A DNA stretch of 58,979 nt. Origin: Alistipes sp. (GTDB lineage Bacteria; Bacteroidota; Bacteroidia; Bacteroidales; Rikenellaceae). This document shows, one piece after another, positions 1 through 58,979 of this stretch (the stretch's first letter is position 1; every line of letters begins with the position of its first letter). Made by a program: the position numbers and the translations under genes. Under the pieces are notes generated by a model that saw nothing but the letters and a program-made list of their open reading frames with translations, searched no databases and was not told where the DNA came from. The DNA lies in assembly GCA_017403125.1 (NCBI GenBank), contig JAFQOR010000014.1:1-58979 (forward strand), written 5' to 3'.

Positions 1-290
1 GCTCTTCGGCTTTCGCACAGAGGCGAATTGCTGCGTTATGCTCGTTCGCAAAATGCTCACATACGCACAAGTATGCTGCGCTTTTGCAATCTTCGCAAGC
101 CTTGCACTTCATCCTTTATAATCGCTCTTCGGCTTTCGCGCAGAGTCGAATTGCTGCGTTATGCTTATCCTCGAAATCCTCATTTACGCCAAGTAAACTG
201 CGGTTTTTCGGATTTCGCAAGCCTTGCACTTCATCCTTTATAATCGCTCTTCGGCTTTCGCACAGAGGTGAATTGCTGCGTTATACCTCT
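1..290. repeat. Tandem array of ~122-bp palindromic repeat units
   Basis: Two full units (1-123 and 124-245) and a truncated third (246 to about 281) are arranged head to tail; the array may continue left of the window. Unit ends are nearly identical (CTCTTCGGCTTTCGC at the start, AAGCCTTGCACTTCATCC near the end). The middle is a stem-loop whose arms differ between units yet still pair: GCAAAA/TTTTGC outside and CATAC/GTATG inside in unit 1, CGAAA/TTTCG outside and TTTAC/GTAAA inside in unit 2. I do not recognise the family. The short open frames across it change with the repeats and do not look coding. Confidence 0.8.
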
Positions 291-305
291 CTTTGAGAGA
301 ACTTA

Positions 306-372
306 ATGTGATTAGGGAGATTAGGGAATTTTAGTGAAAAAACTCACTGTCCCTAATCTCCCTAATTCACAT
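306..372. repeat. Large near-perfect hairpin, possible bidirectional terminator
   Basis: The arm at 306-327 is complementary to 350-372 with one unpaired base, and a second short stem (AGTGA/TCACT) sits inside the loop. Each arm contains two direct copies of ATTAGGGA. It lies just beyond the stop codon of the thioredoxin gene, so it could end that transcript, but no clean T-run follows the stem. It could also be part of the repeat region to its left. Confidence 0.65.
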
Positions 373-398
373 AAATTCCTTAATACCCTTATCTCCGC

Positions 399-758
399 TT
401 ACAATTCAACTCCAAGTCGCTCGCGGGCATCGGCGCACATCTCTGCTACATCGCCTCGCATGCCGGGGCTTACGACCGGAGCTCCGTCAATGGGAACGAA
501 TACGAGTGTAGGTATTGAGCGCACACCAAAGTATCGTGCTAACTCGCGCTCGTCATCAACATTTACGGTGTAGGTGTCAATCTTGTCGCCAAACGAGGCG
601 GCAAAGCTGTGTACCGTGGGCATCATGCGCTGACATGGCGAGCACCACGATGCGTAAAAGTCGATAATGGCGGGCTTGTTACCCAAAAATTTCCACTCCT
701 TTGTGATGTCGGCCACCTTGTTCTTGAAATCTGCCGACGTAAGTTTTATTGCTGACAT
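399..758 (-). CDS. trxA: Thioredoxin
   Basis: A 119-residue single-domain thioredoxin, a cytoplasmic dithiol-disulfide reductant. The active site is W38-CSPC (Cys39 and Cys42), with Ser-Pro in place of the usual Gly-Pro, and the cis-proline loop Ile-Pro83-Thr is present. No signal peptide or lipobox is seen, so it is probably cytoplasmic. A consensus promoter lies about 65 bases upstream and a hairpin follows the stop codon, so it appears to be transcribed alone. The family assignment is firm; the physiological partner is not visible from the context. Confidence 0.93.
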   Translation of the reverse strand: MSAIKLTSADFKNKVADITKEWKFLGNKPAIIDFYASWCSPCQRMMPTVHSFAASFGDKIDTYTVNVDDERELARYFGVRSIPTLVFVPIDGAPVVSPGMRGDVAEMCADARERLGVEL

Positions 759-820
759 ATCTATCTCTTTTTTTCTATGTTAAACATTGGGACTTAACCT
801 TTTTGACCCCTTTCTCGCTG

Positions 821-852
821 CAAAGATAGAATAAATGTGCTATAAATACAAA
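821..852 (-). promoter_or_regulatory. Bacteroidetes-type promoter of trxA
   Basis: On the minus strand TTTG (852-849) is followed by exactly 20 bases and TATCTTTG (828-821), matching the TTTG/TAnnTTTG consensus. It points at the thioredoxin start at 758. Confidence 0.75.
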
Positions 853-908
853 TCGAAATTTTTTATATAATCATAAGCTTAGCTTATTCAATGGGCGTCA
901 TGCCGAGC

Positions 909-962
909 TAAAAGAGAGTTGGGTATCGGACACTCATTATCCGATACCCAACAACTCTTTTT
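909..962. terminator. Terminator after the mechanosensitive channel gene
   Basis: A long stem (core GTTGGGTATCGGA pairing with TCCGATACCCAAC) is extended by AAAGAG/CTCTTT, with A-rich and T-rich flanks on either side. It ends the minus-strand channel gene (stop at 994) and could work in both directions. Confidence 0.85.
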
Positions 963-993
963 ATCTTCTATTACAATGCGTTCGGGCTTAATG

Positions 994-2223
994 CTACTTG
1001 TTTCGAGGTAGCTCGAAGCTTGCCGGGGCCTGGTATATCTTCAACCCGAAGAATGGTGCAAGGGCAACAACATGCGATATTACCTCGGCCTGCAACTGCT
1101 CGTAGTTTACCCAGCGTGTATCTGCCGAGAAGAAGTAGAGCTCGATGGGCAGACCCCACTGCGAGGGTTGCAACTGACGCACCAATACCAGCATCTTGTG
1201 GTTTACCTTGTGGTGGCTTTGCAGATAGCGGTTCAGGCAGCGCATGAACAAATCGAGGTTTGTGAGGCTGTAAGTATCGTCGTTGGCCTGCATCTCCTCG
1301 TTAATCATCGTCTGCGTGGCGCCATTCTGTTGCAGCGACTCGATAAACGTGGGGGTGACGAAGTTCACGCTGGTCATATCGATGTTCAGTGAACGCTTAA
1401 CACGACGACCGCCGGAGTCGAACATCGCCTGCCAATTATCGAAAGGCTCGCTGATAAGCAGATAGGGTGGTATGCTCTGGCACACATTGTCCCAACCGCG
1501 AATCTTGACGGTGGTTAGTGCCACCTCCTCGACAACGCCATCGATACCGCGACTCGGCACCGAAATCCAGTCGCCCACTTTGAGCATATTGTTTGCCGAG
1601 AGCTGCACGCCGGCAACAAGACCAAGTATCGAGTCCTTGAATACCAACATCAACACCGCCGCCGAAGCACCGATACCCGTTAGAAGTATCGCCGGCGATT
1701 CGTCGATAAGTATCGAGCCAACAAGGATTACGCCTATGCATATTACAATAACCTTCACGGTCTGCATAAGACCCTTCAACGGCTTACCATGCAATGCGGG
1801 ACGTTTCTCGGCAAGCTCAAAGGCTACGGTCACAACCGAGTTGATGAAGCGCACGCAGCAGATGACGATATAGATGCGTAAAAGTCGCGAAATGAGTATG
1901 AAGAGAAAGTCGTCGCCATGTTGCGCTATGGGGAAGGCGATGGGTATGAGCTGCAACAGTAATACAGGGGTGATTATCCTGCAAAACTTATTTATAACCT
2001 TGCGGTCAAAGATAAGGTCGTCCCACGTAGCCTTTGTTCTCTTTACAAAGTTGCGTACCAAGCGGAGTACTCCCCAACGTATAATGAGGTCCACAATAGC
2101 AACTATAAGAAGTATCACAAGAGCGCTTATCCAGCGGTCGGCAGTGTCGGCACTTTCGCTCGATAAGCCCATCCATACTAACAACGAGTGAATCCACTCC
2201 ACAAAAGCATTTGATTGTTCCAT
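994..2223 (-). CDS. MscS-family mechanosensitive channel, YbdG/MscM type
   Basis: A 409-residue inner-membrane protein. The N-terminal half has several hydrophobic helices. The conserved pore-lining helix and beta-domain entry follow (PAILLTGIGASAAVLMLVFK, then LGLVAGVQLSANNMLKVGDW), which closely match E. coli YbdG as I remember it, as does the C-terminal stretch VRQLQPSQWGLPIELYFFS. Such channels open under membrane tension and release solutes on osmotic downshock. The frame stays open to 2307, but a consensus promoter at 2248-2278 lies inside that extension, so I place the start at the Met codon at 2223 (MEQSNAF). It is monocistronic, with terminators on both sides. Confidence 0.9.
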   Translation of the reverse strand: MEQSNAFVEWIHSLLVWMGLSSESADTADRWISALVILLIVAIVDLIIRWGVLRLVRNFVKRTKATWDDLIFDRKVINKFCRIITPVLLLQLIPIAFPIAQHGDDFLFILISRLLRIYIVICCVRFINSVVTVAFELAEKRPALHGKPLKGLMQTVKVIVICIGVILVGSILIDESPAILLTGIGASAAVLMLVFKDSILGLVAGVQLSANNMLKVGDWISVPSRGIDGVVEEVALTTVKIRGWDNVCQSIPPYLLISEPFDNWQAMFDSGGRRVKRSLNIDMTSVNFVTPTFIESLQQNGATQTMINEEMQANDDTYSLTNLDLFMRCLNRYLQSHHKVNHKMLVLVRQLQPSQWGLPIELYFFSADTRWVNYEQLQAEVISHVVALAPFFGLKIYQAPASFELPRNK

Positions 2224-2247
2224 CTCTATGCAAACTAATTGTTTCGA

Positions 2248-2278
2248 CAAAGGTACGAAAAAAAATATTATATACCAA
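2248..2278 (-). promoter_or_regulatory. Promoter of the mechanosensitive channel gene
   Basis: TTG (2278-2276), 20 bases, then TACCTTTG (2255-2248) on the minus strand. Transcription would begin about 20 bases before the ATG at 2223, which excludes the longer frame that starts upstream of this site. Confidence 0.75.
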
Positions 2279-2291
2279 TATTCATATAGAA

Positions 2292-2322
2292 AGGAGGTGT
2301 TCAACAAATGTGAACACCTCCT
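2292..2322. terminator. Hairpin terminator after the M16 peptidase gene
   Basis: A perfect 12-bp stem (AGGAGGTGTTCA with TGAACACCTCCT) and a 7-base loop, 29 bases past the peptidase stop. The minus-strand tail is only weakly T-rich. Confidence 0.7.
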
Positions 2323-2350
2323 CGTCTATTATACTGCGTTTATCGTTGGC

Positions 2351-5173
2351 TTACTCTGCCTCGGGACGCATGATAACCAATGTGCGGTTGCCGTCGTCGA
2401 GCATCTTCTGTGCCATGGCTTTGATGTCGTCCAGAGTGATGCTTTCGAGGATGCCGAGGTACTCCTCTTTGTAGTTGTACTTCTCCTCGTACCAACGGTC
2501 GATAGCAGACATCCAGCCGCTGTTGTTCTCCAAGACGTTTGCATAGTTCTTCTGCAAGAACTCCTTTGCTTTTGCTACGTCATCAGCCAAAGGACCCTCG
2601 GCAGCAATCTTCGCAATCTCGGCATCGCAAATCTCAACCAACTCGTCGGCAAGCTCCTCGTTGGTGTCGAATACGATGATGTTCATATACTCCTCAACGG
2701 GATACTTGTTGATTCCGCCCTGAACGTGTACACCATATGTGCCACCCTTCTCCTCGCGAATCGATATCATATAGCGTGAATCGAGTGCACGTGTGAGGAG
2801 GTCAAGGATAAGACGGTTCTTTGCGTTGTCGGCAAGAGCGCCAGAGTAGGTAAGATAAACCGATACCTTGGGCTGCTGCATCTTTGTGCGGAAGTCGTTG
2901 GTTACCTCGCCCTTGACAATACGAACGCCATCATCAACAACGCTGTACTGCGACTTCTTTGATACGGGCAACGAACCAATATACTTCTCAACCAAAGGCT
3001 TCAACTCGTCGAGGTTTACGTTACCTACGATAACGAAGCGGAAGTCGTTAGCATAAGAGTACAACTTTGAGTGTACATCTGCCAAAGCCTCAATCGAGAG
3101 GGCCTCAATCTGGGCAGCCGAGGTTACCTGGCGGCGAGGATTGTTCTGGTAGATAGTTGAGTTGAACTGCTTTGCCATGATGTAGTTCGGATCTGACTCC
3201 ATATTGCGGAAGTAGGGAACATACATCTTCTTCAAGTTATCCAAGTCGGTCTGGTCGAAGCGGGGAGCAGTGAAGTTCAAGTAAAGAAGTTGGAGAATAG
3301 TCTCAATATCCTTGGGTGAACCACCTGCGTTTACGGCATGCTCATAGTTATCAACGCCTACCGAAGCATAGGCGCTCTTACCAGCGAGCTGCTTGTTGAG
3401 GTCGATAGCCGAGAACTTCGAGATACCCGACTGCTGCATAACGGTAGGAAGGTAGTCTGCCTGCAACGACTCCTCGACGCCGAGCATTGACTTACCGCCC
3501 TTGCTGATAGCTGTAATCTGCACCTCGTCAGCCTTCAATGTCGAGGGACGTACAACCACCTTGATGCCGTTCTTCAATGTCCACTCGGTGTAGCCAAGTG
3601 ACTCGTTCTGTGCGGTAGCCTTAACAGCCGAACCCTTCAACTTTGTTGCGGGGTCGATAAGGGGCTCGATAACGGTATTATCCTCGTAGGGGGCAATCTC
3701 CGAAGCCTCAACCTCTGCCTTAACTGCCAAAATCTCCTCCTCGGTAGGAATTGCAAGACCCTCCTTCTTGGGTGAACGAGCCAATATTACGAGATTCTCG
3801 TTGGGGCGAACCATCTGGAAGTATGCCTGATTGATGTCATCAACGGTTATAGAGTTGATAAGCATCTGGTCGAGCTGCCACTCGGTCTCGGCATCCATCA
3901 TTGTTGTACCCTTTGCGTAGTGGTCGAGGTAGCGCTGTGCATACTCATCGTTGTGCACATCGTTGCGGTTGGTGTACTGGCGCTCTGCATAGCGGAGAAC
4001 CTCCTGGCGTGCACGCTCGAACTCACCTGCTGTGAAGCCGTGGCGACGCATACGCTCCATCTCGGTGTACATGGCACGGAAACCATCGAGAATGCGACCC
4101 TCGTGTGCTGTTACAGAGAACATCGTGCTCTCCAAAGTGGGGCAGATGCCGATGCTGCCATCGTTCATGCCACCACCAACGAACGGAGCGTCAGCAGCTT
4201 GTGCAATCTCCTCGAAGCGATTGTTCATCATGATGCCTACAAGGCTGTATATAATGTCGGTAGAGTAGCCTACGATAGAGCCCTTGAACTCCTTGGGAAG
4301 AGCCTCGCGACGAGCAAACATCATAACACTCGACTGTGTCATCTCGGGGTCTGCAAATATCGAAACAATAGGCTCCTCGGTTGCGGGTACGTAGATAACT
4401 TCCTTTTGTGCAGCGTCGGCCGGTGATGCGGGAATGTCGGCCATGATGGTCTTAATCTTCTGCTCAACCTGATCAACATCGATATCACCTACGATAACGA
4501 TAGCCTGGTACTCGGGACGGTACCACTTGTGGTAGAACTCCTCCAAAGCAACATGGTCGAACGACTTCAAACCATCCAAGTAACCGATAAGGTTGCGGTG
4601 CTCGTAGAGCGAACCCTGGAACAGGTGCTGAATCATGTCGTTCTGTGCACGAAGGCTTGCGCCGTCACGTGTGCGGAGCTCCTCCATGATAACACCACGC
4701 TCCGAGTCAATCTCGGCGGGCTGCAATGCTATGAACTGTGACCAGTCGTGAAGAATAAGAAGTGCCAAGTCGAGGTTCTCCTCGGTGATGGGGCAATCCT
4801 TAATCATATACTCGGTGCAGTCCCACGATGTGAAGGCGTTGAGGTTGTAACCAAACTGAACGCCGATAGTCTCCAACTTCTCAATCATCTCCTTTCCGGG
4901 GAGGTTCTTGGTGCCGTTGAATGCCATGTGCTCAAGGAAGTGAGCCAAACCCTGCTGGTGGTCCTCCTCCTGGATTGCACCTACATCATGATAGATGTAG
5001 AAACTTGCTTGACCCTTGGGCTTTTCGTTGTGGCGGATGTAGTAGGTAAGGCCGTTGTCGAGTCTGCCTACGCGAACATCCTGATCCATTGGCAGCGGAG
5101 TTGTGGGATCCTGTGCCACCACACTTGTAATGCCGAAGATAAGGGCTACAAGTGAAAAAAGAATCTTCTTCAT
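2351..5173 (-). CDS. M16-family zinc metallopeptidase, secreted
   Basis: A 940-residue protein with an N-terminal signal peptide (hydrophobic segment ending VVAQ at about residue 21), followed by two tandem M16 halves. The inverted zinc motif is HFLEH (His78, Glu81, His82) within GLAHFLEHMAFNG, with the conserved downstream glutamates in the IMEEL region. The size and layout fit the PqqL/pitrilysin-like peptidases common in Bacteroidetes, which degrade peptides in the periplasm. The second half lacks the HxxEH motif, as expected for the inactive partner domain. It has its own promoter and a terminator, so it is probably monocistronic. The substrate is unknown. Confidence 0.93.
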   Translation of the reverse strand: MKKILFSLVALIFGITSVVAQDPTTPLPMDQDVRVGRLDNGLTYYIRHNEKPKGQASFYIYHDVGAIQEEDHQQGLAHFLEHMAFNGTKNLPGKEMIEKLETIGVQFGYNLNAFTSWDCTEYMIKDCPITEENLDLALLILHDWSQFIALQPAEIDSERGVIMEELRTRDGASLRAQNDMIQHLFQGSLYEHRNLIGYLDGLKSFDHVALEEFYHKWYRPEYQAIVIVGDIDVDQVEQKIKTIMADIPASPADAAQKEVIYVPATEEPIVSIFADPEMTQSSVMMFARREALPKEFKGSIVGYSTDIIYSLVGIMMNNRFEEIAQAADAPFVGGGMNDGSIGICPTLESTMFSVTAHEGRILDGFRAMYTEMERMRRHGFTAGEFERARQEVLRYAERQYTNRNDVHNDEYAQRYLDHYAKGTTMMDAETEWQLDQMLINSITVDDINQAYFQMVRPNENLVILARSPKKEGLAIPTEEEILAVKAEVEASEIAPYEDNTVIEPLIDPATKLKGSAVKATAQNESLGYTEWTLKNGIKVVVRPSTLKADEVQITAISKGGKSMLGVEESLQADYLPTVMQQSGISKFSAIDLNKQLAGKSAYASVGVDNYEHAVNAGGSPKDIETILQLLYLNFTAPRFDQTDLDNLKKMYVPYFRNMESDPNYIMAKQFNSTIYQNNPRRQVTSAAQIEALSIEALADVHSKLYSYANDFRFVIVGNVNLDELKPLVEKYIGSLPVSKKSQYSVVDDGVRIVKGEVTNDFRTKMQQPKVSVYLTYSGALADNAKNRLILDLLTRALDSRYMISIREEKGGTYGVHVQGGINKYPVEEYMNIIVFDTNEELADELVEICDAEIAKIAAEGPLADDVAKAKEFLQKNYANVLENNSGWMSAIDRWYEEKYNYKEEYLGILESITLDDIKAMAQKMLDDGNRTLVIMRPEAE

Positions 5174-5242
5174 AGTGTTGATAATAAGTTAATTATAAAA
5201 TTGAATCTGTTTTAATTCTCTAATTTCGCGTATTAAACCAAG

Positions 5243-5272
5243 CAAAGATACGATTTTTTGCACAAAATGCAA
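5243..5272 (-). promoter_or_regulatory. Promoter of the M16 peptidase gene
   Basis: TTG (5272-5270), 19 bases, TATCTTTG (5250-5243) on the minus strand. The transcript would carry a leader of about 65 bases. Confidence 0.75.
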
Positions 5273-5363
5273 CGTTTGTGGCTACTAAATTTAGTATTAA
5301 ATTTTTTTATTCTACTATAACCACCGTCTATCTTGTGGAGCACACAATTATTTAACGCACTCG

Positions 5364-5394
5364 TTCGTTGTTTATTATAAAATTCGTATCTTTG
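5364..5394 (+). promoter_or_regulatory. Promoter of the thioesterase-glycosyltransferase operon
   Basis: A good -7 element TATCTTTG at 5387-5394. The -33 element is imperfect (TTC at 5364-5366, 20 bases upstream). The leader to the ATG at 5416 is short. Confidence 0.6.
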
Positions 5395-5415
5395 TTGCGA
5401 AATAAATAGGGTATT

Positions 5416-6144
5416 ATGGCAGAGATAACATCTTATAACTACCGTATCGAGCCGCAGGATGTCGATTTTACGCTGCGTGCATCGGTGGCTTCAATCATAA
5501 ACTATATGCTGAACGTAGCGGGTATCGACGCCCATAACAAAGGTTTTGGTGTGGATGTGTTGCAGGGGCAGTCGTTCACGTGGGTGCTATCGCGTTTGGC
5601 GGTAGAGGTGCGTCGCCAGCCACGCCAATACGAAGAGGTGCAGATTGCAACGTGGGTTAATGAGTTTAACCGCCTCTCTTCGACACGTAATTTCAGAATG
5701 GAGATGGGCGACGAGATTTTAGCATGTGGTGTTTCGCAGTGGTGTATGTTTAATATGGAGACACGTCAGTCGGTAGATATGTCGGTGTTGAAGGATGTCT
5801 ATGAGAGAGCTATGGTCGATGTCGAGTCGCCCATTGCGCACCCTGCTCGCATACGTAATGTTGTGGCGGATAATGTGTTGTCGCGTCCGGTGGTATATAG
5901 CGACATAGACTTTAATCGTCATGTCAATACACTGCGCTACATTCAGATGATGTTCGATGCCATTCCGTTGGAGCGTATCGAAAAGAGCGCGGGTCTGCGT
6001 ATCGACCTAAACTTCCTTGCCGAGGCGCGTTATGGCGAGGTACTCACCATTGGCTCGTCTATCGAGGGTGGTGTCTATATGTTCGAGGTGTCGTCGGATT
6101 CGGGCAAGGTGTTGTGTCGTTCGCGTATTGAGTATTTCGACTAA
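5416..6144 (+). CDS. Acyl-ACP thioesterase
   Basis: A 242-residue cytoplasmic protein with two hotdog halves, the layout of bacterial FatA/FatB-type acyl-ACP thioesterases, which release free fatty acids from acyl carrier protein. The second half carries DIDFNRHVNTLRYIQMMFD, the Asn-x-His-Val-Asn active-site signature. The first half has WVLSRLAVEV and ATWVNEF, as in family members. Its stop codon overlaps the start of the glycosyltransferase (TAATG), so the two are translationally coupled. Chain-length preference cannot be read from the sequence. Confidence 0.9.
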   Translation: MAEITSYNYRIEPQDVDFTLRASVASIINYMLNVAGIDAHNKGFGVDVLQGQSFTWVLSRLAVEVRRQPRQYEEVQIATWVNEFNRLSSTRNFRMEMGDEILACGVSQWCMFNMETRQSVDMSVLKDVYERAMVDVESPIAHPARIRNVVADNVLSRPVVYSDIDFNRHVNTLRYIQMMFDAIPLERIEKSAGLRIDLNFLAEARYGEVLTIGSSIEGGVYMFEVSSDSGKVLCRSRIEYFD

Positions 6145-7283
6145 TGCAGCGCAGCTTGAAGATAGCTATCGTAGGTCCTGCTCACCCCTATCGCGGGGGA
6201 CTTGCCTCGATTATGGAGAGCATGGCAAGAGAGTTTCAGGCGCGCGGCTCGGAGGTCTATATCAAGACTTTCACACTGCAATATCCATCCCTACTATTTC
6301 CCGGTAAGAGCCAGACGGTAGATACTCCACCACCTGCCGACCTTGTAATCGAGAGGTCGGTTTCGACCATAAATCCATATACATGGTGGCGCGTGGGGCG
6401 TCAGCTACGTAGGGCGAAGCCCGACATTGTGTTAATGAAGTATTGGACGCCCTTCATGGCTCCGTGCTTCGGGAGCATTGCACGCTGTGTGCGCAAAAAT
6501 AGGCATACGAAGGTGATATGCCAAATCGACAACGTCGAGCCGCACGAGCACCACATCATCGATAAACCATGCAACAAATACTTCCTTCGCTCCGTCGATG
6601 GCTTCATCTACATGTCGGAGCAGGTGCATAGCGAACTTCGTGCCTACACCTCGGCACCGGCGATGTTCTCTCCACACCCTCTGTTCGACAACTTTGGCGA
6701 GCGCATCGAGCGCAATGAGGCGTGTCGCAGGCTCAATATCGACCCCGAGCAGCGCTATGCTCTCTTCTTTGGTTTAATACGCGACTACAAGGGTTTGGAT
6801 ACGCTTATCGATGCGTGGCAGATGTTTCGCCGCAATGGTCATAAGTTGTTGATTGCCGGTGAGTTTTATGCCTCGCGAGATAAGTATGTGCGACAGATTG
6901 AGGCACTGGGCTTGAAGGATGATATTATACTGCACGACTTCTTCATTCCCGATAGCGATGTGTCTAACTACTTCTCGGCGGCAGATTGTGTGGTGTTGCC
7001 CTACAAGAGTGCTACGCAGAGTGGTGTTACGCAGATATGCTACAACTTCTGCACACCGGTAATCGTTACCAACGTGGGTGGTTTAGCCGAGATAGTGCCC
7101 GATGGTCGTGTGGGTTTGGTCTGCGACCCCTCGAAGGAGGGTGTTGCCGACGCCTTGGAGCGCATCTACGAAGGTGATGCGTTGCAGCGTTTTGGCGAGG
7201 CTATGCGCGAGGAGCGCAAGCGATTCACGTGGTCGTCGATGTGTGATAAGATTGAGGAATTATACTCCGAGTTAGTCAAGTAG
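6144..7283 (+). CDS. Glycosyltransferase, GT4 type
   Basis: A 379-residue GT-B fold glycosyltransferase. The N-terminal acceptor domain begins IVGPAHPYRGGLASI, with the Gly-Gly of this class. The C-terminal nucleotide-sugar domain includes FFGLIRDYKGLDTLIDAW, and later VLPYKSATQSGV followed by VTNVGGLAEIVPDG, where the usual Glu-x7-Glu is altered. No membrane segment is seen, so it likely works at the cytoplasmic membrane face on a lipid or polysaccharide acceptor. It overlaps the thioesterase stop by one base and its own end overlaps the convergent acyl-CoA reductase gene by 12 bases. Donor and acceptor are unknown. Confidence 0.88.
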   Translation: MQRSLKIAIVGPAHPYRGGLASIMESMAREFQARGSEVYIKTFTLQYPSLLFPGKSQTVDTPPPADLVIERSVSTINPYTWWRVGRQLRRAKPDIVLMKYWTPFMAPCFGSIARCVRKNRHTKVICQIDNVEPHEHHIIDKPCNKYFLRSVDGFIYMSEQVHSELRAYTSAPAMFSPHPLFDNFGERIERNEACRRLNIDPEQRYALFFGLIRDYKGLDTLIDAWQMFRRNGHKLLIAGEFYASRDKYVRQIEALGLKDDIILHDFFIPDSDVSNYFSAADCVVLPYKSATQSGVTQICYNFCTPVIVTNVGGLAEIVPDGRVGLVCDPSKEGVADALERIYEGDALQRFGEAMREERKRFTWSSMCDKIEELYSELVK

Positions 7284-8249
7284 AAAGCGCATGGTATCAA
7301 TGCCATCGGCATAGTCGCAAAGAGTGGGGTACTGCGCTCTGCCGAAATCGACGCTGCGGCATATGTCTGCAACGCGCGTTACAACACACTGGATATGTGC
7401 ATCATGCTCTCTAATCCAGCGTTTTGCGTCATCTATGTCGTCATAGCGACATAGCGTTACCGTCGTAAGCGACGAGGGAAAGTCGCTACCCTCTTTTAAC
7501 AGAAATCCACCACAATCCACATAACTCTCGCCCTGCATGTCGTAGAGTGCCTTTGTCGATAGAATGTTGCGTTCGAGCTTTGGGTTGGCAGCGCTACACC
7601 TTATGTTGTCGAAATGGGTGTTGTGTGGTGCAAAAATCATCGATACCGAGCGACATCCCATGCCCGAGTAGGCGGTTATATCTTCGCACAATGCCTCGAT
7701 GTCGGCACGGCTCTCTTCGCCGGTGAGAAGTGCCACCGAGTGTCGGCTGCCGCGAAGAAGTCGCTGTGTGCTACGGAAGTGCTCCTCGAAGTAGCGGTTG
7801 GCATCGTCGCCACCTGTGGCTATAACCTTGTCGTAGTGGTCGTCGGCATGGTACTCATGGATGGGTATTGTGGCGCAAATCGACTTTAATTCATCTACCA
7901 TAAAACGCATTAGCACAGTGTCTTTGCTCGATGTTTTTATGTAGCACTCATCTCCTGCCATGATAACGCACAAGAGGTCGAAAAAACCGACCAGCGGAAT
8001 GTTGCCTGCCATGATTATTGCCACACGTCGAGGTGGGGTCGAGGTGGGGTAGCTTGCTCTCCAAAGGCGTAGCCTCTTTTCATCGAGCATCTCGCATCGT
8101 ATGGCATCTACTGCACGGCGGATGTCGCGCTCCGAAAACCATGCGTTAGCGTCTATGGCTTGGCGTATAACATTTTGTGTTTCAATGCTGTTGCCAAAGC
8201 CTATAAGGCGTTGTCCCAAGGTGGCAAATATCTCCGTGTAGTCTGTCAT
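7272..8249 (-). CDS. LuxC-like acyl-CoA/acyl-protein reductase
   Basis: A 325-residue protein of the LuxC branch of the aldehyde dehydrogenase superfamily, which reduces activated fatty acids to aldehydes with NADPH. Visible features are RVAIIMAGNIPLVGFFD (nucleotide-binding start), KTSSKDT, VIATGGDDANRYF, and the probable catalytic cysteine in AYSGMGCRSVSMIFAP. It is shorter than Vibrio LuxC (about 480 residues). No luxD, luxE or luxAB partner is nearby, so light production is not implied; Bacteroidetes often carry lone copies. It is probably transcribed with the lipoprotein gene 14 bases upstream. Its physiological substrate is unknown. Confidence 0.83.
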   Translation of the reverse strand: MTDYTEIFATLGQRLIGFGNSIETQNVIRQAIDANAWFSERDIRRAVDAIRCEMLDEKRLRLWRASYPTSTPPRRVAIIMAGNIPLVGFFDLLCVIMAGDECYIKTSSKDTVLMRFMVDELKSICATIPIHEYHADDHYDKVIATGGDDANRYFEEHFRSTQRLLRGSRHSVALLTGEESRADIEALCEDITAYSGMGCRSVSMIFAPHNTHFDNIRCSAANPKLERNILSTKALYDMQGESYVDCGGFLLKEGSDFPSSLTTVTLCRYDDIDDAKRWIREHDAHIQCVVTRVADICRSVDFGRAQYPTLCDYADGIDTMRFLLD

Positions 8250-8263
8250 GGCGCAGTTTAGGG

Positions 8264-9262
8264 TTAGTACATCAGGTCGCTTTCGGAAACAATAAACTCT
8301 ACTTGTCTAACGTCGCAGCCATCCTTTATGAGTACACGTTTTTTGGCATCGAGCAGGTAGAGTGCCGGTATGGCGTTCAGCTTGTAAAGTTGCTTCTGCG
8401 ATAGCTGCTGGTCGCGGTCATAGCCACTAATCCACCCCGTAGGCATCTCCTGTTGGTAGGCGCGCCACGCCTCGATGTCGGTATCGGGGTATATGGCAAG
8501 AATCTTCAAGCGGTCAAGTTCCATGAGCTCGTTGAGCATTGGCGAGCCTGCTATGTCATCTGTAATCTCGCGACACATGGGGCAACCGGGGTTATTGAGC
8601 ATTATGAGCAGGAAGTCCGCCTCGATATCGTGCATGCGGTGTGTCGTGCCGTCGGCAAGGGTATAGGAGAAGTCGTTGGCGATGGTGCCTATACGATTCA
8701 GGCTCGCCATCTGCAAGTCGTAGGCGGGGGCTATGCGGTCATACTCGTCCATGAGTGGCGACTCAACAAGTACCTCCAAGATGGGGATGTAGTATTCGTC
8801 GTTGCGCAGTGGTGAGTTGGGGTCGTAGAGTACGATGTTGCTGACGGTGGCGAAGAAGTCCAACACGGGGCGACTCCTCTCGGCGCGATGCATGAGCGAG
8901 CGTAGGAGCGAGTCTGCCTTCTGGGGCTCGATTATGATTACATAGTCGGCAAAAGCTTGACAGATGTTTGCCGTATCATAGGCGATGACATCCTCACCGG
9001 CATCGAAGTCGAAATCGTTCCAATATCCATCTACAAACGCCACGTAATCTTCGTATGTACGCAAGCTGCTTATATCCATATCGATATCCATGCGTCGTGT
9101 GCCGGGCATGTAGCCAACATTGTCGGTGGTGTCGTCGCTGTCATTTGCGGTGGTTTTCGTCGTAGCCCTATTGCTGCTGCCGCCGCTACACGATATGGCA
9201 ATGGTGGCTATGATAAGTGTCGATACGACGCAAAGTGTCGAGGTCGAAAATCTATGTTGCAT
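8264..9262 (-). CDS. Thioredoxin-fold lipoprotein, DUF5106-like
   Basis: A 332-residue envelope lipoprotein. The signal peptide ends in a lipobox-like ATIAIS-Cys25, followed by a Ser/Thr/Asp-rich linker. An all-helical middle part (about 70-190) resembles the DUF5106 region, and the C-terminal third is a thioredoxin/TlpA-like domain with the redox pair NPGCPMC and the cis-Pro motif NAIPALYLLD. Family members sit in the periplasm and are thought to reduce or isomerise disulfides. It is the first gene of a pair with the acyl-CoA reductase. A terminator separates it from argS; no clear promoter is visible in the 67-base gap. Confidence 0.8.
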   Translation of the reverse strand: MQHRFSTSTLCVVSTLIIATIAISCSGGSSNRATTKTTANDSDDTTDNVGYMPGTRRMDIDMDISSLRTYEDYVAFVDGYWNDFDFDAGEDVIAYDTANICQAFADYVIIIEPQKADSLLRSLMHRAERSRPVLDFFATVSNIVLYDPNSPLRNDEYYIPILEVLVESPLMDEYDRIAPAYDLQMASLNRIGTIANDFSYTLADGTTHRMHDIEADFLLIMLNNPGCPMCREITDDIAGSPMLNELMELDRLKILAIYPDTDIEAWRAYQQEMPTGWISGYDRDQQLSQKQLYKLNAIPALYLLDAKKRVLIKDGCDVRQVEFIVSESDLMY

Positions 9263-9274
9263 AACTCTCTATCT

Positions 9275-9315
9275 AAAAAAAATAGGAGTGCTCGACTTCC
9301 TGGTCGGGCACTCCT
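9275..9315 (-). terminator. Terminator of argS
   Basis: A 13-bp stem (9284-9296 with 9303-9315, one G-U pair) and a 6-base loop. On the minus strand a run of eight T follows at 9282-9275, which is a textbook intrinsic terminator. Confidence 0.9.
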
Positions 9316-9329
9316 CAACTACTCTTGAA

Positions 9330-11105
9330 TTACATTCTTTCCGGAACGTCGATGCCAAGCAGTGCCATTGCCGAGCGTATAACTCGTGCAACCTCCTTTG
9401 CAAGCATCAAGCGCAACGAGCGTACGGCCTCGCACTCCTCTTTGAGTATCGAGTGGTCGTGGTAGTAGCCATTGAACTGCTTTGCAAGGTCGTAGGCATA
9501 GGCCGCAACCACCGAGGGCGCGAACTGCTGTCCGGCGTTGCGCACCGCAGCGGGGTAGTCGGCGAGGCTCTTTATGAGCTCCACCTCTTCGGGAAGCAGT
9601 GTCGCCGAGGCATACTCCTTAATCTCGATGCCACTCTCGTTTGCCTTGCGAAGTATCGAGCAGATACGTGCATGGGTATATTGTATGAATGGTCCGGTGT
9701 TGCCGTTGAAGTCGATACTCTCTCTCGGATCGAAGAGCATGGTCTTCTTGGGATCGACTTTGAGGATAAAGTATTTCAAGGCGCCCAAGCCAACCATTGT
9801 CGAGATAGCGTTTGCCTCCTCCTCGGTGGCGCCATCCAACTTGCCCAACTCGTCCGACATCTCGCGAGCCGTACCAACCATATCGGCAATGAGGTCGTCG
9901 GCATCAACAACCGTACCCTCGCGCGACTTCATCTTGCCCTCGGGCAACTCTACCATGCCATACGAGAGGTGGAAGATGTTGTCGCTCCACTCGTAGCCGA
10001 GCTTCTTCAATACGAGTTTCAACACCTGGAAGTGGTAGTTCTGCTCGTTGCCCACAACATATATCATGTCGTCGAGCTTATTCTCCTCGAAGCGGCTCAA
10101 TGCTGTGCCGAGGTCCTGTGTCATATATACCGATGTGCCGTCGCCACGAAGCAGAAGCTTCTGGTCGAGGCCATCAGCCTCCAAGTCAATCCATACCGAG
10201 TTGTCCTCCTTGCGGAAGAAGACACCCTTGTTCAAGCCCTCCTCGACGAGGCTCTTGCCCAAGAGATAGGTCTGCGACTCGTAATACACCTTGTCGAAAT
10301 CTACGCCCAAGGCCTTGTACGTAACGTCGAAGCCCTCATATACCCAGCCATTCATGCGCTCCCAAAGAGCGTAAACCTCTTCGTCTTTTGCCTCCCATTT
10401 GCGAAGCATATCTTGTGCTTGGAGCATGATGGGCGCCTGACGCTTTGCATCCTCCTCCGATATGCCACCGGCAACAAGCTCTTTGACCTGCTGCTTGTAG
10501 TGCTTGTCGAACTCGACATAGTACTTGCCTACGAGGTGGTCGCCCTTCATGCCCGACGATTCGGGAGTCTCGCCATTGCCATAGAGCTGCCATGCAAGCA
10601 TCGACTTGCAGATGTGTATGCCTCGGTCGTTTACCAAGTTCACCTTGATGACGTTGTGACCATTGGCCTTCAAGATGGTGGCTACCGAGTAGCCGAGAAG
10701 GTTGTTGCGAATGTGTCCGAGGTGGAGCGGCTTGTTGGTGTTGGGCGACGAGTACTCAATCATGATTGTTCTGCCCGATGCCGGTGCCATGCCGTAGTTC
10801 TCGGTGGCTACAATTTCGGCGAAACGTGCTGCCCAGAATGAGGGATCGACCACAAGGTTAAGAAAACCCTTGATGACGTTAAAGCTCTTGATTTCGGGCG
10901 TCGATGCCACAATCTTCTCTCCAAGCTCTGTTGCAGTTGCCTCGGGTGACTTGCGCGATGCTCGCAACAAGGGGAATACCACTACGGTGTAGTCGCCCTC
11001 GAACTCCTTGCGGGTCTTCTGTATCTGGATATTGTCGCTTACGCCATACAGCTCCTGGGCTGCGCCGGCGACAATGCTCGAAATAAAATCCTCGATATTG
11101 ATCAT
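9330..11105 (-). CDS. argS: Arginyl-tRNA synthetase
   Basis: A 591-residue class I aminoacyl-tRNA synthetase that charges tRNA-Arg. The N-terminal Add1 domain (about 1-110) recognises the tRNA elbow. The ATP-site HIGH motif appears as HLGHIRNN after SSPNTNKPLH, and the KMSK loop as GKMKSREG. The C-terminal anticodon-binding domain (DALR type) covers the last 120 residues. The length is normal and there is no sign of damage. A TAnnTTTG element lies just upstream of the start and the strong terminator at 9275-9315 follows, so it is monocistronic. Confidence 0.97.
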   Translation of the reverse strand: MINIEDFISSIVAGAAQELYGVSDNIQIQKTRKEFEGDYTVVVFPLLRASRKSPEATATELGEKIVASTPEIKSFNVIKGFLNLVVDPSFWAARFAEIVATENYGMAPASGRTIMIEYSSPNTNKPLHLGHIRNNLLGYSVATILKANGHNVIKVNLVNDRGIHICKSMLAWQLYGNGETPESSGMKGDHLVGKYYVEFDKHYKQQVKELVAGGISEEDAKRQAPIMLQAQDMLRKWEAKDEEVYALWERMNGWVYEGFDVTYKALGVDFDKVYYESQTYLLGKSLVEEGLNKGVFFRKEDNSVWIDLEADGLDQKLLLRGDGTSVYMTQDLGTALSRFEENKLDDMIYVVGNEQNYHFQVLKLVLKKLGYEWSDNIFHLSYGMVELPEGKMKSREGTVVDADDLIADMVGTAREMSDELGKLDGATEEEANAISTMVGLGALKYFILKVDPKKTMLFDPRESIDFNGNTGPFIQYTHARICSILRKANESGIEIKEYASATLLPEEVELIKSLADYPAAVRNAGQQFAPSVVAAYAYDLAKQFNGYYHDHSILKEECEAVRSLRLMLAKEVARVIRSAMALLGIDVPERM

Positions 11106-11137
11106 TGTTACCTATGTTTAATACTTTTATTGCCCGA

Positions 11138-11195
11138 CAAAGGTACGTTTTCTTTGCTAAATAATCACTATTTATACCAAAAAATCGTACCTTTG
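11138..11195. promoter_or_regulatory. Divergent promoter pair for argS and dusB
   Basis: The same -7 octamer, TACCTTTG, occurs in both orientations: 11145-11138 on the minus strand facing argS and 11188-11195 on the plus strand facing dusB. Convincing -33 TTG elements are not visible at the expected distance, so the call rests on the octamers and their position. Confidence 0.55.
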
Positions 11196-11215
11196 GGGCG
11201 TAATTTCGTCGCTTT

Positions 11216-12238
11216 ATGAAGATTGCAGATATTGAACTTGGCTCTCAACCGCTCTTTTTGGCACCCATGGAGGATGTCACCGACCCATCGTTTCGCTATA
11301 TGTGTAAGCGCTTTGGGGCTGATGTGGTATATACCGAATTTATATCGTCGGATGGACTGATACGTGATGCGTGGAAGTCGCGCGCGAAACTCAATATTGC
11401 GGATATGGAGCGCCCTGTGGGTATTCAAATCTATGGCCATTTGATTGAGCCTATGGTCGAGGCGGCGCGTATTGCCGAGAGTGCCAACCCCGATATTATC
11501 GACATCAACTTTGGCTGCCCCGTAAAGAAGATTGCGGCACGAGGTGCAGGTTCGGGCATGATGCGCGACCCGGATTTGATGGTCGAGATGACACGTCAGA
11601 TTGTACGTGCCGTAAACAAGCCCGTGACGGTGAAGACACGTCTTGGTTGGAGCGACGAGATGAAGAATATAGAGGAGATAGCTTTGCGCTTGCAGGATGT
11701 CGGCATTGCAGCGCTTACGATTCATGGTAGAACGCGCTCACAGATGTATCGCGGCGAGGCAGATTGGACGCTTATAGGTAAGATAAAGAGCGACCCGCGC
11801 ATCACTATTCCCATCATTGGCAATGGCGACGTTGATTCGGCATCGAAGTGCAAGGAGATGTTCGATAGATATGGTGTTGATGGTGTTATGATAGGTCGAG
11901 CAACCTACGGACGTCCTTGGATTTTTAGGGAGTGTCGCCACTATCTCGAAACGGGTGAGTTGCTTGCGCAGCCCTCGGTTACGGAGCGAGTGGAGATTGC
12001 CAAGGAGCATCTGCAAAAGTCCTTGGAAATAAAGGGTGATAGGGTTGGTATTTTGGAGATGCGTCGCCACCTTACCAACTACTTCAAGGGTCTGCCTGAT
12101 TTCAAGCAGACGCGCTTGAAGTTGGTTACGTCGTTCGATGTCGAGGAGATAAACTCTACGCTTGACTATGTCGCCGAGCGTTGGGGAGACTTCGATATGC
12201 GCGAAGCAGTCCCCGCACCCCTATCTCATGATATTTAA
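11216..12238 (+). CDS. dusB: tRNA-dihydrouridine synthase, DusB type
   Basis: A 340-residue FMN enzyme that reduces specific uridines of tRNA to dihydrouridine. The TIM-barrel N-terminus shows LAPMEDVTDPSFR, the catalytic loop is FGCPVKKIAARGAGSGMM with the active-site cysteine, and the FMN/phosphate region includes IHGRTRSQMYRGEADW and PIIGNGDV. The C-terminal helical tRNA-binding domain is present. Codon use is typical of the window. The next gene starts only 8 bases after its stop but has a very different composition, so co-transcription may be a consequence of insertion rather than a shared function. Confidence 0.94.
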   Translation: MKIADIELGSQPLFLAPMEDVTDPSFRYMCKRFGADVVYTEFISSDGLIRDAWKSRAKLNIADMERPVGIQIYGHLIEPMVEAARIAESANPDIIDINFGCPVKKIAARGAGSGMMRDPDLMVEMTRQIVRAVNKPVTVKTRLGWSDEMKNIEEIALRLQDVGIAALTIHGRTRSQMYRGEADWTLIGKIKSDPRITIPIIGNGDVDSASKCKEMFDRYGVDGVMIGRATYGRPWIFRECRHYLETGELLAQPSVTERVEIAKEHLQKSLEIKGDRVGILEMRRHLTNYFKGLPDFKQTRLKLVTSFDVEEINSTLDYVAERWGDFDMREAVPAPLSHDI

Positions 12239-12246
12239 TACGCCTT

Positions 12247-15147
12247 ATGATTATGGTAGGTGCGGTTGTTGTAATTGCCTTCATTGTAGCTGTGTGCATA
12301 TACGCATTAGTTCAGCATGTCGCAAAGAATAGATATAGAAGGTCGGTTGAGTCGCTTATGGGCGATGTGAGTATCGCAATTGAAGAGTATAATAATATAT
12401 TTCAGCCTAATCATCAAGTTGAGGATAGTGAGTTGGATTCGTTTCTTGCAAAGCACAAATACGTGTTTGAAAGAATATATTATTTAGGCTCTCATAAGTG
12501 GTTTGAGCAACGTTTGTTTGATGCTTGCAGAATTACTGAATTGCAAGATTGCGTCGAACATTTCGAGGAGTATAAAAAACAAATCAATATAATATACGCT
12601 GCAATTACAGATCTTCAATTGCAATCCGATGAAATCTTGTTACGTTATGGACAACTGATGTCTCCGAATCATTATTTTACATATTCGGAGATGCAGGATT
12701 TTAGGAAATCGGTGGAGCATCATATTGAGTTTGCAAGCATAATATTGTCTAAATACCCGCAGTTTATTTCGGATGATACGTCGCGAAGAGTATTAGAGAT
12801 TATTGTTAATATAGAGGATGAGCGACAAAAACATAATCAAGAATTTGCTAAATCTGAACTTTGTAATAACAAGGAATATTTTGATACTGTCGTAGGACAA
12901 TACCCATTAGATCCACAACAGCGTGATTCAATTGTAAAATTGGAGGATAATTGTCTTGTTGTAGCAAGTGCCGGTAGCGGAAAGACTTCTACAATTGTTG
13001 GAAAAGTAAAGTATCTTGTTGAGAAACGGAAAATAGATCCATCGAAAATATTGTTGCTTACATATACGAAAAAAGCTGCGTTGGAGTTGGCTAATCGTGT
13101 TAAGGTCGATGGTCTTGTAAGTGGAACGTTTCATGGCTTGGCATACAAAATAATTTCGGAAACAACCGGACAAGCTCCGTCTGTGTGTGGGGCAGATGTA
13201 TCGTTAAATGTTTTTAGAACTTTATTGAGCAACAACAAAGATTTTTTGCATGCAGTTAATATGTATGTAATGAACTATCAGTCGCTCATGAAATTGGAGC
13301 ATGAGTACAACGATGCATTTACCTATTATGAGGATCGAAAAAGATATGGTATTCAATCACTGTTTGCAGATGTCGATGGCAAACTGATTTTTACTAAAAG
13401 TGAAGAGGAGAAGCGGATCTGTACTATGCTAACTAAATGGGGCGTTATGTTTAGATATGAGCAAGATTATCAGATTGATACCAGAACGCCGGAGCATAGA
13501 CAATATAAGCCTGATTTTTCAATATACTTCAAGGATGTAAATGGCAATTGGACTCGTATATATTTAGAGCATTTTGCAATAGATGCTAATGGATGTGTGC
13601 CAATGTGGTTTGGAGATGGCTCCAAGGGTGGTTGGAGTGCTGCAAATAAGCGTTATGTTGAAGGGATGGCTTGGAAGCGTAATCTGCATAAGAGTAAAGG
13701 CACAATACTTATTGAAACAACAAGTGCGCAGTTTCACGATGGAACAATTGAGTCGGAACTGAAACAATCGCTACTTCGTTGTGGCGTGTCAATAAAAGAG
13801 CGTACCGATGCAGAAATGTATGATATCATTATCAGTCGAAATCGGCAGATAGAGAAGAATGTTTTTACGCTTATTTCTTCATTTGTAACATTGATGAAGG
13901 CTAATGAAAAGGAAATAGATAATCTAATAAAAAGTCTTGATGTCAAGGAAGGTGCTGTCGAGAGCCCGATATGTAAAAGAAATAGGTTTATTTTAAGTAG
14001 TATAATTAAACCATATTTTAGCCAATATCAACAAGAATTAAAATCCAACTATCATATTGATTTTATGGATCTTGTTATTCAGGCAACGAAGATATGCCGT
14101 ATGGGGGCGTGGAGACAGTATGAGTATATATTGATAGATGAGTTTCAAGATATTTCTGCTGATAGATATAAATTTTTGCAAGCGTTGCGATGTAAGACAA
14201 CTAAATTGTTTTGTGTAGGTGATGATTGGCAATCAATATTTCGTTTTGCAGGAAGCGACATGTCTTTGTTTTATCAATTCGAGAAAGCGTTTGGATATAC
14301 GGAGGTGTGTAAAATAGAGACCACCTATCGTTTCCATCAGCCAATTATTGATAAATCATCTGCATTTATACTGCGAAATCCAGAACAACGACACAAGAGC
14401 GTAAAACCGGTATTAAGCGATAATAAGAAAACATATTTAACATTCAATGGGTGTTGTGTCGAACAAGAAGATGCTGTTCTACGTCAAGTAGAGGCAATTA
14501 TTCGTTATATACCTAATGATGAGTCTATACTATTGTTGGGACGTTACAATTACGATGCTGTTTCAGTTGGCTTCGATGGTAAAATTGGCAATGGCGATAT
14601 GAGAATAAAGTTGCGTATTGCTAACCGTGATGTCATTTTTATGTCTGTACATTCTGCCAAAGGACTTGAAGCTGATCATGTTATTCTACTTAATTGTAAT
14701 CACGGTGCATACGGGTTCCCGTCTCTTATTGAGGATGACCCAATATTGGATTTTGTTTTAAGTGGAAAAGAACCGTACCCTTTTGCCGAGGAACGAAGGC
14801 TGTTTTATGTGGCTATGACTCGTGCTCGTAATCATGTCTATGTTCTTTATGATTCACGAAGACCATCTGTCTTTATTAGCGAGTTTATGGTCAATATGGA
14901 CGAGGGCTCGTATATGTGCCCTAAATGTTTATCGGGAATGATAAAGCCTATTAAAAGCGGAATGTTAAAAAATGGAACTAAATATAAGTCGTTCTCTTGT
15001 ACAAATAGAGAGTCTGGTTGCGATTTCTTTGAAACTAAATATGGGGATCTAACGCCTCCGGGTATTCGTATTACCCCGCAGATGACGCCGCTGGACATTG
15101 AGAAGCTGCGAGAAAATAGGCGTATGTTGCGAAAGAGCCTTCAATAA
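12247..15147 (+). CDS. Membrane-anchored helicase IV (HelD)-like protein with nuclease-like insert and zinc ribbon
   Basis: A 966-residue SF1 UvrD/Rep-type helicase. Residues 3-22 form a transmembrane helix. Walker A is ASAGSGKT (Lys246) and motif II is DEFQD (631-635). Later motifs include GDDWQSIFRFAGSD, TTYRF, SVHSAKGLEADHVILLN and LFYVAMTRARNHVYVL. Between motifs Ia and II an insert shows PD423 and a Glu441-His442-Phe pattern, then a Trp-Lys-rich helix, like the restriction-endonuclease-like insert of helicase IV proteins. The C-terminus has a topoisomerase-type C4 zinc ribbon (Cys891, 894, 918, 925). The gene is clearly richer in A and T than its neighbours, which suggests transfer. The role could be DNA repair or phage defence; the sequence does not decide. 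Confidence 0.85.
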   Translation: MIMVGAVVVIAFIVAVCIYALVQHVAKNRYRRSVESLMGDVSIAIEEYNNIFQPNHQVEDSELDSFLAKHKYVFERIYYLGSHKWFEQRLFDACRITELQDCVEHFEEYKKQINIIYAAITDLQLQSDEILLRYGQLMSPNHYFTYSEMQDFRKSVEHHIEFASIILSKYPQFISDDTSRRVLEIIVNIEDERQKHNQEFAKSELCNNKEYFDTVVGQYPLDPQQRDSIVKLEDNCLVVASAGSGKTSTIVGKVKYLVEKRKIDPSKILLLTYTKKAALELANRVKVDGLVSGTFHGLAYKIISETTGQAPSVCGADVSLNVFRTLLSNNKDFLHAVNMYVMNYQSLMKLEHEYNDAFTYYEDRKRYGIQSLFADVDGKLIFTKSEEEKRICTMLTKWGVMFRYEQDYQIDTRTPEHRQYKPDFSIYFKDVNGNWTRIYLEHFAIDANGCVPMWFGDGSKGGWSAANKRYVEGMAWKRNLHKSKGTILIETTSAQFHDGTIESELKQSLLRCGVSIKERTDAEMYDIIISRNRQIEKNVFTLISSFVTLMKANEKEIDNLIKSLDVKEGAVESPICKRNRFILSSIIKPYFSQYQQELKSNYHIDFMDLVIQATKICRMGAWRQYEYILIDEFQDISADRYKFLQALRCKTTKLFCVGDDWQSIFRFAGSDMSLFYQFEKAFGYTEVCKIETTYRFHQPIIDKSSAFILRNPEQRHKSVKPVLSDNKKTYLTFNGCCVEQEDAVLRQVEAIIRYIPNDESILLLGRYNYDAVSVGFDGKIGNGDMRIKLRIANRDVIFMSVHSAKGLEADHVILLNCNHGAYGFPSLIEDDPILDFVLSGKEPYPFAEERRLFYVAMTRARNHVYVLYDSRRPSVFISEFMVNMDEGSYMCPKCLSGMIKPIKSGMLKNGTKYKSFSCTNRESGCDFFETKYGDLTPPGIRITPQMTPLDIEKLRENRRMLRKSLQ

Positions 15148-15161
15148 ATACTGCATGGTAT

Positions 15162-15197
15162 ATAGAAATAGAGTGGATATTTCCACTCTATTTCTAT
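15162..15197. terminator. Hairpin after the helicase gene
   Basis: A perfect 16-bp stem (15162-15177 with 15182-15197) and a TATT loop, 15 bases past the helicase stop. There is no long T-run, so it is a hairpin terminator of moderate certainty, placed between convergent genes. Confidence 0.7.
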
Positions 15198-15258
15198 GTA
15201 AACTACGACTGCAATATATGTCGAATCATGAATAGATAAAATAGTGTTTAGTTGCTAA

Positions 15259-15612
15259 TTATTTATGATGACATTCGTGGTGGTTGCAGCCCTCGCCCGA
15301 ATCCATGATAAAGCCTAAAAGGTAGCCCTTTACTACGGCTTCGATATCGCCCTTGCAGCCACGTATAACCTTGATATTGTGGCTTTCGAGCTTGTTCTTG
15401 GCGCCCTCGCCCATGTTGCCGGCAAGCATTATCTCTATGCCCATCTTCTCCATATCGGCAGCGATGCCCGACTTGCAACCGCATCCCTCGGGTGAGTCGA
15501 GGCGTGAGGTGGCTACAATCTCGCGATTCTCAATCTCGAAGATTGTGTAGTAGGCGCAGTGCCCAAAGTGGTCGTCAATGCGACCGTCGCGTGTTGGAAC
15601 AGCTATTTTCAT
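15259..15612 (-). CDS. NifX/NifB-type iron-molybdenum cofactor-binding family protein
   Basis: A 117-residue protein of the dinitrogenase iron-molybdenum cofactor biosynthesis family (RNase H-like fold). It begins MKIAVPTRDGRIDDHFGHC, with the Asp-x-His-Phe-Gly-His signature, and contains EGCGCKSGIA and the glycine-rich LAGNMGEGAKNKL. The C-terminus ends in a Cys/His cluster, CNHHECHHK, that looks metal-binding. No nitrogenase genes are in the window, so it is more likely a general metal-cluster carrier than a nitrogen-fixation protein. It stands alone between two terminator hairpins. Confidence 0.87.
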   Translation of the reverse strand: MKIAVPTRDGRIDDHFGHCAYYTIFEIENREIVATSRLDSPEGCGCKSGIAADMEKMGIEIMLAGNMGEGAKNKLESHNIKVIRGCKGDIEAVVKGYLLGFIMDSGEGCNHHECHHK

Positions 15613-15682
15613 CTCTATCTATCTCTTGTAGAACATCAATTATGCTATCTGCATGGTAGCAGATGCAATGTCAGTTTATGTT

Positions 15683-15729
15683 ATTGGGCTGTATGGGACC
15701 TACTTTGTGTATTTCCCATTCAGCCCAAT
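15683..15729 (-). terminator. Hairpin terminator after mdh
   Basis: A 16-bp stem with a single mismatch (15683-15698 with 15714-15729), about 40 bases beyond the malate dehydrogenase stop. It lacks a strong T-run. Confidence 0.65.
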
Positions 15730-15766
15730 GTTTGAAATGTCGCAGACGTGCTGCTATTATTTGTGA

Positions 15767-16759
15767 TTACAAGTTGGGGTTAATCTTCGACCACTCCTCG
15801 ATAGCGGGAACGATACCCAAAGTTACCAACTCGTCGCGCATCTTGCAGAGGTGAGCGTACGAAGCGTCGAGCTTTGCCAACTCCTCCTCGGTGCCAACGG
15901 GCATCTTGTAAGAGCAACCGTTCTGGTCGAGTACGGTGTCCATAGCCATCATGATGTGGTTGTACTTCTCGTTAGATACGTAGGTGCCTGCGGGGAAGCG
16001 GAAGGGCTCGCCACCCATAACCGAGCGAATCATCTCAACCGAGAGGTATGAGGGGCTCTGGAATGATGAGCGACCGCGGAGCTTGATGATAGCTGCACCG
16101 CCCTGTGTTACATCCTTCTTCATCTGCTCCCACTCCTCTGCGGGGAACTCGGCTGTGCCGATGATGTCGGTAAGCTTGCGTCCGGCAATCTTAACAGCGC
16201 TGCCAAATACGGCCATCTGCTCGCCGTGACCACCATAGGTTGCGCAACCCTCAATCTCGCTCTGCATAACACCAAACTTCTTTGCCAAGGCGCTCTTCAA
16301 GCGGGTAGTATCCAAACCTGCAAGGGTGGTTACCTGTCCGGGCTTCAAGCCAGAGTAGAGCAAGGTAACAAGACCTGTGAGGTCGGCGGGGTTGAAGATG
16401 ATTACCACGTGCTTAACATCGGGGCAGTAGGTCTTGATGTTCTTGCCGAGCTGCTCTGCAATCTCGCAGTTGCCCTTCAACAAGTCCTCGCGAGTCATAC
16501 CCTCCTTGCGGGGAGCACCACCCGATGAGATGATATATTTAGCATCCTTGAAGGCCTCGGCTACATCGGTCGTAGCGGTGATGTTTACGTTGTCGAAACC
16601 GCTCTGGCGCATCTCCTCGGCAACGCCTTCGGGAGAGAATACGTCATAAAGACAGATGTTGCTTGTAAGACCCATCATGAGTGCAGACTGAACCATGTTC
16701 GAACCAATCATGCCGGCAGCACCGACAATGACGAGCTTGTCATTTGTAAGGAAAGCCAT
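15767..16759 (-). CDS. mdh: Malate dehydrogenase
   Basis: A 330-residue NAD-dependent malate dehydrogenase that interconverts malate and oxaloacetate in the cytoplasm. The Rossmann motif is VGAAGMIGSNM, the substrate-binding arginine loop is GGAPRKEGMTREDLL, and the catalytic His lies in TYGGHGEQMAVFG. In anaerobic Bacteroidales it works in the reductive branch from oxaloacetate to fumarate and succinate; this fits the ppdK and korAB genes elsewhere in the window. It has its own promoter at 16836-16867, a leader of about 70 bases and a hairpin after the stop. Confidence 0.95.
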   Translation of the reverse strand: MAFLTNDKLVIVGAAGMIGSNMVQSALMMGLTSNICLYDVFSPEGVAEEMRQSGFDNVNITATTDVAEAFKDAKYIISSGGAPRKEGMTREDLLKGNCEIAEQLGKNIKTYCPDVKHVVIIFNPADLTGLVTLLYSGLKPGQVTTLAGLDTTRLKSALAKKFGVMQSEIEGCATYGGHGEQMAVFGSAVKIAGRKLTDIIGTAEFPAEEWEQMKKDVTQGGAAIIKLRGRSSFQSPSYLSVEMIRSVMGGEPFRFPAGTYVSNEKYNHIMMAMDTVLDQNGCSYKMPVGTEEELAKLDASYAHLCKMRDELVTLGIVPAIEEWSKINPNL

Positions 16760-16835
16760 AATTTTGTTGTGTTTTTAGTTTATGTAATTGTATCAGTTTT
16801 CTCGGTGTTAAAATTTGGATACCGCAATATCCTCG

Positions 16836-16867
16836 CAAAATTAGAAAACAATCGGCGCAATTCCAAA
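16836..16867 (-). promoter_or_regulatory. Promoter of mdh
   Basis: TTTG (16867-16864), 20 bases, TAATTTTG (16843-16836) on the minus strand. Confidence 0.7.
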
Positions 16868-17023
16868 TTTTTTATCGAAAAAAGGTTTTTTTGTGGCGCT
16901 AAAAGGGGGTTATGCGTGGTGATGGCATGTGGAGTAGGAGTTGCTCGTGTGGCACAGTTTTATCTTCGGATTTTGGATTTAGGCTCTACTTATATAAACA
17001 TAAGAATAAATGATTGAGAATAG

Positions 17024-17054
17024 TTGTTATTGTGAATAGTTTTTGCTACTTTTG
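17024..17054 (+). promoter_or_regulatory. Promoter of the suf operon
   Basis: TTG (17024-17026), 20 bases, TACTTTTG (17047-17054), about 20 bases before the sufB start. No IscR-like palindrome is evident around it. Confidence 0.7.
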
Positions 17055-17074
17055 CATGCTTTTAATTTATAACT

Positions 17075-18520
17075 ATGTCAGATAATTCAAGAAATATAAT
17101 AGACGAACTCGAAAAGAGCGACTACAAATATGGCTTCGTGACCGACATCGATACCGATGTTATCGAGTCGGGACTCTCCGAAGATGTCGTACGTCGCATC
17201 TCCGAGAAGAAGGGGGAGCCCGAGTGGATGTTGGAGCGTCGCTTGAAGGCATATCGCCATTGGCTGACACTCGAACCGCCTACGTGGGCGCATCTTACAA
17301 TTCCCCAGATAGATTTTCAGGCTATAAGCTACTACGCTGCACCCAAGCCCAAGAAGCAACTCAACTCCATGGACGAGGTCGATCCCGAACTCAAACGCAC
17401 CTTCGATAAGTTGGGTATTCCGTTGGAGGAGCAGATGGCGTTGGCGGGTGTAGCCGTCGATGCCGTCATGGATTCGGTGTCGGTAAAGACTACATTCAAG
17501 GATACGTTGGCAGAGAAGGGTATCATCTTCTGCTCGATATCGGAGGCAATCAAGGAGCACCCCGAGCTCGTTAAAAAGTATCTTGGCTCGGTTGTGCCGC
17601 ATACCGATAACTTCTATGCTGCGTTGAATGCTGCGGTGTTCTCCGACGGCTCGTTCTGCTACATTCCCAAGGGTGTGCGTTGCCCTATGGAGCTCTCGAC
17701 CTACTTCCGTATAAATGCAAGTGGTACGGGACAGTTCGAGCGTACGTTGATTGTTGCCGACGAGGGGTCGTATGTGAGCTACTTGGAGGGGTGTACCGCC
17801 CCCCAGCGCGACGAGAATCAGTTGCATGCTGCCGTAGTGGAGATTATTGTCGAGAAGGATGCCGATGTTAAGTACTCTACGGTGCAGAATTGGTATCCCG
17901 GTGATAAGGATGGCAAGGGTGGTATCTTCAACTTTGTTACCAAGCGTGGTTTGTGTAAGCAGGGTGCGCATCTGTCGTGGACGCAGGTTGAGACAGGCTC
18001 GGCATTGACGTGGAAGTATCCGAGTTGTATTCTTCTGGGCGATAACTCGTCGGGAGAGTTCTACTCGGTGGCTATGACGAACAATCGTCAGCAGGCCGAT
18101 ACGGGAACAAAGATGATACATATTGGACGTAACACCCGTTCGCGTATCGTGTCGAAGGGTATCTCGGCAGGCTTATCGGAGAATAGCTACCGTGGTTTGG
18201 TGCGTGTGGCAAAGGGTGCGGAGAATGCCCGCAACTATTCGCAGTGCGACTCGTTGCTCATAGGTGATAGATGTGGAGCACACACCTATCCGGTTATAGA
18301 TTGCCACAACCCCTCGGCCATATTGGAGCATGAGGCTACGACGTCGAAGATTTCGGAGGAGCAGCTCTTCTACTGCAACCAGCGAGGTCTTTCGACCGAG
18401 GATGCTGTGGGGCTTATTGTCAATGGCTATGCTCGCGAGGTGTTGGCGAAGTTGCCAATGGAGTTTGCCGTTGAGGCACAAAAGCTCCTGTCTATAAGTT
18501 TGGAGGGCTCGGTCGGATAG
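17075..18520 (+). CDS. sufB: Fe-S cluster scaffold subunit SufB
   Basis: A 481-residue SufB, part of the SufBC2D scaffold that assembles Fe-S clusters in the cytoplasm. Typical stretches are [38 protein letters not shown] (containing the cluster-associated Cys) and [16 protein letters not shown]. The conserved C-terminal core continues to [19 protein letters not shown]. Length and motifs are normal. It is first of the sufBCDS genes, with a consensus promoter just upstream, and is separated from sufC by 83 bases. Confidence 0.96.
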
Positions 18521-18603
18521 CCCTCGACAGTGCGAAGTGTGGCGATTGACAGTGTGGTCGGTTGCCTCGAAAAAAAGTGTAATTAAATAGAGAAGGAAAA
18601 GAT

Positions 18604-19356
18604 ATGTTAAAAGTTGAAAATTTGCATGCCTCGGTTGGTGAGAAGGATATTCTTCGCGGTATAAACCTCACGGTGAAGGCTGGCGAGGTACATGCGATTA
18701 TGGGCCCTAATGGCTCGGGAAAATCTACTCTTGCATCGGTGCTTGCCGGCAACGAGAAGTTTACGGTTACGCAGGGTAGCGTGGAGTTCATGGGTGAGGA
18801 TTTATTGCCTATGCCTATCGAGGAGCGCTCGCGCAAGGGCTTGTTCCTCGGCTTTCAGTATCCGGTTGAGATTCCGGGAGTCTCGATGGCAAACTTCATG
18901 AAGATGGCGGTCAATGAGCAGCGCAAGGCACGTGGCGAGGAGCCGCTGTCGGCAGCGGAGTATCTGCGCATGATGAAGGAGAAGAGTGCCATTGTGGAGC
19001 TTGACTCGAAGCTGACGTCGCGTGCGGTGAATGAGGGATTCTCGGGTGGCGAGAAGAAGAAGAACGAGATATTCCAGATGGCGATGCTTGATCCGAAATT
19101 GGCAATCCTCGACGAGACTGACTCGGGTCTTGATATTGATGCATTGCGTATTGTGGCTACGGGTGTTACACGTCTGCATACCAACGAAAATGCTACGGTG
19201 GTCATCACTCACTATCAGCGTCTTTTGGACTATATCGTTCCCGACTATGTGCATGTGTTGTACAAGGGACGTATAATCTATACGGGCGACAAGACCTTGG
19301 CTCTGCGCCTCGAAAAAGAGGGCTACGACTGGCTTATCAACAACTATGAAGAGTAG
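18604..19356 (+). CDS. sufC: Fe-S assembly ATPase SufC
   Basis: A 250-residue ABC-type ATPase that drives the SufBCD scaffold; it is soluble, not a transporter. Walker A is GPNGSGKST, the signature is GFSGGEKKKNEI (the SufC form with a Lys-rich tail), and Walker B ends in AILDETDSGLDIDAL. The switch histidine lies in VVITHYQRLLDYI. It is followed by sufD with overlap or a 4-base gap, depending on the sufD start. Confidence 0.97.
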   Translation: MLKVENLHASVGEKDILRGINLTVKAGEVHAIMGPNGSGKSTLASVLAGNEKFTVTQGSVEFMGEDLLPMPIEERSRKGLFLGFQYPVEIPGVSMANFMKMAVNEQRKARGEEPLSAAEYLRMMKEKSAIVELDSKLTSRAVNEGFSGGEKKKNEIFQMAMLDPKLAILDETDSGLDIDALRIVATGVTRLHTNENATVVITHYQRLLDYIVPDYVHVLYKGRIIYTGDKTLALRLEKEGYDWLINNYEE

Positions 19357-20191
19357 CCCTATGAAGAGTCGTTTGTTGGATATTATGGATGCTCAATATC
19401 TGCCAAAAGGCGATATAACCGAGTCGGGCAGATGGTTCTATACCGCTACGCAGAGTCGTAATATCACTATCGGTTGTGGTGCAAAGGTTGAGTTGCTGAT
19501 ATTCGATAGCGATAGATTTGAGGCGGATTGCGACGAAGAGTGCGAGGCAACTATCGACATCAGGTTGGAGGGTGGCGCCGAGCTAAAATTGGTGCATGTC
19601 ATAACTCATGATAGTGTCACATTGCTTAATATCGACCTTCGTGGCGATGCACAATGTCGTGTTACGGAGGTTATGCTTGGTGCTTCGACGCTAAAAGTGA
19701 CTTCGTCGTTGATGGGGAGCAATGCCCATTTCGATTTGAATGGACTGTTTGTGCTTGTTGGCGAGCAGAGAGGTAGTGTCGAGGTGGATGTAAACCACTT
19801 GCATGCCGAGACCACGTCGCGTACGCTCTTTAAGGGTGTTGCTTCGGGCGTGGCAAGGGGTAAGTTCTCGGGTATGATACTCGTTGAGCCCGATGCACAG
19901 CGCATACTTGCCGAGCAGACAAGTCGAAACATTGTGCTGAACGAGGCGCAGATTCTCACCGAGCCGCAGTTGGAGATATATGCCGACGACGTTAAGTGTA
20001 GCCATGGCGCTACGGTGGGTCAGCTCGATAGCGACGCCATACTCTATATGCGTCAGCGTGGTTTGAGCCTCGAAGATGCCAAGCGTATGCAGGTCGAGGG
20101 CTTTGTGTCGGACGTGGTTATGCACGCAGCCATAGAGCGCCTTATGGAGCCTTTGCAGGGTCTGTTGTCGGAGAAATTTAAGCAGTTGTAG
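19346..20191 (+). CDS. sufD: Fe-S assembly protein SufD, short form
   Basis: A protein of about 276-281 residues matching the C-terminal beta-helix core of SufD, the SufB partner in the scaffold. Conserved parts are LHAETTSRTLFKGVA, EQTSRNIVLNEAQI and DDVKCSHGATVGQLD, the last carrying the Cys-Ser-His found in SufD. It is much shorter than E. coli SufD (about 420 residues): the N-terminal helical domain is missing and the first 90 residues are divergent. Two starts are possible, 19346 (overlapping sufC by 11 bases) and 19361 (4 bases after its stop). It is probably functional, as the frame is intact and followed at once by sufS. Confidence 0.9.
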   Translation: MKSSPMKSRLLDIMDAQYLPKGDITESGRWFYTATQSRNITIGCGAKVELLIFDSDRFEADCDEECEATIDIRLEGGAELKLVHVITHDSVTLLNIDLRGDAQCRVTEVMLGASTLKVTSSLMGSNAHFDLNGLFVLVGEQRGSVEVDVNHLHAETTSRTLFKGVASGVARGKFSGMILVEPDAQRILAEQTSRNIVLNEAQILTEPQLEIYADDVKCSHGATVGQLDSDAILYMRQRGLSLEDAKRMQVEGFVSDVVMHAAIERLMEPLQGLLSEKFKQL

Positions 20192-20192
20192 A

Positions 20193-21410
20193 ATGTTTGA
20201 TGTCGATAAGATACGTGCCGATTTTCCAATCCTCGCACGCAAGGTAAACAACCGACCGTTGGTCTATTTCGATAGCGGTGCCACGGCACAGAAGCCGTGG
20301 GCGGTGATACGTCGCAGCGAGGAGCTTATGGTGGAGTACAACGCCAACATACACCGTGGCGTGCACCACCTATCGGGGCGTATGACAGATATGTACGAGG
20401 CGGCACGCGAGAGGGTGCGCCGGTTCATAGGGGCATCGCAACGCGAGGAGGTAATCTTTACGTCGGGTGCCACAGCTTCGATAAACCTCGTAGCCTATGC
20501 ATGGAGTGCCGCGAATCTCGGCCCGGGCGATAATGTCGTGGTGAGCGAGATGGAGCACCACTCCAACATTGTGCCATGGCAGATGGCTGCCATGCGTCAT
20601 GGTGCCGAGTTGAGGGTGTTGCCGTTTGATGATAGTGGCGAGTTGCGCATGGATATGCTTTCGTCGCTCATCGACAGTCGCACACGTCTTGTTGCGGTTA
20701 CCGAGGCGTCGAATACGTTGGGCACTACGCCCGACCTTCGTCCCATTATCGATGCTGCCCATGCTGTGGGTGCTGTGGTTATGGTTGATGGTTGTCAAGG
20801 CGTTGTGCATGGTGGTGGCAATGTTGCCGAACGCGGCTACGACTTTTACGCCTTCTCGGGACATAAGCTCTATGGCCCTACGGGTATCGGTATCTTGTAC
20901 GGACGTCGCGATATATTGGAGGCTATGCCTCCGTTTATGGGTGGTGGTGACATGGTCGATAGGGTGACATTTGCCAAGACGACCTACGCCCCTCTGCCCT
21001 TGAAGTATGAGGCAGGTACATCCAACTTTCTGGGTGCTGTGACCCTTGCCGAGGCTATCGACTATGTCGAGGCTGTTGGCATGGCAGCTATCGAACAGCA
21101 CGAGCAGGAGTTGTTGCGCCTTGCTACCGAGCGACTCATGGCAATCGACGGACTGCGCATCTATGGTCAGGCGTCGTCGAAGTGTCCTATTGTGTCGTTC
21201 ACGGTCGATGGTACTCACCCCTATGATGTGGGCATGATACTCGATAAGTTGGGTATAGCAATACGCACGGGACACCATTGTGCCGAGCCCGTAATGACAC
21301 ACTATGGTGTTACGGGTATGTGTCGTGCATCAATCGGCATGTACAACACGCGCGAGGAGGTTGAGGCTCTGGCGCAAGGGGTGGAGCGTGCTGTGGGCAT
21401 GTTGCGTTAA
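20193..21410 (+). CDS. sufS: Cysteine desulfurase SufS
   Basis: A 405-residue PLP enzyme (group II cysteine desulfurase) that supplies sulfur from cysteine for Fe-S assembly. The N-terminus YFDSGATAQKP, the PLP-binding Lys in AFSGHKLYGPTGIG and the catalytic Cys in RTGHHCAEPVM are all present. It begins one base after the sufD stop, so it is translationally coupled. No sufE or sufU gene follows; the sulfur-transfer partner must be elsewhere or not needed. Confidence 0.96.
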   Translation: MFDVDKIRADFPILARKVNNRPLVYFDSGATAQKPWAVIRRSEELMVEYNANIHRGVHHLSGRMTDMYEAARERVRRFIGASQREEVIFTSGATASINLVAYAWSAANLGPGDNVVVSEMEHHSNIVPWQMAAMRHGAELRVLPFDDSGELRMDMLSSLIDSRTRLVAVTEASNTLGTTPDLRPIIDAAHAVGAVVMVDGCQGVVHGGGNVAERGYDFYAFSGHKLYGPTGIGILYGRRDILEAMPPFMGGGDMVDRVTFAKTTYAPLPLKYEAGTSNFLGAVTLAEAIDYVEAVGMAAIEQHEQELLRLATERLMAIDGLRIYGQASSKCPIVSFTVDGTHPYDVGMILDKLGIAIRTGHHCAEPVMTHYGVTGMCRASIGMYNTREEVEALAQGVERAVGMLR

Positions 21411-21434
21411 TATTACAAACAAAGATAGTAGGGT

Positions 21435-22115
21435 ATGTTTATAGTCTTGGAGGGCTTGGATGGAGCCGGCAAATCGACGCAGATAGCTAAACTTACGGAG
21501 ATGTTTCGTGAGCGCGGTGTGGAGTGTGAATATCTGCACTTTCCACGCTTCGATGCTCCGGTATATGGCGAGCTTATAGCTCGTTTCTTGCGTGGTGACC
21601 TCGGCTCTGTCGATACGGTCAATCCCTATCTTGTGGCGCTGCTCTATGCCGGTGACCGCGCGGATGCTGCATCGATGATTAGAGGCTGGCAGGACGAGGG
21701 CAAGGTGGTTATTGCCGATAGGTATGTCTATTCGAATGTGGGCTATCAGTGTGCCAAGACCGCATCGCATGACGAGCGCTTGGCGCTGCGCAATTGGATT
21801 CTCGAAACCGAGTATGGGCAGTTCGCCATTCCGCGTCCCGACCTATCACTCTTTCTAGACGTCCCCTTCTCGTTTACCGAGCGCAAGCTAACATCGCACC
21901 GCGAGGGCGACGATAGGGAGTATTTGCAGGGGGGACGCGACATTCACGAGGCGTCGCTCGACCTTCAACGCCGTGTCCGCGAGGTCTATTTGGAGGCGGC
22001 TGATGACTACAACGACTTGAAGGTTGTGGATTGCTCTACGGAGGATAACCTTATGGCGAGTCCCGAAGCCATCTATGAGCGTATCATGGAGCATATAGCC
22101 CCCATGCTTAAATAG
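21435..22115 (+). CDS. tmk: Thymidylate kinase
   Basis: A 226-residue P-loop kinase that phosphorylates dTMP to dTDP. The P-loop is EGLDGAGKST (Lys13) and the DR motif is DRYVYSNVGYQC, with a lid region further on (around GDDREYLQGGRD). It lies 24 bases after sufS on the same strand, so it may be read through from the suf promoter. The DoxX-like gene follows immediately, overlapping by one base if its GTG is used. Confidence 0.92.
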   Translation: MFIVLEGLDGAGKSTQIAKLTEMFRERGVECEYLHFPRFDAPVYGELIARFLRGDLGSVDTVNPYLVALLYAGDRADAASMIRGWQDEGKVVIADRYVYSNVGYQCAKTASHDERLALRNWILETEYGQFAIPRPDLSLFLDVPFSFTERKLTSHREGDDREYLQGGRDIHEASLDLQRRVREVYLEAADDYNDLKVVDCSTEDNLMASPEAIYERIMEHIAPMLK

Positions 22116-22120
22116 TGACA

Positions 22121-23194
22121 ATGTTTCAGCACGCACGAAGCATATATTTCGCAGCGCTACGCCTAATGTTGGGTGCGCTCTTCGTCTTCTCCGGTTTTGT
22201 CAAGTCTGCCGACCCGGTGGGTACATCGGTGTTTGTCGAGAAGTATTTGGCAACCTACTCCATGGAGTGGCTTCTGCCGGCATCGCTATATATAGCTGTG
22301 GCGTTGGGCGTTGTGGAGATGGTGCTTGGCGCTATGCTCGTTTTGCGTCTTATGCTTCGACGTGCGTTGTTCCTAACGACCCTATTTCTTGCAATCTTTA
22401 CGGTGGTAACATTGTTGAGCGCAACGTTGTTGCCTATTGGCGATTGCGGATGCTTTGGCGATGCCGTGAAGCTCACACCGTGGCAGACGTTTCTGAAGAA
22501 TGTGGTTATGCTGCCCGTTGCTGTGTGGCTCTATCGGGGTAGCGATAAGGGGTCTATCGTGCGTCGCGATGCTGTGTGGCTGTCTGCTTTGTTCGTGGTG
22601 GCAATAGCTATAAACGTCTATGCTATACGCCATCTGCCGCTCATCGACTTCATGCCATATAAGGTGGGGTTGGATTTGCGTTCGGCAGTCGATGCGGAGC
22701 GTCATGCCGAGGCGGAGTCGGTGCGCAACATATTGGTCTTTCGTGATAAGGCTACGGGCGAGAGGCGCGAGTTCAAAGATACGGATACGGCGTGCTGGAT
22801 GGATGAGAATTTAGAGTATGAGGATGCCTACGTACGGCATGAGTCGCATGTGGAGATGCAGTTCTCGGATTTGCGCATCTATGATGCACAGGGTCAAGAG
22901 TGCAGTATGGAGCTGTTGCAGCGCAATGGACGCTATGCCTGGCTATTGGTTAGGGGTGTTGATATGTTGTATGGCGATAGGTTGCGTGCAGTAGAGAGGT
23001 TGCGCATGGCCTATCCCGATACCTATATTATAGTTATAGCCGCAGCAGATAGGCTTGCCGTCGAGGAGTTGCTCTTTATGACGTGCTACGAGATGGATGC
23101 TATGACCATGCGTTCGATGATGCGTGCCGAGGTAGGTGTCGTGGTCATCGACGATGGAGTGATAATCGACAAGCGTAGCTTCCGCGATATATAG
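22121..23194 (+). CDS. DoxX/MauE-like membrane protein (BT_3928-type)
   Basis: About 357 residues. The N-terminal half has four hydrophobic helices with ALFVFSGFVKSADPVG at the start and PIGDCGCFGDAVKLTPWQTF in the loop, the signature of the DoxX/MauE membrane family. The C-terminal half is soluble (about 210-357) and includes NILVFRDKATGER and YIIVIAAADRLAVEELL, suggesting a degenerate thioredoxin-like domain. MauE relatives supply redox equivalents for disulfide chemistry across the membrane; this use is inferred. The start is either the GTG at 22115, overlapping the tmk stop, or the ATG at 22121. A terminator follows. Confidence 0.8.
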   Translation: MFQHARSIYFAALRLMLGALFVFSGFVKSADPVGTSVFVEKYLATYSMEWLLPASLYIAVALGVVEMVLGAMLVLRLMLRRALFLTTLFLAIFTVVTLLSATLLPIGDCGCFGDAVKLTPWQTFLKNVVMLPVAVWLYRGSDKGSIVRRDAVWLSALFVVAIAINVYAIRHLPLIDFMPYKVGLDLRSAVDAERHAEAESVRNILVFRDKATGERREFKDTDTACWMDENLEYEDAYVRHESHVEMQFSDLRIYDAQGQECSMELLQRNGRYAWLLVRGVDMLYGDRLRAVERLRMAYPDTYIIVIAAADRLAVEELLFMTCYEMDAMTMRSMMRAEVGVVVIDDGVIIDKRSFRDI

Positions 23195-23217
23195 GTGCAT
23201 GGCATTTGGCAAGATAA

Positions 23218-23257
23218 TTGACTGTTTCACATCGAGTGAAACGGTCAAATTTTTTTT
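23218..23257 (+). terminator. Intrinsic terminator abutting the efflux adaptor start codon
   Basis: A 13-bp stem (23218-23230 with 23236-23248, one G-U pair), an ATCGA loop and eight T at 23250-23257. The ATG of the adaptor gene is the next base (23258). It ends the suf-tmk-DoxX transcription unit, or acts as an attenuator of the efflux genes. Confidence 0.88.
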
Positions 23258-24283
23258 ATGCGTCTTTTCCATCTTCTCATTCCACTTTTGGCTATCGGCT
23301 GTGGCGGTCGCGATGCTGCCGTCGAGGAGCCATTGCGTCCCGTTAAGTGTATTACGGTCAGCGCCTACACGCGCCAGAGTCGCGATTTTGCAGCACTCAC
23401 AACAGCCGACGATGCGGTGAACCTTGCGTTCAAAATTTCGGGACGTGTGGTCGATATTCCCGTGGCAAAGGGTATGGCTGTCAAACGTGGCGACCTGCTT
23501 GCTGCGCTTGATACGCGAGATGTAAAGTTGCAGGTCGATGCCGCCCTTGCAGCCTATACCGAGGCGCAATCGCGTCTGAACCGTGCACAACGTCTTTTGG
23601 CTCACGACGCTATATCACAGCAGGAGGTGGAGTCGCTCGAAAACAGCGTTGCACAAACACGCTCGGCATACGAAAATTCGTTGTCGCTGATGGATGATAC
23701 GCGCATCACGGCGCCCTTCGATGGTGTGGTTGAACGAACCTATGTCGATGCCTTTCAGCGCGTAGCGTCGGGTGAGACTGTGGTTAGAATGGTCAATCCC
23801 ATAAGCACTACGGTGGGGTTTACTGCACCCGAAAATGTGGTGACCGAACTTGCCAAGCCCACGACGAAGTTTACCGTCGAGTTCGATGCCTATCCCGGTG
23901 TTAAGTTCGCGGCGGTCATAAAGAGCTTTGCTCGCACCTCTTCCGATGCTTTGGGTTTTCCGGTGTCGTTGCGACTTACAGATGTAGATAGGAAGAAATA
24001 TGATATTTCGCCGGGTATGACATGCATAGCTACGGTTATAACCCCCGAACGCGATTTTCGAGCTGTTGTCGTGCCTCTTACGGCTATATATGCCCCCGCA
24101 TCGGGAGGTACGTTCGTATGGGTCGTAGAGAGCGATGTGGTTAGGTTGCGCCGTGTTGTGTTGGGCGACCCTGTGGCGAGTGATAGCGTGGTAGTCCCCA
24201 AGGGGTTGGTGGCGGGTGAGCGCGTGGTTGTTGCCGGAGTCTATCAGCTCCACGACGGCGAGAGGGTGCGCATAATCGAGTAG
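23258..24283 (+). CDS. RND efflux periplasmic adaptor lipoprotein
   Basis: A 341-residue membrane-fusion protein that joins an RND pump to its outer-membrane channel. A short signal peptide ends in a lipobox (LLAIGC), so it is lipid-anchored in the periplasm. A barrel-sandwich/lipoyl half (KISGRVVDIPVAKGMAVKRG), an alpha-hairpin with heptad-like Gln/Glu/Arg residues (about 90-145), the second lipoyl half (ITAPFDGVVERTYVDA) and a beta-barrel follow in order. The ATG directly follows a terminator T-run and no ribosome-binding site can fit, yet the signal peptide requires this start. Confidence 0.92.
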   Translation: MRLFHLLIPLLAIGCGGRDAAVEEPLRPVKCITVSAYTRQSRDFAALTTADDAVNLAFKISGRVVDIPVAKGMAVKRGDLLAALDTRDVKLQVDAALAAYTEAQSRLNRAQRLLAHDAISQQEVESLENSVAQTRSAYENSLSLMDDTRITAPFDGVVERTYVDAFQRVASGETVVRMVNPISTTVGFTAPENVVTELAKPTTKFTVEFDAYPGVKFAAVIKSFARTSSDALGFPVSLRLTDVDRKKYDISPGMTCIATVITPERDFRAVVVPLTAIYAPASGGTFVWVVESDVVRLRRVVLGDPVASDSVVVPKGLVAGERVVVAGVYQLHDGERVRIIE

Positions 24284-24307
24284 TAACGACAAAGCCATTC
24301 TGTTGCC

Positions 24308-27300
24308 ATGAAGTTCAATATATCGCAATACTCCATTAGGAATCGTCATATCATTTGGCTCTTTCTTGCTATCATGCTCGTTGGGGGTGTCTATGCCTTC
24401 GAGGTTTTGGGTAAGCGCGAGGACTCCACGTTCAAGATTAAGAGTGCCGTAGTCACTTGTCCCTATCCCGGAGCAACGCCCGAGGAGGTCGAACAGCTTG
24501 TTGCAATACCCATGGAGCGTAGCCTGCGAACGCTTGGCTCGGTGCGTAAGATAACCTCGGAATCGCACTTTGGCTATGCGCGTATAGTTGTGGAGCTACA
24601 CCCCTCGACACCTGCCGAGCGTATCCCGCAACTGTGGGATGAACTGCGACGTAAGGTAGATGCCGTAGCACAAACTCTGCCCGAGGGTGTGGGTGCGATA
24701 GGCATAGCCGATGACTTTGGCGATGTCTATGGCATGTACTACGCCATTGTCGGTGATGGAGGGTATAGTTGGGATGAACTGCGTAGCTATGCGCGTGCTG
24801 TCGAAACACAACTCTACACAATAGATGGCGTAGATAAGGTTATGCTTGTGGGCGAGCAGTCGCCCGAGATAGCTGTTGTTATCAGCCCTGCCACACTCGC
24901 CACATTCGAACTTAAACCCGATGCCATTGCTCGCGCCATTGCCGAGCAAAACAATGTGGCATCGCTCGGAACACGTCGTGCGGGTGACGTGGAGATTGAA
25001 CTTGCGGAGGGTACGACATATATGTCGGTCGAAGATATCGAGAATCAGCTGCTGAGTGCAACCGATGGCAAGCAGTATCGTTTAGGCGATGTTGCGCGTG
25101 TCGAGCGTAGGTATAAGGAGCCGGCATCGTTGCTGTTGAGCGTGGATGGTAGGCGTGCCATAGGTGTGGCAGTGGCGTCGAATCCCGAAATGGATATTGT
25201 TGCGGTAGGCGATAGTGTCGAGGAGGTGCTTGCGTTTATGAGTCGAAGGTTGCCTGCCGGTGTTGAGATTGTTACGCTCTATCCCGAGAACGAGATAGCG
25301 CGCGAGGCGACAGACGACTTTCTTGTAAACTTGGTGGAGTCGGTCGCCATTGTTGTACTGCTAATCATGCTGACCATGGGGCTGCGCTCGGGGGTGGTCG
25401 TGGGGTCGTCGCTCATTTTCTGTATCGGTGCTACGCTGCTCATAATGTTGTTTATTGGCGAGGGGTTGAATCGTACCTCGTTGGCAGGCTTTATCATCGC
25501 CATGGGCATGCTTGTGGATAATGCTATTGTCGTGGTTGATAATTCGCGGATGTTGTTGCGCCGCAATCTCTCACTCAACGAAGCGATGGTTCAAGGTGCC
25601 ACGAAGCCACGTATGGGGCTGCTTGCTGCGACGCTCATAGCCATTATTTCGTTTCTGCCCTTGCAACTTGCACCCTCGTCTGCGGCGGAGATTATACGAC
25701 CTCTCTTCGTTGTTATTGCCATATCGTTGCTCATGAGCTGGGTGCTTGCTCTTACGCAGGTGCCTGCGATGGGCGCTATGCTACTCAAAGCTCCCGCGAA
25801 GGTGCAGCCTGTCGAACGTTCGGTGTGGTTTTATCGTGTGGTACGGTGGCTTATGCGGCACAGAATCGCAGTTGTGTGCGTCATTATATCGCTATTTGTG
25901 TTGTCGTTGTGGGGTATGGGGCGCATGCCGCAAAACTTCTTCCCGCAACTCTCGAAACCCTATTTCCGTGCAGATGTTTTGCTCCCGGAGGGCTATGATA
26001 TCGAGGCTACGCAGGCGTCGTTAGACGATATGGTGGGGTGGCTGCAAGCGCAGCCCGAGGTTAAGCGCGTATCGACAACGGCGGGTGGTACACCGCCGAG
26101 ATACTACCTTGCAAGTGGTAGCTATGCTTCGCGTCCGAACTATGGCAATCTCCTTGTTGAGCTCCACGACAAAGAGCATACGGCGCGCGTGGAGCAGAGG
26201 TTTGATGAATGGGTTACGGCAAATATGCCCGATGTGTGGTTGCGCTCGTCGCTATTCAAACTCTCCCCTGTGCCCGATGCAACCATCGAGTTTGGTTTTG
26301 TGGGCGAAAACGTGGATACGTTGCTCGCTTTGACCAAGCGTGCCATGCAGATTATGTGGCAGAGCGGGGAGGCGCGCAACGTGCGTAACAGCTGGGGTAA
26401 TAGGGTGGCGGTATGGCAACCGCGCTATTCGCAGATTAAGGCTCAACGTATTGGTGTTGAGCGAAGTAGTATGGTGCGCTCGTTGGAGCTCGCAACTTCG
26501 GGCTTGCGCGTCGCCACTTACCGTGAGGCGGAGTTGTCGATGCCTATTCTGTTGCGCTCTACGGCGTTGGCAGATACCACGCTTGCGGCGTTGAGAACGA
26601 TGCCCGTATTCTCGACTGCGGGTATGACCTTCTCCATTGAGCAGGCGTCATCGGGCTTCGACTTCGATTTCCGTACCTCGGTCATCAAGCGCATAAATTC
26701 CGAGCGTGTGATGAAGGCGCAGTGCGACCCTAAACGCGGTGTTAATGCCATTGCACTGCTCGATAAATTGAGGCGCGATATCGAGGCGGATATATCTCTT
26801 GCGGATGGCTATCGCATGGAGCTTTATGGTGACGAGGAGAGCCGTGAAGAGTCGAATCGCGCTATTGTCGAGAAGTTACCTTTGACGCTGATACTCATCT
26901 TCTTGATACTGTTGCTGTTGTTCGGACGTTATCGCGATACGTTGGTCGTTGTAATTACCATACCGCTAATATTTATTGGCGTGGTGCTGGGACTTTTGCT
27001 CTTCGGTAAGATGTTCGACTTCTTCTCGCTATTGGGACTACTCGGACTCATTGGCATGAATGTGAAAAATGCCGTTATCCTCATCTCGCGCATAACAGAA
27101 CTTCGTGGCATGGGGGTGGCTCCTGTCGATGCTGTCGCACGTGCAGCGGCAGACCGTCTGGTGCCTGTTGTAACGGCGTCGGGAACTACGGTGTTGGGTC
27201 TTGTGCCACTGCTTTTCGACTCGATGTTCGGAGGCATGGCAGCCACGATAATGGGTGGTTTGGTAGTGGCTACGATGCTGGTGCTTATGGTGCTGCCGGT

Positions 27301-27334
27301 GGTCTATTCGCTTTTCTATCGAATTAAATCGTAA
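24308..27334 (+). CDS. RND efflux pump inner-membrane transporter
   Basis: A 1008-residue HAE1-like RND transporter (AcrB superfamily) with 12 predicted membrane helices and two large periplasmic loops. It exports drugs or other amphiphiles in exchange for protons. In helix 4 the relay region reads AMGMLVDNAIVVVDNS: the first relay Asp is present, and Asn stands where AcrB has a second Asp. The helix 10 Lys is present in GLIGMNVKNAVILISR. It starts 24 bases after the adaptor gene and 4 bases separate it from the TolC-type gene. Confidence 0.94.
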   Translation: MKFNISQYSIRNRHIIWLFLAIMLVGGVYAFEVLGKREDSTFKIKSAVVTCPYPGATPEEVEQLVAIPMERSLRTLGSVRKITSESHFGYARIVVELHPSTPAERIPQLWDELRRKVDAVAQTLPEGVGAIGIADDFGDVYGMYYAIVGDGGYSWDELRSYARAVETQLYTIDGVDKVMLVGEQSPEIAVVISPATLATFELKPDAIARAIAEQNNVASLGTRRAGDVEIELAEGTTYMSVEDIENQLLSATDGKQYRLGDVARVERRYKEPASLLLSVDGRRAIGVAVASNPEMDIVAVGDSVEEVLAFMSRRLPAGVEIVTLYPENEIAREATDDFLVNLVESVAIVVLLIMLTMGLRSGVVVGSSLIFCIGATLLIMLFIGEGLNRTSLAGFIIAMGMLVDNAIVVVDNSRMLLRRNLSLNEAMVQGATKPRMGLLAATLIAIISFLPLQLAPSSAAEIIRPLFVVIAISLLMSWVLALTQVPAMGAMLLKAPAKVQPVERSVWFYRVVRWLMRHRIAVVCVIISLFVLSLWGMGRMPQNFFPQLSKPYFRADVLLPEGYDIEATQASLDDMVGWLQAQPEVKRVSTTAGGTPPRYYLASGSYASRPNYGNLLVELHDKEHTARVEQRFDEWVTANMPDVWLRSSLFKLSPVPDATIEFGFVGENVDTLLALTKRAMQIMWQSGEARNVRNSWGNRVAVWQPRYSQIKAQRIGVERSSMVRSLELATSGLRVATYREAELSMPILLRSTALADTTLAALRTMPVFSTAGMTFSIEQASSGFDFDFRTSVIKRINSERVMKAQCDPKRGVNAIALLDKLRRDIEADISLADGYRMELYGDEESREESNRAIVEKLPLTLILIFLILLLLFGRYRDTLVVVITIPLIFIGVVLGLLLFGKMFDFFSLLGLLGLIGMNVKNAVILISRITELRGMGVAPVDAVARAAADRLVPVVTASGTTVLGLVPLLFDSMFGGMAATIMGGLVVATMLVLMVLPVVYSLFYRIKS

Positions 27335-27338
27335 TACT

Positions 27339-28592
27339 ATGATACGCTTTGCTTTAACTATTGCTACATCAATCTTTTTTGTGGTGGATGTCGCGGCGCA
27401 AATCTCTCTTGATGACTATCGTCGCGAGGTGCTCGATTACAGCCAATCGCTACGCATAGGTCAGACGAATCGAGATGCCGCCGAGGCGGAGGTGAGGCGT
27501 AGCGCAGCCTCGATGCTTCCGGCATTGGGTGTCGATGCTAACTTCGACGTTGCGTTTGGTGATGTAGGAGGCGAGCGTCGGTGGAGCTGGGGAATACGTC
27601 CCGAAATTAGGCAGACGTTGTATGGTGGAGGTGGTGCACGTGCCGGTTTCAAGCAGGCGATAGCCGAGTATGAAGTGGCTGTGGAGGACTACGACAGTCG
27701 AATGCTCGATGTTGCATTTGCGGCGGATAGGGCATATTGGAATTTGTCGCGTGCCGAGATTTATCGTCGTGCAATTGGCGATTACCTTGCCATTGTCGGC
27801 TCGTTGCGGGCTGTTGTTGCCGAGCGTTATGAGGAGGGTTATATCTCCAAAAGCGACCTGCTGCAAGTGGAGTCACGCATGAGTGATGCCGAGTATCAGC
27901 TCTCGGCTGCGGAGCAGGAGTATCTTGTGGCTCTGCACAACTTCAACTCGCTTCGAGGTGCAGATGCCCATACCGAGGTCAGGTTGCGGCAGACAATATT
28001 GGATTCGTTGGCTATGCCTATGCGTTGTTCGGAGGGGGAGTTGTTGGCGAGCAATCCGCAGTATAGCAGTGCGTTATCGGCAATCGATGTAGCGCATTGG
28101 GAGGTGCGTAGGGTAGGCGCGAGCTATCTGCCCAATCTCTCGGCGGGGCTCTTTGGTTTGTGGCAACCGTCGTTGCCAAACGTCAAAGGTGGCGGTACGA
28201 TGCTCGATGGAGGTTTGTTCGTGAAGTTGAGCGTGCCGATATATCGTTTTGGAGAGCGTCGTCATGCCGTACGTAGCGCCCGTAGTCGCTATGATGGGGT
28301 GGTGTGGCAGAGCTCCGAAGTTCGGGACCGGATAATCTTGAACGAGAGTAATGGTTGGACCAATCTCCAAACAAGCTCTTCGCGCGTTGCTGCCACACGC
28401 CGTAATCTCGACCTTGCGCGAGAGAATCTCGACATAAGCACCTACTCCTATCGCGAGGGCATGGCGACAATTCTCGACGTGTTGCAGGCACAGATAAGCT
28501 GGTTGCAGATATACACAAATGCAATCACCGCACAGTATGACTATGCGGTGGCTGTGGCGGCATATCGCTACGTTACGGCGACTATGCCGTAG
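27339..28592 (+). CDS. TolC-family outer-membrane efflux channel
   Basis: A 417-residue outer-membrane factor with a signal peptide (ending VVDVAAQ) and the duplicated coiled-coil/beta-strand layout of TolC. Recognisable pieces are YEEGYISKSDLLQVESRMSD and YSYREGMATILDVLQAQISW, one from each repeat. There is no lipobox. It completes the three-gene pump with the adaptor and transporter. Its last 11 bases overlap the convergent OsmC gene. Confidence 0.92.
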   Translation: MIRFALTIATSIFFVVDVAAQISLDDYRREVLDYSQSLRIGQTNRDAAEAEVRRSAASMLPALGVDANFDVAFGDVGGERRWSWGIRPEIRQTLYGGGGARAGFKQAIAEYEVAVEDYDSRMLDVAFAADRAYWNLSRAEIYRRAIGDYLAIVGSLRAVVAERYEEGYISKSDLLQVESRMSDAEYQLSAAEQEYLVALHNFNSLRGADAHTEVRLRQTILDSLAMPMRCSEGELLASNPQYSSALSAIDVAHWEVRRVGASYLPNLSAGLFGLWQPSLPNVKGGGTMLDGGLFVKLSVPIYRFGERRHAVRSARSRYDGVVWQSSEVRDRIILNESNGWTNLQTSSSRVAATRRNLDLARENLDISTYSYREGMATILDVLQAQISWLQIYTNAITAQYDYAVAVAAYRYVTATMP

Positions 28593-28989
28593 GGGCGTCG
28601 GTGGCAACAATCGATATTTCGCGCGATAGAGGCGCTATGTGTCGTATCATCTGCACCATGCCGCAATATTTGTCGTGGGCGAGGTTCACGGCGCGACTTA
28701 CGACCATCTGCTCTTTGAGTGTTTGGCACTCGGCGCGATAGATTATGTTGAGATGAGTGTAGCGACTCTCGGCAACGACGGTGGGTGTCGAGAGACTCCC
28801 TTCGAGAGTTATCTCCATGAGTTTTACCTCGCTGATGTGCTCTTTCAGTAGCGACACGATGGTAAGTCCGGCGCACTTGGCTGTGGCGTAGAGAAGCAGC
28901 TCCTTGGGATTTAGTTCGTCGAGTGTGAGGGCTCCGACTAATTCGAAATTGCGGTCGTCGTTCAAACGTAGTGTGACTTTTTGTATCAT
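28582..28989 (-). CDS. OsmC/Ohr-family peroxide-related protein
   Basis: A 135-residue OsmC-like protein. The two redox cysteines of the family are visible: one in ATAKCAGLTIVSLL, one in HDKYCGMVQMIRH. Members reduce organic hydroperoxides using a thiol partner. The frame continues upstream to 29016, but the product fits the family from MIQKVTLRLN, so I place the start at 28989. It ends within the last codons of the TolC-type gene on the other strand. Confidence 0.85.
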   Translation of the reverse strand: MIQKVTLRLNDDRNFELVGALTLDELNPKELLLYATAKCAGLTIVSLLKEHISEVKLMEITLEGSLSTPTVVAESRYTHLNIIYRAECQTLKEQMVVSRAVNLAHDKYCGMVQMIRHIAPLSREISIVATDAPTA

Positions 28990-29070
28990 AACTTGGAAAA
29001 ATATTGATTTATACACCGGATTGATGTCAATAATCGTTCCCGAATGTGGTGTTGTTTCGAAGAAAAAGAT

Positions 29071-29078
29071 TATCTTTG
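29071..29078 (+). promoter_or_regulatory. -7 element upstream of the TPR-barrel operon
   Basis: TATCTTTG about 30 bases before the start at 29109. The nearest TTG (29052-29054) is 16 bases upstream, shorter than the usual 19-21, so only the -7 part is a good match. Confidence 0.55.
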
Positions 29079-29108
29079 CCCTATATATATTGAATATAGT
29101 CGAAGATA

Positions 29109-32087
29109 ATGAAGAGAGTTATACTATCCCTGCTTGCGTCGGTGCTGATGTGTAGCGCGATGGCAAGTGTGACGTTGCCCGAAATGGGGCGTCGTAAGGC
29201 AGATATCGAGGATATGTTGAATCGCAATCGTTGGTCCGATGCTTCGAGATTGCTTGCCGAGTTGCGCGGCGATTTGGATGCGGTAAAGGATAGCTTCGAT
29301 ATGGAGTGGGTCGATTACCACATGGTGCGTTGTGCTGTGGAGCTCGGAGCTGCCGATGCACAGATGATGATGGAGAACTTCATCTTGGCATACCCGTCGA
29401 GTGTTCATGCCAACCGCATGCACTTTATGCTCGGCTCGTATCTGTGCGACGAGGGTGACTTGGACTCGGCAGAGAGGGTGTTGATGGAGGTTGATTACGA
29501 TGCTCTGGATGCCCGAGAGAGGGAGCGCTACGATATACGTATGGGCTATATCCGCTTCGTGCAAGGCGACCATCTTACGGCTACACAGCGCTTTATGCGT
29601 ATATCGAAGAGCAGTATATATGCGCCACATGCCACCTACTATCTCGCCTACATCGACTACGCTTCGGAGCGATATGCCGAGGCACGTGTGGGCTTTAAGT
29701 CGTTGCTCAACGTCGAGCCCTACAACACTCTCGCACCATACTATTTGTTGCAGATTGAGTATCGCGAGGGTAACTACAAATATGTTGTGGATGAGGGCGA
29801 GAAGCTGTTGAACGGCGTGAGCGGCGATGTGCGTAGCGACCTTATGCGCATCATCGCGGAGTCGCACTACCGTCTGGGTGACTACGCTCGCTCGGTGCTG
29901 TTTATTTCGGACCTTCCGGCAGAGCGCATGGGACGCCTCGAAAACTATATCAAGGGCTATTCGCTCTATCGTAGTGCGCAGTATCAGGCTGCTATCGAAC
30001 CTTTGACAAAGGTGTGTGGCTCGAACGATGCACTCACGCAGAATGCCTCGTACCACTTGGGAGATTGCTATTTGCGCTGTGGCGATAAGTCGAGTGCTGT
30101 TCAAGCATTCTCGATGGCTTCTGCCGAGTGTGCGGGTGGCGATAGTGAGATGGCCGAGGATGCACATCTGAACTATGCCCGTCTGAAATTCGAACTTGGC
30201 GGCGATATATTCAACGAGTCGATAAATGTGTTGCAGAGCTACTTGCAGCGATACCCCAACTCGGTACATGCGTCCGAGGTGAAGTCGTTGCTTGTTGCGG
30301 CGTACTTCAATGCAAAGGATTACGATGCTGCCTATATCGCCATCAAGGAGCTCGGCTCGCAGGATAACGAGATACGTTCGGCGCTACAAAAGGTCGCCCT
30401 GTTGCGTGCGGTTGAGGCTATGGAGCGAGGCGATGTGGAGAGCGCGGCAGCGCTTATCGATGAGTCGTCGAAGATTGGCTTGGTTAGCAAGTATAGTGCG
30501 CTGGCGCTATTCTGGCAGGGCGAGGTTGCCTATTCGCAGGGCGATATGGCAAAGGCTGTCGAGAGCTACAACGCCTATATGCGTCGTGCACCACAGAGTG
30601 CACCGGAGTATGCTATGTCGCGCTACGGAATGGGTTATGCTCTGTTTGCACAGGACAAGATGGAGGATGCTGCAAAGTCGTTCGACGAATTTGTGCGCAA
30701 CTACTCATATCGCGACAACTATCTCTACGATGCTCATAACCGCATGGGCGATTCCTACTTCTCGATGCGTGAGTTCAGCAAGGCGCGCAAGGCCTACAAC
30801 GTTGTGGCGTCGTCGTCGGCTGTCGAGAGAGGATATGCGAACTATCGTCTTGCGCTTATCGATGGGGTGGAGTCGAAGCAGAAGAGCAAAATTGACCGAC
30901 TTAAAACCATTGTTGATGAGGGCGAGGGTGACTACGTAGATGACGCATGGTATGAGTTGGGTCGTACCTACATCAATGCCGAGCGCTATGCCGACGGTGT
31001 GGCTACGTTGAAGGAGTTTACCGAGAGAGATACACTATCGCCATACTACGTGGCAGCGATGTCGGATTTGGGCTTGGCGTACTACAATACCAATAAGCCC
31101 GATGATGCTTTGCGTTGCTACGAGAAGGTTGTTGCCTATGACCCGCAATCATCGGCGGCGATGGAGGCTATGCGAGGCATCAGGGAGATATATGTCAAGG
31201 ATGGAAATATCGACGGCTATTTTGCCTATGCCGAGCGCAGTGGTGTGCAGAGCGATATGAGCGCTGCGGCACGCGACTCGCTGACATTCGCAGCTGCCAA
31301 GACCGCTTATCTGGATGGAAGTATAGGTGTTGCCGAGGCGAAGTTGCAGAACTACCTCGAAAGCTTCAAGTCTGGTTACAATCGCACCGACGCGCTATTC
31401 TATTTGAGCGACTGCTATCTGCAAAATGGTAATAATGAGCAGGCTCTGGCGACGATGAACGAGTTGTTGGCGCATGGCAGAACACAGTACAGCGAGCGTG
31501 TACTTGGCGTTCATGCCCCCATGAGCTTCGATGCGGGGCTCTACGAGCAGTCGGCGCACTCGTATCGTGAGTTGTATGATGTTTCGACCTCGCAGAGTGT
31601 GCGTCAGCGAGCTTCGGAGGGGTATGTCGATGCTGTGTTGGCGCTTGACAACGACGATAGAGCCATTGCCATGGCAGACGATGTCGAGACCATGAGCGAT
31701 GCAACGTCGTGGGCACGTAATCAATCGCAGTTGCGTAAGGCGTATGCCATGCTTGCCAAGGGCGACGATGTTACGGCGAAAAAGATTTTTGAACACCTTG
31801 CCCTAAATCGCACTACGAGCGAGGGTGCCGAGGCCTACTATCGTCTTGTCGAGGCAAAGTATTTGGCCGAGGAGTACGATGTGGCAGAGAAGATGGTCTA
31901 TGAGTTTGGTGAAAGTGGCTCGGTCTATTGGCAGGCGAAGGCATTCATATTGTTGGGCGATGTCATGGTCAAGCGAGGTAACAACTATCAGGCTCGCGCC
32001 ACATATCAGAGTGTTGTCGATGGCTATTCGCTCAAAGACGATGGTATAGTGGATGAGGCAAAGGAACGTATTAACGCGCTTAAATAA
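29109..32087 (+). CDS. Large periplasmic TPR-repeat protein
   Basis: A 992-residue protein with a signal peptide (MKRVILSLLASVLMCSAMAS) and then tetratricopeptide-like helical hairpins along its whole length; clear repeat cores are YRLGDYARSVLFISDLP, FWQGEVAYSQGDMAKAVESY and GLAYYNTNKPDDALRCYEKV. TPR superhelices bind other proteins, and Bacteroidetes genomes commonly place this kind of gene before an outer-membrane barrel gene, as here (the barrel gene starts at the last base of this one). A role in outer-membrane or surface assembly is inferred from that pairing, not from any catalytic motif. Confidence 0.88.
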   Translation: MKRVILSLLASVLMCSAMASVTLPEMGRRKADIEDMLNRNRWSDASRLLAELRGDLDAVKDSFDMEWVDYHMVRCAVELGAADAQMMMENFILAYPSSVHANRMHFMLGSYLCDEGDLDSAERVLMEVDYDALDARERERYDIRMGYIRFVQGDHLTATQRFMRISKSSIYAPHATYYLAYIDYASERYAEARVGFKSLLNVEPYNTLAPYYLLQIEYREGNYKYVVDEGEKLLNGVSGDVRSDLMRIIAESHYRLGDYARSVLFISDLPAERMGRLENYIKGYSLYRSAQYQAAIEPLTKVCGSNDALTQNASYHLGDCYLRCGDKSSAVQAFSMASAECAGGDSEMAEDAHLNYARLKFELGGDIFNESINVLQSYLQRYPNSVHASEVKSLLVAAYFNAKDYDAAYIAIKELGSQDNEIRSALQKVALLRAVEAMERGDVESAAALIDESSKIGLVSKYSALALFWQGEVAYSQGDMAKAVESYNAYMRRAPQSAPEYAMSRYGMGYALFAQDKMEDAAKSFDEFVRNYSYRDNYLYDAHNRMGDSYFSMREFSKARKAYNVVASSSAVERGYANYRLALIDGVESKQKSKIDRLKTIVDEGEGDYVDDAWYELGRTYINAERYADGVATLKEFTERDTLSPYYVAAMSDLGLAYYNTNKPDDALRCYEKVVAYDPQSSAAMEAMRGIREIYVKDGNIDGYFAYAERSGVQSDMSAAARDSLTFAAAKTAYLDGSIGVAEAKLQNYLESFKSGYNRTDALFYLSDCYLQNGNNEQALATMNELLAHGRTQYSERVLGVHAPMSFDAGLYEQSAHSYRELYDVSTSQSVRQRASEGYVDAVLALDNDDRAIAMADDVETMSDATSWARNQSQLRKAYAMLAKGDDVTAKKIFEHLALNRTTSEGAEAYYRLVEAKYLAEEYDVAEKMVYEFGESGSVYWQAKAFILLGDVMVKRGNNYQARATYQSVVDGYSLKDDGIVDEAKERINALK

Positions 32088-33787
32088 TGGTTATGAAGTA
32101 TAGATACATAGTAGCAGTTATTGTTGTAGGGTTGGTGTCGGTATGTTGTCACGATGCGGCATACGCACAGAACAATCGACGTGTGGAGGTAACGACCACC
32201 TATATCCCCGAAATGGAGCCCGTGACAAAACTCATGGCGCCTACCGTCATCGAGGATGATACGCCCATCGTGCCCGATATTTCCTATAATATTGTCCCCG
32301 ACACGTGGCAGTTCGATCTCGAATCACACACCTTCAAGCCGGCTACGGCAACCTATTGGGATTTCAATCGCTCCAAGCAGTTCTATGCAAAGCTCGGGGG
32401 TGGTTATCCCATGCTTACGAATGGCATTGTGCGCTATGCTACGCAGAATGCGAGGGTAGGATATTTTGGCGTGGGTATCGACCATCTGGGCGACTTTGCA
32501 CAGCGTAGTAACGAGCTCGGCATGGAGCGTTTCATGAAGCATAGCTACTCGATGAAGAACAACGTGGATATCTATGGTGGTGTGTTTGCCGGTAGGCGTA
32601 TGTTCGATGCCGGCGTGAGCTACGACTACAATATCTTTAACCGTTATGCCGAGTTGAGCCCCGAGGTGTCGCGTCTGCACTTCCACAATGTAGGACTAAA
32701 TCTCTGTTTTGGAGATAACTTTGCCAATCTCTCGCGATTGAATTTTGCTGTCGAGTTGCATGGTAACTATTGGGCACATCAGCTCCCCGGCTCAACGAAC
32801 GATGAAGAGTTGGGCTATGCACAGCTATATAGCGCAGGCGGCTCGCTACATCTTGCGCGTAACTTGCGCCAGAGCAGGGTAGATATCAAGGCGGGCTACG
32901 ATATGTGGTCGCAGTTCGAGGGTGGCAACTATCGCGATACACGTTTTTGGTTGGGTGTGGACTTTTCGCGTCGCTTCCATATCTTCGAGTTGGAGGCGGG
33001 GTTGAAGTATATGTACGACAAGGTCGCTATGCGCGACAAGGCGTCGCACTTTGTTATGCCACGTGTGCGCTTGATGGTAGATTTGCAGAAGGCGGCATTT
33101 GCACCATATATCGAGCTCAACACAACGGTTACACAGAATGGCGTGTCGTCGCTCTTCAAGCAGAACCCCTATATCGACTATGTGACAATGCGCGAGAGTA
33201 TCGATGCCATGCCCAACACTCGAAGCTATGACTTGGCATTGGGCTTCACGGGCACGGCGTGGAAGAGTAGGTTTGCCTATCGTGCCTACGTCGGTGCCAA
33301 CTTCATGCGCGACCAGCTCTTCTGGTATGTTGCTAACACGGGGCTGTTTGGTGTCGATGCCGGCGATAACAACCGTATATTCTTTGGCGTCGAGCTATCG
33401 TTACAGCCCGTAAGCGGTCTTTCGATTGACGCTTCGTTCCGTGCTCATGCCGACAATACATCGGCTACGCCATACCAGATTGCCGAGTCGAAGATGGTTG
33501 CCGACATGAATATCGAATATACACACCGCCGTTGGAAGGTATATGCATCGGCAGATGTTATTGGTCGCAAAGAGTGGTCGCAGCAGGTCGATAGCGAGGG
33601 CAATGCCCCCGTGATATTCAGCATGCCTACGAAGGTGGATTTGGGTGTTGGTGTGAGCTTCCGCGCAACGAATAGTGTCGAAATATATGTCAATGGGCGT
33701 AATTTGCTGGATAGCAAAATTTTCGACTTTGCCTACTACTATCGTGCGGGCATTGGCTTCGATGCGGGCGTAAAGCTGAATTTTTAG
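32087..33787 (+). CDS. Outer-membrane beta-barrel protein, TonB-receptor-like
   Basis: A 566-residue protein with a signal peptide (ending HDAAYAQ) and a long series of amphipathic strands with alternating aromatic residues. It ends in KLNF, with the terminal Phe typical of outer-membrane barrels. It resembles the barrel half of TonB-dependent receptors but is too short for a normal receptor and I see no plug domain or TonB box. It overlaps the TPR gene by one base and probably works with it. The first usable start is ATGGTTATG, so translation may begin at 32087 or 32093. Confidence 0.83.
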   Translation: MVMKYRYIVAVIVVGLVSVCCHDAAYAQNNRRVEVTTTYIPEMEPVTKLMAPTVIEDDTPIVPDISYNIVPDTWQFDLESHTFKPATATYWDFNRSKQFYAKLGGGYPMLTNGIVRYATQNARVGYFGVGIDHLGDFAQRSNELGMERFMKHSYSMKNNVDIYGGVFAGRRMFDAGVSYDYNIFNRYAELSPEVSRLHFHNVGLNLCFGDNFANLSRLNFAVELHGNYWAHQLPGSTNDEELGYAQLYSAGGSLHLARNLRQSRVDIKAGYDMWSQFEGGNYRDTRFWLGVDFSRRFHIFELEAGLKYMYDKVAMRDKASHFVMPRVRLMVDLQKAAFAPYIELNTTVTQNGVSSLFKQNPYIDYVTMRESIDAMPNTRSYDLALGFTGTAWKSRFAYRAYVGANFMRDQLFWYVANTGLFGVDAGDNNRIFFGVELSLQPVSGLSIDASFRAHADNTSATPYQIAESKMVADMNIEYTHRRWKVYASADVIGRKEWSQQVDSEGNAPVIFSMPTKVDLGVGVSFRATNSVEIYVNGRNLLDSKIFDFAYYYRAGIGFDAGVKLNF

Positions 33788-33829
33788 TTCAACAGAGTTG
33801 GTTTAACCTGAATATGTAGATGTAAAGTT

Positions 33830-34444
33830 ATGGTAGCAAGAAGAAGGAGAGGTAGTGTCGGTGGCGGGTCGCTACTTAATCGTATGATAAATCGTCCTGC
33901 GACGAATGCCACAACAACGGCCCTGATGTGGGGTATTGCGTGGCTTATCATAGGCTCTATTGTGGCGTGGTACTTCCGCTTGGAGCCTACGTCGATGTTC
34001 GGATATGTGGCGTCGGGTTACATTCCGTTGTGGCGTATGACGCTTTTGCATGTGGTGATATGGGTGGTATCAACAATCATCCCCTACATCTTTGCAGTTT
34101 TGCGAAATAGGGGTGTCTCGACTATGGAGTTCTTTGGGCGTATGTTGTTCGCACATTGGCCCGTGACACTACTTATGATTCCGGCGCTTACGACCGATAT
34201 ATCGCGCCGTGTGGCATATTCAACCTATATGAACGATGTATCGCTGTGCTTCGAGCAGGCACCAATCTTTGCGACGTTGATGACGATTATATGTGCGATA
34301 GTTTTGGTGTGGTGGCTCTATTGGAGCTATCGTGCGTTTAGTTATGCACAGCGTAGGGGAGGTGTGCTGACGCTTTTGAGCTATATCGTGTCAATGGCGT
34401 TGTCGTTCCCGCTAACACGCATGGTCTTGGAGGCAATACGCTGA
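33830..34444 (+). CDS. Multi-spanning membrane protein, possibly Yip1-like
   Basis: A 204-residue integral membrane protein with a basic, glycine-rich N-terminus (ARRRRGSVGGG) and about five hydrophobic segments (roughly 35-55, 62-90, 105-120, 145-165, 180-200). The pattern resembles Yip1-domain proteins common in Bacteroidetes; no catalytic motif is seen. It follows the barrel gene by 42 bases on the same strand, so it may belong to the same operon. Function unknown. Confidence 0.7.
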   Translation: MVARRRRGSVGGGSLLNRMINRPATNATTTALMWGIAWLIIGSIVAWYFRLEPTSMFGYVASGYIPLWRMTLLHVVIWVVSTIIPYIFAVLRNRGVSTMEFFGRMLFAHWPVTLLMIPALTTDISRRVAYSTYMNDVSLCFEQAPIFATLMTIICAIVLVWWLYWSYRAFSYAQRRGGVLTLLSYIVSMALSFPLTRMVLEAIR

Positions 34445-34468
34445 TAGAGTGTGCTATGCGATAGAAAT

Positions 34469-34571
34469 AAAAAAGGGTAAGCTACTTATATCGCACCGCT
34501 ACAACCACATACCCTTGCTTGATTCCTCACCTGGGGGAGTTTGTAGGAGCTGGTCGTATAAGACTTACCCG
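34469..34571 (-). ncRNA. ffs: Signal recognition particle RNA (small bacterial type)
   Basis: Read on the minus strand, this ~100-base transcript folds into one long hairpin. GGGTAAG at the 5' end pairs with CTTACCC at the 3' end, CTTATA pairs with TATAAG, and CTACAA pairs with TTGTAG. The tip has the SRP core CAGGTGAGGAATCAAGCA: CAGGU, a closing pair of bases, a GGAA tetraloop and AAGCA, position for position like E. coli 4.5S RNA (CAGGU-CC-GGAA-GG-AAGCA). Six T follow the 3' stem as a terminator. A consensus promoter lies immediately upstream. The RNA pairs with Ffh to target membrane proteins. Confidence 0.93.
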
Positions 34572-34574
34572 GCA

Positions 34575-34605
34575 CAAAAGTACAAAAAAAATGTATCTTT
34601 GCAAA
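34575..34605 (-). promoter_or_regulatory. Promoter of the SRP RNA
   Basis: TTTG (34605-34602), 19 bases, TACTTTTG (34582-34575) on the minus strand, a full consensus match. Transcription would start about 34570. It abuts the mltG -7 element. Confidence 0.85.
34594..34601 (+). promoter_or_regulatory. -7 element of mltG
   Basis: TATCTTTG on the plus strand, 17 bases before the mltG start. No good TTG is found at the usual distance upstream. It touches the -33 element of the divergent SRP RNA promoter. Confidence 0.6.
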
Positions 34606-34618
34606 AAAAAAGTTAATA

Positions 34619-35635
34619 ATGCGTAAGAAAATCTTTCGAATCTCGGTTGTCATAATACTCGTTGGAGGTGTCGTAGGCTACTTTGTCTATAATATGTTTT
34701 ACGGCTCGGCGGTGGACAAGAGCTATACGGTGGTGCTTGAAGAGGGCGAGAGTTACTCGGTGATGGTCGATAAGGTTAAGGCGAATATGGACTACCATGT
34801 TGCGTTTGACTTCTATGCCGACCGTATTGACCTCGATAGAAGTATCAAGCCCGGCACCTATACCATCGAGAGAGGTATGACGGTCATAGAAATTGCGAGG
34901 ATGTTGAAGATAGGCAATAATGCCGCAGTGCGACTCACGATAAATAACGCGCGTACGCCCGAGGCTCTTGCCGGAAAGATTGCAAGGCAGATAGATGCCG
35001 ACTCCGTGACGATGCTTGCAGCACTGCGCGACTCGCGACTTATCAGCGAGCTTGGCTATAACTCTCCGGAGGAGATGTTCTCGATATTCATTCCCAATAG
35101 CTACGAAGTTTATGCCAATATCGAGCCTCATGAGTTGGTGCGCAAGATGAAGATTGAGTCGGATAGGTTCTGGAATCGGGAGACGCAACGTGCCGGTTTG
35201 GAGCGTGTTGGCCTTACGCCGTTGGAGGTTATGACCTTGGCATCTATCGTACACGAAGAGACGGCAGCCGTGGATGAGATGCCGCGAGTTGCGGGCGTCT
35301 ATATGAATCGTCTGCGCGATGGCTGGCTGTTGCAGGCTGACCCCACGCTGAAATATGCTTTGGGCGACTTCTCGATACGTCGTGTGCTTAACGAGCATAA
35401 GAGTGTGGACTCTCCCTACAATACCTACATGTACCCAGGGCTGCCACCTACACCCATTGCCATGCCCGATATGGCGGCGATTGAGGCTGTGTTGAATTAC
35501 GAGGAGCACGATTTCTACTACTTCTGTGCACGCCCCGAGATGGATGGCCGTCACAATTTTGCCCGCACATTGAAGGAGCATAATCGCAATGCCGATGCCT
35601 ATCACCGCGAACTTAATAGGCGGAACATAAGATAG
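34619..35635 (+). CDS. mltG: Endolytic murein transglycosylase MltG
   Basis: A 338-residue membrane-anchored lytic transglycosylase. One transmembrane helix (about 6-28) is followed by a LysM-like region and the YceG catalytic domain with LASIVHEETA, the conserved Glu-containing motif, then ADPTLKYALG and DSPYNTYMYPGLPPTPIA, the family signature. It cleaves nascent glycan strands and ends their extension at the cytoplasmic membrane. It leads a run of plus-strand genes (DUF4199, glycosyltransferase, DUF4293). Confidence 0.95.
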   Translation: MRKKIFRISVVIILVGGVVGYFVYNMFYGSAVDKSYTVVLEEGESYSVMVDKVKANMDYHVAFDFYADRIDLDRSIKPGTYTIERGMTVIEIARMLKIGNNAAVRLTINNARTPEALAGKIARQIDADSVTMLAALRDSRLISELGYNSPEEMFSIFIPNSYEVYANIEPHELVRKMKIESDRFWNRETQRAGLERVGLTPLEVMTLASIVHEETAAVDEMPRVAGVYMNRLRDGWLLQADPTLKYALGDFSIRRVLNEHKSVDSPYNTYMYPGLPPTPIAMPDMAAIEAVLNYEEHDFYYFCARPEMDGRHNFARTLKEHNRNADAYHRELNRRNIR

Positions 35636-35645
35636 TTAGAGATAT

Positions 35646-36236
35646 ATGATAAACCGATTTTTTTTGAGCGACGCACTGCGCTACGGAGCAATCTTGGGCG
35701 TGATAATGGGTCTATCGCGCGTCTTCGAAATCTACCTCTTTAACTGCACCGAGGTGGACATTGTGCCACGTGTCATAATCATTCTTGTGGAGTCTCTCAC
35801 TGTTGTTGTCGTATATCTATGGTTGATGTATAAGTTTACGAAGCGTCACTCGATGCGTTATAGCCCAAGTCAAGGTTTCTCGTTTTTTCGTGGTTTGGCG
35901 TTTATGCTATTGCTGTCGATGCTGACAAGCATTGTAGTTGGTGCCGCCAACTATATCTACATCGAGATTATAGGCTATGAAAACTATATTTGGAACTCAA
36001 TAGCGCGAATAACGGAGATGTTTGAGTCGCTGCCGGGAGGTGTAGGAGAGAATGGCGAGACGCTCGACGACGTCGTGGCCATCTTGCGTGATAAACCCAA
36101 ACCCTCGATGTTCGATTCGCTGTTTTCATCTACATATACCTATCTTGTGGGAGGCTTGATATGTGGTTTATGTTTGGCGGCGATGGCAGAAAAGAGGCCC
36201 GAATCTGAGTCCGACCAAAACAATTTTGAGGAGTAA
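35646..36236 (+). CDS. DUF4199 family membrane protein
   Basis: A 196-residue protein with four hydrophobic segments (about 12-32, 42-62, 80-105, 165-182) and a charged C-terminus. It resembles the Bacteroidetes family DUF4199, which is often found next to a glycosyltransferase of the type that follows here. It starts 10 bases after mltG and ends 4 bases before the glycosyltransferase, which points to one operon. Function unknown. Confidence 0.78.
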   Translation: MINRFFLSDALRYGAILGVIMGLSRVFEIYLFNCTEVDIVPRVIIILVESLTVVVVYLWLMYKFTKRHSMRYSPSQGFSFFRGLAFMLLLSMLTSIVVGAANYIYIEIIGYENYIWNSIARITEMFESLPGGVGENGETLDDVVAILRDKPKPSMFDSLFSSTYTYLVGGLICGLCLAAMAEKRPESESDQNNFEE

Positions 36237-36240
36237 AAGT

Positions 36241-37206
36241 ATGGATAAGAGAGTAGATATATCGGTTGTTGTACCTCTGTATAACGAGGAGGAGTCGTTG
36301 CCCGAACTTGTGGCGTGGATTGATAGTGTAGCCAAAGGTGAGGCACTATCCTACGAGATTATCATGGTTGATGATGGCTCTACGGATGGGTCGTGGAGCG
36401 TGGTGCAACGTCTTAAAAAGGAGTATCCGGCAATCAGAGGCATAAGTTTTCGACGTAACTACGGAAAGTCTGCTGCGCTGTATTCGGGATTTGAGATGGC
36501 GCAAGGCGAGGTAGTCTTCACGATGGATGCCGACCTTCAAGATTCGCCCGACGAGATTCCGGCTATGCGACGTATGATTCTCGACGAGGGATACGACATA
36601 GTTTCCGGCTGGAAGCGTAAGCGCTACGACCCTATAAGCAAGCGTTTGCCGAGCAAGTTCTTCAACTTCACTGCACGCTTAATGTCGGGCATTAAGCTCC
36701 ACGATTTCAACTGCGGCTTGAAGGCATATCGCCGTAAGGTGGTAAAGTCGATTGAGGTATATGGCGAAATGCATCGCTACATTCCGATTTTGGCAAAGCA
36801 TGCGGGTTTTCGTCGTATAGGCGAGAAGGTCGTCGAGCACCACGAGCGTAAATACGGGAAGTCGAAGTTTGGTTTGGAACGCATGGTAAAGGGTTATTTG
36901 GATCTTATTACCGTAACATTCATGTCGCACTTCGGGCGCTCGCCAATGTATCTGTTCGGAACGCTCGGAACGCTGATGTTCCTCTTTGGTGGCGTTACGG
37001 CGGTGTGGATTATCGTGGATAAAATCTATTCGCAGGCACATGGGTATATGTGGCGCGGTGTTACGGAGCAGCCAATGTTCTATTTGGCTCTGTTGGCGGT
37101 GGTGTTGGGCGTTATGTTGTTCCTTGCAGGTTTCCTTGCAGAGTTGATAAATCGCCGCTCGCCCGATAGAAATAGCTATCTTGTCGATGAAAAGATTGAT
37201 GACTAA
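36241..37206 (+). CDS. GT2 glycosyltransferase, polyprenyl-phosphate type
   Basis: A 321-residue family 2 glycosyltransferase with C-terminal membrane helices. The GT-A domain has VVPLYNEEESLPEL, VDDGSTDGSW and the metal-binding MDADLQDSPDEIP (Asp-x-Asp form). Two hydrophobic helices follow (about 237-258 and 280-300). This is the DPM/GtrB/ArnC layout: transfer of a sugar to polyprenyl phosphate on the inner membrane face. The frame is open from 36163, but the start at 36241 gives a normal N-terminus and leaves no overlap with DUF4199. Confidence 0.92.
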   Translation: MDKRVDISVVVPLYNEEESLPELVAWIDSVAKGEALSYEIIMVDDGSTDGSWSVVQRLKKEYPAIRGISFRRNYGKSAALYSGFEMAQGEVVFTMDADLQDSPDEIPAMRRMILDEGYDIVSGWKRKRYDPISKRLPSKFFNFTARLMSGIKLHDFNCGLKAYRRKVVKSIEVYGEMHRYIPILAKHAGFRRIGEKVVEHHERKYGKSKFGLERMVKGYLDLITVTFMSHFGRSPMYLFGTLGTLMFLFGGVTAVWIIVDKIYSQAHGYMWRGVTEQPMFYLALLAVVLGVMLFLAGFLAELINRRSPDRNSYLVDEKIDD

Positions 37207-37227
37207 TCAAATAAAAATCAAATAATT

Positions 37228-37686
37228 ATGATTCAGAGAATCCAAACACTCTATCTCTTGGGCATCGTGGCTCTAATGGCGACAGCCCTCTTTGCTCCTA
37301 TCGCTACCTTCACGGTTGCAGGACACGAATTTGAACTCACGGCATTCAGCCTATCGGGTAATGGCTACGAGGAGAGCACCATCTGGCTTGGTATCATTAT
37401 GTCGATAGCCACGCTGCTGCCTCTTATCACCATCTTCCTCTATCGCAAGCGTCAGTTGCAGGTGCGTTTGTGTGGTGCCGAGGCAGTGTTGATTGTGGGC
37501 TCTATTGTCTTCATCGCACTCTACTATTGGCTCTCGTCACGCTTCTTCGAAGGCGTCACGGTTGATCATAAGCAGTTTGGCTGGGCTGCACCCATGCCTA
37601 TCGTGTCGCTTATTCTGATATACCTTGCGGGGCGTGCTATATTCAAGGATGAGATACTTGTGCGCTCGTTGGATCGTATCAGATAG
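37228..37686 (+). CDS. DUF4293 family membrane protein
   Basis: A 152-residue protein with four transmembrane helices (about 7-27, 50-70, 80-102, 120-138). The start MIQRIQTLYLLG is the usual one for DUF4293, a small Bacteroidetes membrane family without known function. It is 21 bases after the glycosyltransferase and is followed by a strong terminator, so it is the last gene of the mltG operon. Confidence 0.83.
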   Translation: MIQRIQTLYLLGIVALMATALFAPIATFTVAGHEFELTAFSLSGNGYEESTIWLGIIMSIATLLPLITIFLYRKRQLQVRLCGAEAVLIVGSIVFIALYYWLSSRFFEGVTVDHKQFGWAAPMPIVSLILIYLAGRAIFKDEILVRSLDRIR

Positions 37687-37709
37687 CGAGTGTCACTGCT
37701 CTATGTGGT

Positions 37710-37743
37710 ATGTGCGGGGCTGCAAAAGTGTAGCCCCGCACAT
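37710..37743. terminator. Bidirectional terminator between the mltG operon and umuC
   Basis: A 15-bp GC-rich stem (37710-37724 with 37729-37743, one G-U pair) and an AAAG loop, between convergent genes. Confidence 0.82.
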
Positions 37744-37765
37744 CGTTTATCAACATCTCTTTCGT

Positions 37766-39025
37766 CTAAATCTTTACTATCGGAATCTCGTCCCAAACGG
37801 TTGTGTAGCGTGGCGAGCGATATTCGCTGTGCGACTTCACGCGGTTCATGCCCTGCGATGCCACTACTATGGTATTGTGACCCAAGGTGCGGTTGATGTT
37901 ATCTATGGCCGACATTAGTCGCGCGTGTTGCCCATAGCTCTCGGCATCGAACATGGGCATGGGTGTTGCCGACATGGGAGTTATTTGTGTGGCTATGACG
38001 CCGGCACGTTTATAGCCATAGCCCTCGGTGAAGAGCTCGGCTACCGTCTCACGTGCTGCGCGTGTGAGGTGCAAGCTGCTGTTTGTGGGTGTGGCAAAGG
38101 GAACAACAGTGTTGGTATATTGTTGTGGCTCGTCGTGGCGAAAGCGGTTTGTCGCCATGAATATCGTCAACTCTCCGCATAGCAACTGCTCGTCGCGGAG
38201 CTTCTCGGCTGTCATCGATGCAAAAATTGCTACCTGCTCCATAAGCTCCTTGCAGTCGTAAATCTCGGTTGCGAAACTTCGCGAGTTGCATATCGACTGC
38301 TTGGGTTGCGCTATGTGCTCGAACTCTATGGAGGCTATGCCGTGTAGCTCGCGCCAGGTGCGCAGTCCCGTGATTCCCATGTGCTTGTATATCCACTCTT
38401 GTGATAGATTCCTGAAATCGAATGCCGTTGTTACGCCGATGGCTTTCAGTCGTGGCGTGGTGCGACGCCCTATGCCCCAGACATCCTCTATTGGTGTCTT
38501 TCGCAGCACCTTCTCTATATCCTCCGGGCGGTGCATGAAGCAGCCTCCGCGCAACTTGGGGTAGTGCTTGCATAGTTTCGATGCTATCTTTGCCAGAGTC
38601 TTGGTAGGCGCTATACCCACGGATAGGGGTATGCCTGTCAGGCGACGACACTTGTGCGATAGCTCCTTGCCAAGGGCGTCGAGGTCGAGATTCTCCATGC
38701 CACGCAGATCGAGAAATGCCTCGTCGATGGAGTACACTTCGATTTGAGGTGCGTAGCTGCGCAGCACGGCACGCACACGTCGCGAGAAGTCGGCATAGAG
38801 CGACATGTTGCTCGAAAAGAGTGCGACGTTGTGTCGGCGTACGATGTCCTGAATCTTGAATAGCGGGTCACCCATCTTTATGCCGAGAGCCTTTGCCTCG
38901 TTCGAGCGGGCTATGGCGCATCCGTCGTTGCGCGATAGTACAATTACGGGGCGACCTTCGAGCTCGGGGCGAAAGACGCGCTCGCAACTGACGAAGAAGT
39001 TATTGCAGTCGGCAAGGGCAAACAT
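37766..39025 (-). CDS. umuC: DNA polymerase V catalytic subunit UmuC
   Basis: A 419-residue Y-family DNA polymerase for translesion synthesis. It begins FALADCNNFFVSCERVFRP, with the first catalytic Asp, and has YSIDEAFLDL with the Asp-Glu pair. A helix-hairpin-helix thumb (VWGIGRRTTPRLKAIG) and the little-finger domain follow. It lies 15 bases after umuD in the usual umuDC order and is expected to be DNA-damage inducible. Confidence 0.95.
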   Translation of the reverse strand: MFALADCNNFFVSCERVFRPELEGRPVIVLSRNDGCAIARSNEAKALGIKMGDPLFKIQDIVRRHNVALFSSNMSLYADFSRRVRAVLRSYAPQIEVYSIDEAFLDLRGMENLDLDALGKELSHKCRRLTGIPLSVGIAPTKTLAKIASKLCKHYPKLRGGCFMHRPEDIEKVLRKTPIEDVWGIGRRTTPRLKAIGVTTAFDFRNLSQEWIYKHMGITGLRTWRELHGIASIEFEHIAQPKQSICNSRSFATEIYDCKELMEQVAIFASMTAEKLRDEQLLCGELTIFMATNRFRHDEPQQYTNTVVPFATPTNSSLHLTRAARETVAELFTEGYGYKRAGVIATQITPMSATPMPMFDAESYGQHARLMSAIDNINRTLGHNTIVVASQGMNRVKSHSEYRSPRYTTVWDEIPIVKI

Positions 39026-39040
39026 CGGGCAGGGTGGGTA

Positions 39041-39454
39041 TTATGCCTTTTTAATGATATAGGTCACCACGCCCCATATCGAAAACTCGTTGTCGGGGGT
39101 GATACGTATGGGCTTAAACTTTTGGTTTGCGGCCACCAAAAGCATGTGGTCGCTATGGCGCTCCACGCGCTTCACGGTAAACTCTCCATCGATGAAGCAC
39201 ACTGCCGAGCAACCGTTATAGGGCTCGATGCTGCGATCTACGATGATGATGTCGCCCTCGTCCATCTCGGCATCGACCATCGACGTGCCGCCAATACGAA
39301 AGAAGAATGTCGAAGCCGGGTGGCGCACAAGAAGCTGTACGAGGTCTAACTTCTCGCGTGGCTCCTCGTCGGCGGGTGACGGAAAACCGGCACGCACCTC
39401 GCCAAGCATATCTGCTTCGATGGGGGTGGTGCTATCTATGATATATGGTTTCAT
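39041..39454 (-). CDS. umuD: UmuD, self-cleaving subunit of DNA polymerase V
   Basis: A 137-residue LexA/UmuD-type S24 peptidase. The cleavage site is Ala22-Gly23 (EVRAGFPSP), the nucleophile is Ser58 (GGTSMVDAEM) and the general base is Lys95 (EFTVKRVE); spacing matches E. coli UmuD closely. RecA-stimulated self-cleavage yields the UmuD' form that activates UmuC. A short palindrome at 39461-39471, just upstream of the start, may be an operator. Confidence 0.95.
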   Translation of the reverse strand: MKPYIIDSTTPIEADMLGEVRAGFPSPADEEPREKLDLVQLLVRHPASTFFFRIGGTSMVDAEMDEGDIIIVDRSIEPYNGCSAVCFIDGEFTVKRVERHSDHMLLVAANQKFKPIRITPDNEFSIWGVVTYIIKKA

Positions 39455-39460
39455 GCGAAC

Positions 39461-39471
39461 AATAGTCTATT
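39461..39471. promoter_or_regulatory. Short palindrome upstream of umuDC, possible operator
   Basis: AATAGTCTATT is symmetric around its central base and lies 7-17 bases before the umuD start. Its place suggests a damage-response repressor site, but I know no LexA consensus for this group that would confirm it. Confidence 0.3.
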
Positions 39472-39476
39472 AAATA

Positions 39477-39517
39477 GGGATGCCCGACGCTACTTGCCGT
39501 AGCCTGCCTGACATCCC
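39477..39517 (-). terminator. Hairpin between the GH2 gene and umuD
   Basis: GGGATG/CATCCC outside and GCTAC/GTAGC inside, 23 bases after the GH2 stop. It probably ends the GH2 transcript and isolates umuDC. Confidence 0.6.
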
Positions 39518-39540
39518 CAATACATTATGTGTAAGTGTCG

Positions 39541-42057
39541 TTAGAGGCTCTTTATCGTAATCTTGTTGCTCTGCAAGCCATCGCCATGTACCGTGAGGGT
39601 GATGTCGCCGCGCTCGCCTCGCAACGAGCGTATGATAGCAAGAGCCTTGCCATTGAATAGCTTCATCTTGTTGCCCTTCAATGACTCGCTACCTGCGGCA
39701 TTACCGTTGTCAACGCCAACAAGTTCGCCGGCACCCGTAAGCTCGAAGTAGAGTTGGTTCATTGCCGTAGGCATGAAGTTGCCGTCGTTGTCGGTGCAGT
39801 CGATCGTGATGTACGATAGGTCGTAGCCATCGGCAACAATGGCTTGGCGGTCGGCAGTAAGCGTAAGTTTTGCGGGCTCGCCTGCGGTTTTGCGCGTGTG
39901 GCGCAGTATCTCCTTGCCATCCTTGTAGCCTATGGCGGTAATTTCGCCCGGCTCATACTCTACGCCCTCCCATACGGCATGAAGTCTGTTGGCTGTCTTC
40001 TTGCTGCGTCCGAGCGAACGTCCGTTCAGGAAGAGCTCAACCTCGTCGGCAGTATTGTAGTATGCCCAAAGGTCGATTACGTCGCCCTCTGACCAATTCC
40101 AATGGGGGAAGAGGTGCAGCGTAGGCTCGTCGGTCCACTCCGAACGATACATGTAGTAACAATCCTTGGGGAAACCGCACAAATCCACAATGCCGAAGTA
40201 TGATGAACGCGAGGGCCAAGAGTAGGGGGTAGGCTCACCTATGTAGTCGAAGCCTGTCCATACGAATGTTCCTGCACAATAGTCGCGGTCGCGCACAACT
40301 ACCCAAGCCTCTTCGTGAAGCGTTGCCCAAGGTGCACGCGAGTTGTCGTATGCCGAACATTGGTGGTGCTCGGTGTCGTAGGGGAGGTCCCAACGCTCCG
40401 GAACAACGTGTATCTGGCTCGATGGGTGTAGATAGAAGCCACGGCTATTGAGCGACGATGCTGTCTCGGAGCCTACGAACGGCATATCGGGATACCAGAT
40501 GCGCACCGAGTCGTAGTCCTTCTCGTGGTAGTTGAAGCCCACGATATCTATCGCTCCCGAGCGCAGTAGGTTGTTGAACGGACGGGTCTCGTTGCAGCCG
40601 GCAGTCACGGGGCGAGTGTTGTCATACTTTTTGAGTGTTGCCACGATATGGCGCGTGAGCAATACATTGGGGTTGGTATCTGCCTCATCAACCTCCCCCG
40701 AAGCCTTATCGGCAAGGAAGTTCATGAGTAGATTGCGCTGCTCGGCGGGAAGGTTCTCCAAGCTTTCGCCATCAGCATCCCACTGCTCCAAAATCTCGTT
40801 GCCCACCGACCACATGATAATCGATGGGTGGTTGCGGTCGCGCTTGATGAAGTCGATGAGGTCCTTCTGGTGCCACTCGTCGAAGTAACGGGCATAGTCG
40901 TACTGTGTCTTGGCGCGACGCCACATGTCAAAAGCCTCGTCCATCACGAGGATGCCTCGTTGGTCGCACATGTCCAGGAGCTCGGGTGTTGGCGGGTTGT
41001 GCGAGGTTCGTATGGCGTTTACGCCAAACGATTGCAGAATGTCGAGCTGGCGCTCCAAGGCGCGACGATGCACGGCAGTTCCCAGAGCTCCCATGTCGTG
41101 GTGCATACATACGCCTTTGAGCTTAATGTTGCGGTCGTTGAGCCAGAATCCGGTATCGGCATCGAAGCGTATGGTACGTATGCCGAAGGGGGTTACGTAG
41201 CTATCGACGGTATTGCCGTCAATCTCGACGGTGCTAACCAAGCTATACATGTAGGGGCTATCGGTGTCCCAAAGGTGGGGCGACGGAATCTGCATCTGCA
41301 TATCTACATCGATGCTCTCGCCTGCACCTATCGATACTTTGCGCTCGTCCTTACGCTCGCGCTTGTTGTCGGCATTGAGAATCTCGTTTATGAGCGTTAG
41401 GTCCTGTTTTTTGCCGCTCTTGTTCGTTATCGTAACGATGGCATTAACGGTGGCACTATTGCTATTGACCTCGGGCGTTGTGACGTATGTTCCCGAATAC
41501 TCGATGAATATGTTGGATGTAACAACCAGACGTACATTGCGGTATATGCCGCAACCGGCATACCAGCGTGAGTTGGGCTGCTCGGAGTTGTCGCAACGCA
41601 CAGCGATGATATTGTTCTCTCCCTCGGGGTTCAGATAGGGTGTTATGTCGTACGATAGTGATGTGTAGCCATAGGGGCGGTGACCAACCTCGTGACCATT
41701 GACATACACGGTACTATTCATGAAGATGCCGTCGAACTCAACGTTTACCATTTTATTCTCGATGTTTGGTGTCGTGAAGTGCTTGCGATACCAACCTATG
41801 CCGCCCGGAAGTGCTCCTCCTGCCGGTGTCGAGGGGTTGTCCGCCGAGAACTCTCCCTCCACGCTCCAATCGTGGGGCAGGTGTAGCTCGCGCCAATTCG
41901 AGTCGTCGTAGTAGGCAGAAGCGTAGGCATCGTTATCGCCCAGGGTGAAGCGCCAACCGAAGTTGAAATCCTCCTCTGCGCGCGATGTATCACTATCTTT
42001 GCACGAAGTGGCAAAGAGCAGTAGCGATGTCAGCGTTAGATAGACAAAGTGTTTCAT
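39541..42057 (-). CDS. Glycoside hydrolase family 2 lipoprotein, beta-galactosidase-like
   Basis: An 838-residue surface or periplasmic glycosidase. The signal peptide ends in a lipobox (FATSC, Cys at about 19). Domains in order: GH2 sugar-binding jelly roll (about 25-200), immunoglobulin-like domain (about 205-300), TIM barrel (about 305-600), a DUF4982-like region (about 640-700) and a last Ig-like domain with ADRQAIVADGYDLSYI. The acid/base Glu is in MWSVGNEI and the nucleophile Glu in PFVGSETAS. Family members remove beta-galactosyl or related residues from glycans. No SusC/SusD genes flank it, so the target polysaccharide is open. The next gene upstream is an MFS transporter. Confidence 0.92.
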   Translation of the reverse strand: MKHFVYLTLTSLLLFATSCKDSDTSRAEEDFNFGWRFTLGDNDAYASAYYDDSNWRELHLPHDWSVEGEFSADNPSTPAGGALPGGIGWYRKHFTTPNIENKMVNVEFDGIFMNSTVYVNGHEVGHRPYGYTSLSYDITPYLNPEGENNIIAVRCDNSEQPNSRWYAGCGIYRNVRLVVTSNIFIEYSGTYVTTPEVNSNSATVNAIVTITNKSGKKQDLTLINEILNADNKRERKDERKVSIGAGESIDVDMQMQIPSPHLWDTDSPYMYSLVSTVEIDGNTVDSYVTPFGIRTIRFDADTGFWLNDRNIKLKGVCMHHDMGALGTAVHRRALERQLDILQSFGVNAIRTSHNPPTPELLDMCDQRGILVMDEAFDMWRRAKTQYDYARYFDEWHQKDLIDFIKRDRNHPSIIMWSVGNEILEQWDADGESLENLPAEQRNLLMNFLADKASGEVDEADTNPNVLLTRHIVATLKKYDNTRPVTAGCNETRPFNNLLRSGAIDIVGFNYHEKDYDSVRIWYPDMPFVGSETASSLNSRGFYLHPSSQIHVVPERWDLPYDTEHHQCSAYDNSRAPWATLHEEAWVVVRDRDYCAGTFVWTGFDYIGEPTPYSWPSRSSYFGIVDLCGFPKDCYYMYRSEWTDEPTLHLFPHWNWSEGDVIDLWAYYNTADEVELFLNGRSLGRSKKTANRLHAVWEGVEYEPGEITAIGYKDGKEILRHTRKTAGEPAKLTLTADRQAIVADGYDLSYITIDCTDNDGNFMPTAMNQLYFELTGAGELVGVDNGNAAGSESLKGNKMKLFNGKALAIIRSLRGERGDITLTVHGDGLQSNKITIKSL

Positions 42058-42121
42058 ATCGTAGTTCTATTATTGTTATTCAACAGAATATTTTATGAGC
42101 CAAGTCATAGACTAAACCATA

Positions 42122-42129
42122 CAAAGATA
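42122..42129 (-). promoter_or_regulatory. -7 element of the GH2 gene
   Basis: TATCTTTG on the minus strand, 65 bases before the start. The nearest TTG upstream is only 16 bases away, so the -33 part is weak. Confidence 0.5.
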
Positions 42130-42185
42130 CAAAAAAAGTAAATAGCAAGAGTCCGAAGTGCAGGAAAATAGTGATGGCATGAATA

Positions 42186-42224
42186 AAAAAATATCTGTTT
42201 CGGGGAGCGAAACAGATATTTTTT
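42186..42224. terminator. Strong terminator after the MFS transporter gene
   Basis: A perfect 17-bp stem (42186-42202 with 42208-42224) with a GGGAG loop; the stem itself ends in A-run/T-run arms, giving a T-tract on either strand. It lies 22 bases after the MFS stop. Confidence 0.9.
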
Positions 42225-42245
42225 ATTGTGAGTTTTATCGTAACA

Positions 42246-43622
42246 CTACTTCTTGATGTTGGGGAGCTCCAAGCCGTAACCCTTCTTCGAGTCCTCGCGT
42301 TTTAGTAACATGCCGATAAAGAGGGCACATACGCCAAATGACGAGAAGATAATCATGGGCAATACGTATGAGTTTGTAGCATCGTTTACGGCGCCGATGA
42401 TGATAGGCACGATGAGAAGACCGATATTCTGAATCCAGAAGATTACGCAGTATGCCGAGCCCAGGATGCGCTCGTCGATAATCTTGGGTACCGAGGGCCA
42501 CAGGGCTGCGGGCACCAACGAGAATGATACACCGAGAATGGCAATGATTGCAACAGCAAGACCCTCCGATGGGAATGCCGGAAGCAGGAAGGCAAAGCTC
42601 AAATGGCATGCAATCATGATGATAGAGCCTACCATAAGCATCGATGCCGCCTTACCCTTGCGGTCGATGAAGCCACCGAGGAAGGGGGTAAGACACATAG
42701 CGAGGATGGGGAAGAAGCTGAATAGCTGTGCGCCGGTGTCAGAATCAACATTCAGTGTCTTGGCAAGGAAGTCGGGAGCGAACTTCTGGAAGGGGAAGAT
42801 TGCCGAGTAGTACAATACGCACATCAAGGCTACCAACCAGAACATCTTGCTGGTGAATATGTTCTTCAAATCCGAGAACTTGAACTCCTCCTCCGAAGCC
42901 TCCTCCGAAATCTCGCCCGTAGCGTGTAGCTGCTTGTCGAGCTTGCGGTCCATAATGCAGAATACGAAGTAGAAGATAAGACCAATCATGAGAAGTATAG
43001 CACCGAAGAGTACGGGAGCCGATACCTCCGAGCCACCGCTCTTATAGACAATAGGTGAGAGCCACATTGCGGCAAACACACCCAGACGAGCGATTGACAT
43101 CTCCAAGCCCATGGCCATAGCCATCTCCTTGCCCTTGAACCACTTGGCAATAGCCTTCGACACGGTTGTTCCAGCCATTTCGCAACCACAGCCAAATATC
43201 ATGAAACCAACACACGCCAAAAGTGCCGTACCGGGCAGGTCGAACAAGCCCCAGCTTGTCATAGTGGCATTAAGCTCCGAGTTGGCAAACGAGTCGCTTA
43301 CGGCGTAGAACTTGATACCGGCACCAATAACCATCAGCGATGCCGATAATAGACCCGTGAAACGGATGCCCATCTTATCGAGGATGATACCTGCGAAGAT
43401 GAGGAAGAAGAAGAACACGTTAAGGAAGTACTCCGATGCACCATAGGTGCCATAGGTCGTACTATCCCACGCCAATGAGGGGTCTGCTGCGAGGTTCTCC
43501 TTCATAGGCGAAAGAATGTCCACGAACATGTAGGCGAAGAACATCATCAACGAGATGAGAATCACCGCCGCCCAGCGTGCAAACGCCGAGTCGTTGAGTT
43601 TGCGTTGAATTGTTTGAGTCAT
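42246..43622 (-). CDS. Major facilitator superfamily transporter
   Basis: A 458-residue protein with about 12 membrane helices and a cytoplasmic central loop (around residues 220-245, charged, EISEEASEEEF). The loop between helices 2 and 3 has FAGIILDKMGIRFTG, the MFS Gly-x3-Asp-Lys/Arg motif, repeated in the second half as LGGFIDRKGKAAS. The substrate cannot be told from sequence; the GH2 gene downstream might suggest a sugar, but a terminator and a separate promoter divide the two. The TPR gene lies 42 bases upstream. Confidence 0.85.
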   Translation of the reverse strand: MTQTIQRKLNDSAFARWAAVILISLMMFFAYMFVDILSPMKENLAADPSLAWDSTTYGTYGASEYFLNVFFFFLIFAGIILDKMGIRFTGLLSASLMVIGAGIKFYAVSDSFANSELNATMTSWGLFDLPGTALLACVGFMIFGCGCEMAGTTVSKAIAKWFKGKEMAMAMGLEMSIARLGVFAAMWLSPIVYKSGGSEVSAPVLFGAILLMIGLIFYFVFCIMDRKLDKQLHATGEISEEASEEEFKFSDLKNIFTSKMFWLVALMCVLYYSAIFPFQKFAPDFLAKTLNVDSDTGAQLFSFFPILAMCLTPFLGGFIDRKGKAASMLMVGSIIMIACHLSFAFLLPAFPSEGLAVAIIAILGVSFSLVPAALWPSVPKIIDERILGSAYCVIFWIQNIGLLIVPIIIGAVNDATNSYVLPMIIFSSFGVCALFIGMLLKREDSKKGYGLELPNIKK

Positions 43623-43664
43623 AACTGTTTATGGTTTAAGTTAATTGTGTTTTGTATCGTTTTG

Positions 43665-45671
43665 TCAGTGCCTTATTATGTTGTATTGGCGCAGGATGTC
43701 ATACGCCGCCTCGATGCCCAATTCGCCAGCCTTCGAGAGGTCAAGACACCCTTTGCGTGTATCTTTCATAAATATCTGTATCAATCCGCGGTTGTAGTAT
43801 GCTTCGCCAAGGTTGGGGTTTAGCTCTATGGCGCGTGTGTAGTCGTCGTATGCCTCGGGAAGTTTTCCGGATATTGCCATGAGGTTAGCACGATTGTAGA
43901 AAGCTTCGGCAAACTCCGGATAGAGCTTTATAGCCTTGTTTATATCCTCGATAGCCTCGTCGTAGCTGTAACTGCGCTGTCCGCCACCGTGAAGTCGCTT
44001 CGCAGGGTCAGAGTCGAGAGTGATACTTTGGTAGGAGTGGTCTATCGACGATATAAAGTCTATCATCTCGGCACGTGTAGTTGCGCGATTCAGGTATAGG
44101 AACGGATTTGCCGGGTTCAGGTGAATGGCATCGGTATAGGTGTTTACCGAATTGGTATATTGCTTAATCAAGGATTGGCTTATACCATGCTCGAACAGAC
44201 TCTCCCACGATGGCTTGGCGTTGCTATGTATCTGCTCGGCATAGCGGCGGTTGATGGCAACAAGCGTGTCGGGCGAGAGGTTGCTTGCGCGGCACGTAAG
44301 TTGCATGCGGTCGTTGCCTATGCGCTTATGGAAGTCCTTGACGCGTTGTGTGTTAAACTGCGCTATGTTATCCGACGATAGACTATCTTTGTCGATAAGC
44401 GTGAAGCGGAACATGGGGATGAGCGTCAGTGTGTTGCCACTTGTCGATGTTGCCGACGAAGCTATGCGGTCGAAGGTGCGCTCCATGAGTTTGCTCTCGA
44501 ACGATAACAGCTTGTCGAACTGCTGCGTGGTGTCGGCATATATCGAGTATGTCGAATCTTTGAGCTTCGTGCGATACTCTGCAATCTTGCGCTCGGCAAT
44601 CTTCTCATCGCTCTCGGCGCCACGTATGTCGCGTTTGTATCGGCGTAGATAGCCACGCCCCAGATAGGCATTAGCAAAGTCGGGGTAGAGCTCTATGGCG
44701 CGCGTGTAGTCCTCGATGGCGGAGTCGATATTTCCAAGACGTGTGTGGAGCATAGCTCGATTGTAGTAAAGAAGCACATTGTCGGGCGAGTAGCGTGCTA
44801 CCTTATTGAAATCCTCCAAAGCACGGTTGTAGTCGCCAATCTCGCTGCGCACAATGGCGCGATTGAAGTAGCCCAAGGCGCTTGTAGAGTCGAGGTCGAG
44901 TACCCTGCCAAAGTCGGCAATAGCCTCTACGGGGCGTCGTAGGTAGCTGTATGTCAGTGCACGATTGAAATATCCGGCTATGAATGTCGAGTCGCAACGG
45001 ATAGCCATATCAAAGTCGGTGCGGGCATCCTCGTATTGCTCCTGTTCGAGGTAGAGGGCTCCGCGACGATTGTAGGCATCGGGGTCCTCACGATTAGTGC
45101 GTATGGCGAGGTTGAAGTTCTCCATGGCGCGAAGCGTATCTTGCAGATAGAGGTAGCTTGTTCCACGGTTGATGTATGCCGGTACGTGACGCTTCTCGAA
45201 GCGTATGAACTTGTCGAAATCGGCGATGGCTGACTCGAATTGCTGATTTAATAGGCGTGTGACGCCACGGCTATAATATGGGTCCGGAAGGTCGGGACGT
45301 AGCTCGATGGTTTGCTGAAAATCGTTTAGCGCATCGTCATAATTGCCAAGACGCGAACGCGTTATAGCTCGATAGTAGTATGCTCCGGTATATACGGGGT
45401 TGAGCTCCACGGCGCGCGTAAAATCGGAGTCGGCGCCCAGCAGGTCGTCCATGTTGTACTTGGCAATGCCACGAAGGAAGTAGGCATCGAAGTCGCTATC
45501 ATCGTGGCGTATAAGCACGTTAAGTACGTCGATAGCCTCGCGGTAGTTGTTGTTTACCATGCACTGTTGCCCCACCCAATAGATGTAGTTGCGATTATAC
45601 TGCGCACAGGCCTCGGTGGCTGGTGCGAGCATCGCAATGGCGAAAAGGAGTGTGAGCAGTCGCTTTATCAT
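43665..45671 (-). CDS. TPR-repeat protein, exported
   Basis: A 668-residue protein with a signal peptide (ending ATEACAQ) and at least twelve tetratricopeptide repeats of the canonical 34-residue type, for example YYYRAITRSRLGNYDDALND and YFNRAIVRSEIGDYNRALED, often ending in Asp-Phe plus the next helix. Two runs of repeats (about 35-350 and 490-660) flank a less regular middle with a charged helix and ALTPMFRFTL-like strands. It should bind other proteins in the periplasm. It lies between era (77 bases away) and the MFS gene; partner unknown. Confidence 0.9.
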   Translation of the reverse strand: MIKRLLTLLFAIAMLAPATEACAQYNRNYIYWVGQQCMVNNNYREAIDVLNVLIRHDDSDFDAYFLRGIAKYNMDDLLGADSDFTRAVELNPVYTGAYYYRAITRSRLGNYDDALNDFQQTIELRPDLPDPYYSRGVTRLLNQQFESAIADFDKFIRFEKRHVPAYINRGTSYLYLQDTLRAMENFNLAIRTNREDPDAYNRRGALYLEQEQYEDARTDFDMAIRCDSTFIAGYFNRALTYSYLRRPVEAIADFGRVLDLDSTSALGYFNRAIVRSEIGDYNRALEDFNKVARYSPDNVLLYYNRAMLHTRLGNIDSAIEDYTRAIELYPDFANAYLGRGYLRRYKRDIRGAESDEKIAERKIAEYRTKLKDSTYSIYADTTQQFDKLLSFESKLMERTFDRIASSATSTSGNTLTLIPMFRFTLIDKDSLSSDNIAQFNTQRVKDFHKRIGNDRMQLTCRASNLSPDTLVAINRRYAEQIHSNAKPSWESLFEHGISQSLIKQYTNSVNTYTDAIHLNPANPFLYLNRATTRAEMIDFISSIDHSYQSITLDSDPAKRLHGGGQRSYSYDEAIEDINKAIKLYPEFAEAFYNRANLMAISGKLPEAYDDYTRAIELNPNLGEAYYNRGLIQIFMKDTRKGCLDLSKAGELGIEAAYDILRQYNIIRH

Positions 45672-45748
45672 TGTGCTATCAACGTCTTATTCGGGGCTCG
45701 ATGCCCGCGGCTCTGTGTGATATAACGCCTCTATTGTAATAATTATTA

Positions 45749-46633
45749 CTAATCCAACTCGTAGCCAAAGCGTTTGAGCTGGCTGTCGTTATTGCGCCAA
45801 TCCTCGTTTACCTTGACATATAGTTCGAGGAATACCCGCTTGCCCAAGAAGGCTTCGAGGTCGTGGCGCGCTGACTGACCTACACGTTTCAGCTTCTCGC
45901 CCTTGTGACCAATGACTATGCCCTTTTGGGAGTTGCGTGCTACGTATATGGTTGCCGAGATACGATCAATAGTGGGCTCCTCCTTGTATGCCTCAATTGC
46001 AATCTCGCACGAGTAGGGTATCTCCTTATCGTAGTTGAGAAGTATCTTTTCGCGGATAATCTCCGAGGCGAAGAAGCGCAAGGTCTTATCCGTTAGCGTA
46101 TCCTTCGGGTAGAAGGGCTCGCCCTCGGGTAGGCGTTCGAGGATGAGGTTGAACACACCCTCGACATTGAAATTCTCCTTTGCCGAGCAGGGGGCGATGA
46201 CTGCATTGGGGAGCATCGTCTGCCACTTCTCGACCAACACCGTAAGCTTGTCGGGAGTTGTGAGATCTACCTTGTTGATGACTACGATAGTGGGAATATC
46301 GGATAGACGCACCTTCTCGATGATGTCTGCCGAGCGGTCGCTCTCCTCGACTGTGTCGGTGACATATAGCAATACGTCGGCATCGGTTATGGCACCGCGC
46401 ACAAACTTCATCATCTTCTCTTGAAGTTTGTAGTTTGGTTTTAGAATGCCGGGGGTATCGGAATAGACAATCTGAAAGTCGTCGCCATTGACTATTCCCA
46501 TGATGCGATGACGTGTGGTCTGCGCCTTGGACGTAATTATGGAGAGCCTCTCGCCAACGAGCTGGTTCATAAGGGTCGATTTGCCGACATTCGGATTACC
46601 GATGATATTTACAAAGCCGCTACGGTGTGCCAT
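45749..46633 (-). CDS. era: GTPase Era
   Basis: A 294-residue GTPase needed for 16S rRNA processing and 30S assembly. GTP motifs are GNPNVGKST (G1), SDTPG (G3) and NKVD (G4), and the C-terminal KH domain shows RNSQKGIVIGHKGEKLKRVG. An ATG at 46639 would add two residues; I use the ATG giving MAHRSG because that is the usual family start. A full-consensus promoter lies 30 bases upstream. Confidence 0.96.
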   Translation of the reverse strand: MAHRSGFVNIIGNPNVGKSTLMNQLVGERLSIITSKAQTTRHRIMGIVNGDDFQIVYSDTPGILKPNYKLQEKMMKFVRGAITDADVLLYVTDTVEESDRSADIIEKVRLSDIPTIVVINKVDLTTPDKLTVLVEKWQTMLPNAVIAPCSAKENFNVEGVFNLILERLPEGEPFYPKDTLTDKTLRFFASEIIREKILLNYDKEIPYSCEIAIEAYKEEPTIDRISATIYVARNSQKGIVIGHKGEKLKRVGQSARHDLEAFLGKRVFLELYVKVNEDWRNNDSQLKRFGYELD

Positions 46634-46659
46634 AATCAATAAATTATACGTAATAGCGA

Positions 46660-46690
46660 CAAAGATAGCAAAAAAAACTTAAAAGAACAA
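46660..46690 (-). promoter_or_regulatory. Promoter of era
   Basis: TTG (46690-46688), 20 bases, TATCTTTG (46667-46660) on the minus strand. Confidence 0.75.
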
Positions 46691-46735
46691 AAAAGTCATG
46701 GGTAGCCATTGGAGCTATAAGCGCGTTGCATGCAA

Positions 46736-47280
46736 CAAAAAGTTAGGCGAGCATACGCCCGCCTGACCTTTGTGAATTATTCAAACGACTACCATATTTC
46801 CCCCATATCGTTCAAAGTTCTTTTTGCATCGTTATAGCCTTGTTCGGCTGCCATGCAAGGCTTGCTACAAGCCATGTCAATCTTTGCCTCTTTTGTGCGG
46901 GTATTATTTTTAATACCCGTGCAGTTGTGGGGTGCGTGGTTGTGCGTGGCGTGGAATGACAGGTAAGCATGCTTTCGTTGCGGGTTTACTTTTGCCTACC
47001 CGCATCGGAGTAGGAGTGTTTGTGGTGTGGGGGTGGTGGTGCCTTCTTCTCCTTTTTGCAGGTAGATTTTTTTTCTACCAGCATCGGAGAGTGGGTGTTT
47101 GTGGCGTGGGGAGTGGTGCCTTCTTCCTCTTTTCGCGGGTAGATTTTTTTCTACCCGTGTCATGCGAGGCTTGCTACAAGCCATGGCAATCTCTACCTCT
47201 TTTGTGCGGGTATTATTTTTAATACCCGTGCAGTTGTGGGGAGGGGTGTGGGGAGGCTGGTAGGATTCAAAAAGTTAGGC
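46736..47280. repeat. Array of five T-loop hairpins in the era-rpoD gap
   Basis: Between direct copies of CAAAAAGTTAGGC (46736-46748 and 47268-47280) lie five hairpins with T-rich loops at 46898-46919, 46980-47003, 47058-47082, 47136-47157 and 47207-47228, spaced 71-82 bases. The stems are variants of GCGGGTA/TACCCGC: CGGGTATT/AATACCCG in the first and last, GGTAGA/TCTACC in the third and fourth. About 75 bases are nearly identical between the first and last units, including a GGCTTG-CTAC-CAAGCC hairpin. The G/T-rich spacers of units two and three also match. No credible gene is present from 46634 to 47481. Confidence 0.8.
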
Positions 47281-47481
47281 TGCGACATACTTTATTGTGC
47301 ATCGCATGAGTTAATAATGCACTGCTGCTCGGATCTCTATTTCGGATGCGCGAGTAAAGCTGTTCATATTAGTATGTTATGGGTGATAGAAACTTTTTTT
47401 ACTTATTGATGAAACAAAAACAATACCTTGTGCGTATATTGTAGGAAATTGGAATAATAGTTGTAAGATTAGATAGTTTTT

Positions 47482-48342
47482 ATGCGTCAATTAAAGATTA
47501 CAAAGTCGATTACGAATCGCGAAAGCGCCTCGTTAGATAAGTACTTGCAGGAGATTGGTAAAGAGGAGCTTATATCTGTCGAGGAGGAGGTGGAACTTGC
47601 CCAGCGAATCAAGAAGGGTGACCAAGAGGCGTTGGAGAAGCTGACCAAGGCAAACCTGCGTTTCGTAGTATCGGTTGCAAAGCAGTACCAGAATCAGGGT
47701 TTGAGCCTTCCCGACCTTATCAACGAGGGTAACCTGGGTCTTATTAAGGCTGCCGAGAAGTTCGACGAGACACGTGGTTTCAAGTTCATCTCATATGCCG
47801 TATGGTGGATTCGTCAATCTATATTGCAGGCGTTGGCAGAGCAGTCGCGTATCGTGCGTCTGCCCCTCAATCAGGTGGGCTCACTGAATAAGATAAATAA
47901 GGCGTTTGCTCGTTTCGAGCAGGAGCACGAGCGCACGCCATCGGCTGAGGAGTTGGCGAACGAGTTGGAGCTCCCGCGCGAGAAGGTTACCGACACTCTG
48001 CGTGTTGCAGGACGTCATATCTCGGTTGATGCGCCCTTTGCTGATGGCGAGGATAACAGCCTGCTCGACGTGTTGGTAAACACCGATTCGCCAAATGCCG
48101 ACCGTGGACTTATAAACGAGTCGTTGGCAACGGAGGTTGAGCGCGCATTGGAGATTCTTACCGAGCGTGAGCGCGATATAATACGTTACTTCTTCGGCAT
48201 AGGTTGCTCGGAGATGACATTGGAGGAGATTGGCGAGAAGTTTGACCTTACGCGTGAGCGTGTGCGCCAGATTAAGGAGAAGGCTATACGTAAGTTACGT
48301 CAGTCATCGCGCAGCAAGCTCCTTAAATCATATCTCGGATAG
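47482..48342 (+). CDS. rpoD: RNA polymerase primary sigma factor
   Basis: A 286-residue group 1-type sigma factor, which directs RNA polymerase to housekeeping promoters. It lacks region 1.1, as usual in Bacteroidetes. Region 2 includes [31 protein letters not shown] and [19 protein letters not shown], region 3 has [12 protein letters not shown], and region 4 has [28 protein letters not shown]. This is the sigma type that reads TTTG/TAnnTTTG promoters, the form seen throughout the window. It is monocistronic with a strong terminator; the hairpin array lies upstream. Confidence 0.97.
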
Positions 48343-48436
48343 TCATTCACTCTTTTCGTAACAAGATATTTAGGGAGGTGACTGCGGAAGAGTAGAGCGT
48401 TATTTTGGTAATGATGCAAAAAGTGGCGTTATGATT

Positions 48437-48470
48437 GGGCGAGAAGTTTATTCTTCTCGCTCTTTTTTTT
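48437..48470 (+). terminator. Terminator of rpoD
   Basis: An 8-bp GC-rich stem (GCGAGAAG/CTTCTCGC) extended by two pairs, followed by eight T at 48463-48470. Confidence 0.88.
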
Positions 48471-48533
48471 AAGTTGCGACAGAGGTGTGTGACAATGCCT
48501 GTTAGCCCTGACTGCTCAAATAGCACTAAAATA

Positions 48534-48563
48534 AACGGAGGACAGATTTTTCTGCCCTCCGTT
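48534..48563 (-). terminator. Terminator of the korAB operon
   Basis: AACGGAGG/CCTCCGTT plus inner CAGA/TCTG around a TTTT loop, 26 bases past the korB stop, followed on the minus strand by a T-rich stretch. Confidence 0.8.
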
Positions 48564-48588
48564 CTTGTTGTGTGCACCTTGTGGTGAT

Positions 48589-49620
48589 TTACTTAATCTC
48601 CCAAGTCTGACCCGAACGAAGCAGATCATCAACACACTTAATCTTGGCGTTGGCACGTACCTCCTCGACCTGTGCTGCAACCTTCACGTCATAGACATTC
48701 TCGTCATCAACGTCGCGGATAACACCCACAGCTACGGGATACTCCGGATACTTCATTGCTGCAAGCATCGAGTGGAGTGTTGTGTCGGCACACTTGGCGT
48801 CGTGTGTAAGTACATCGTCCATAGTGTAGCCGTCCTCACCTACGGTAACGACCTTCAAACGCATGTTCTCGAATACAAGACCCTTCTGCTTATCTTTGCC
48901 GAAGAGCATCTTCTCACCATGCTTCAACAAGATGGTGTTCTCCTCGCGTGTAGCCTTGTCACCAGCAAACATCGCATGAGTCTTATCGTTGAAAATCATA
49001 CAGTTTACCAATGCCTCCGTAACAGCCATGCCCTTGTGCTTTGCTGCTGCCAACAAGCAGTCCTTTGTGAGCATAACCTCCTGGTCGATGGTACGTGCGA
49101 AGAACGTACCCTTGGCACCAATAACCAACTCGCCAGGATTGAAGGGCTTCTCGACCGTACCGAAGGGTGAAGTCTTGGTAATCTTGCCCAACTTTGTGGT
49201 GGGAGAGTACTGACCCTTGGTCAAACCATAAATCTCGTTGTTGAAGAGGATGACGTTAAGGTCGATGTTACGACGAATAGCGTGGATGAAGTGGTTACCA
49301 CCGATAGCCAGCGAGTCGCCATCGCCCGTACAAACCCATACCGAAAGGTCGGGGTTTGCAGTCTTGATACCCGTAGCAATAGCGTTTGCACGACCGTGGA
49401 TGGTGTGGAAACCAAACGTCTTCATATAGTAGATGAAGCGCGACGAGCAACCGATACCCGATACGAATGTAAACTTGTTGTGAGGCTTGCCAAGTGCATC
49501 TGCCACCTCAGGCATAGCACGCTGCACAGCGTTAAGAATAGCGTGGTCGCCGCAACCCGGACACCACTTTACCTGTTGATCGCTCTTGAAATCAGCGGGT
49601 GTATATTTGAAATCTGCCAT
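48589..49620 (-). CDS. korB: 2-oxoacid:ferredoxin oxidoreductase, beta subunit
   Basis: A 343-residue thiamine-diphosphate subunit of a 2-oxoglutarate- or pyruvate-type ferredoxin oxidoreductase. The N-terminus has WCPGCGDHAILNA, a cluster/TPP-associated motif, and the TPP-Mg motif is GDGDSLAIGGNHF continuing to NNEIYGLTKGQYSPTT. It pairs with the alpha subunit encoded 24 bases upstream. The enzyme cleaves or forms a 2-oxoacid with CoA while exchanging electrons with ferredoxin. The split alpha(gamma)/beta form is typical of Kor; substrate choice is inferred. Confidence 0.93.
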   Translation of the reverse strand: MADFKYTPADFKSDQQVKWCPGCGDHAILNAVQRAMPEVADALGKPHNKFTFVSGIGCSSRFIYYMKTFGFHTIHGRANAIATGIKTANPDLSVWVCTGDGDSLAIGGNHFIHAIRRNIDLNVILFNNEIYGLTKGQYSPTTKLGKITKTSPFGTVEKPFNPGELVIGAKGTFFARTIDQEVMLTKDCLLAAAKHKGMAVTEALVNCMIFNDKTHAMFAGDKATREENTILLKHGEKMLFGKDKQKGLVFENMRLKVVTVGEDGYTMDDVLTHDAKCADTTLHSMLAAMKYPEYPVAVGVIRDVDDENVYDVKVAAQVEEVRANAKIKCVDDLLRSGQTWEIK

Positions 49621-49644
49621 AATTGCTAAACTTTTAGTGGTGTG

Positions 49645-51489
49645 TTATTTAAGCATTGACTCTACCTTCTCCTTAATCTCGATTACGGTGAAGGGCTGGC
49701 CCTCGGTCTTGCCATAAGACTCGATGACAACATCGCGGAACTGCTGACGCAAGTAACCTGCAAACTGACCCTCGTTGAGTTCGCATACAACGATGCGCTT
49801 GTAACGCTTCAAAATATCGGCTACGCCATGCTGCAACGGGTAGATGTAGTTGAAGTGTAGGTGCGCAACAGACTTGCCCTCCTCCTGCAACTGCTTAACA
49901 GCGCTGTGGAGGTGTCCGCGGGTACCACCCCAACCGACAACCAGAACCTCTGCCTCGTCTTCGCCAAATACCTCCAACTTGGGAAGCTCGTCAGCAACCA
50001 TCTCAACCTTGCGCTTACGTGTAGTAACCATCTCCTGGTGATTCTTCGGATCGTGTGAGATGCTACCCTTGATATGGTCCTTCTCCAAACCGCCAATACG
50101 GTGCTCCAAACCCTCCTTGCCGGGGAATGCCCAACCACGTGCGAGCTTCTCGTTACGAGCGTAGGGCATGAAGTCGCCCTCCGAACGAGGCTCAACAATG
50201 GGAGGTACGATAGCGGGATAGTCGCTCATCGAAGGTATGCGCCAAGGCTCCGAGCCGTTAGCGATGAAACCATCAGAGAGCAAGACTACGGGGGTCATGT
50301 GCTCCATGGCAATCTTACCTGCCATAAATGCATAGTGGAAACAGTCACTCGGTGACGATGCTGCGATAACAACCATAGGGCACTCGCCATTGCGACCATA
50401 GAGAGCCTGATTCAAGTCGCTCTGCTCTGTCTTTGTGGGAAGACCTGTCGAAGGGCCACCACGCTGAACATCTACAACGACCAAAGGAAGCTCCGCCATA
50501 ACGGCAAGACCCATAGCCTCGCTTTTGAGTGAGATACCGGGACCCGATGTGGTAGTAACGGCAAAATTGCCAGCATATGCTGCGCCGATTGAAGTACAGA
50601 TACCTGCAATCTCATCCTCGGCCTGAACAGTCTTTACGCCCAAGTCCTTACGCTTTGCCAACTCCTCCAAGATTACGGTTGCGGGAGTGATGGGGTATGA
50701 GCCACAGAAGAGCGGAAGCCCCGACTTCTCCGATGCTGCACAGAAACCCCATGCCGTAGCGGTGTTACCGTTGATTGAACGGTAGATGCCCTTATCCAAC
50801 TCGGCGGGAGCTACGGTGTAGTTGTTGGCGAACTGATGTGTGTTGGCTGCATAGTTGTAGCCGGCCTCGATGACGCGCTTGTTAGCCTCTGCTACCAAGG
50901 GATTCTTCTTTGCGAACTTCGAATCGAGGAAGTTTCTGGCATAGTCATCGGGACGATTGTACATCCAGAAACAGATGCCCAATGCGAACATGTTCTTGCA
51001 CTTTACCATAGCCTTGTTGTCCATGCCGCTATCCTTCAATGCCTCTTTGGTCATTGTGGTGATGGCGGGGATGACAACATTGTAGTCGCCAAGGTCCAGC
51101 TCTGCAATGGGATCCATAGTCTTGAAGCCAGCCTTCTTGATGTTCTCCTCGGTCATGGTGTCGCCATCGATGATGACCGTTGCCGAGGGCTTGAGCCACT
51201 TGCGGTTTGCGATAAGGGCTGCGGGGTTCATTGCTACGAGTACATCGCAGTAGTCACCGGGGTTATCAACGCGTGATGCGCCGATGTGAACCTGGAAGCC
51301 TGATACTCCTGCAACAGTGCCTTGCGGTGCGCGAATCTCGGCAGGGTAGTCGGGAAACGTTGAGATTCCGTTACCGAGCAATGCAGATGTGTCCGAGAAG
51401 AGTGTACCGGTGAGCTGCATGCCATCACCTGAATCACCTGAAAAACGGATAACAACATCCTGCAATTGCATTGCGTTTACATTGTTCAT
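49645..51489 (-). CDS. korA: 2-oxoacid:ferredoxin oxidoreductase, fused gamma-alpha subunit
   Basis: A 614-residue subunit in which the gamma domain (about 1-190, FSGDSGDGMQLTGTLFSD and FPDYPAEIRAPQGT) is fused ahead of the alpha domain (about 225-614, CGSYPITPATVILEEL). The alpha part holds AEDEIAGICTSIGAAYAG and TTSGPGISLKSEAMGLAVMAELP. It forms the catalytic complex with KorB. A Met at residue 6 is an alternative start. A -7 element is present about 90 bases upstream. Confidence 0.93.
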   Translation of the reverse strand: MNNVNAMQLQDVVIRFSGDSGDGMQLTGTLFSDTSALLGNGISTFPDYPAEIRAPQGTVAGVSGFQVHIGASRVDNPGDYCDVLVAMNPAALIANRKWLKPSATVIIDGDTMTEENIKKAGFKTMDPIAELDLGDYNVVIPAITTMTKEALKDSGMDNKAMVKCKNMFALGICFWMYNRPDDYARNFLDSKFAKKNPLVAEANKRVIEAGYNYAANTHQFANNYTVAPAELDKGIYRSINGNTATAWGFCAASEKSGLPLFCGSYPITPATVILEELAKRKDLGVKTVQAEDEIAGICTSIGAAYAGNFAVTTTSGPGISLKSEAMGLAVMAELPLVVVDVQRGGPSTGLPTKTEQSDLNQALYGRNGECPMVVIAASSPSDCFHYAFMAGKIAMEHMTPVVLLSDGFIANGSEPWRIPSMSDYPAIVPPIVEPRSEGDFMPYARNEKLARGWAFPGKEGLEHRIGGLEKDHIKGSISHDPKNHQEMVTTRKRKVEMVADELPKLEVFGEDEAEVLVVGWGGTRGHLHSAVKQLQEEGKSVAHLHFNYIYPLQHGVADILKRYKRIVVCELNEGQFAGYLRQQFRDVVIESYGKTEGQPFTVIEIKEKVESMLK

Positions 51490-51581
51490 TGTCTTGAAGT
51501 TTGTAGTTTATTTAATTAGTTTATTGTTTATTCATAACACGTAATTATGCCACTGTTTACACAGCGGGGCATAATTTCATA

Positions 51582-51589
51582 CAAATATA
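51582..51589 (-). promoter_or_regulatory. -7 element upstream of korA
   Basis: TATATTTG on the minus strand. The closest TTG lies 23 bases upstream, a little farther than usual. The leader would be about 85 bases. Confidence 0.5.
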
Positions 51590-51708
51590 GTAAAAAAAGT
51601 CGTAGGGTGTATCAAAAAATAGTAAATTATTTTTCCTTTTTGCGCTATCCATGTAACAATGTGCCCAATATCATTCGATAGTGGAGGGCAAGCGGCGATG
51701 CAGCGTAG

Positions 51709-52194
51709 CTAAAAGTTGTATCCTATGCCCGCTGCGACGATGACAGGGCTCTTGTGATTCTTGGCACTTTGCCCCATCCATTTTACCTGTGCATGTGCAT
51801 TCCAATGGCTGCTGAATTGATAGCTCGTGCCTAACCCGAGGTTTAGACCGCAAGACCATCCATAGGCATTAGCACTCTTCGAGCCTATCTCGTTTACGCT
51901 GACGCCGACTATGGGGAACACGTGCCAATAGGTGGCAATCTCCAAAGGTACTTGGAAGTCGCAATAGATATCGACACTACTTCTCTTCTTGCATATGGCG
52001 TGTACACCGGGCTCGATATTCAGCCAATCGGTAATGCAGTAGGTGCCATATACACCCACGCCAAATGCCTTTGCACGTGTATAGAAAGCTGCTCGCGTGC
52101 CGAAGCGGAAATCGCCTTTATCTTGGGCTTTGGCTTCGTTGGTGGGCACATAAAGCATGAATAGAGCAACGAGGCATAGTATAATTCGTCTCAT
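51709..52194 (-). CDS. Small outer-membrane beta-barrel protein
   Basis: A 161-residue protein with a signal peptide (MRRIILCLVALFMLYVPTNEAKAQ) and about eight alternating amphipathic strands; it ends in AAGIGYNF with the C-terminal Phe of barrel proteins. This matches the OmpA-like or OmpW-like eight-stranded barrel class in size. No close family is recognised. It has a full-consensus promoter of its own. Function unknown. Confidence 0.78.
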   Translation of the reverse strand: MRRIILCLVALFMLYVPTNEAKAQDKGDFRFGTRAAFYTRAKAFGVGVYGTYCITDWLNIEPGVHAICKKRSSVDIYCDFQVPLEIATYWHVFPIVGVSVNEIGSKSANAYGWSCGLNLGLGTSYQFSSHWNAHAQVKWMGQSAKNHKSPVIVAAGIGYNF

Positions 52195-52225
52195 GATGCT
52201 AACTTGTTTTGGGGTTTATTATCCA

Positions 52226-52255
52226 CAAATATACAAAAAAAATATTAAAACTCAA
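52226..52255 (-). promoter_or_regulatory. Promoter of the small barrel protein gene
   Basis: TTG (52255-52253), 19 bases, TATATTTG (52233-52226) on the minus strand. Confidence 0.75.
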
Positions 52256-52328
52256 TAGTGTGATTCGCTTTTAGTTGTGGCTTGTGGGTTTTGGACGAAT
52301 ATGTCTGTGTTACCTATATATGAATGAA

Positions 52329-52364
52329 GAGAGGCAACCGACTTCGTGTGAGCGGTTGCCTCTC
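52329..52364. terminator. Terminator after ppdK
   Basis: A perfect 12-bp stem (GAGAGGCAACCG with CGGTTGCCTCTC), loop of 12 bases, 27 bases past the ppdK stop. It lacks a long T-run. Confidence 0.72.
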
Positions 52365-52390
52365 GATGCTAATTTGTATGCTCTATGCTA

Positions 52391-55120
52391 CTACTTCGAG
52401 CTCAATGCTGCGTGTGCGGCTGCAAGACGTGCGATGGGCACACGGAAGGGTGAGCAGCTTACGTAGTTCAAGCCCGCGTGGTGGCAGAACTCTACCGATG
52501 AGGGCTCGCCGCCGTGCTCGCCGCAGATACCGCACTTCAAGTCGGGACGTGTTGTGCGACCCTTGAATACAGCCTCGCGGATAAGCTGACCTACGCCGTT
52601 GCGGTCCAAAATCTTGAAGGGATCGTTCTTCAGGATGTTGCGCTCCAAGTAGATGGGCAAGAACTTCGCGATATCGTCGCGCGAGAAGCCCAAAGTCATC
52701 TGTGTAAGGTCGTTGGTACCGAACGAGAAGAACTCGGCAACCTCGGCAATCTGGTTAGCCGTAACCGCAGCGCGAGGAACCTCAATCATCGTACCTACCA
52801 AGTAGTCGATGCGGTCGTTGCGCTCTGCAAATACCTCGTTTGCGGTCTTGTCTATGATGTTCTTCTGGTAGCGCAACTCCTTGTGGTTTCCTACCAGCGG
52901 AACCATAATCTCTACCTTAACAGGAGTGCCCGAAGCCTTAACGTTCATTGCAGCCTCGATGATGGCACGTGTCTGCATCTCGGTAATCTCGGGATAGGTG
53001 TTGCCCAGACGACAACCGCGGTGACCAAGCATAGGATTCACCTCGTGCAATGCCTCAACCTTTGCCTTGACCTTCTCTACGGGGATATTCATGGCCTCTG
53101 CCATATCCTGCTGGTCCTTCTCGGTGTTGGGGGCGAACTCGTGCAATGGGGGATCGAGCAGACGTACGATAACGGGATAACCGTTCATAACCTTGAATAG
53201 ACCCTCGAAGTCGCCACGCTGCATAGGCAACAACTTGGCAAGAGCCACGCGGCGTCCAGCCTCGTCGTCCGAAAGAATCATCTCGCGGATGGCCTTGATA
53301 CGGTCACCCTCAAAGAACATATGCTCGGTACGGCAAAGACCAATACCCTGTGCACCAAATGCAAATGCCTGCTCGGCGTCACGAGGAGTGTCGGCATTGG
53401 CACGTACGTTCATCGTAGAGTACTTGCCTGCAAGCTCCATGAGCTGACCGAAGTCGCCATCGAGGTTGGCTGCCTGTGTTGCAACCTCGCCAAGATAAAC
53501 CTCGCCGGTAGAGCCGTTGAGCGAAATCCAGTCGCCCTCCTTGATGGTATAGCCATTAACCTTGATTGTACGAGCCTTGTAGTCTATCTCCAACTCGCCG
53601 GCGCCCGATACGCAGCACTTACCCATACCACGAGCCACAACGGCTGCGTGTGAGGTCATACCACCACGTGCTGTGAGGATACCTGCTGCATCCAACATAC
53701 CCTTCAAGTCCTCGGGTGAGGTCTCGATACGTACGAGGATTGCCTTCTGGCCGGTTGCATTGAGATGCTTCTCGGCGTCGTCAGCAAAGAATACTACGGG
53801 ACCCGTAGCTGCACCGGGAGATGCAGGAAGACCCTTAACGATAACTTTTGCGTTTTTGATAGCCTTCTTGTCGAATATGGGGTGGAGGAGCTCGTCGAGC
53901 TTCTCGGGCTCGCAACGCAATACGGCGGTCTTCTCGTCGATAAGACCCTCACGCAACATGTCCATTGCAATCTTCACCATGGCAGCACCCGTACGCTTAC
54001 CGTTACGGCACTGCAACATCCAGAGCTTGCCATCCTGGATTGTGAACTCGATATCCTGCATATCGGTAAAGTACTGCTCCAAGTGGCGCTGTATGCCATC
54101 AAGCTCGGCATATACCTCGGGCATAACCTCCTCCAACGAGGGGTACTTCGTCTTGCGCTCCTCCTCCGAGATGTTCTGCGCTGCTGCCCAACGCTTCGAA
54201 CCCTCGATAGTAATCTGCTGGGGAGTGCGGATACCTGCAACAACGTCCTCGCCCTGTGCGTTGATAAGATACTCACCGTTGAAGATGTTCTCGCCGGTAG
54301 CTGCATCGCGTGAGAAGGCAACACCGGTAGCCGAGTTGTCACCCATGTTACCGAATACCATTGCCTGAACCGATACGGCCGTACCCCAAGCCTCGGGAAT
54401 GTTGTTGAGCTTACGATAGAGTATAGCGCGCTCGTTCATCCATGAGCCAAATACGGCGCAGATAGCACCCCAAAGCTGATCCCAAGGATTTGTGGGGAAT
54501 TCGCGACCTGTCTGCTCCTTGATAGCTTTCTTGAAGTTGGCAACGAGCTCCTTCAAATCGTCGGTCGTGAGGTCGGTGTCCGCCTTAACGCCACGCTTCT
54601 CCTTCTGTGCCTCGATAAGTACCTCGAAGGGGTCGTGATCCTCCTTCGATACGGGTTTCATGTCGAGAACTACATCTCCATACATCTGTACAAAACGACG
54701 ATATGAGTCCCATGCGAAACGGGGGTTGCCAGAGAGCTTCGATACGGCCTCCACAGCCTCGTCGTTCATACCGAGGTTGAGGATGGTGTCCATCATTCCG
54801 GGCATCGATGCGCGAGCACCCGAACGTACCGAAACCAACAAAGGAAGGGTAGCATCACCAAACTTGCGACCGGTGAGCTTCTCGATGTTCTTCATCGCAG
54901 CCTCAACCTCGGGGCGCAACAACTCGATAACCTTCTCCTTGCCCTGTGCATAATACTCCGAGCATACGTCCGTTGTGATGGTAAATCCCGGAGGTACGGG
55001 AATACCGATAAGGTTCATCTCGGCGAGGTTGGCACCCTTGCCGCCGAGCAACTCTCGCATCTTGCCATTACCCTCTGCCTCCTTATTGCCGAAGGTATAG
55101 ACACGTTTTACATCTGCCAT
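52391..55120 (-). CDS. ppdK: Pyruvate, phosphate dikinase
   Basis: A 909-residue cytoplasmic enzyme that interconverts pyruvate + ATP + phosphate with PEP + AMP + PPi. The N-terminal ATP-grasp domain has [22 protein letters not shown], the phosphohistidine domain has [21 protein letters not shown] with the catalytic His, and the C-terminal PEP/pyruvate barrel has [17 protein letters not shown] and [13 protein letters not shown] with the acid/base Cys. Length is normal. In anaerobic Bacteroidales it saves energy by linking PEP and pyruvate with PPi. Single gene with its own promoter. Confidence 0.97.
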
Positions 55121-55194
55121 AATCGTGTGTTTTTTATAGTTATTAGTTAATATAGTTACTCTGTATTAGTGAGGCTTATGCCCCTATTAGCTTA

Positions 55195-55224
55195 CAAAAG
55201 TAAATATTTTTTTTGAAAATGCAA
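55195..55224 (-). promoter_or_regulatory. Promoter of ppdK
   Basis: TTG (55224-55222), 19 bases, TACTTTTG (55202-55195) on the minus strand, with a leader of about 70 bases. Confidence 0.75.
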
Positions 55225-55340
55225 AGAATATGCAACGAAATATTTGTTTATATATTTTTCTTTCTCGCATTATGTTGATCTGTTTGTCGCTTTTTGTTTT
55301 TGGAGCCGAACATTAGCGGGTGTTTTTTTTGCCTGGATAT

Positions 55341-55371
55341 TTGTGAATTTAATCATAAAGTATTATATTTG
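55341..55371 (+). promoter_or_regulatory. Promoter of the small lipoprotein gene
   Basis: TTG (55341-55343), 20 bases, TATATTTG (55364-55371). It lies inside the upstream extension of the open frame, so translation must start later, at 55402. Confidence 0.75.
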
Positions 55372-55401
55372 TTTCGGGTTTCGTTAAACAATATTTATGC
55401 T

Positions 55402-56007
55402 ATGAGAAAGATTTTGCTTTTTGCCTCAGCGCTACTTATGTTAGTGCCGTTGGCGTGTGACAATGATGAACATCAAACCGTAAACGAGAATCCTCCTGAC
55501 ATCATACCTCCTGACATCATAGTCGATTTGGCTCCGATAACTGCTCATATCTATGTGAATGACGCGGAGGGTAACAATCTGCTTGACCCATCGTCGGATA
55601 GGTGTTATGATATTTCGCAGATTGTGTTGAGATACGACGACGAGGAGTACTCGGTCCGCAATCCATATACCTCGAATGATGCCCCCGAGGCAATGCCGTT
55701 GGCATATCTCGCGCAGTTTGAACAACCAGCGCTGTCGCGTGATAAATCTGGTGTTATCTATCTATTGGTTGGTGAGTGGAATGCAGATAATAAGTGGGCT
55801 ATGTGTAGCTTCGAGATTACGTGGAGCGACGGCTCAACCGATACGTTTGCCTTTTCGAGCGACTATACCTATGACCCGAAATACAGAAACGACAGCGAAC
55901 ACGACTTCGGATACACCTTTACGCGCGAAGCGTATCTCAATGGTGAGAAGCTTGGCGAAGATGAGTATAGTGGTAGTGTAGTGATAAAATATCGTCTTTT
56001 GAAGTAG
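55402..56007 (+). CDS. Small lipoprotein of unknown function
   Basis: A 201-residue protein with a lipoprotein signal (MRKILLFASALLMLVPLAC). A 15-base tandem duplication gives the repeat PPDII-PPDII just after the anchor (55492-55521). The rest is rich in Asp, Tyr and Thr with alternating strands, including ITAHIYVNDAEGNNLLDP and WSDGSTDTFAFSSDYTYD, which suggests an immunoglobulin-like beta-sandwich. I do not recognise a family. The frame is open from 55294, but the promoter at 55341-55371 and the signal peptide fix the start here. Confidence 0.8.
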   Translation: MRKILLFASALLMLVPLACDNDEHQTVNENPPDIIPPDIIVDLAPITAHIYVNDAEGNNLLDPSSDRCYDISQIVLRYDDEEYSVRNPYTSNDAPEAMPLAYLAQFEQPALSRDKSGVIYLLVGEWNADNKWAMCSFEITWSDGSTDTFAFSSDYTYDPKYRNDSEHDFGYTFTREAYLNGEKLGEDEYSGSVVIKYRLLK

Positions 56008-56026
56008 TTGTCGATATGCTCGATGT

Positions 56027-56068
56027 ACATGTGGGGCGGTCCAATATTAAACGGACCGCCCCACATGT
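56027..56068. terminator. Bidirectional terminator between the lipoprotein gene and mnmA
   Basis: A perfect 16-bp GC-rich stem (56027-56042 with 56053-56068) and a 10-base loop between convergent genes. Confidence 0.85.
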
Positions 56069-56091
56069 TGTTATTCTATCTGTGATTTCTG

Positions 56092-57267
56092 CTATTGGTA
56101 AATAACGCCGCTACCGACAAGCGTGTCACCATCGTACCACGCTGCAAACTGACCCGCTGTAATGCCGCGCTGGGGCTCGTCGAAACGTATGTAGATGCCG
56201 TCGCTGTCGCAGATGAGCTCTGCGCTCTGCAACGGTTGGCGATAGCGTATGCGCACCATGTATCGGCGGCGTTCGCCACACTGCATGCTCTCCGATGCAT
56301 CTATCCAATGCACCTCGTTGGGGAGGATGTGCAGCACTTCGCGGTAGAGTCCGGGATGGTTGTCACCCTCGCCTACATACACGACATTTTGTTCAACGTC
56401 GGTGGCGATAACAAACAGTGACTCCTTTCTTCCGCCTATGCCCAAGCCCTTGCGCTGACCTATGGTATAGAAGTGTGCACCCTGATGTGTGCCTATCTTC
56501 TTGCCATCGCGCACAGTGAGATGGTATGGCTCGGCAAGCGCCTTATAATCGTCGCTATTGTACGTGCGCACAAAACGTGGCGAGTGGGGTAGAATCTCGT
56601 GAACATTTCCCTCCTTTGCGGCGAGTTTCTGTTGTAGGAATACGGGGAGATCGACCTTGCCTACGAAGCAGATGCCTTGCGAATCTTTGCGCTTGGCAGT
56701 CGCTAACTTCTGCTCCTCGGCAATGCGTCTGACTTCGGGTTTTAGCATGTCGCCAATTGGGAACATGGCGTATCGTAGTTGCTCTTGCGAGAGTTGGCAC
56801 AGAAAGTAGCTTTGGTCCTTGTTGTGGTCGCTGCCGGCGAGTAGGCGATAGTGGGTCTTGCCCTCTTCGCCCTTAAACTCCTCGCGGCGACAGTAGTGCC
56901 CCGTAGCCACGCGCTCGGCACCAAGTTTCAACGCCTCTTGCAGGAAGACATCGAACTTTATCTCGCGATTGCATAGCACGTCGGGGTTGGGTGTGCGCCC
57001 CTTCTCATACTCCGAGAACATGTAATCTACGACCCGCTTGCGGTATTCTGTCGAGAGATCGACATAGTGAAATTCGATGTCGAGACGTTTGGCAACAAGC
57101 TCGGCAAAGACCTGATCGTCGTACCATGGGCAGTCGCCTTCGAGGGTGCCTGTTGTGTCGTGCCAATTGCGCATGAACAAGCCTATGACCTCGTGTCCCT
57201 GCGCTTTGAGTAGGTATGCCGCAACCGAGGAGTCCACGCCGCCCGAAAGACCAACAACAACCCTCAT
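56092..57267 (-). CDS. mnmA: tRNA-specific 2-thiouridylase
   Basis: A 391-residue enzyme that thiolates U34 of tRNAs for Glu, Gln and Lys. The PP-loop is VGLSGGVDSSVAAYLL, the two catalytic cysteines lie in DVLCNREIKF and QGICFVGK, and the C-terminal domain ends in a barrel that contacts tRNA. Length is somewhat above E. coli MnmA (368). It follows folE by 22 bases on the same strand and probably shares its promoter. Confidence 0.95.
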   Translation of the reverse strand: MRVVVGLSGGVDSSVAAYLLKAQGHEVIGLFMRNWHDTTGTLEGDCPWYDDQVFAELVAKRLDIEFHYVDLSTEYRKRVVDYMFSEYEKGRTPNPDVLCNREIKFDVFLQEALKLGAERVATGHYCRREEFKGEEGKTHYRLLAGSDHNKDQSYFLCQLSQEQLRYAMFPIGDMLKPEVRRIAEEQKLATAKRKDSQGICFVGKVDLPVFLQQKLAAKEGNVHEILPHSPRFVRTYNSDDYKALAEPYHLTVRDGKKIGTHQGAHFYTIGQRKGLGIGGRKESLFVIATDVEQNVVYVGEGDNHPGLYREVLHILPNEVHWIDASESMQCGERRRYMVRIRYRQPLQSAELICDSDGIYIRFDEPQRGITAGQFAAWYDGDTLVGSGVIYQ

Positions 57268-57289
57268 GTAATAAGATGTTTAGGGAGTG

Positions 57290-57892
57290 TTATTTTATGA
57301 GTTGCATAAACTCGTCGCGTGTGCGCGGGTCCGAGAGAAATATGCCCGTAAATGCCGATGTTGTAGTCACCGAGCGCTGCTTCTCCACGCCGCGCATCTG
57401 CATGCACGTATGGCTCGCCTCGATGACCACAGCTACGCCAATGGGGTTTAGCGCCTGCTGTATGCTGTCGCGAATCTGCACCGTAAGGCGCTCCTGCACC
57501 TGCAAACGTCGGGCATAACACTCCACAACGCGTGCAATCTTCGACAGCCCGGTGATATAGCCGTTGGGGATGTAGGCAACGTGTGCCTTGCCAATGAATG
57601 GCAGCATGTGGTGCTCACATACCGAGAATAGCTCAATATCCTTTACCAATACCATCTGCTGATACTCCTCCTTGAACATCGCCGAGCGGAGTATGGCAAT
57701 GGGGTCTTGTGCATATCCCTTGGTGATGAAAGACATGGCTTTGGATACACGCTCCGGTGTCTTGATAAGACCTTCGCGGTCGGGATCCTCGCCTAAAAGG
57801 CGCAAAATCTCGCGATAGTGCCCCATGAGCTCCTCTATCTTCTCGCTGTTGTATATATCTTCGCGACGGTAGTTCGCTGTCAGTTCATTCAT
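57290..57892 (-). CDS. folE: GTP cyclohydrolase I
   Basis: A 200-residue enzyme that makes 7,8-dihydroneopterin triphosphate from GTP, the first step to folate (and to queuosine-type precursors). Zinc and substrate residues are visible in [19 protein letters not shown] (Cys and His) and [12 protein letters not shown]. It is the first gene of a two-gene unit with mnmA; a full-consensus promoter lies just upstream. Confidence 0.96.
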
Positions 57893-57914
57893 AGTTCTAT
57901 GCTTTATTATTATA

Positions 57915-57946
57915 CAAAGGTATAAAAACTTTTCGATTGCGACAAA
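57915..57946 (-). promoter_or_regulatory. Promoter of folE-mnmA
   Basis: TTTG (57946-57943), 20 bases, TACCTTTG (57922-57915) on the minus strand, about 20 bases before the folE start. Confidence 0.78.
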
Positions 57947-57970
57947 TTGCCCCCGAGACGCCTTGTTCGA

Positions 57971-58465
57971 TTAGAGCTCCAACAATCCGTCGGGAAGAAC
58001 AAAACGTATGGTGTGCCTGTCGAAGTCGATACCGGCGATAAACTCCTCGGCGGCGGGGATAAGGTGCTCCTTGTCGCCTATGCGTATCTCGAAGAGTGGA
58101 TTTGCCTCGCTGTCGTAGTAGTCGGTGAGTTCGCCGCGGAGTTTGCCTATGCGGACCTCGAAGCCAATGAGGTCCTCCATAAAGAACTCGTCGCTGTCGT
58201 CCTCGTTGCTATCATCGACGAATATCTCGCGTCCCACGAGATACTCCTCGGCACGACGCTCGGAGTTGATATCGTCGAAGTGGGCTATGGCGCCACTCTG
58301 TCCTCGGCGCTCGAAGGAGGCACAAAATAGAGGAACCGCCAATCCGTCTATATCGACAAATAGCGGTTCCTCGTTTTTGAAGTCGTCGGGGAACGTAGTG
58401 TAGAGCGAAATCATCACTCCTCCGTCGGTGCCAAAGAGGCGACCTATACGACCCACGGCGAGCAT
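57971..58465 (-). CDS. rimM: 16S rRNA processing protein RimM
   Basis: A 164-residue RimM, a 30S assembly factor that acts on the 16S 3' domain and binds S19. The N-terminal domain begins VGRIGRLFGTDGGVMI, and the PRC-barrel C-terminal domain has EYLVGREIFVDD and ends in IRFVLPDGLLEL. An acidic insertion (DDSNEDDSDEFF) is present in the linker. It lies 15 bases after rpsP, the usual order. Confidence 0.92.
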   Translation of the reverse strand: MLAVGRIGRLFGTDGGVMISLYTTFPDDFKNEEPLFVDIDGLAVPLFCASFERRGQSGAIAHFDDINSERRAEEYLVGREIFVDDSNEDDSDEFFMEDLIGFEVRIGKLRGELTDYYDSEANPLFEIRIGDKEHLIPAAEEFIAGIDFDRHTIRFVLPDGLLEL

Positions 58466-58480
58466 CGCACCTGCAAGAGA

Positions 58481-58979
58481 TTAAGCCTCCTCTGCGGGAG
58501 CCTCTGTTGCCTCTGTTGCCTCCTCGGCAGCAGCTGCGGCAGCCTCGGCAGCCTGTGCAGCCTGTGCAGCCTTCTTCTCTGCGATAGCGGCAGCACGCTC
58601 CTCCTTAACCTTAACCTCGGCAGCAAGCTGTGCCTTCTTTGCAGCAGTAGCGTCTGATGCGAGCTTGTTGCTCTTTGCATCGATCTTGCTCTGCTTCTCC
58701 GAAGCCCACTTGTTGAAACGTGCCTCGGCCTCAGCCTCGGTGAAAGCGCCCTTGGCTACGCCGCCCAAAAGGTGCTTCTTATACAATACGCCCTTGTACG
58801 AGAGGATTGCTCGACAAGTATCCGTAGGTTGTGCGCCCTTAAGTAACCAATCCAAAGCTCGGTCGAACTTCAAATCGATTGTAGCAGGATTCGTGTTGGG
58901 GTTGTAGGTACCCAACTTCTCGATGAACTTACCATCACGTGGCGCTCTGCTATCTGCGGCAACGATGTGGTAGAAAGCA
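58481..58979 (-). CDS. rpsP: 30S ribosomal protein S16, N-terminus beyond the window
   Basis: The visible 165 residues start within the S16 core ([22 protein letters not shown], then [13 protein letters not shown]) and run to the stop at 58481; the first dozen or so residues lie past the window edge. The S16 domain is followed by a tail of about 85 residues rich in Ala, Glu and Lys, probably helical, which E. coli S16 (82 residues) lacks. Long tails on S16 are common in Bacteroidetes. A Leu codon at 58915 could serve as an internal start but the reading frame continues upstream in good S16 sequence. Confidence 0.95.

Follow-up and report, generated by a model that had tools for sequence, protein, structure and literature searches.

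One gene in the window, by which we mean the whole 58,979-nucleotide stretch of Alistipes sp. DNA that was analysed, encodes a protein that with near certainty carries a membrane anchor, an SF1 helicase motor, a nuclease-like insert and a zinc ribbon in a single chain (Table 1). In our estimation there is an even chance that this is an accessory, horizontally moving, single-gene helicase-nuclease that is held at the membrane and likely acts on foreign DNA. A full-text literature search found no description of such a protein, and the annotations on the eight plasmids that we opened offer no name other than UvrD-helicase domain-containing protein.

A Dus gene lies upstream, with 8 bp from its stop to the ATG start of the helicase gene, which on its other side has PF02579 and malate-dehydrogenase-like neighbours. 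The predicted model of the whole protein has a mean pLDDT of 89.4 and a pTM of 0.80. The hairpin right past the stop codon is very stable, at -30.7 kcal/mol and z -8.29 for the 68 nt around it, and is possibly the 3' end of the helicase gene's transcript; the terminator scan did not call it.

Table 1. Positions in the window of the helicase-nuclease gene, its protein features and its surroundings.
Feature	Position	Strand	Basis
Segment between the Dus and PF02579 genes, helicase-occupied here	12239..15258	.	Empty in two close relatives
Helicase-nuclease gene, 966 aa	12247..15147	+	ORF; UvrD-helicase and UvrD_C; structure model
N-terminal transmembrane helix, residues 3-22	12253..12312	+	Sequence
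Walker A, residues 241-247 (K246)	12967..12987	+	K246 in 114/114 rows
PD-(D/E)XK-like nuclease core (residues 384-492), an insert between motifs Ia and II	13396..13722	+	
Helicase motif II, DEFQD 631-635	14137..14151	+	Sequence; D631 and E632 in 114/114 rows
Topoisomerase-type C4 zinc ribbon, C891, C894, C918, C925	14917..15021	+	Alignments; Zn_ribbon_Top1 (PF01396) in homologues
Hairpin past the stop codon, 18-bp stem, 4-nt loop	15160..15199	+	Folding of the surrounding 68-nt stretch

Relatives were gathered at E <= 1e-3 in a scan with one genome per species and without a filter for the insert. At least 577 stretches encode a relative at this threshold, in the Bacteroidota, Fibrobacterota, Spirochaetota, Bacillota and other phyla, and the best 80 were kept. 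A first alignment of 78 rows joins 77 of these 80 to the window protein; with 28 copies from the taxonomic family and eight from plasmids it grows to 114 rows, one of which is a haloarchaeal plasmid copy. Residues K246, S385, E388, Y404, E405, P422, D423, F424, E441, Y470, D631 and E632 are identical in all 114, and because they persist in proteins 30-50% identical to that of the window, this pattern is not a matter of chance.

An earlier sequence-only reading of this DNA had recognized SF1 helicase motifs at K246 and DEFQD, and this assignment holds: Pfam finds UvrD-helicase (3e-45) and UvrD_C (2.7e-17), the N and C domains of the SF1 UvrD type, together with the Walker A and DExQ motifs. By sequence comparison the closest helicase is E. 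coli helicase IV (HelD), whose helicase core is 36% identical over 304 aa and 27% over 215 aa and aligns in hhalign with 100% probability over 519 columns. DNA helicase IV (NF008276) is also the best NCBIfam name, but its 358.5 bits stop short of the cut-off of 543, so that the window protein would be a helicase IV relative that falls outside the family as defined by that model. HelD is cytosolic. It has a Helicase_IV_N domain, no zinc ribbon by Pfam (as the earlier reading had said of helicase IV) and no residues for the nuclease core, which hhalign places mostly against gaps; in the window protein, by contrast, Helicase_IV_N (PF12462) is not listed by Pfam at E <= 10. Some proteobacterial relatives have retained that domain, which reaches 1.4e-28 in one from Polaromonas and stays below the cut-off in those from Acinetobacter and Halomonas. 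The best 25 of the 47 PADLOC matches for the window protein bear generic UvrD-type names, RTasHel and GajB, the SF1 core being shared with Gabija GajB, RTasHel and other UvrD-type defence helicases. In this case, however, the Gabija partner gene GajA is not next door, the neighbours being Dus and PF02579, and the nuclease-like domain belongs to the helicase's own chain.

The insert had been noticed for a PD423/E441-H442-F443 pattern said to resemble a restriction-endonuclease-like region of helicase IV proteins. The pattern is there, but a region of this nuclease-like kind is absent from E. coli helicase IV. Structure prediction, proposed at the time as a check, assigns the core (about residues 384-492, pLDDT 94.7) a PD-(D/E)XK-type fold at high confidence, although Foldseek alone found nothing significant, with none of 138 matches at E <= 0.001. 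In the predicted model the alpha-beta-beta-beta-alpha-beta core consists of a helix at 386-397, strands at 401-404, 424-429 and 435-443, a second helix at 462-484 and a last strand at 488-492. The acidic, metal-binding residues typical of the PD-(D/E)XK superfamily are represented by the invariant E388, D423 and E441. Among the 114 rows, position 442 is histidine in 99 and tyrosine in 15, and position 443 is phenylalanine in 105, tyrosine in three, tryptophan in three, leucine in two and glutamine in one; the lysine of the canonical (D/E)-x-K motif is found at position 443 in none of them. K477 is kept in 103 of the 114 rows, and either it or H442 could take the role of the missing catalytic lysine. 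Vsr-type (EDxHD) nucleases are also without this lysine. In the predicted model a Vsr-like fold is the nearest to the insert, the nearest single fold being the I-Bth0305I catalytic domain (VIA-align, 2 matches), while hhalign of the insert against Vsr gave a probability of 0.5%, with no sequence kinship seen.

The lack of the E-x-K lysine in every row would also suit an insert that is a degenerate nuclease, recognizing DNA structure only, in a protein that works as a membrane-held motor, and inactive nuclease domains do occur in other helicase-nuclease systems. We regard this as very unlikely, given that the three acidic residues are present in all 114 rows, that position 442 is always histidine or tyrosine, and that the nearest fold belongs to nucleases that manage without the lysine as well. 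Nuclease activity of the insert is likely.

By sequence the insert is nearest, and weakly so, to endonuclease I of phages T7 and T3, with a profile E value of 0.0015 at best over 41 columns in hmmsearch and a probability of 68% (E 4.7e-5) in a single hhalign comparison. The hhalign alignment brings S-x-x-E, YE, PDF and E441 into register and sets the lysine of the phage enzymes' E-T-K opposite F443. At E <= 0.1, 23 of the 78 members match Phage_endo_I, the best at 0.0011, and the insert of the window protein is not one of them; in the insert profile search an unrelated SNF11 protein appeared at E 0.024 amid T7 endonuclease I chains. T7/T3 endonuclease I is a branch-cutting nuclease, and the T7 record is named Holliday junction resolvase. 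It is a stand-alone phage protein, whereas here the domain sits inside a helicase.

As first reported, residues 3-22 form a transmembrane helix (MIMVGAVVVIAFIVAVCIYALV, then QHVAKNRYRR), and in the predicted model a helix spans residues 2-51. Since the basic residues come after the helix, the orientation is probably N-out, C-in. A hydrophobic N terminus was seen in 53 of 74 homologues from the collection, 18 of 28 from the family and one of eight from plasmids, the same rule picking out 117 of 516 unrelated proteins. By hand count, 41 of the 43 rows in the window protein's tree clade retain their N terminus and 38 of these have a TM-like one; in the 16-row clade that includes the Bacillota copies, 15 lack it. 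Relatives thus differ both in Helicase_IV_N and in the transmembrane helix, giving at least three kinds of N terminus (Helicase_IV_N, transmembrane helix, neither). The anchor is not constant across the whole helicase-insert family, and in the window protein's own branch a membrane tether is likely. At the other end, the proposed C4 zinc ribbon is borne out by its four positions, each of them cysteine in 71 of 78 rows and 89 of 114, and by Zn_ribbon_Top1 calls in homologues (for example 8.8e-22 in L077); Pfam called no zinc ribbon in the window protein, and the haloarchaeal plasmid row has none of the four cysteines.

The gene was also described as foreign-looking, and its composition and patchy, mobile distribution agree. 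Its GC is 0.373 and its GC3 0.327, against GC3 values of 0.568-0.709 in five nearby genes, and the gene is lower in GC than its flanks at 27 of 32 family loci and 41 of 51 collection loci tested. At E <= 1e-60, own genome counted, 18 of the 101 genomes from the genus have a match, as do 33 of 268 from the family and 13 of 392 from the phylum; among the more complete genomes the figures are 6 of 38, 11 of 110 and 12 of 388. Many of the genomes are incomplete drafts, and the family and phylum scans scored only the best 2-3 candidates per genome. When 20 relatives were read 4-12 kb downstream of the Dus gene, the helicase was found there in none. The Dus-PF02579 junction is variable in the genus: in L137 and L140 it is empty, Dus standing next to the PF02579 and malate-dehydrogenase-like genes with the helicase absent; in L139 and L141 it holds other genes; and in 16 of the 20 relatives no PF02579 gene was found in the stretch read, leaving the two unlinked there. 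A tree of 106 rows, made by a quick method and with long branches, needs seven changes of family label, at least six of them forced by starred branches, and pairs the window protein with one from the Muribaculaceae.

The closest relative found comes from a predicted viral contig (L245:2008-5052, IMGVR_UViG_2558860990_000001), matches at 59% over 962 aa and keeps anchor and ribbon; it was found later and so is absent from the tree. Viral-contig scans turned up 5 and 6 loci, and the insert matches 60 plasmid records and 4 of 50,697 phage records, all four being unannotated faecal contigs of 4.1-5.7 kb. The helicase-nuclease gene is accessory and mobile. These plasmid and viral copies, along with integrase or relaxase genes within the stretches opened on three plasmids, would be expected of a gene that serves the mobile elements themselves, in plasmid or phage replication, in recombination or in the exclusion of rivals. 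That seems to us quite improbable, with the insert matched in so few phage records, the L245 stretch giving 0 matches against the phage set, and neither integrase nor transposase among the three neighbours tested at the window locus.

A survey of genomic contexts, which the sequence-only reading had also recommended, favours defence in the wider set of relatives, but not at the window locus, where the three neighbours tested are ordinary genes, nor for the most part in the window's own family. The flanking ORFs come from a simple longest-ORF rule instead of a gene finder. Once near-duplicates and loci with less than 2.5 kb on a side were dropped and the list was trimmed to a residue limit, the wider set comprised 37 of 77 loci, 26 of them from the Bacteroidota (by record title or tree label) and 11 from other phyla; its control consisted of 32 of 33 stretches obtained from 36 genomes, placed by hand and blind to content. 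The 147 neighbour proteins matched 230 PADLOC families at E <= 1e-10, compared with 31 for 147 controls from the same genomes, these pooled counts being of families and members per family and not of proteins with any match. Among the PADLOC matches listed, the neighbours include type I, III, IV and IIG restriction, pAgo, PbeA, PDC and mads, and the controls mads, PDC, DpdF, PsyrT and BrxHI; the restriction and pAgo names are absent among the control matches listed. Pfam assigns PLD, HNH, ResIII, Fic and integrase domains to the wider-set neighbours. In the family to which the window belongs, the PADLOC families matched number 71 for 111 neighbours and 18 for 111 controls. The best 25 of the 71, with one member each, point to four kinds of protein (PDC-S05, PDC-S58, PDC-S23 and AriB), and the 18 control families, all listed, come from about five proteins; as the listed families trace to few proteins on both sides, any excess is not clear-cut. 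By Pfam these neighbours are mostly housekeeping genes, such as phosphoglycerate kinase and transketolase.

We opened the regions in eight of the 60 matching plasmid records. A SIR2 gene is beside the helicase on a Mesorhizobium plasmid, multiubiquitin and ThiF genes are within about 6 kb of it on an Acinetobacter plasmid, as are DUF262 genes on a Vibrio plasmid, and a restriction-endonuclease gene and an HNH gene are near it on a Hymenobacter plasmid; the other four regions hold transposase, hypothetical or unrelated genes. The Acinetobacter stretch (L203:501-10421) has two UvrD-helicase genes alongside its multiubiquitin, ThiF and DUF6527 genes.

The ordinary neighbours at the window locus and in most of the family, and the position of the gene 8 bp after Dus, would also be natural for a cellular DNA-repair or recombination helicase-nuclease, one related to helicase IV whose work is to resolve branched intermediates and which has no part in defence; the kinship of the motor to helicase IV and the weak match of the insert to a junction resolvase point the same way. 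Even so, we hold this to be unlikely, because 235 of the 268 genomes from the family and 379 of the 392 from the phylum have no match at E <= 1e-60, because the gene shows repeated gain and loss, low GC and plasmid carriage, and because the neighbourhood is defence-rich in the wider set. Given that many relatives sit in such regions, the protein is a good candidate for one-gene defence against incoming DNA; with ordinary neighbours at its own locus and mostly in its own family, this reading rests on relatives elsewhere and on mobility. The candidate defence role put forward earlier is supported by the predicted nuclease fold, the mobility and the wider context, and weakened by the gene's own locus, the inconstant anchor and the missing lysine, and we judge its chances to be about level. 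A broader claim, that the relatives form an undescribed, widespread single-gene defence family of Bacteria, with one member on an archaeal plasmid, uniting motor, nuclease and DNA clamp in one chain, with anchored branches that are tied to the inner membrane and destroy incoming DNA, is a tentative one and somewhat short of even.

For the membrane-held helicase-nuclease that we prefer, the scheme that we infer, including membrane location, orientation, nuclease activity, polarity, target and defence role, would run as follows. A single N-terminal helix would hold a helicase IV-type SF1 motor at the inner membrane, the body of the protein lying in the cytoplasm, and the motor would load on single-stranded DNA or a branch and then translocate. 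In UvrD and PcrA the 1B region faces the duplex ahead of the motor, and the nuclease-like domain, situated in this region, may cut at or near the junction of single and double strands, while the C-terminal zinc ribbon may help hold the DNA. The likely target would be foreign DNA, of phage or plasmid, as it enters or replicates.

To our knowledge, the known helicase-nuclease defences are soluble and either divide the two activities between chains, as Gabija does, or carry them at the two ends of a single chain, as Hna does. A nuclease-like domain inside the duplex-facing region of the motor, its acidic residues conserved across wide divergence, together with the membrane helix that most members of one branch have, would be a new arrangement; it would also allow one to test directly whether cells place the destruction of DNA at their membrane. 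Hna is a single anti-phage protein with helicase motifs and a PD-(D/E)XK nuclease; in the portion of the report drawn on here (PMC13381803) it is an SF2 helicase with a C-terminal nuclease and no anchor is mentioned, whereas the window protein is an SF1 helicase with an inserted nuclease-like domain and a transmembrane helix.

Two further observations stand apart from these questions. A second branch in the window's taxonomic family (L172-L181) is anchorless and mostly longer (954-1114 aa), and forms a ten-row clade in the tree. Elsewhere in the window, the AT skew of +0.175 at positions 42001-43000 is out of line with its surroundings.
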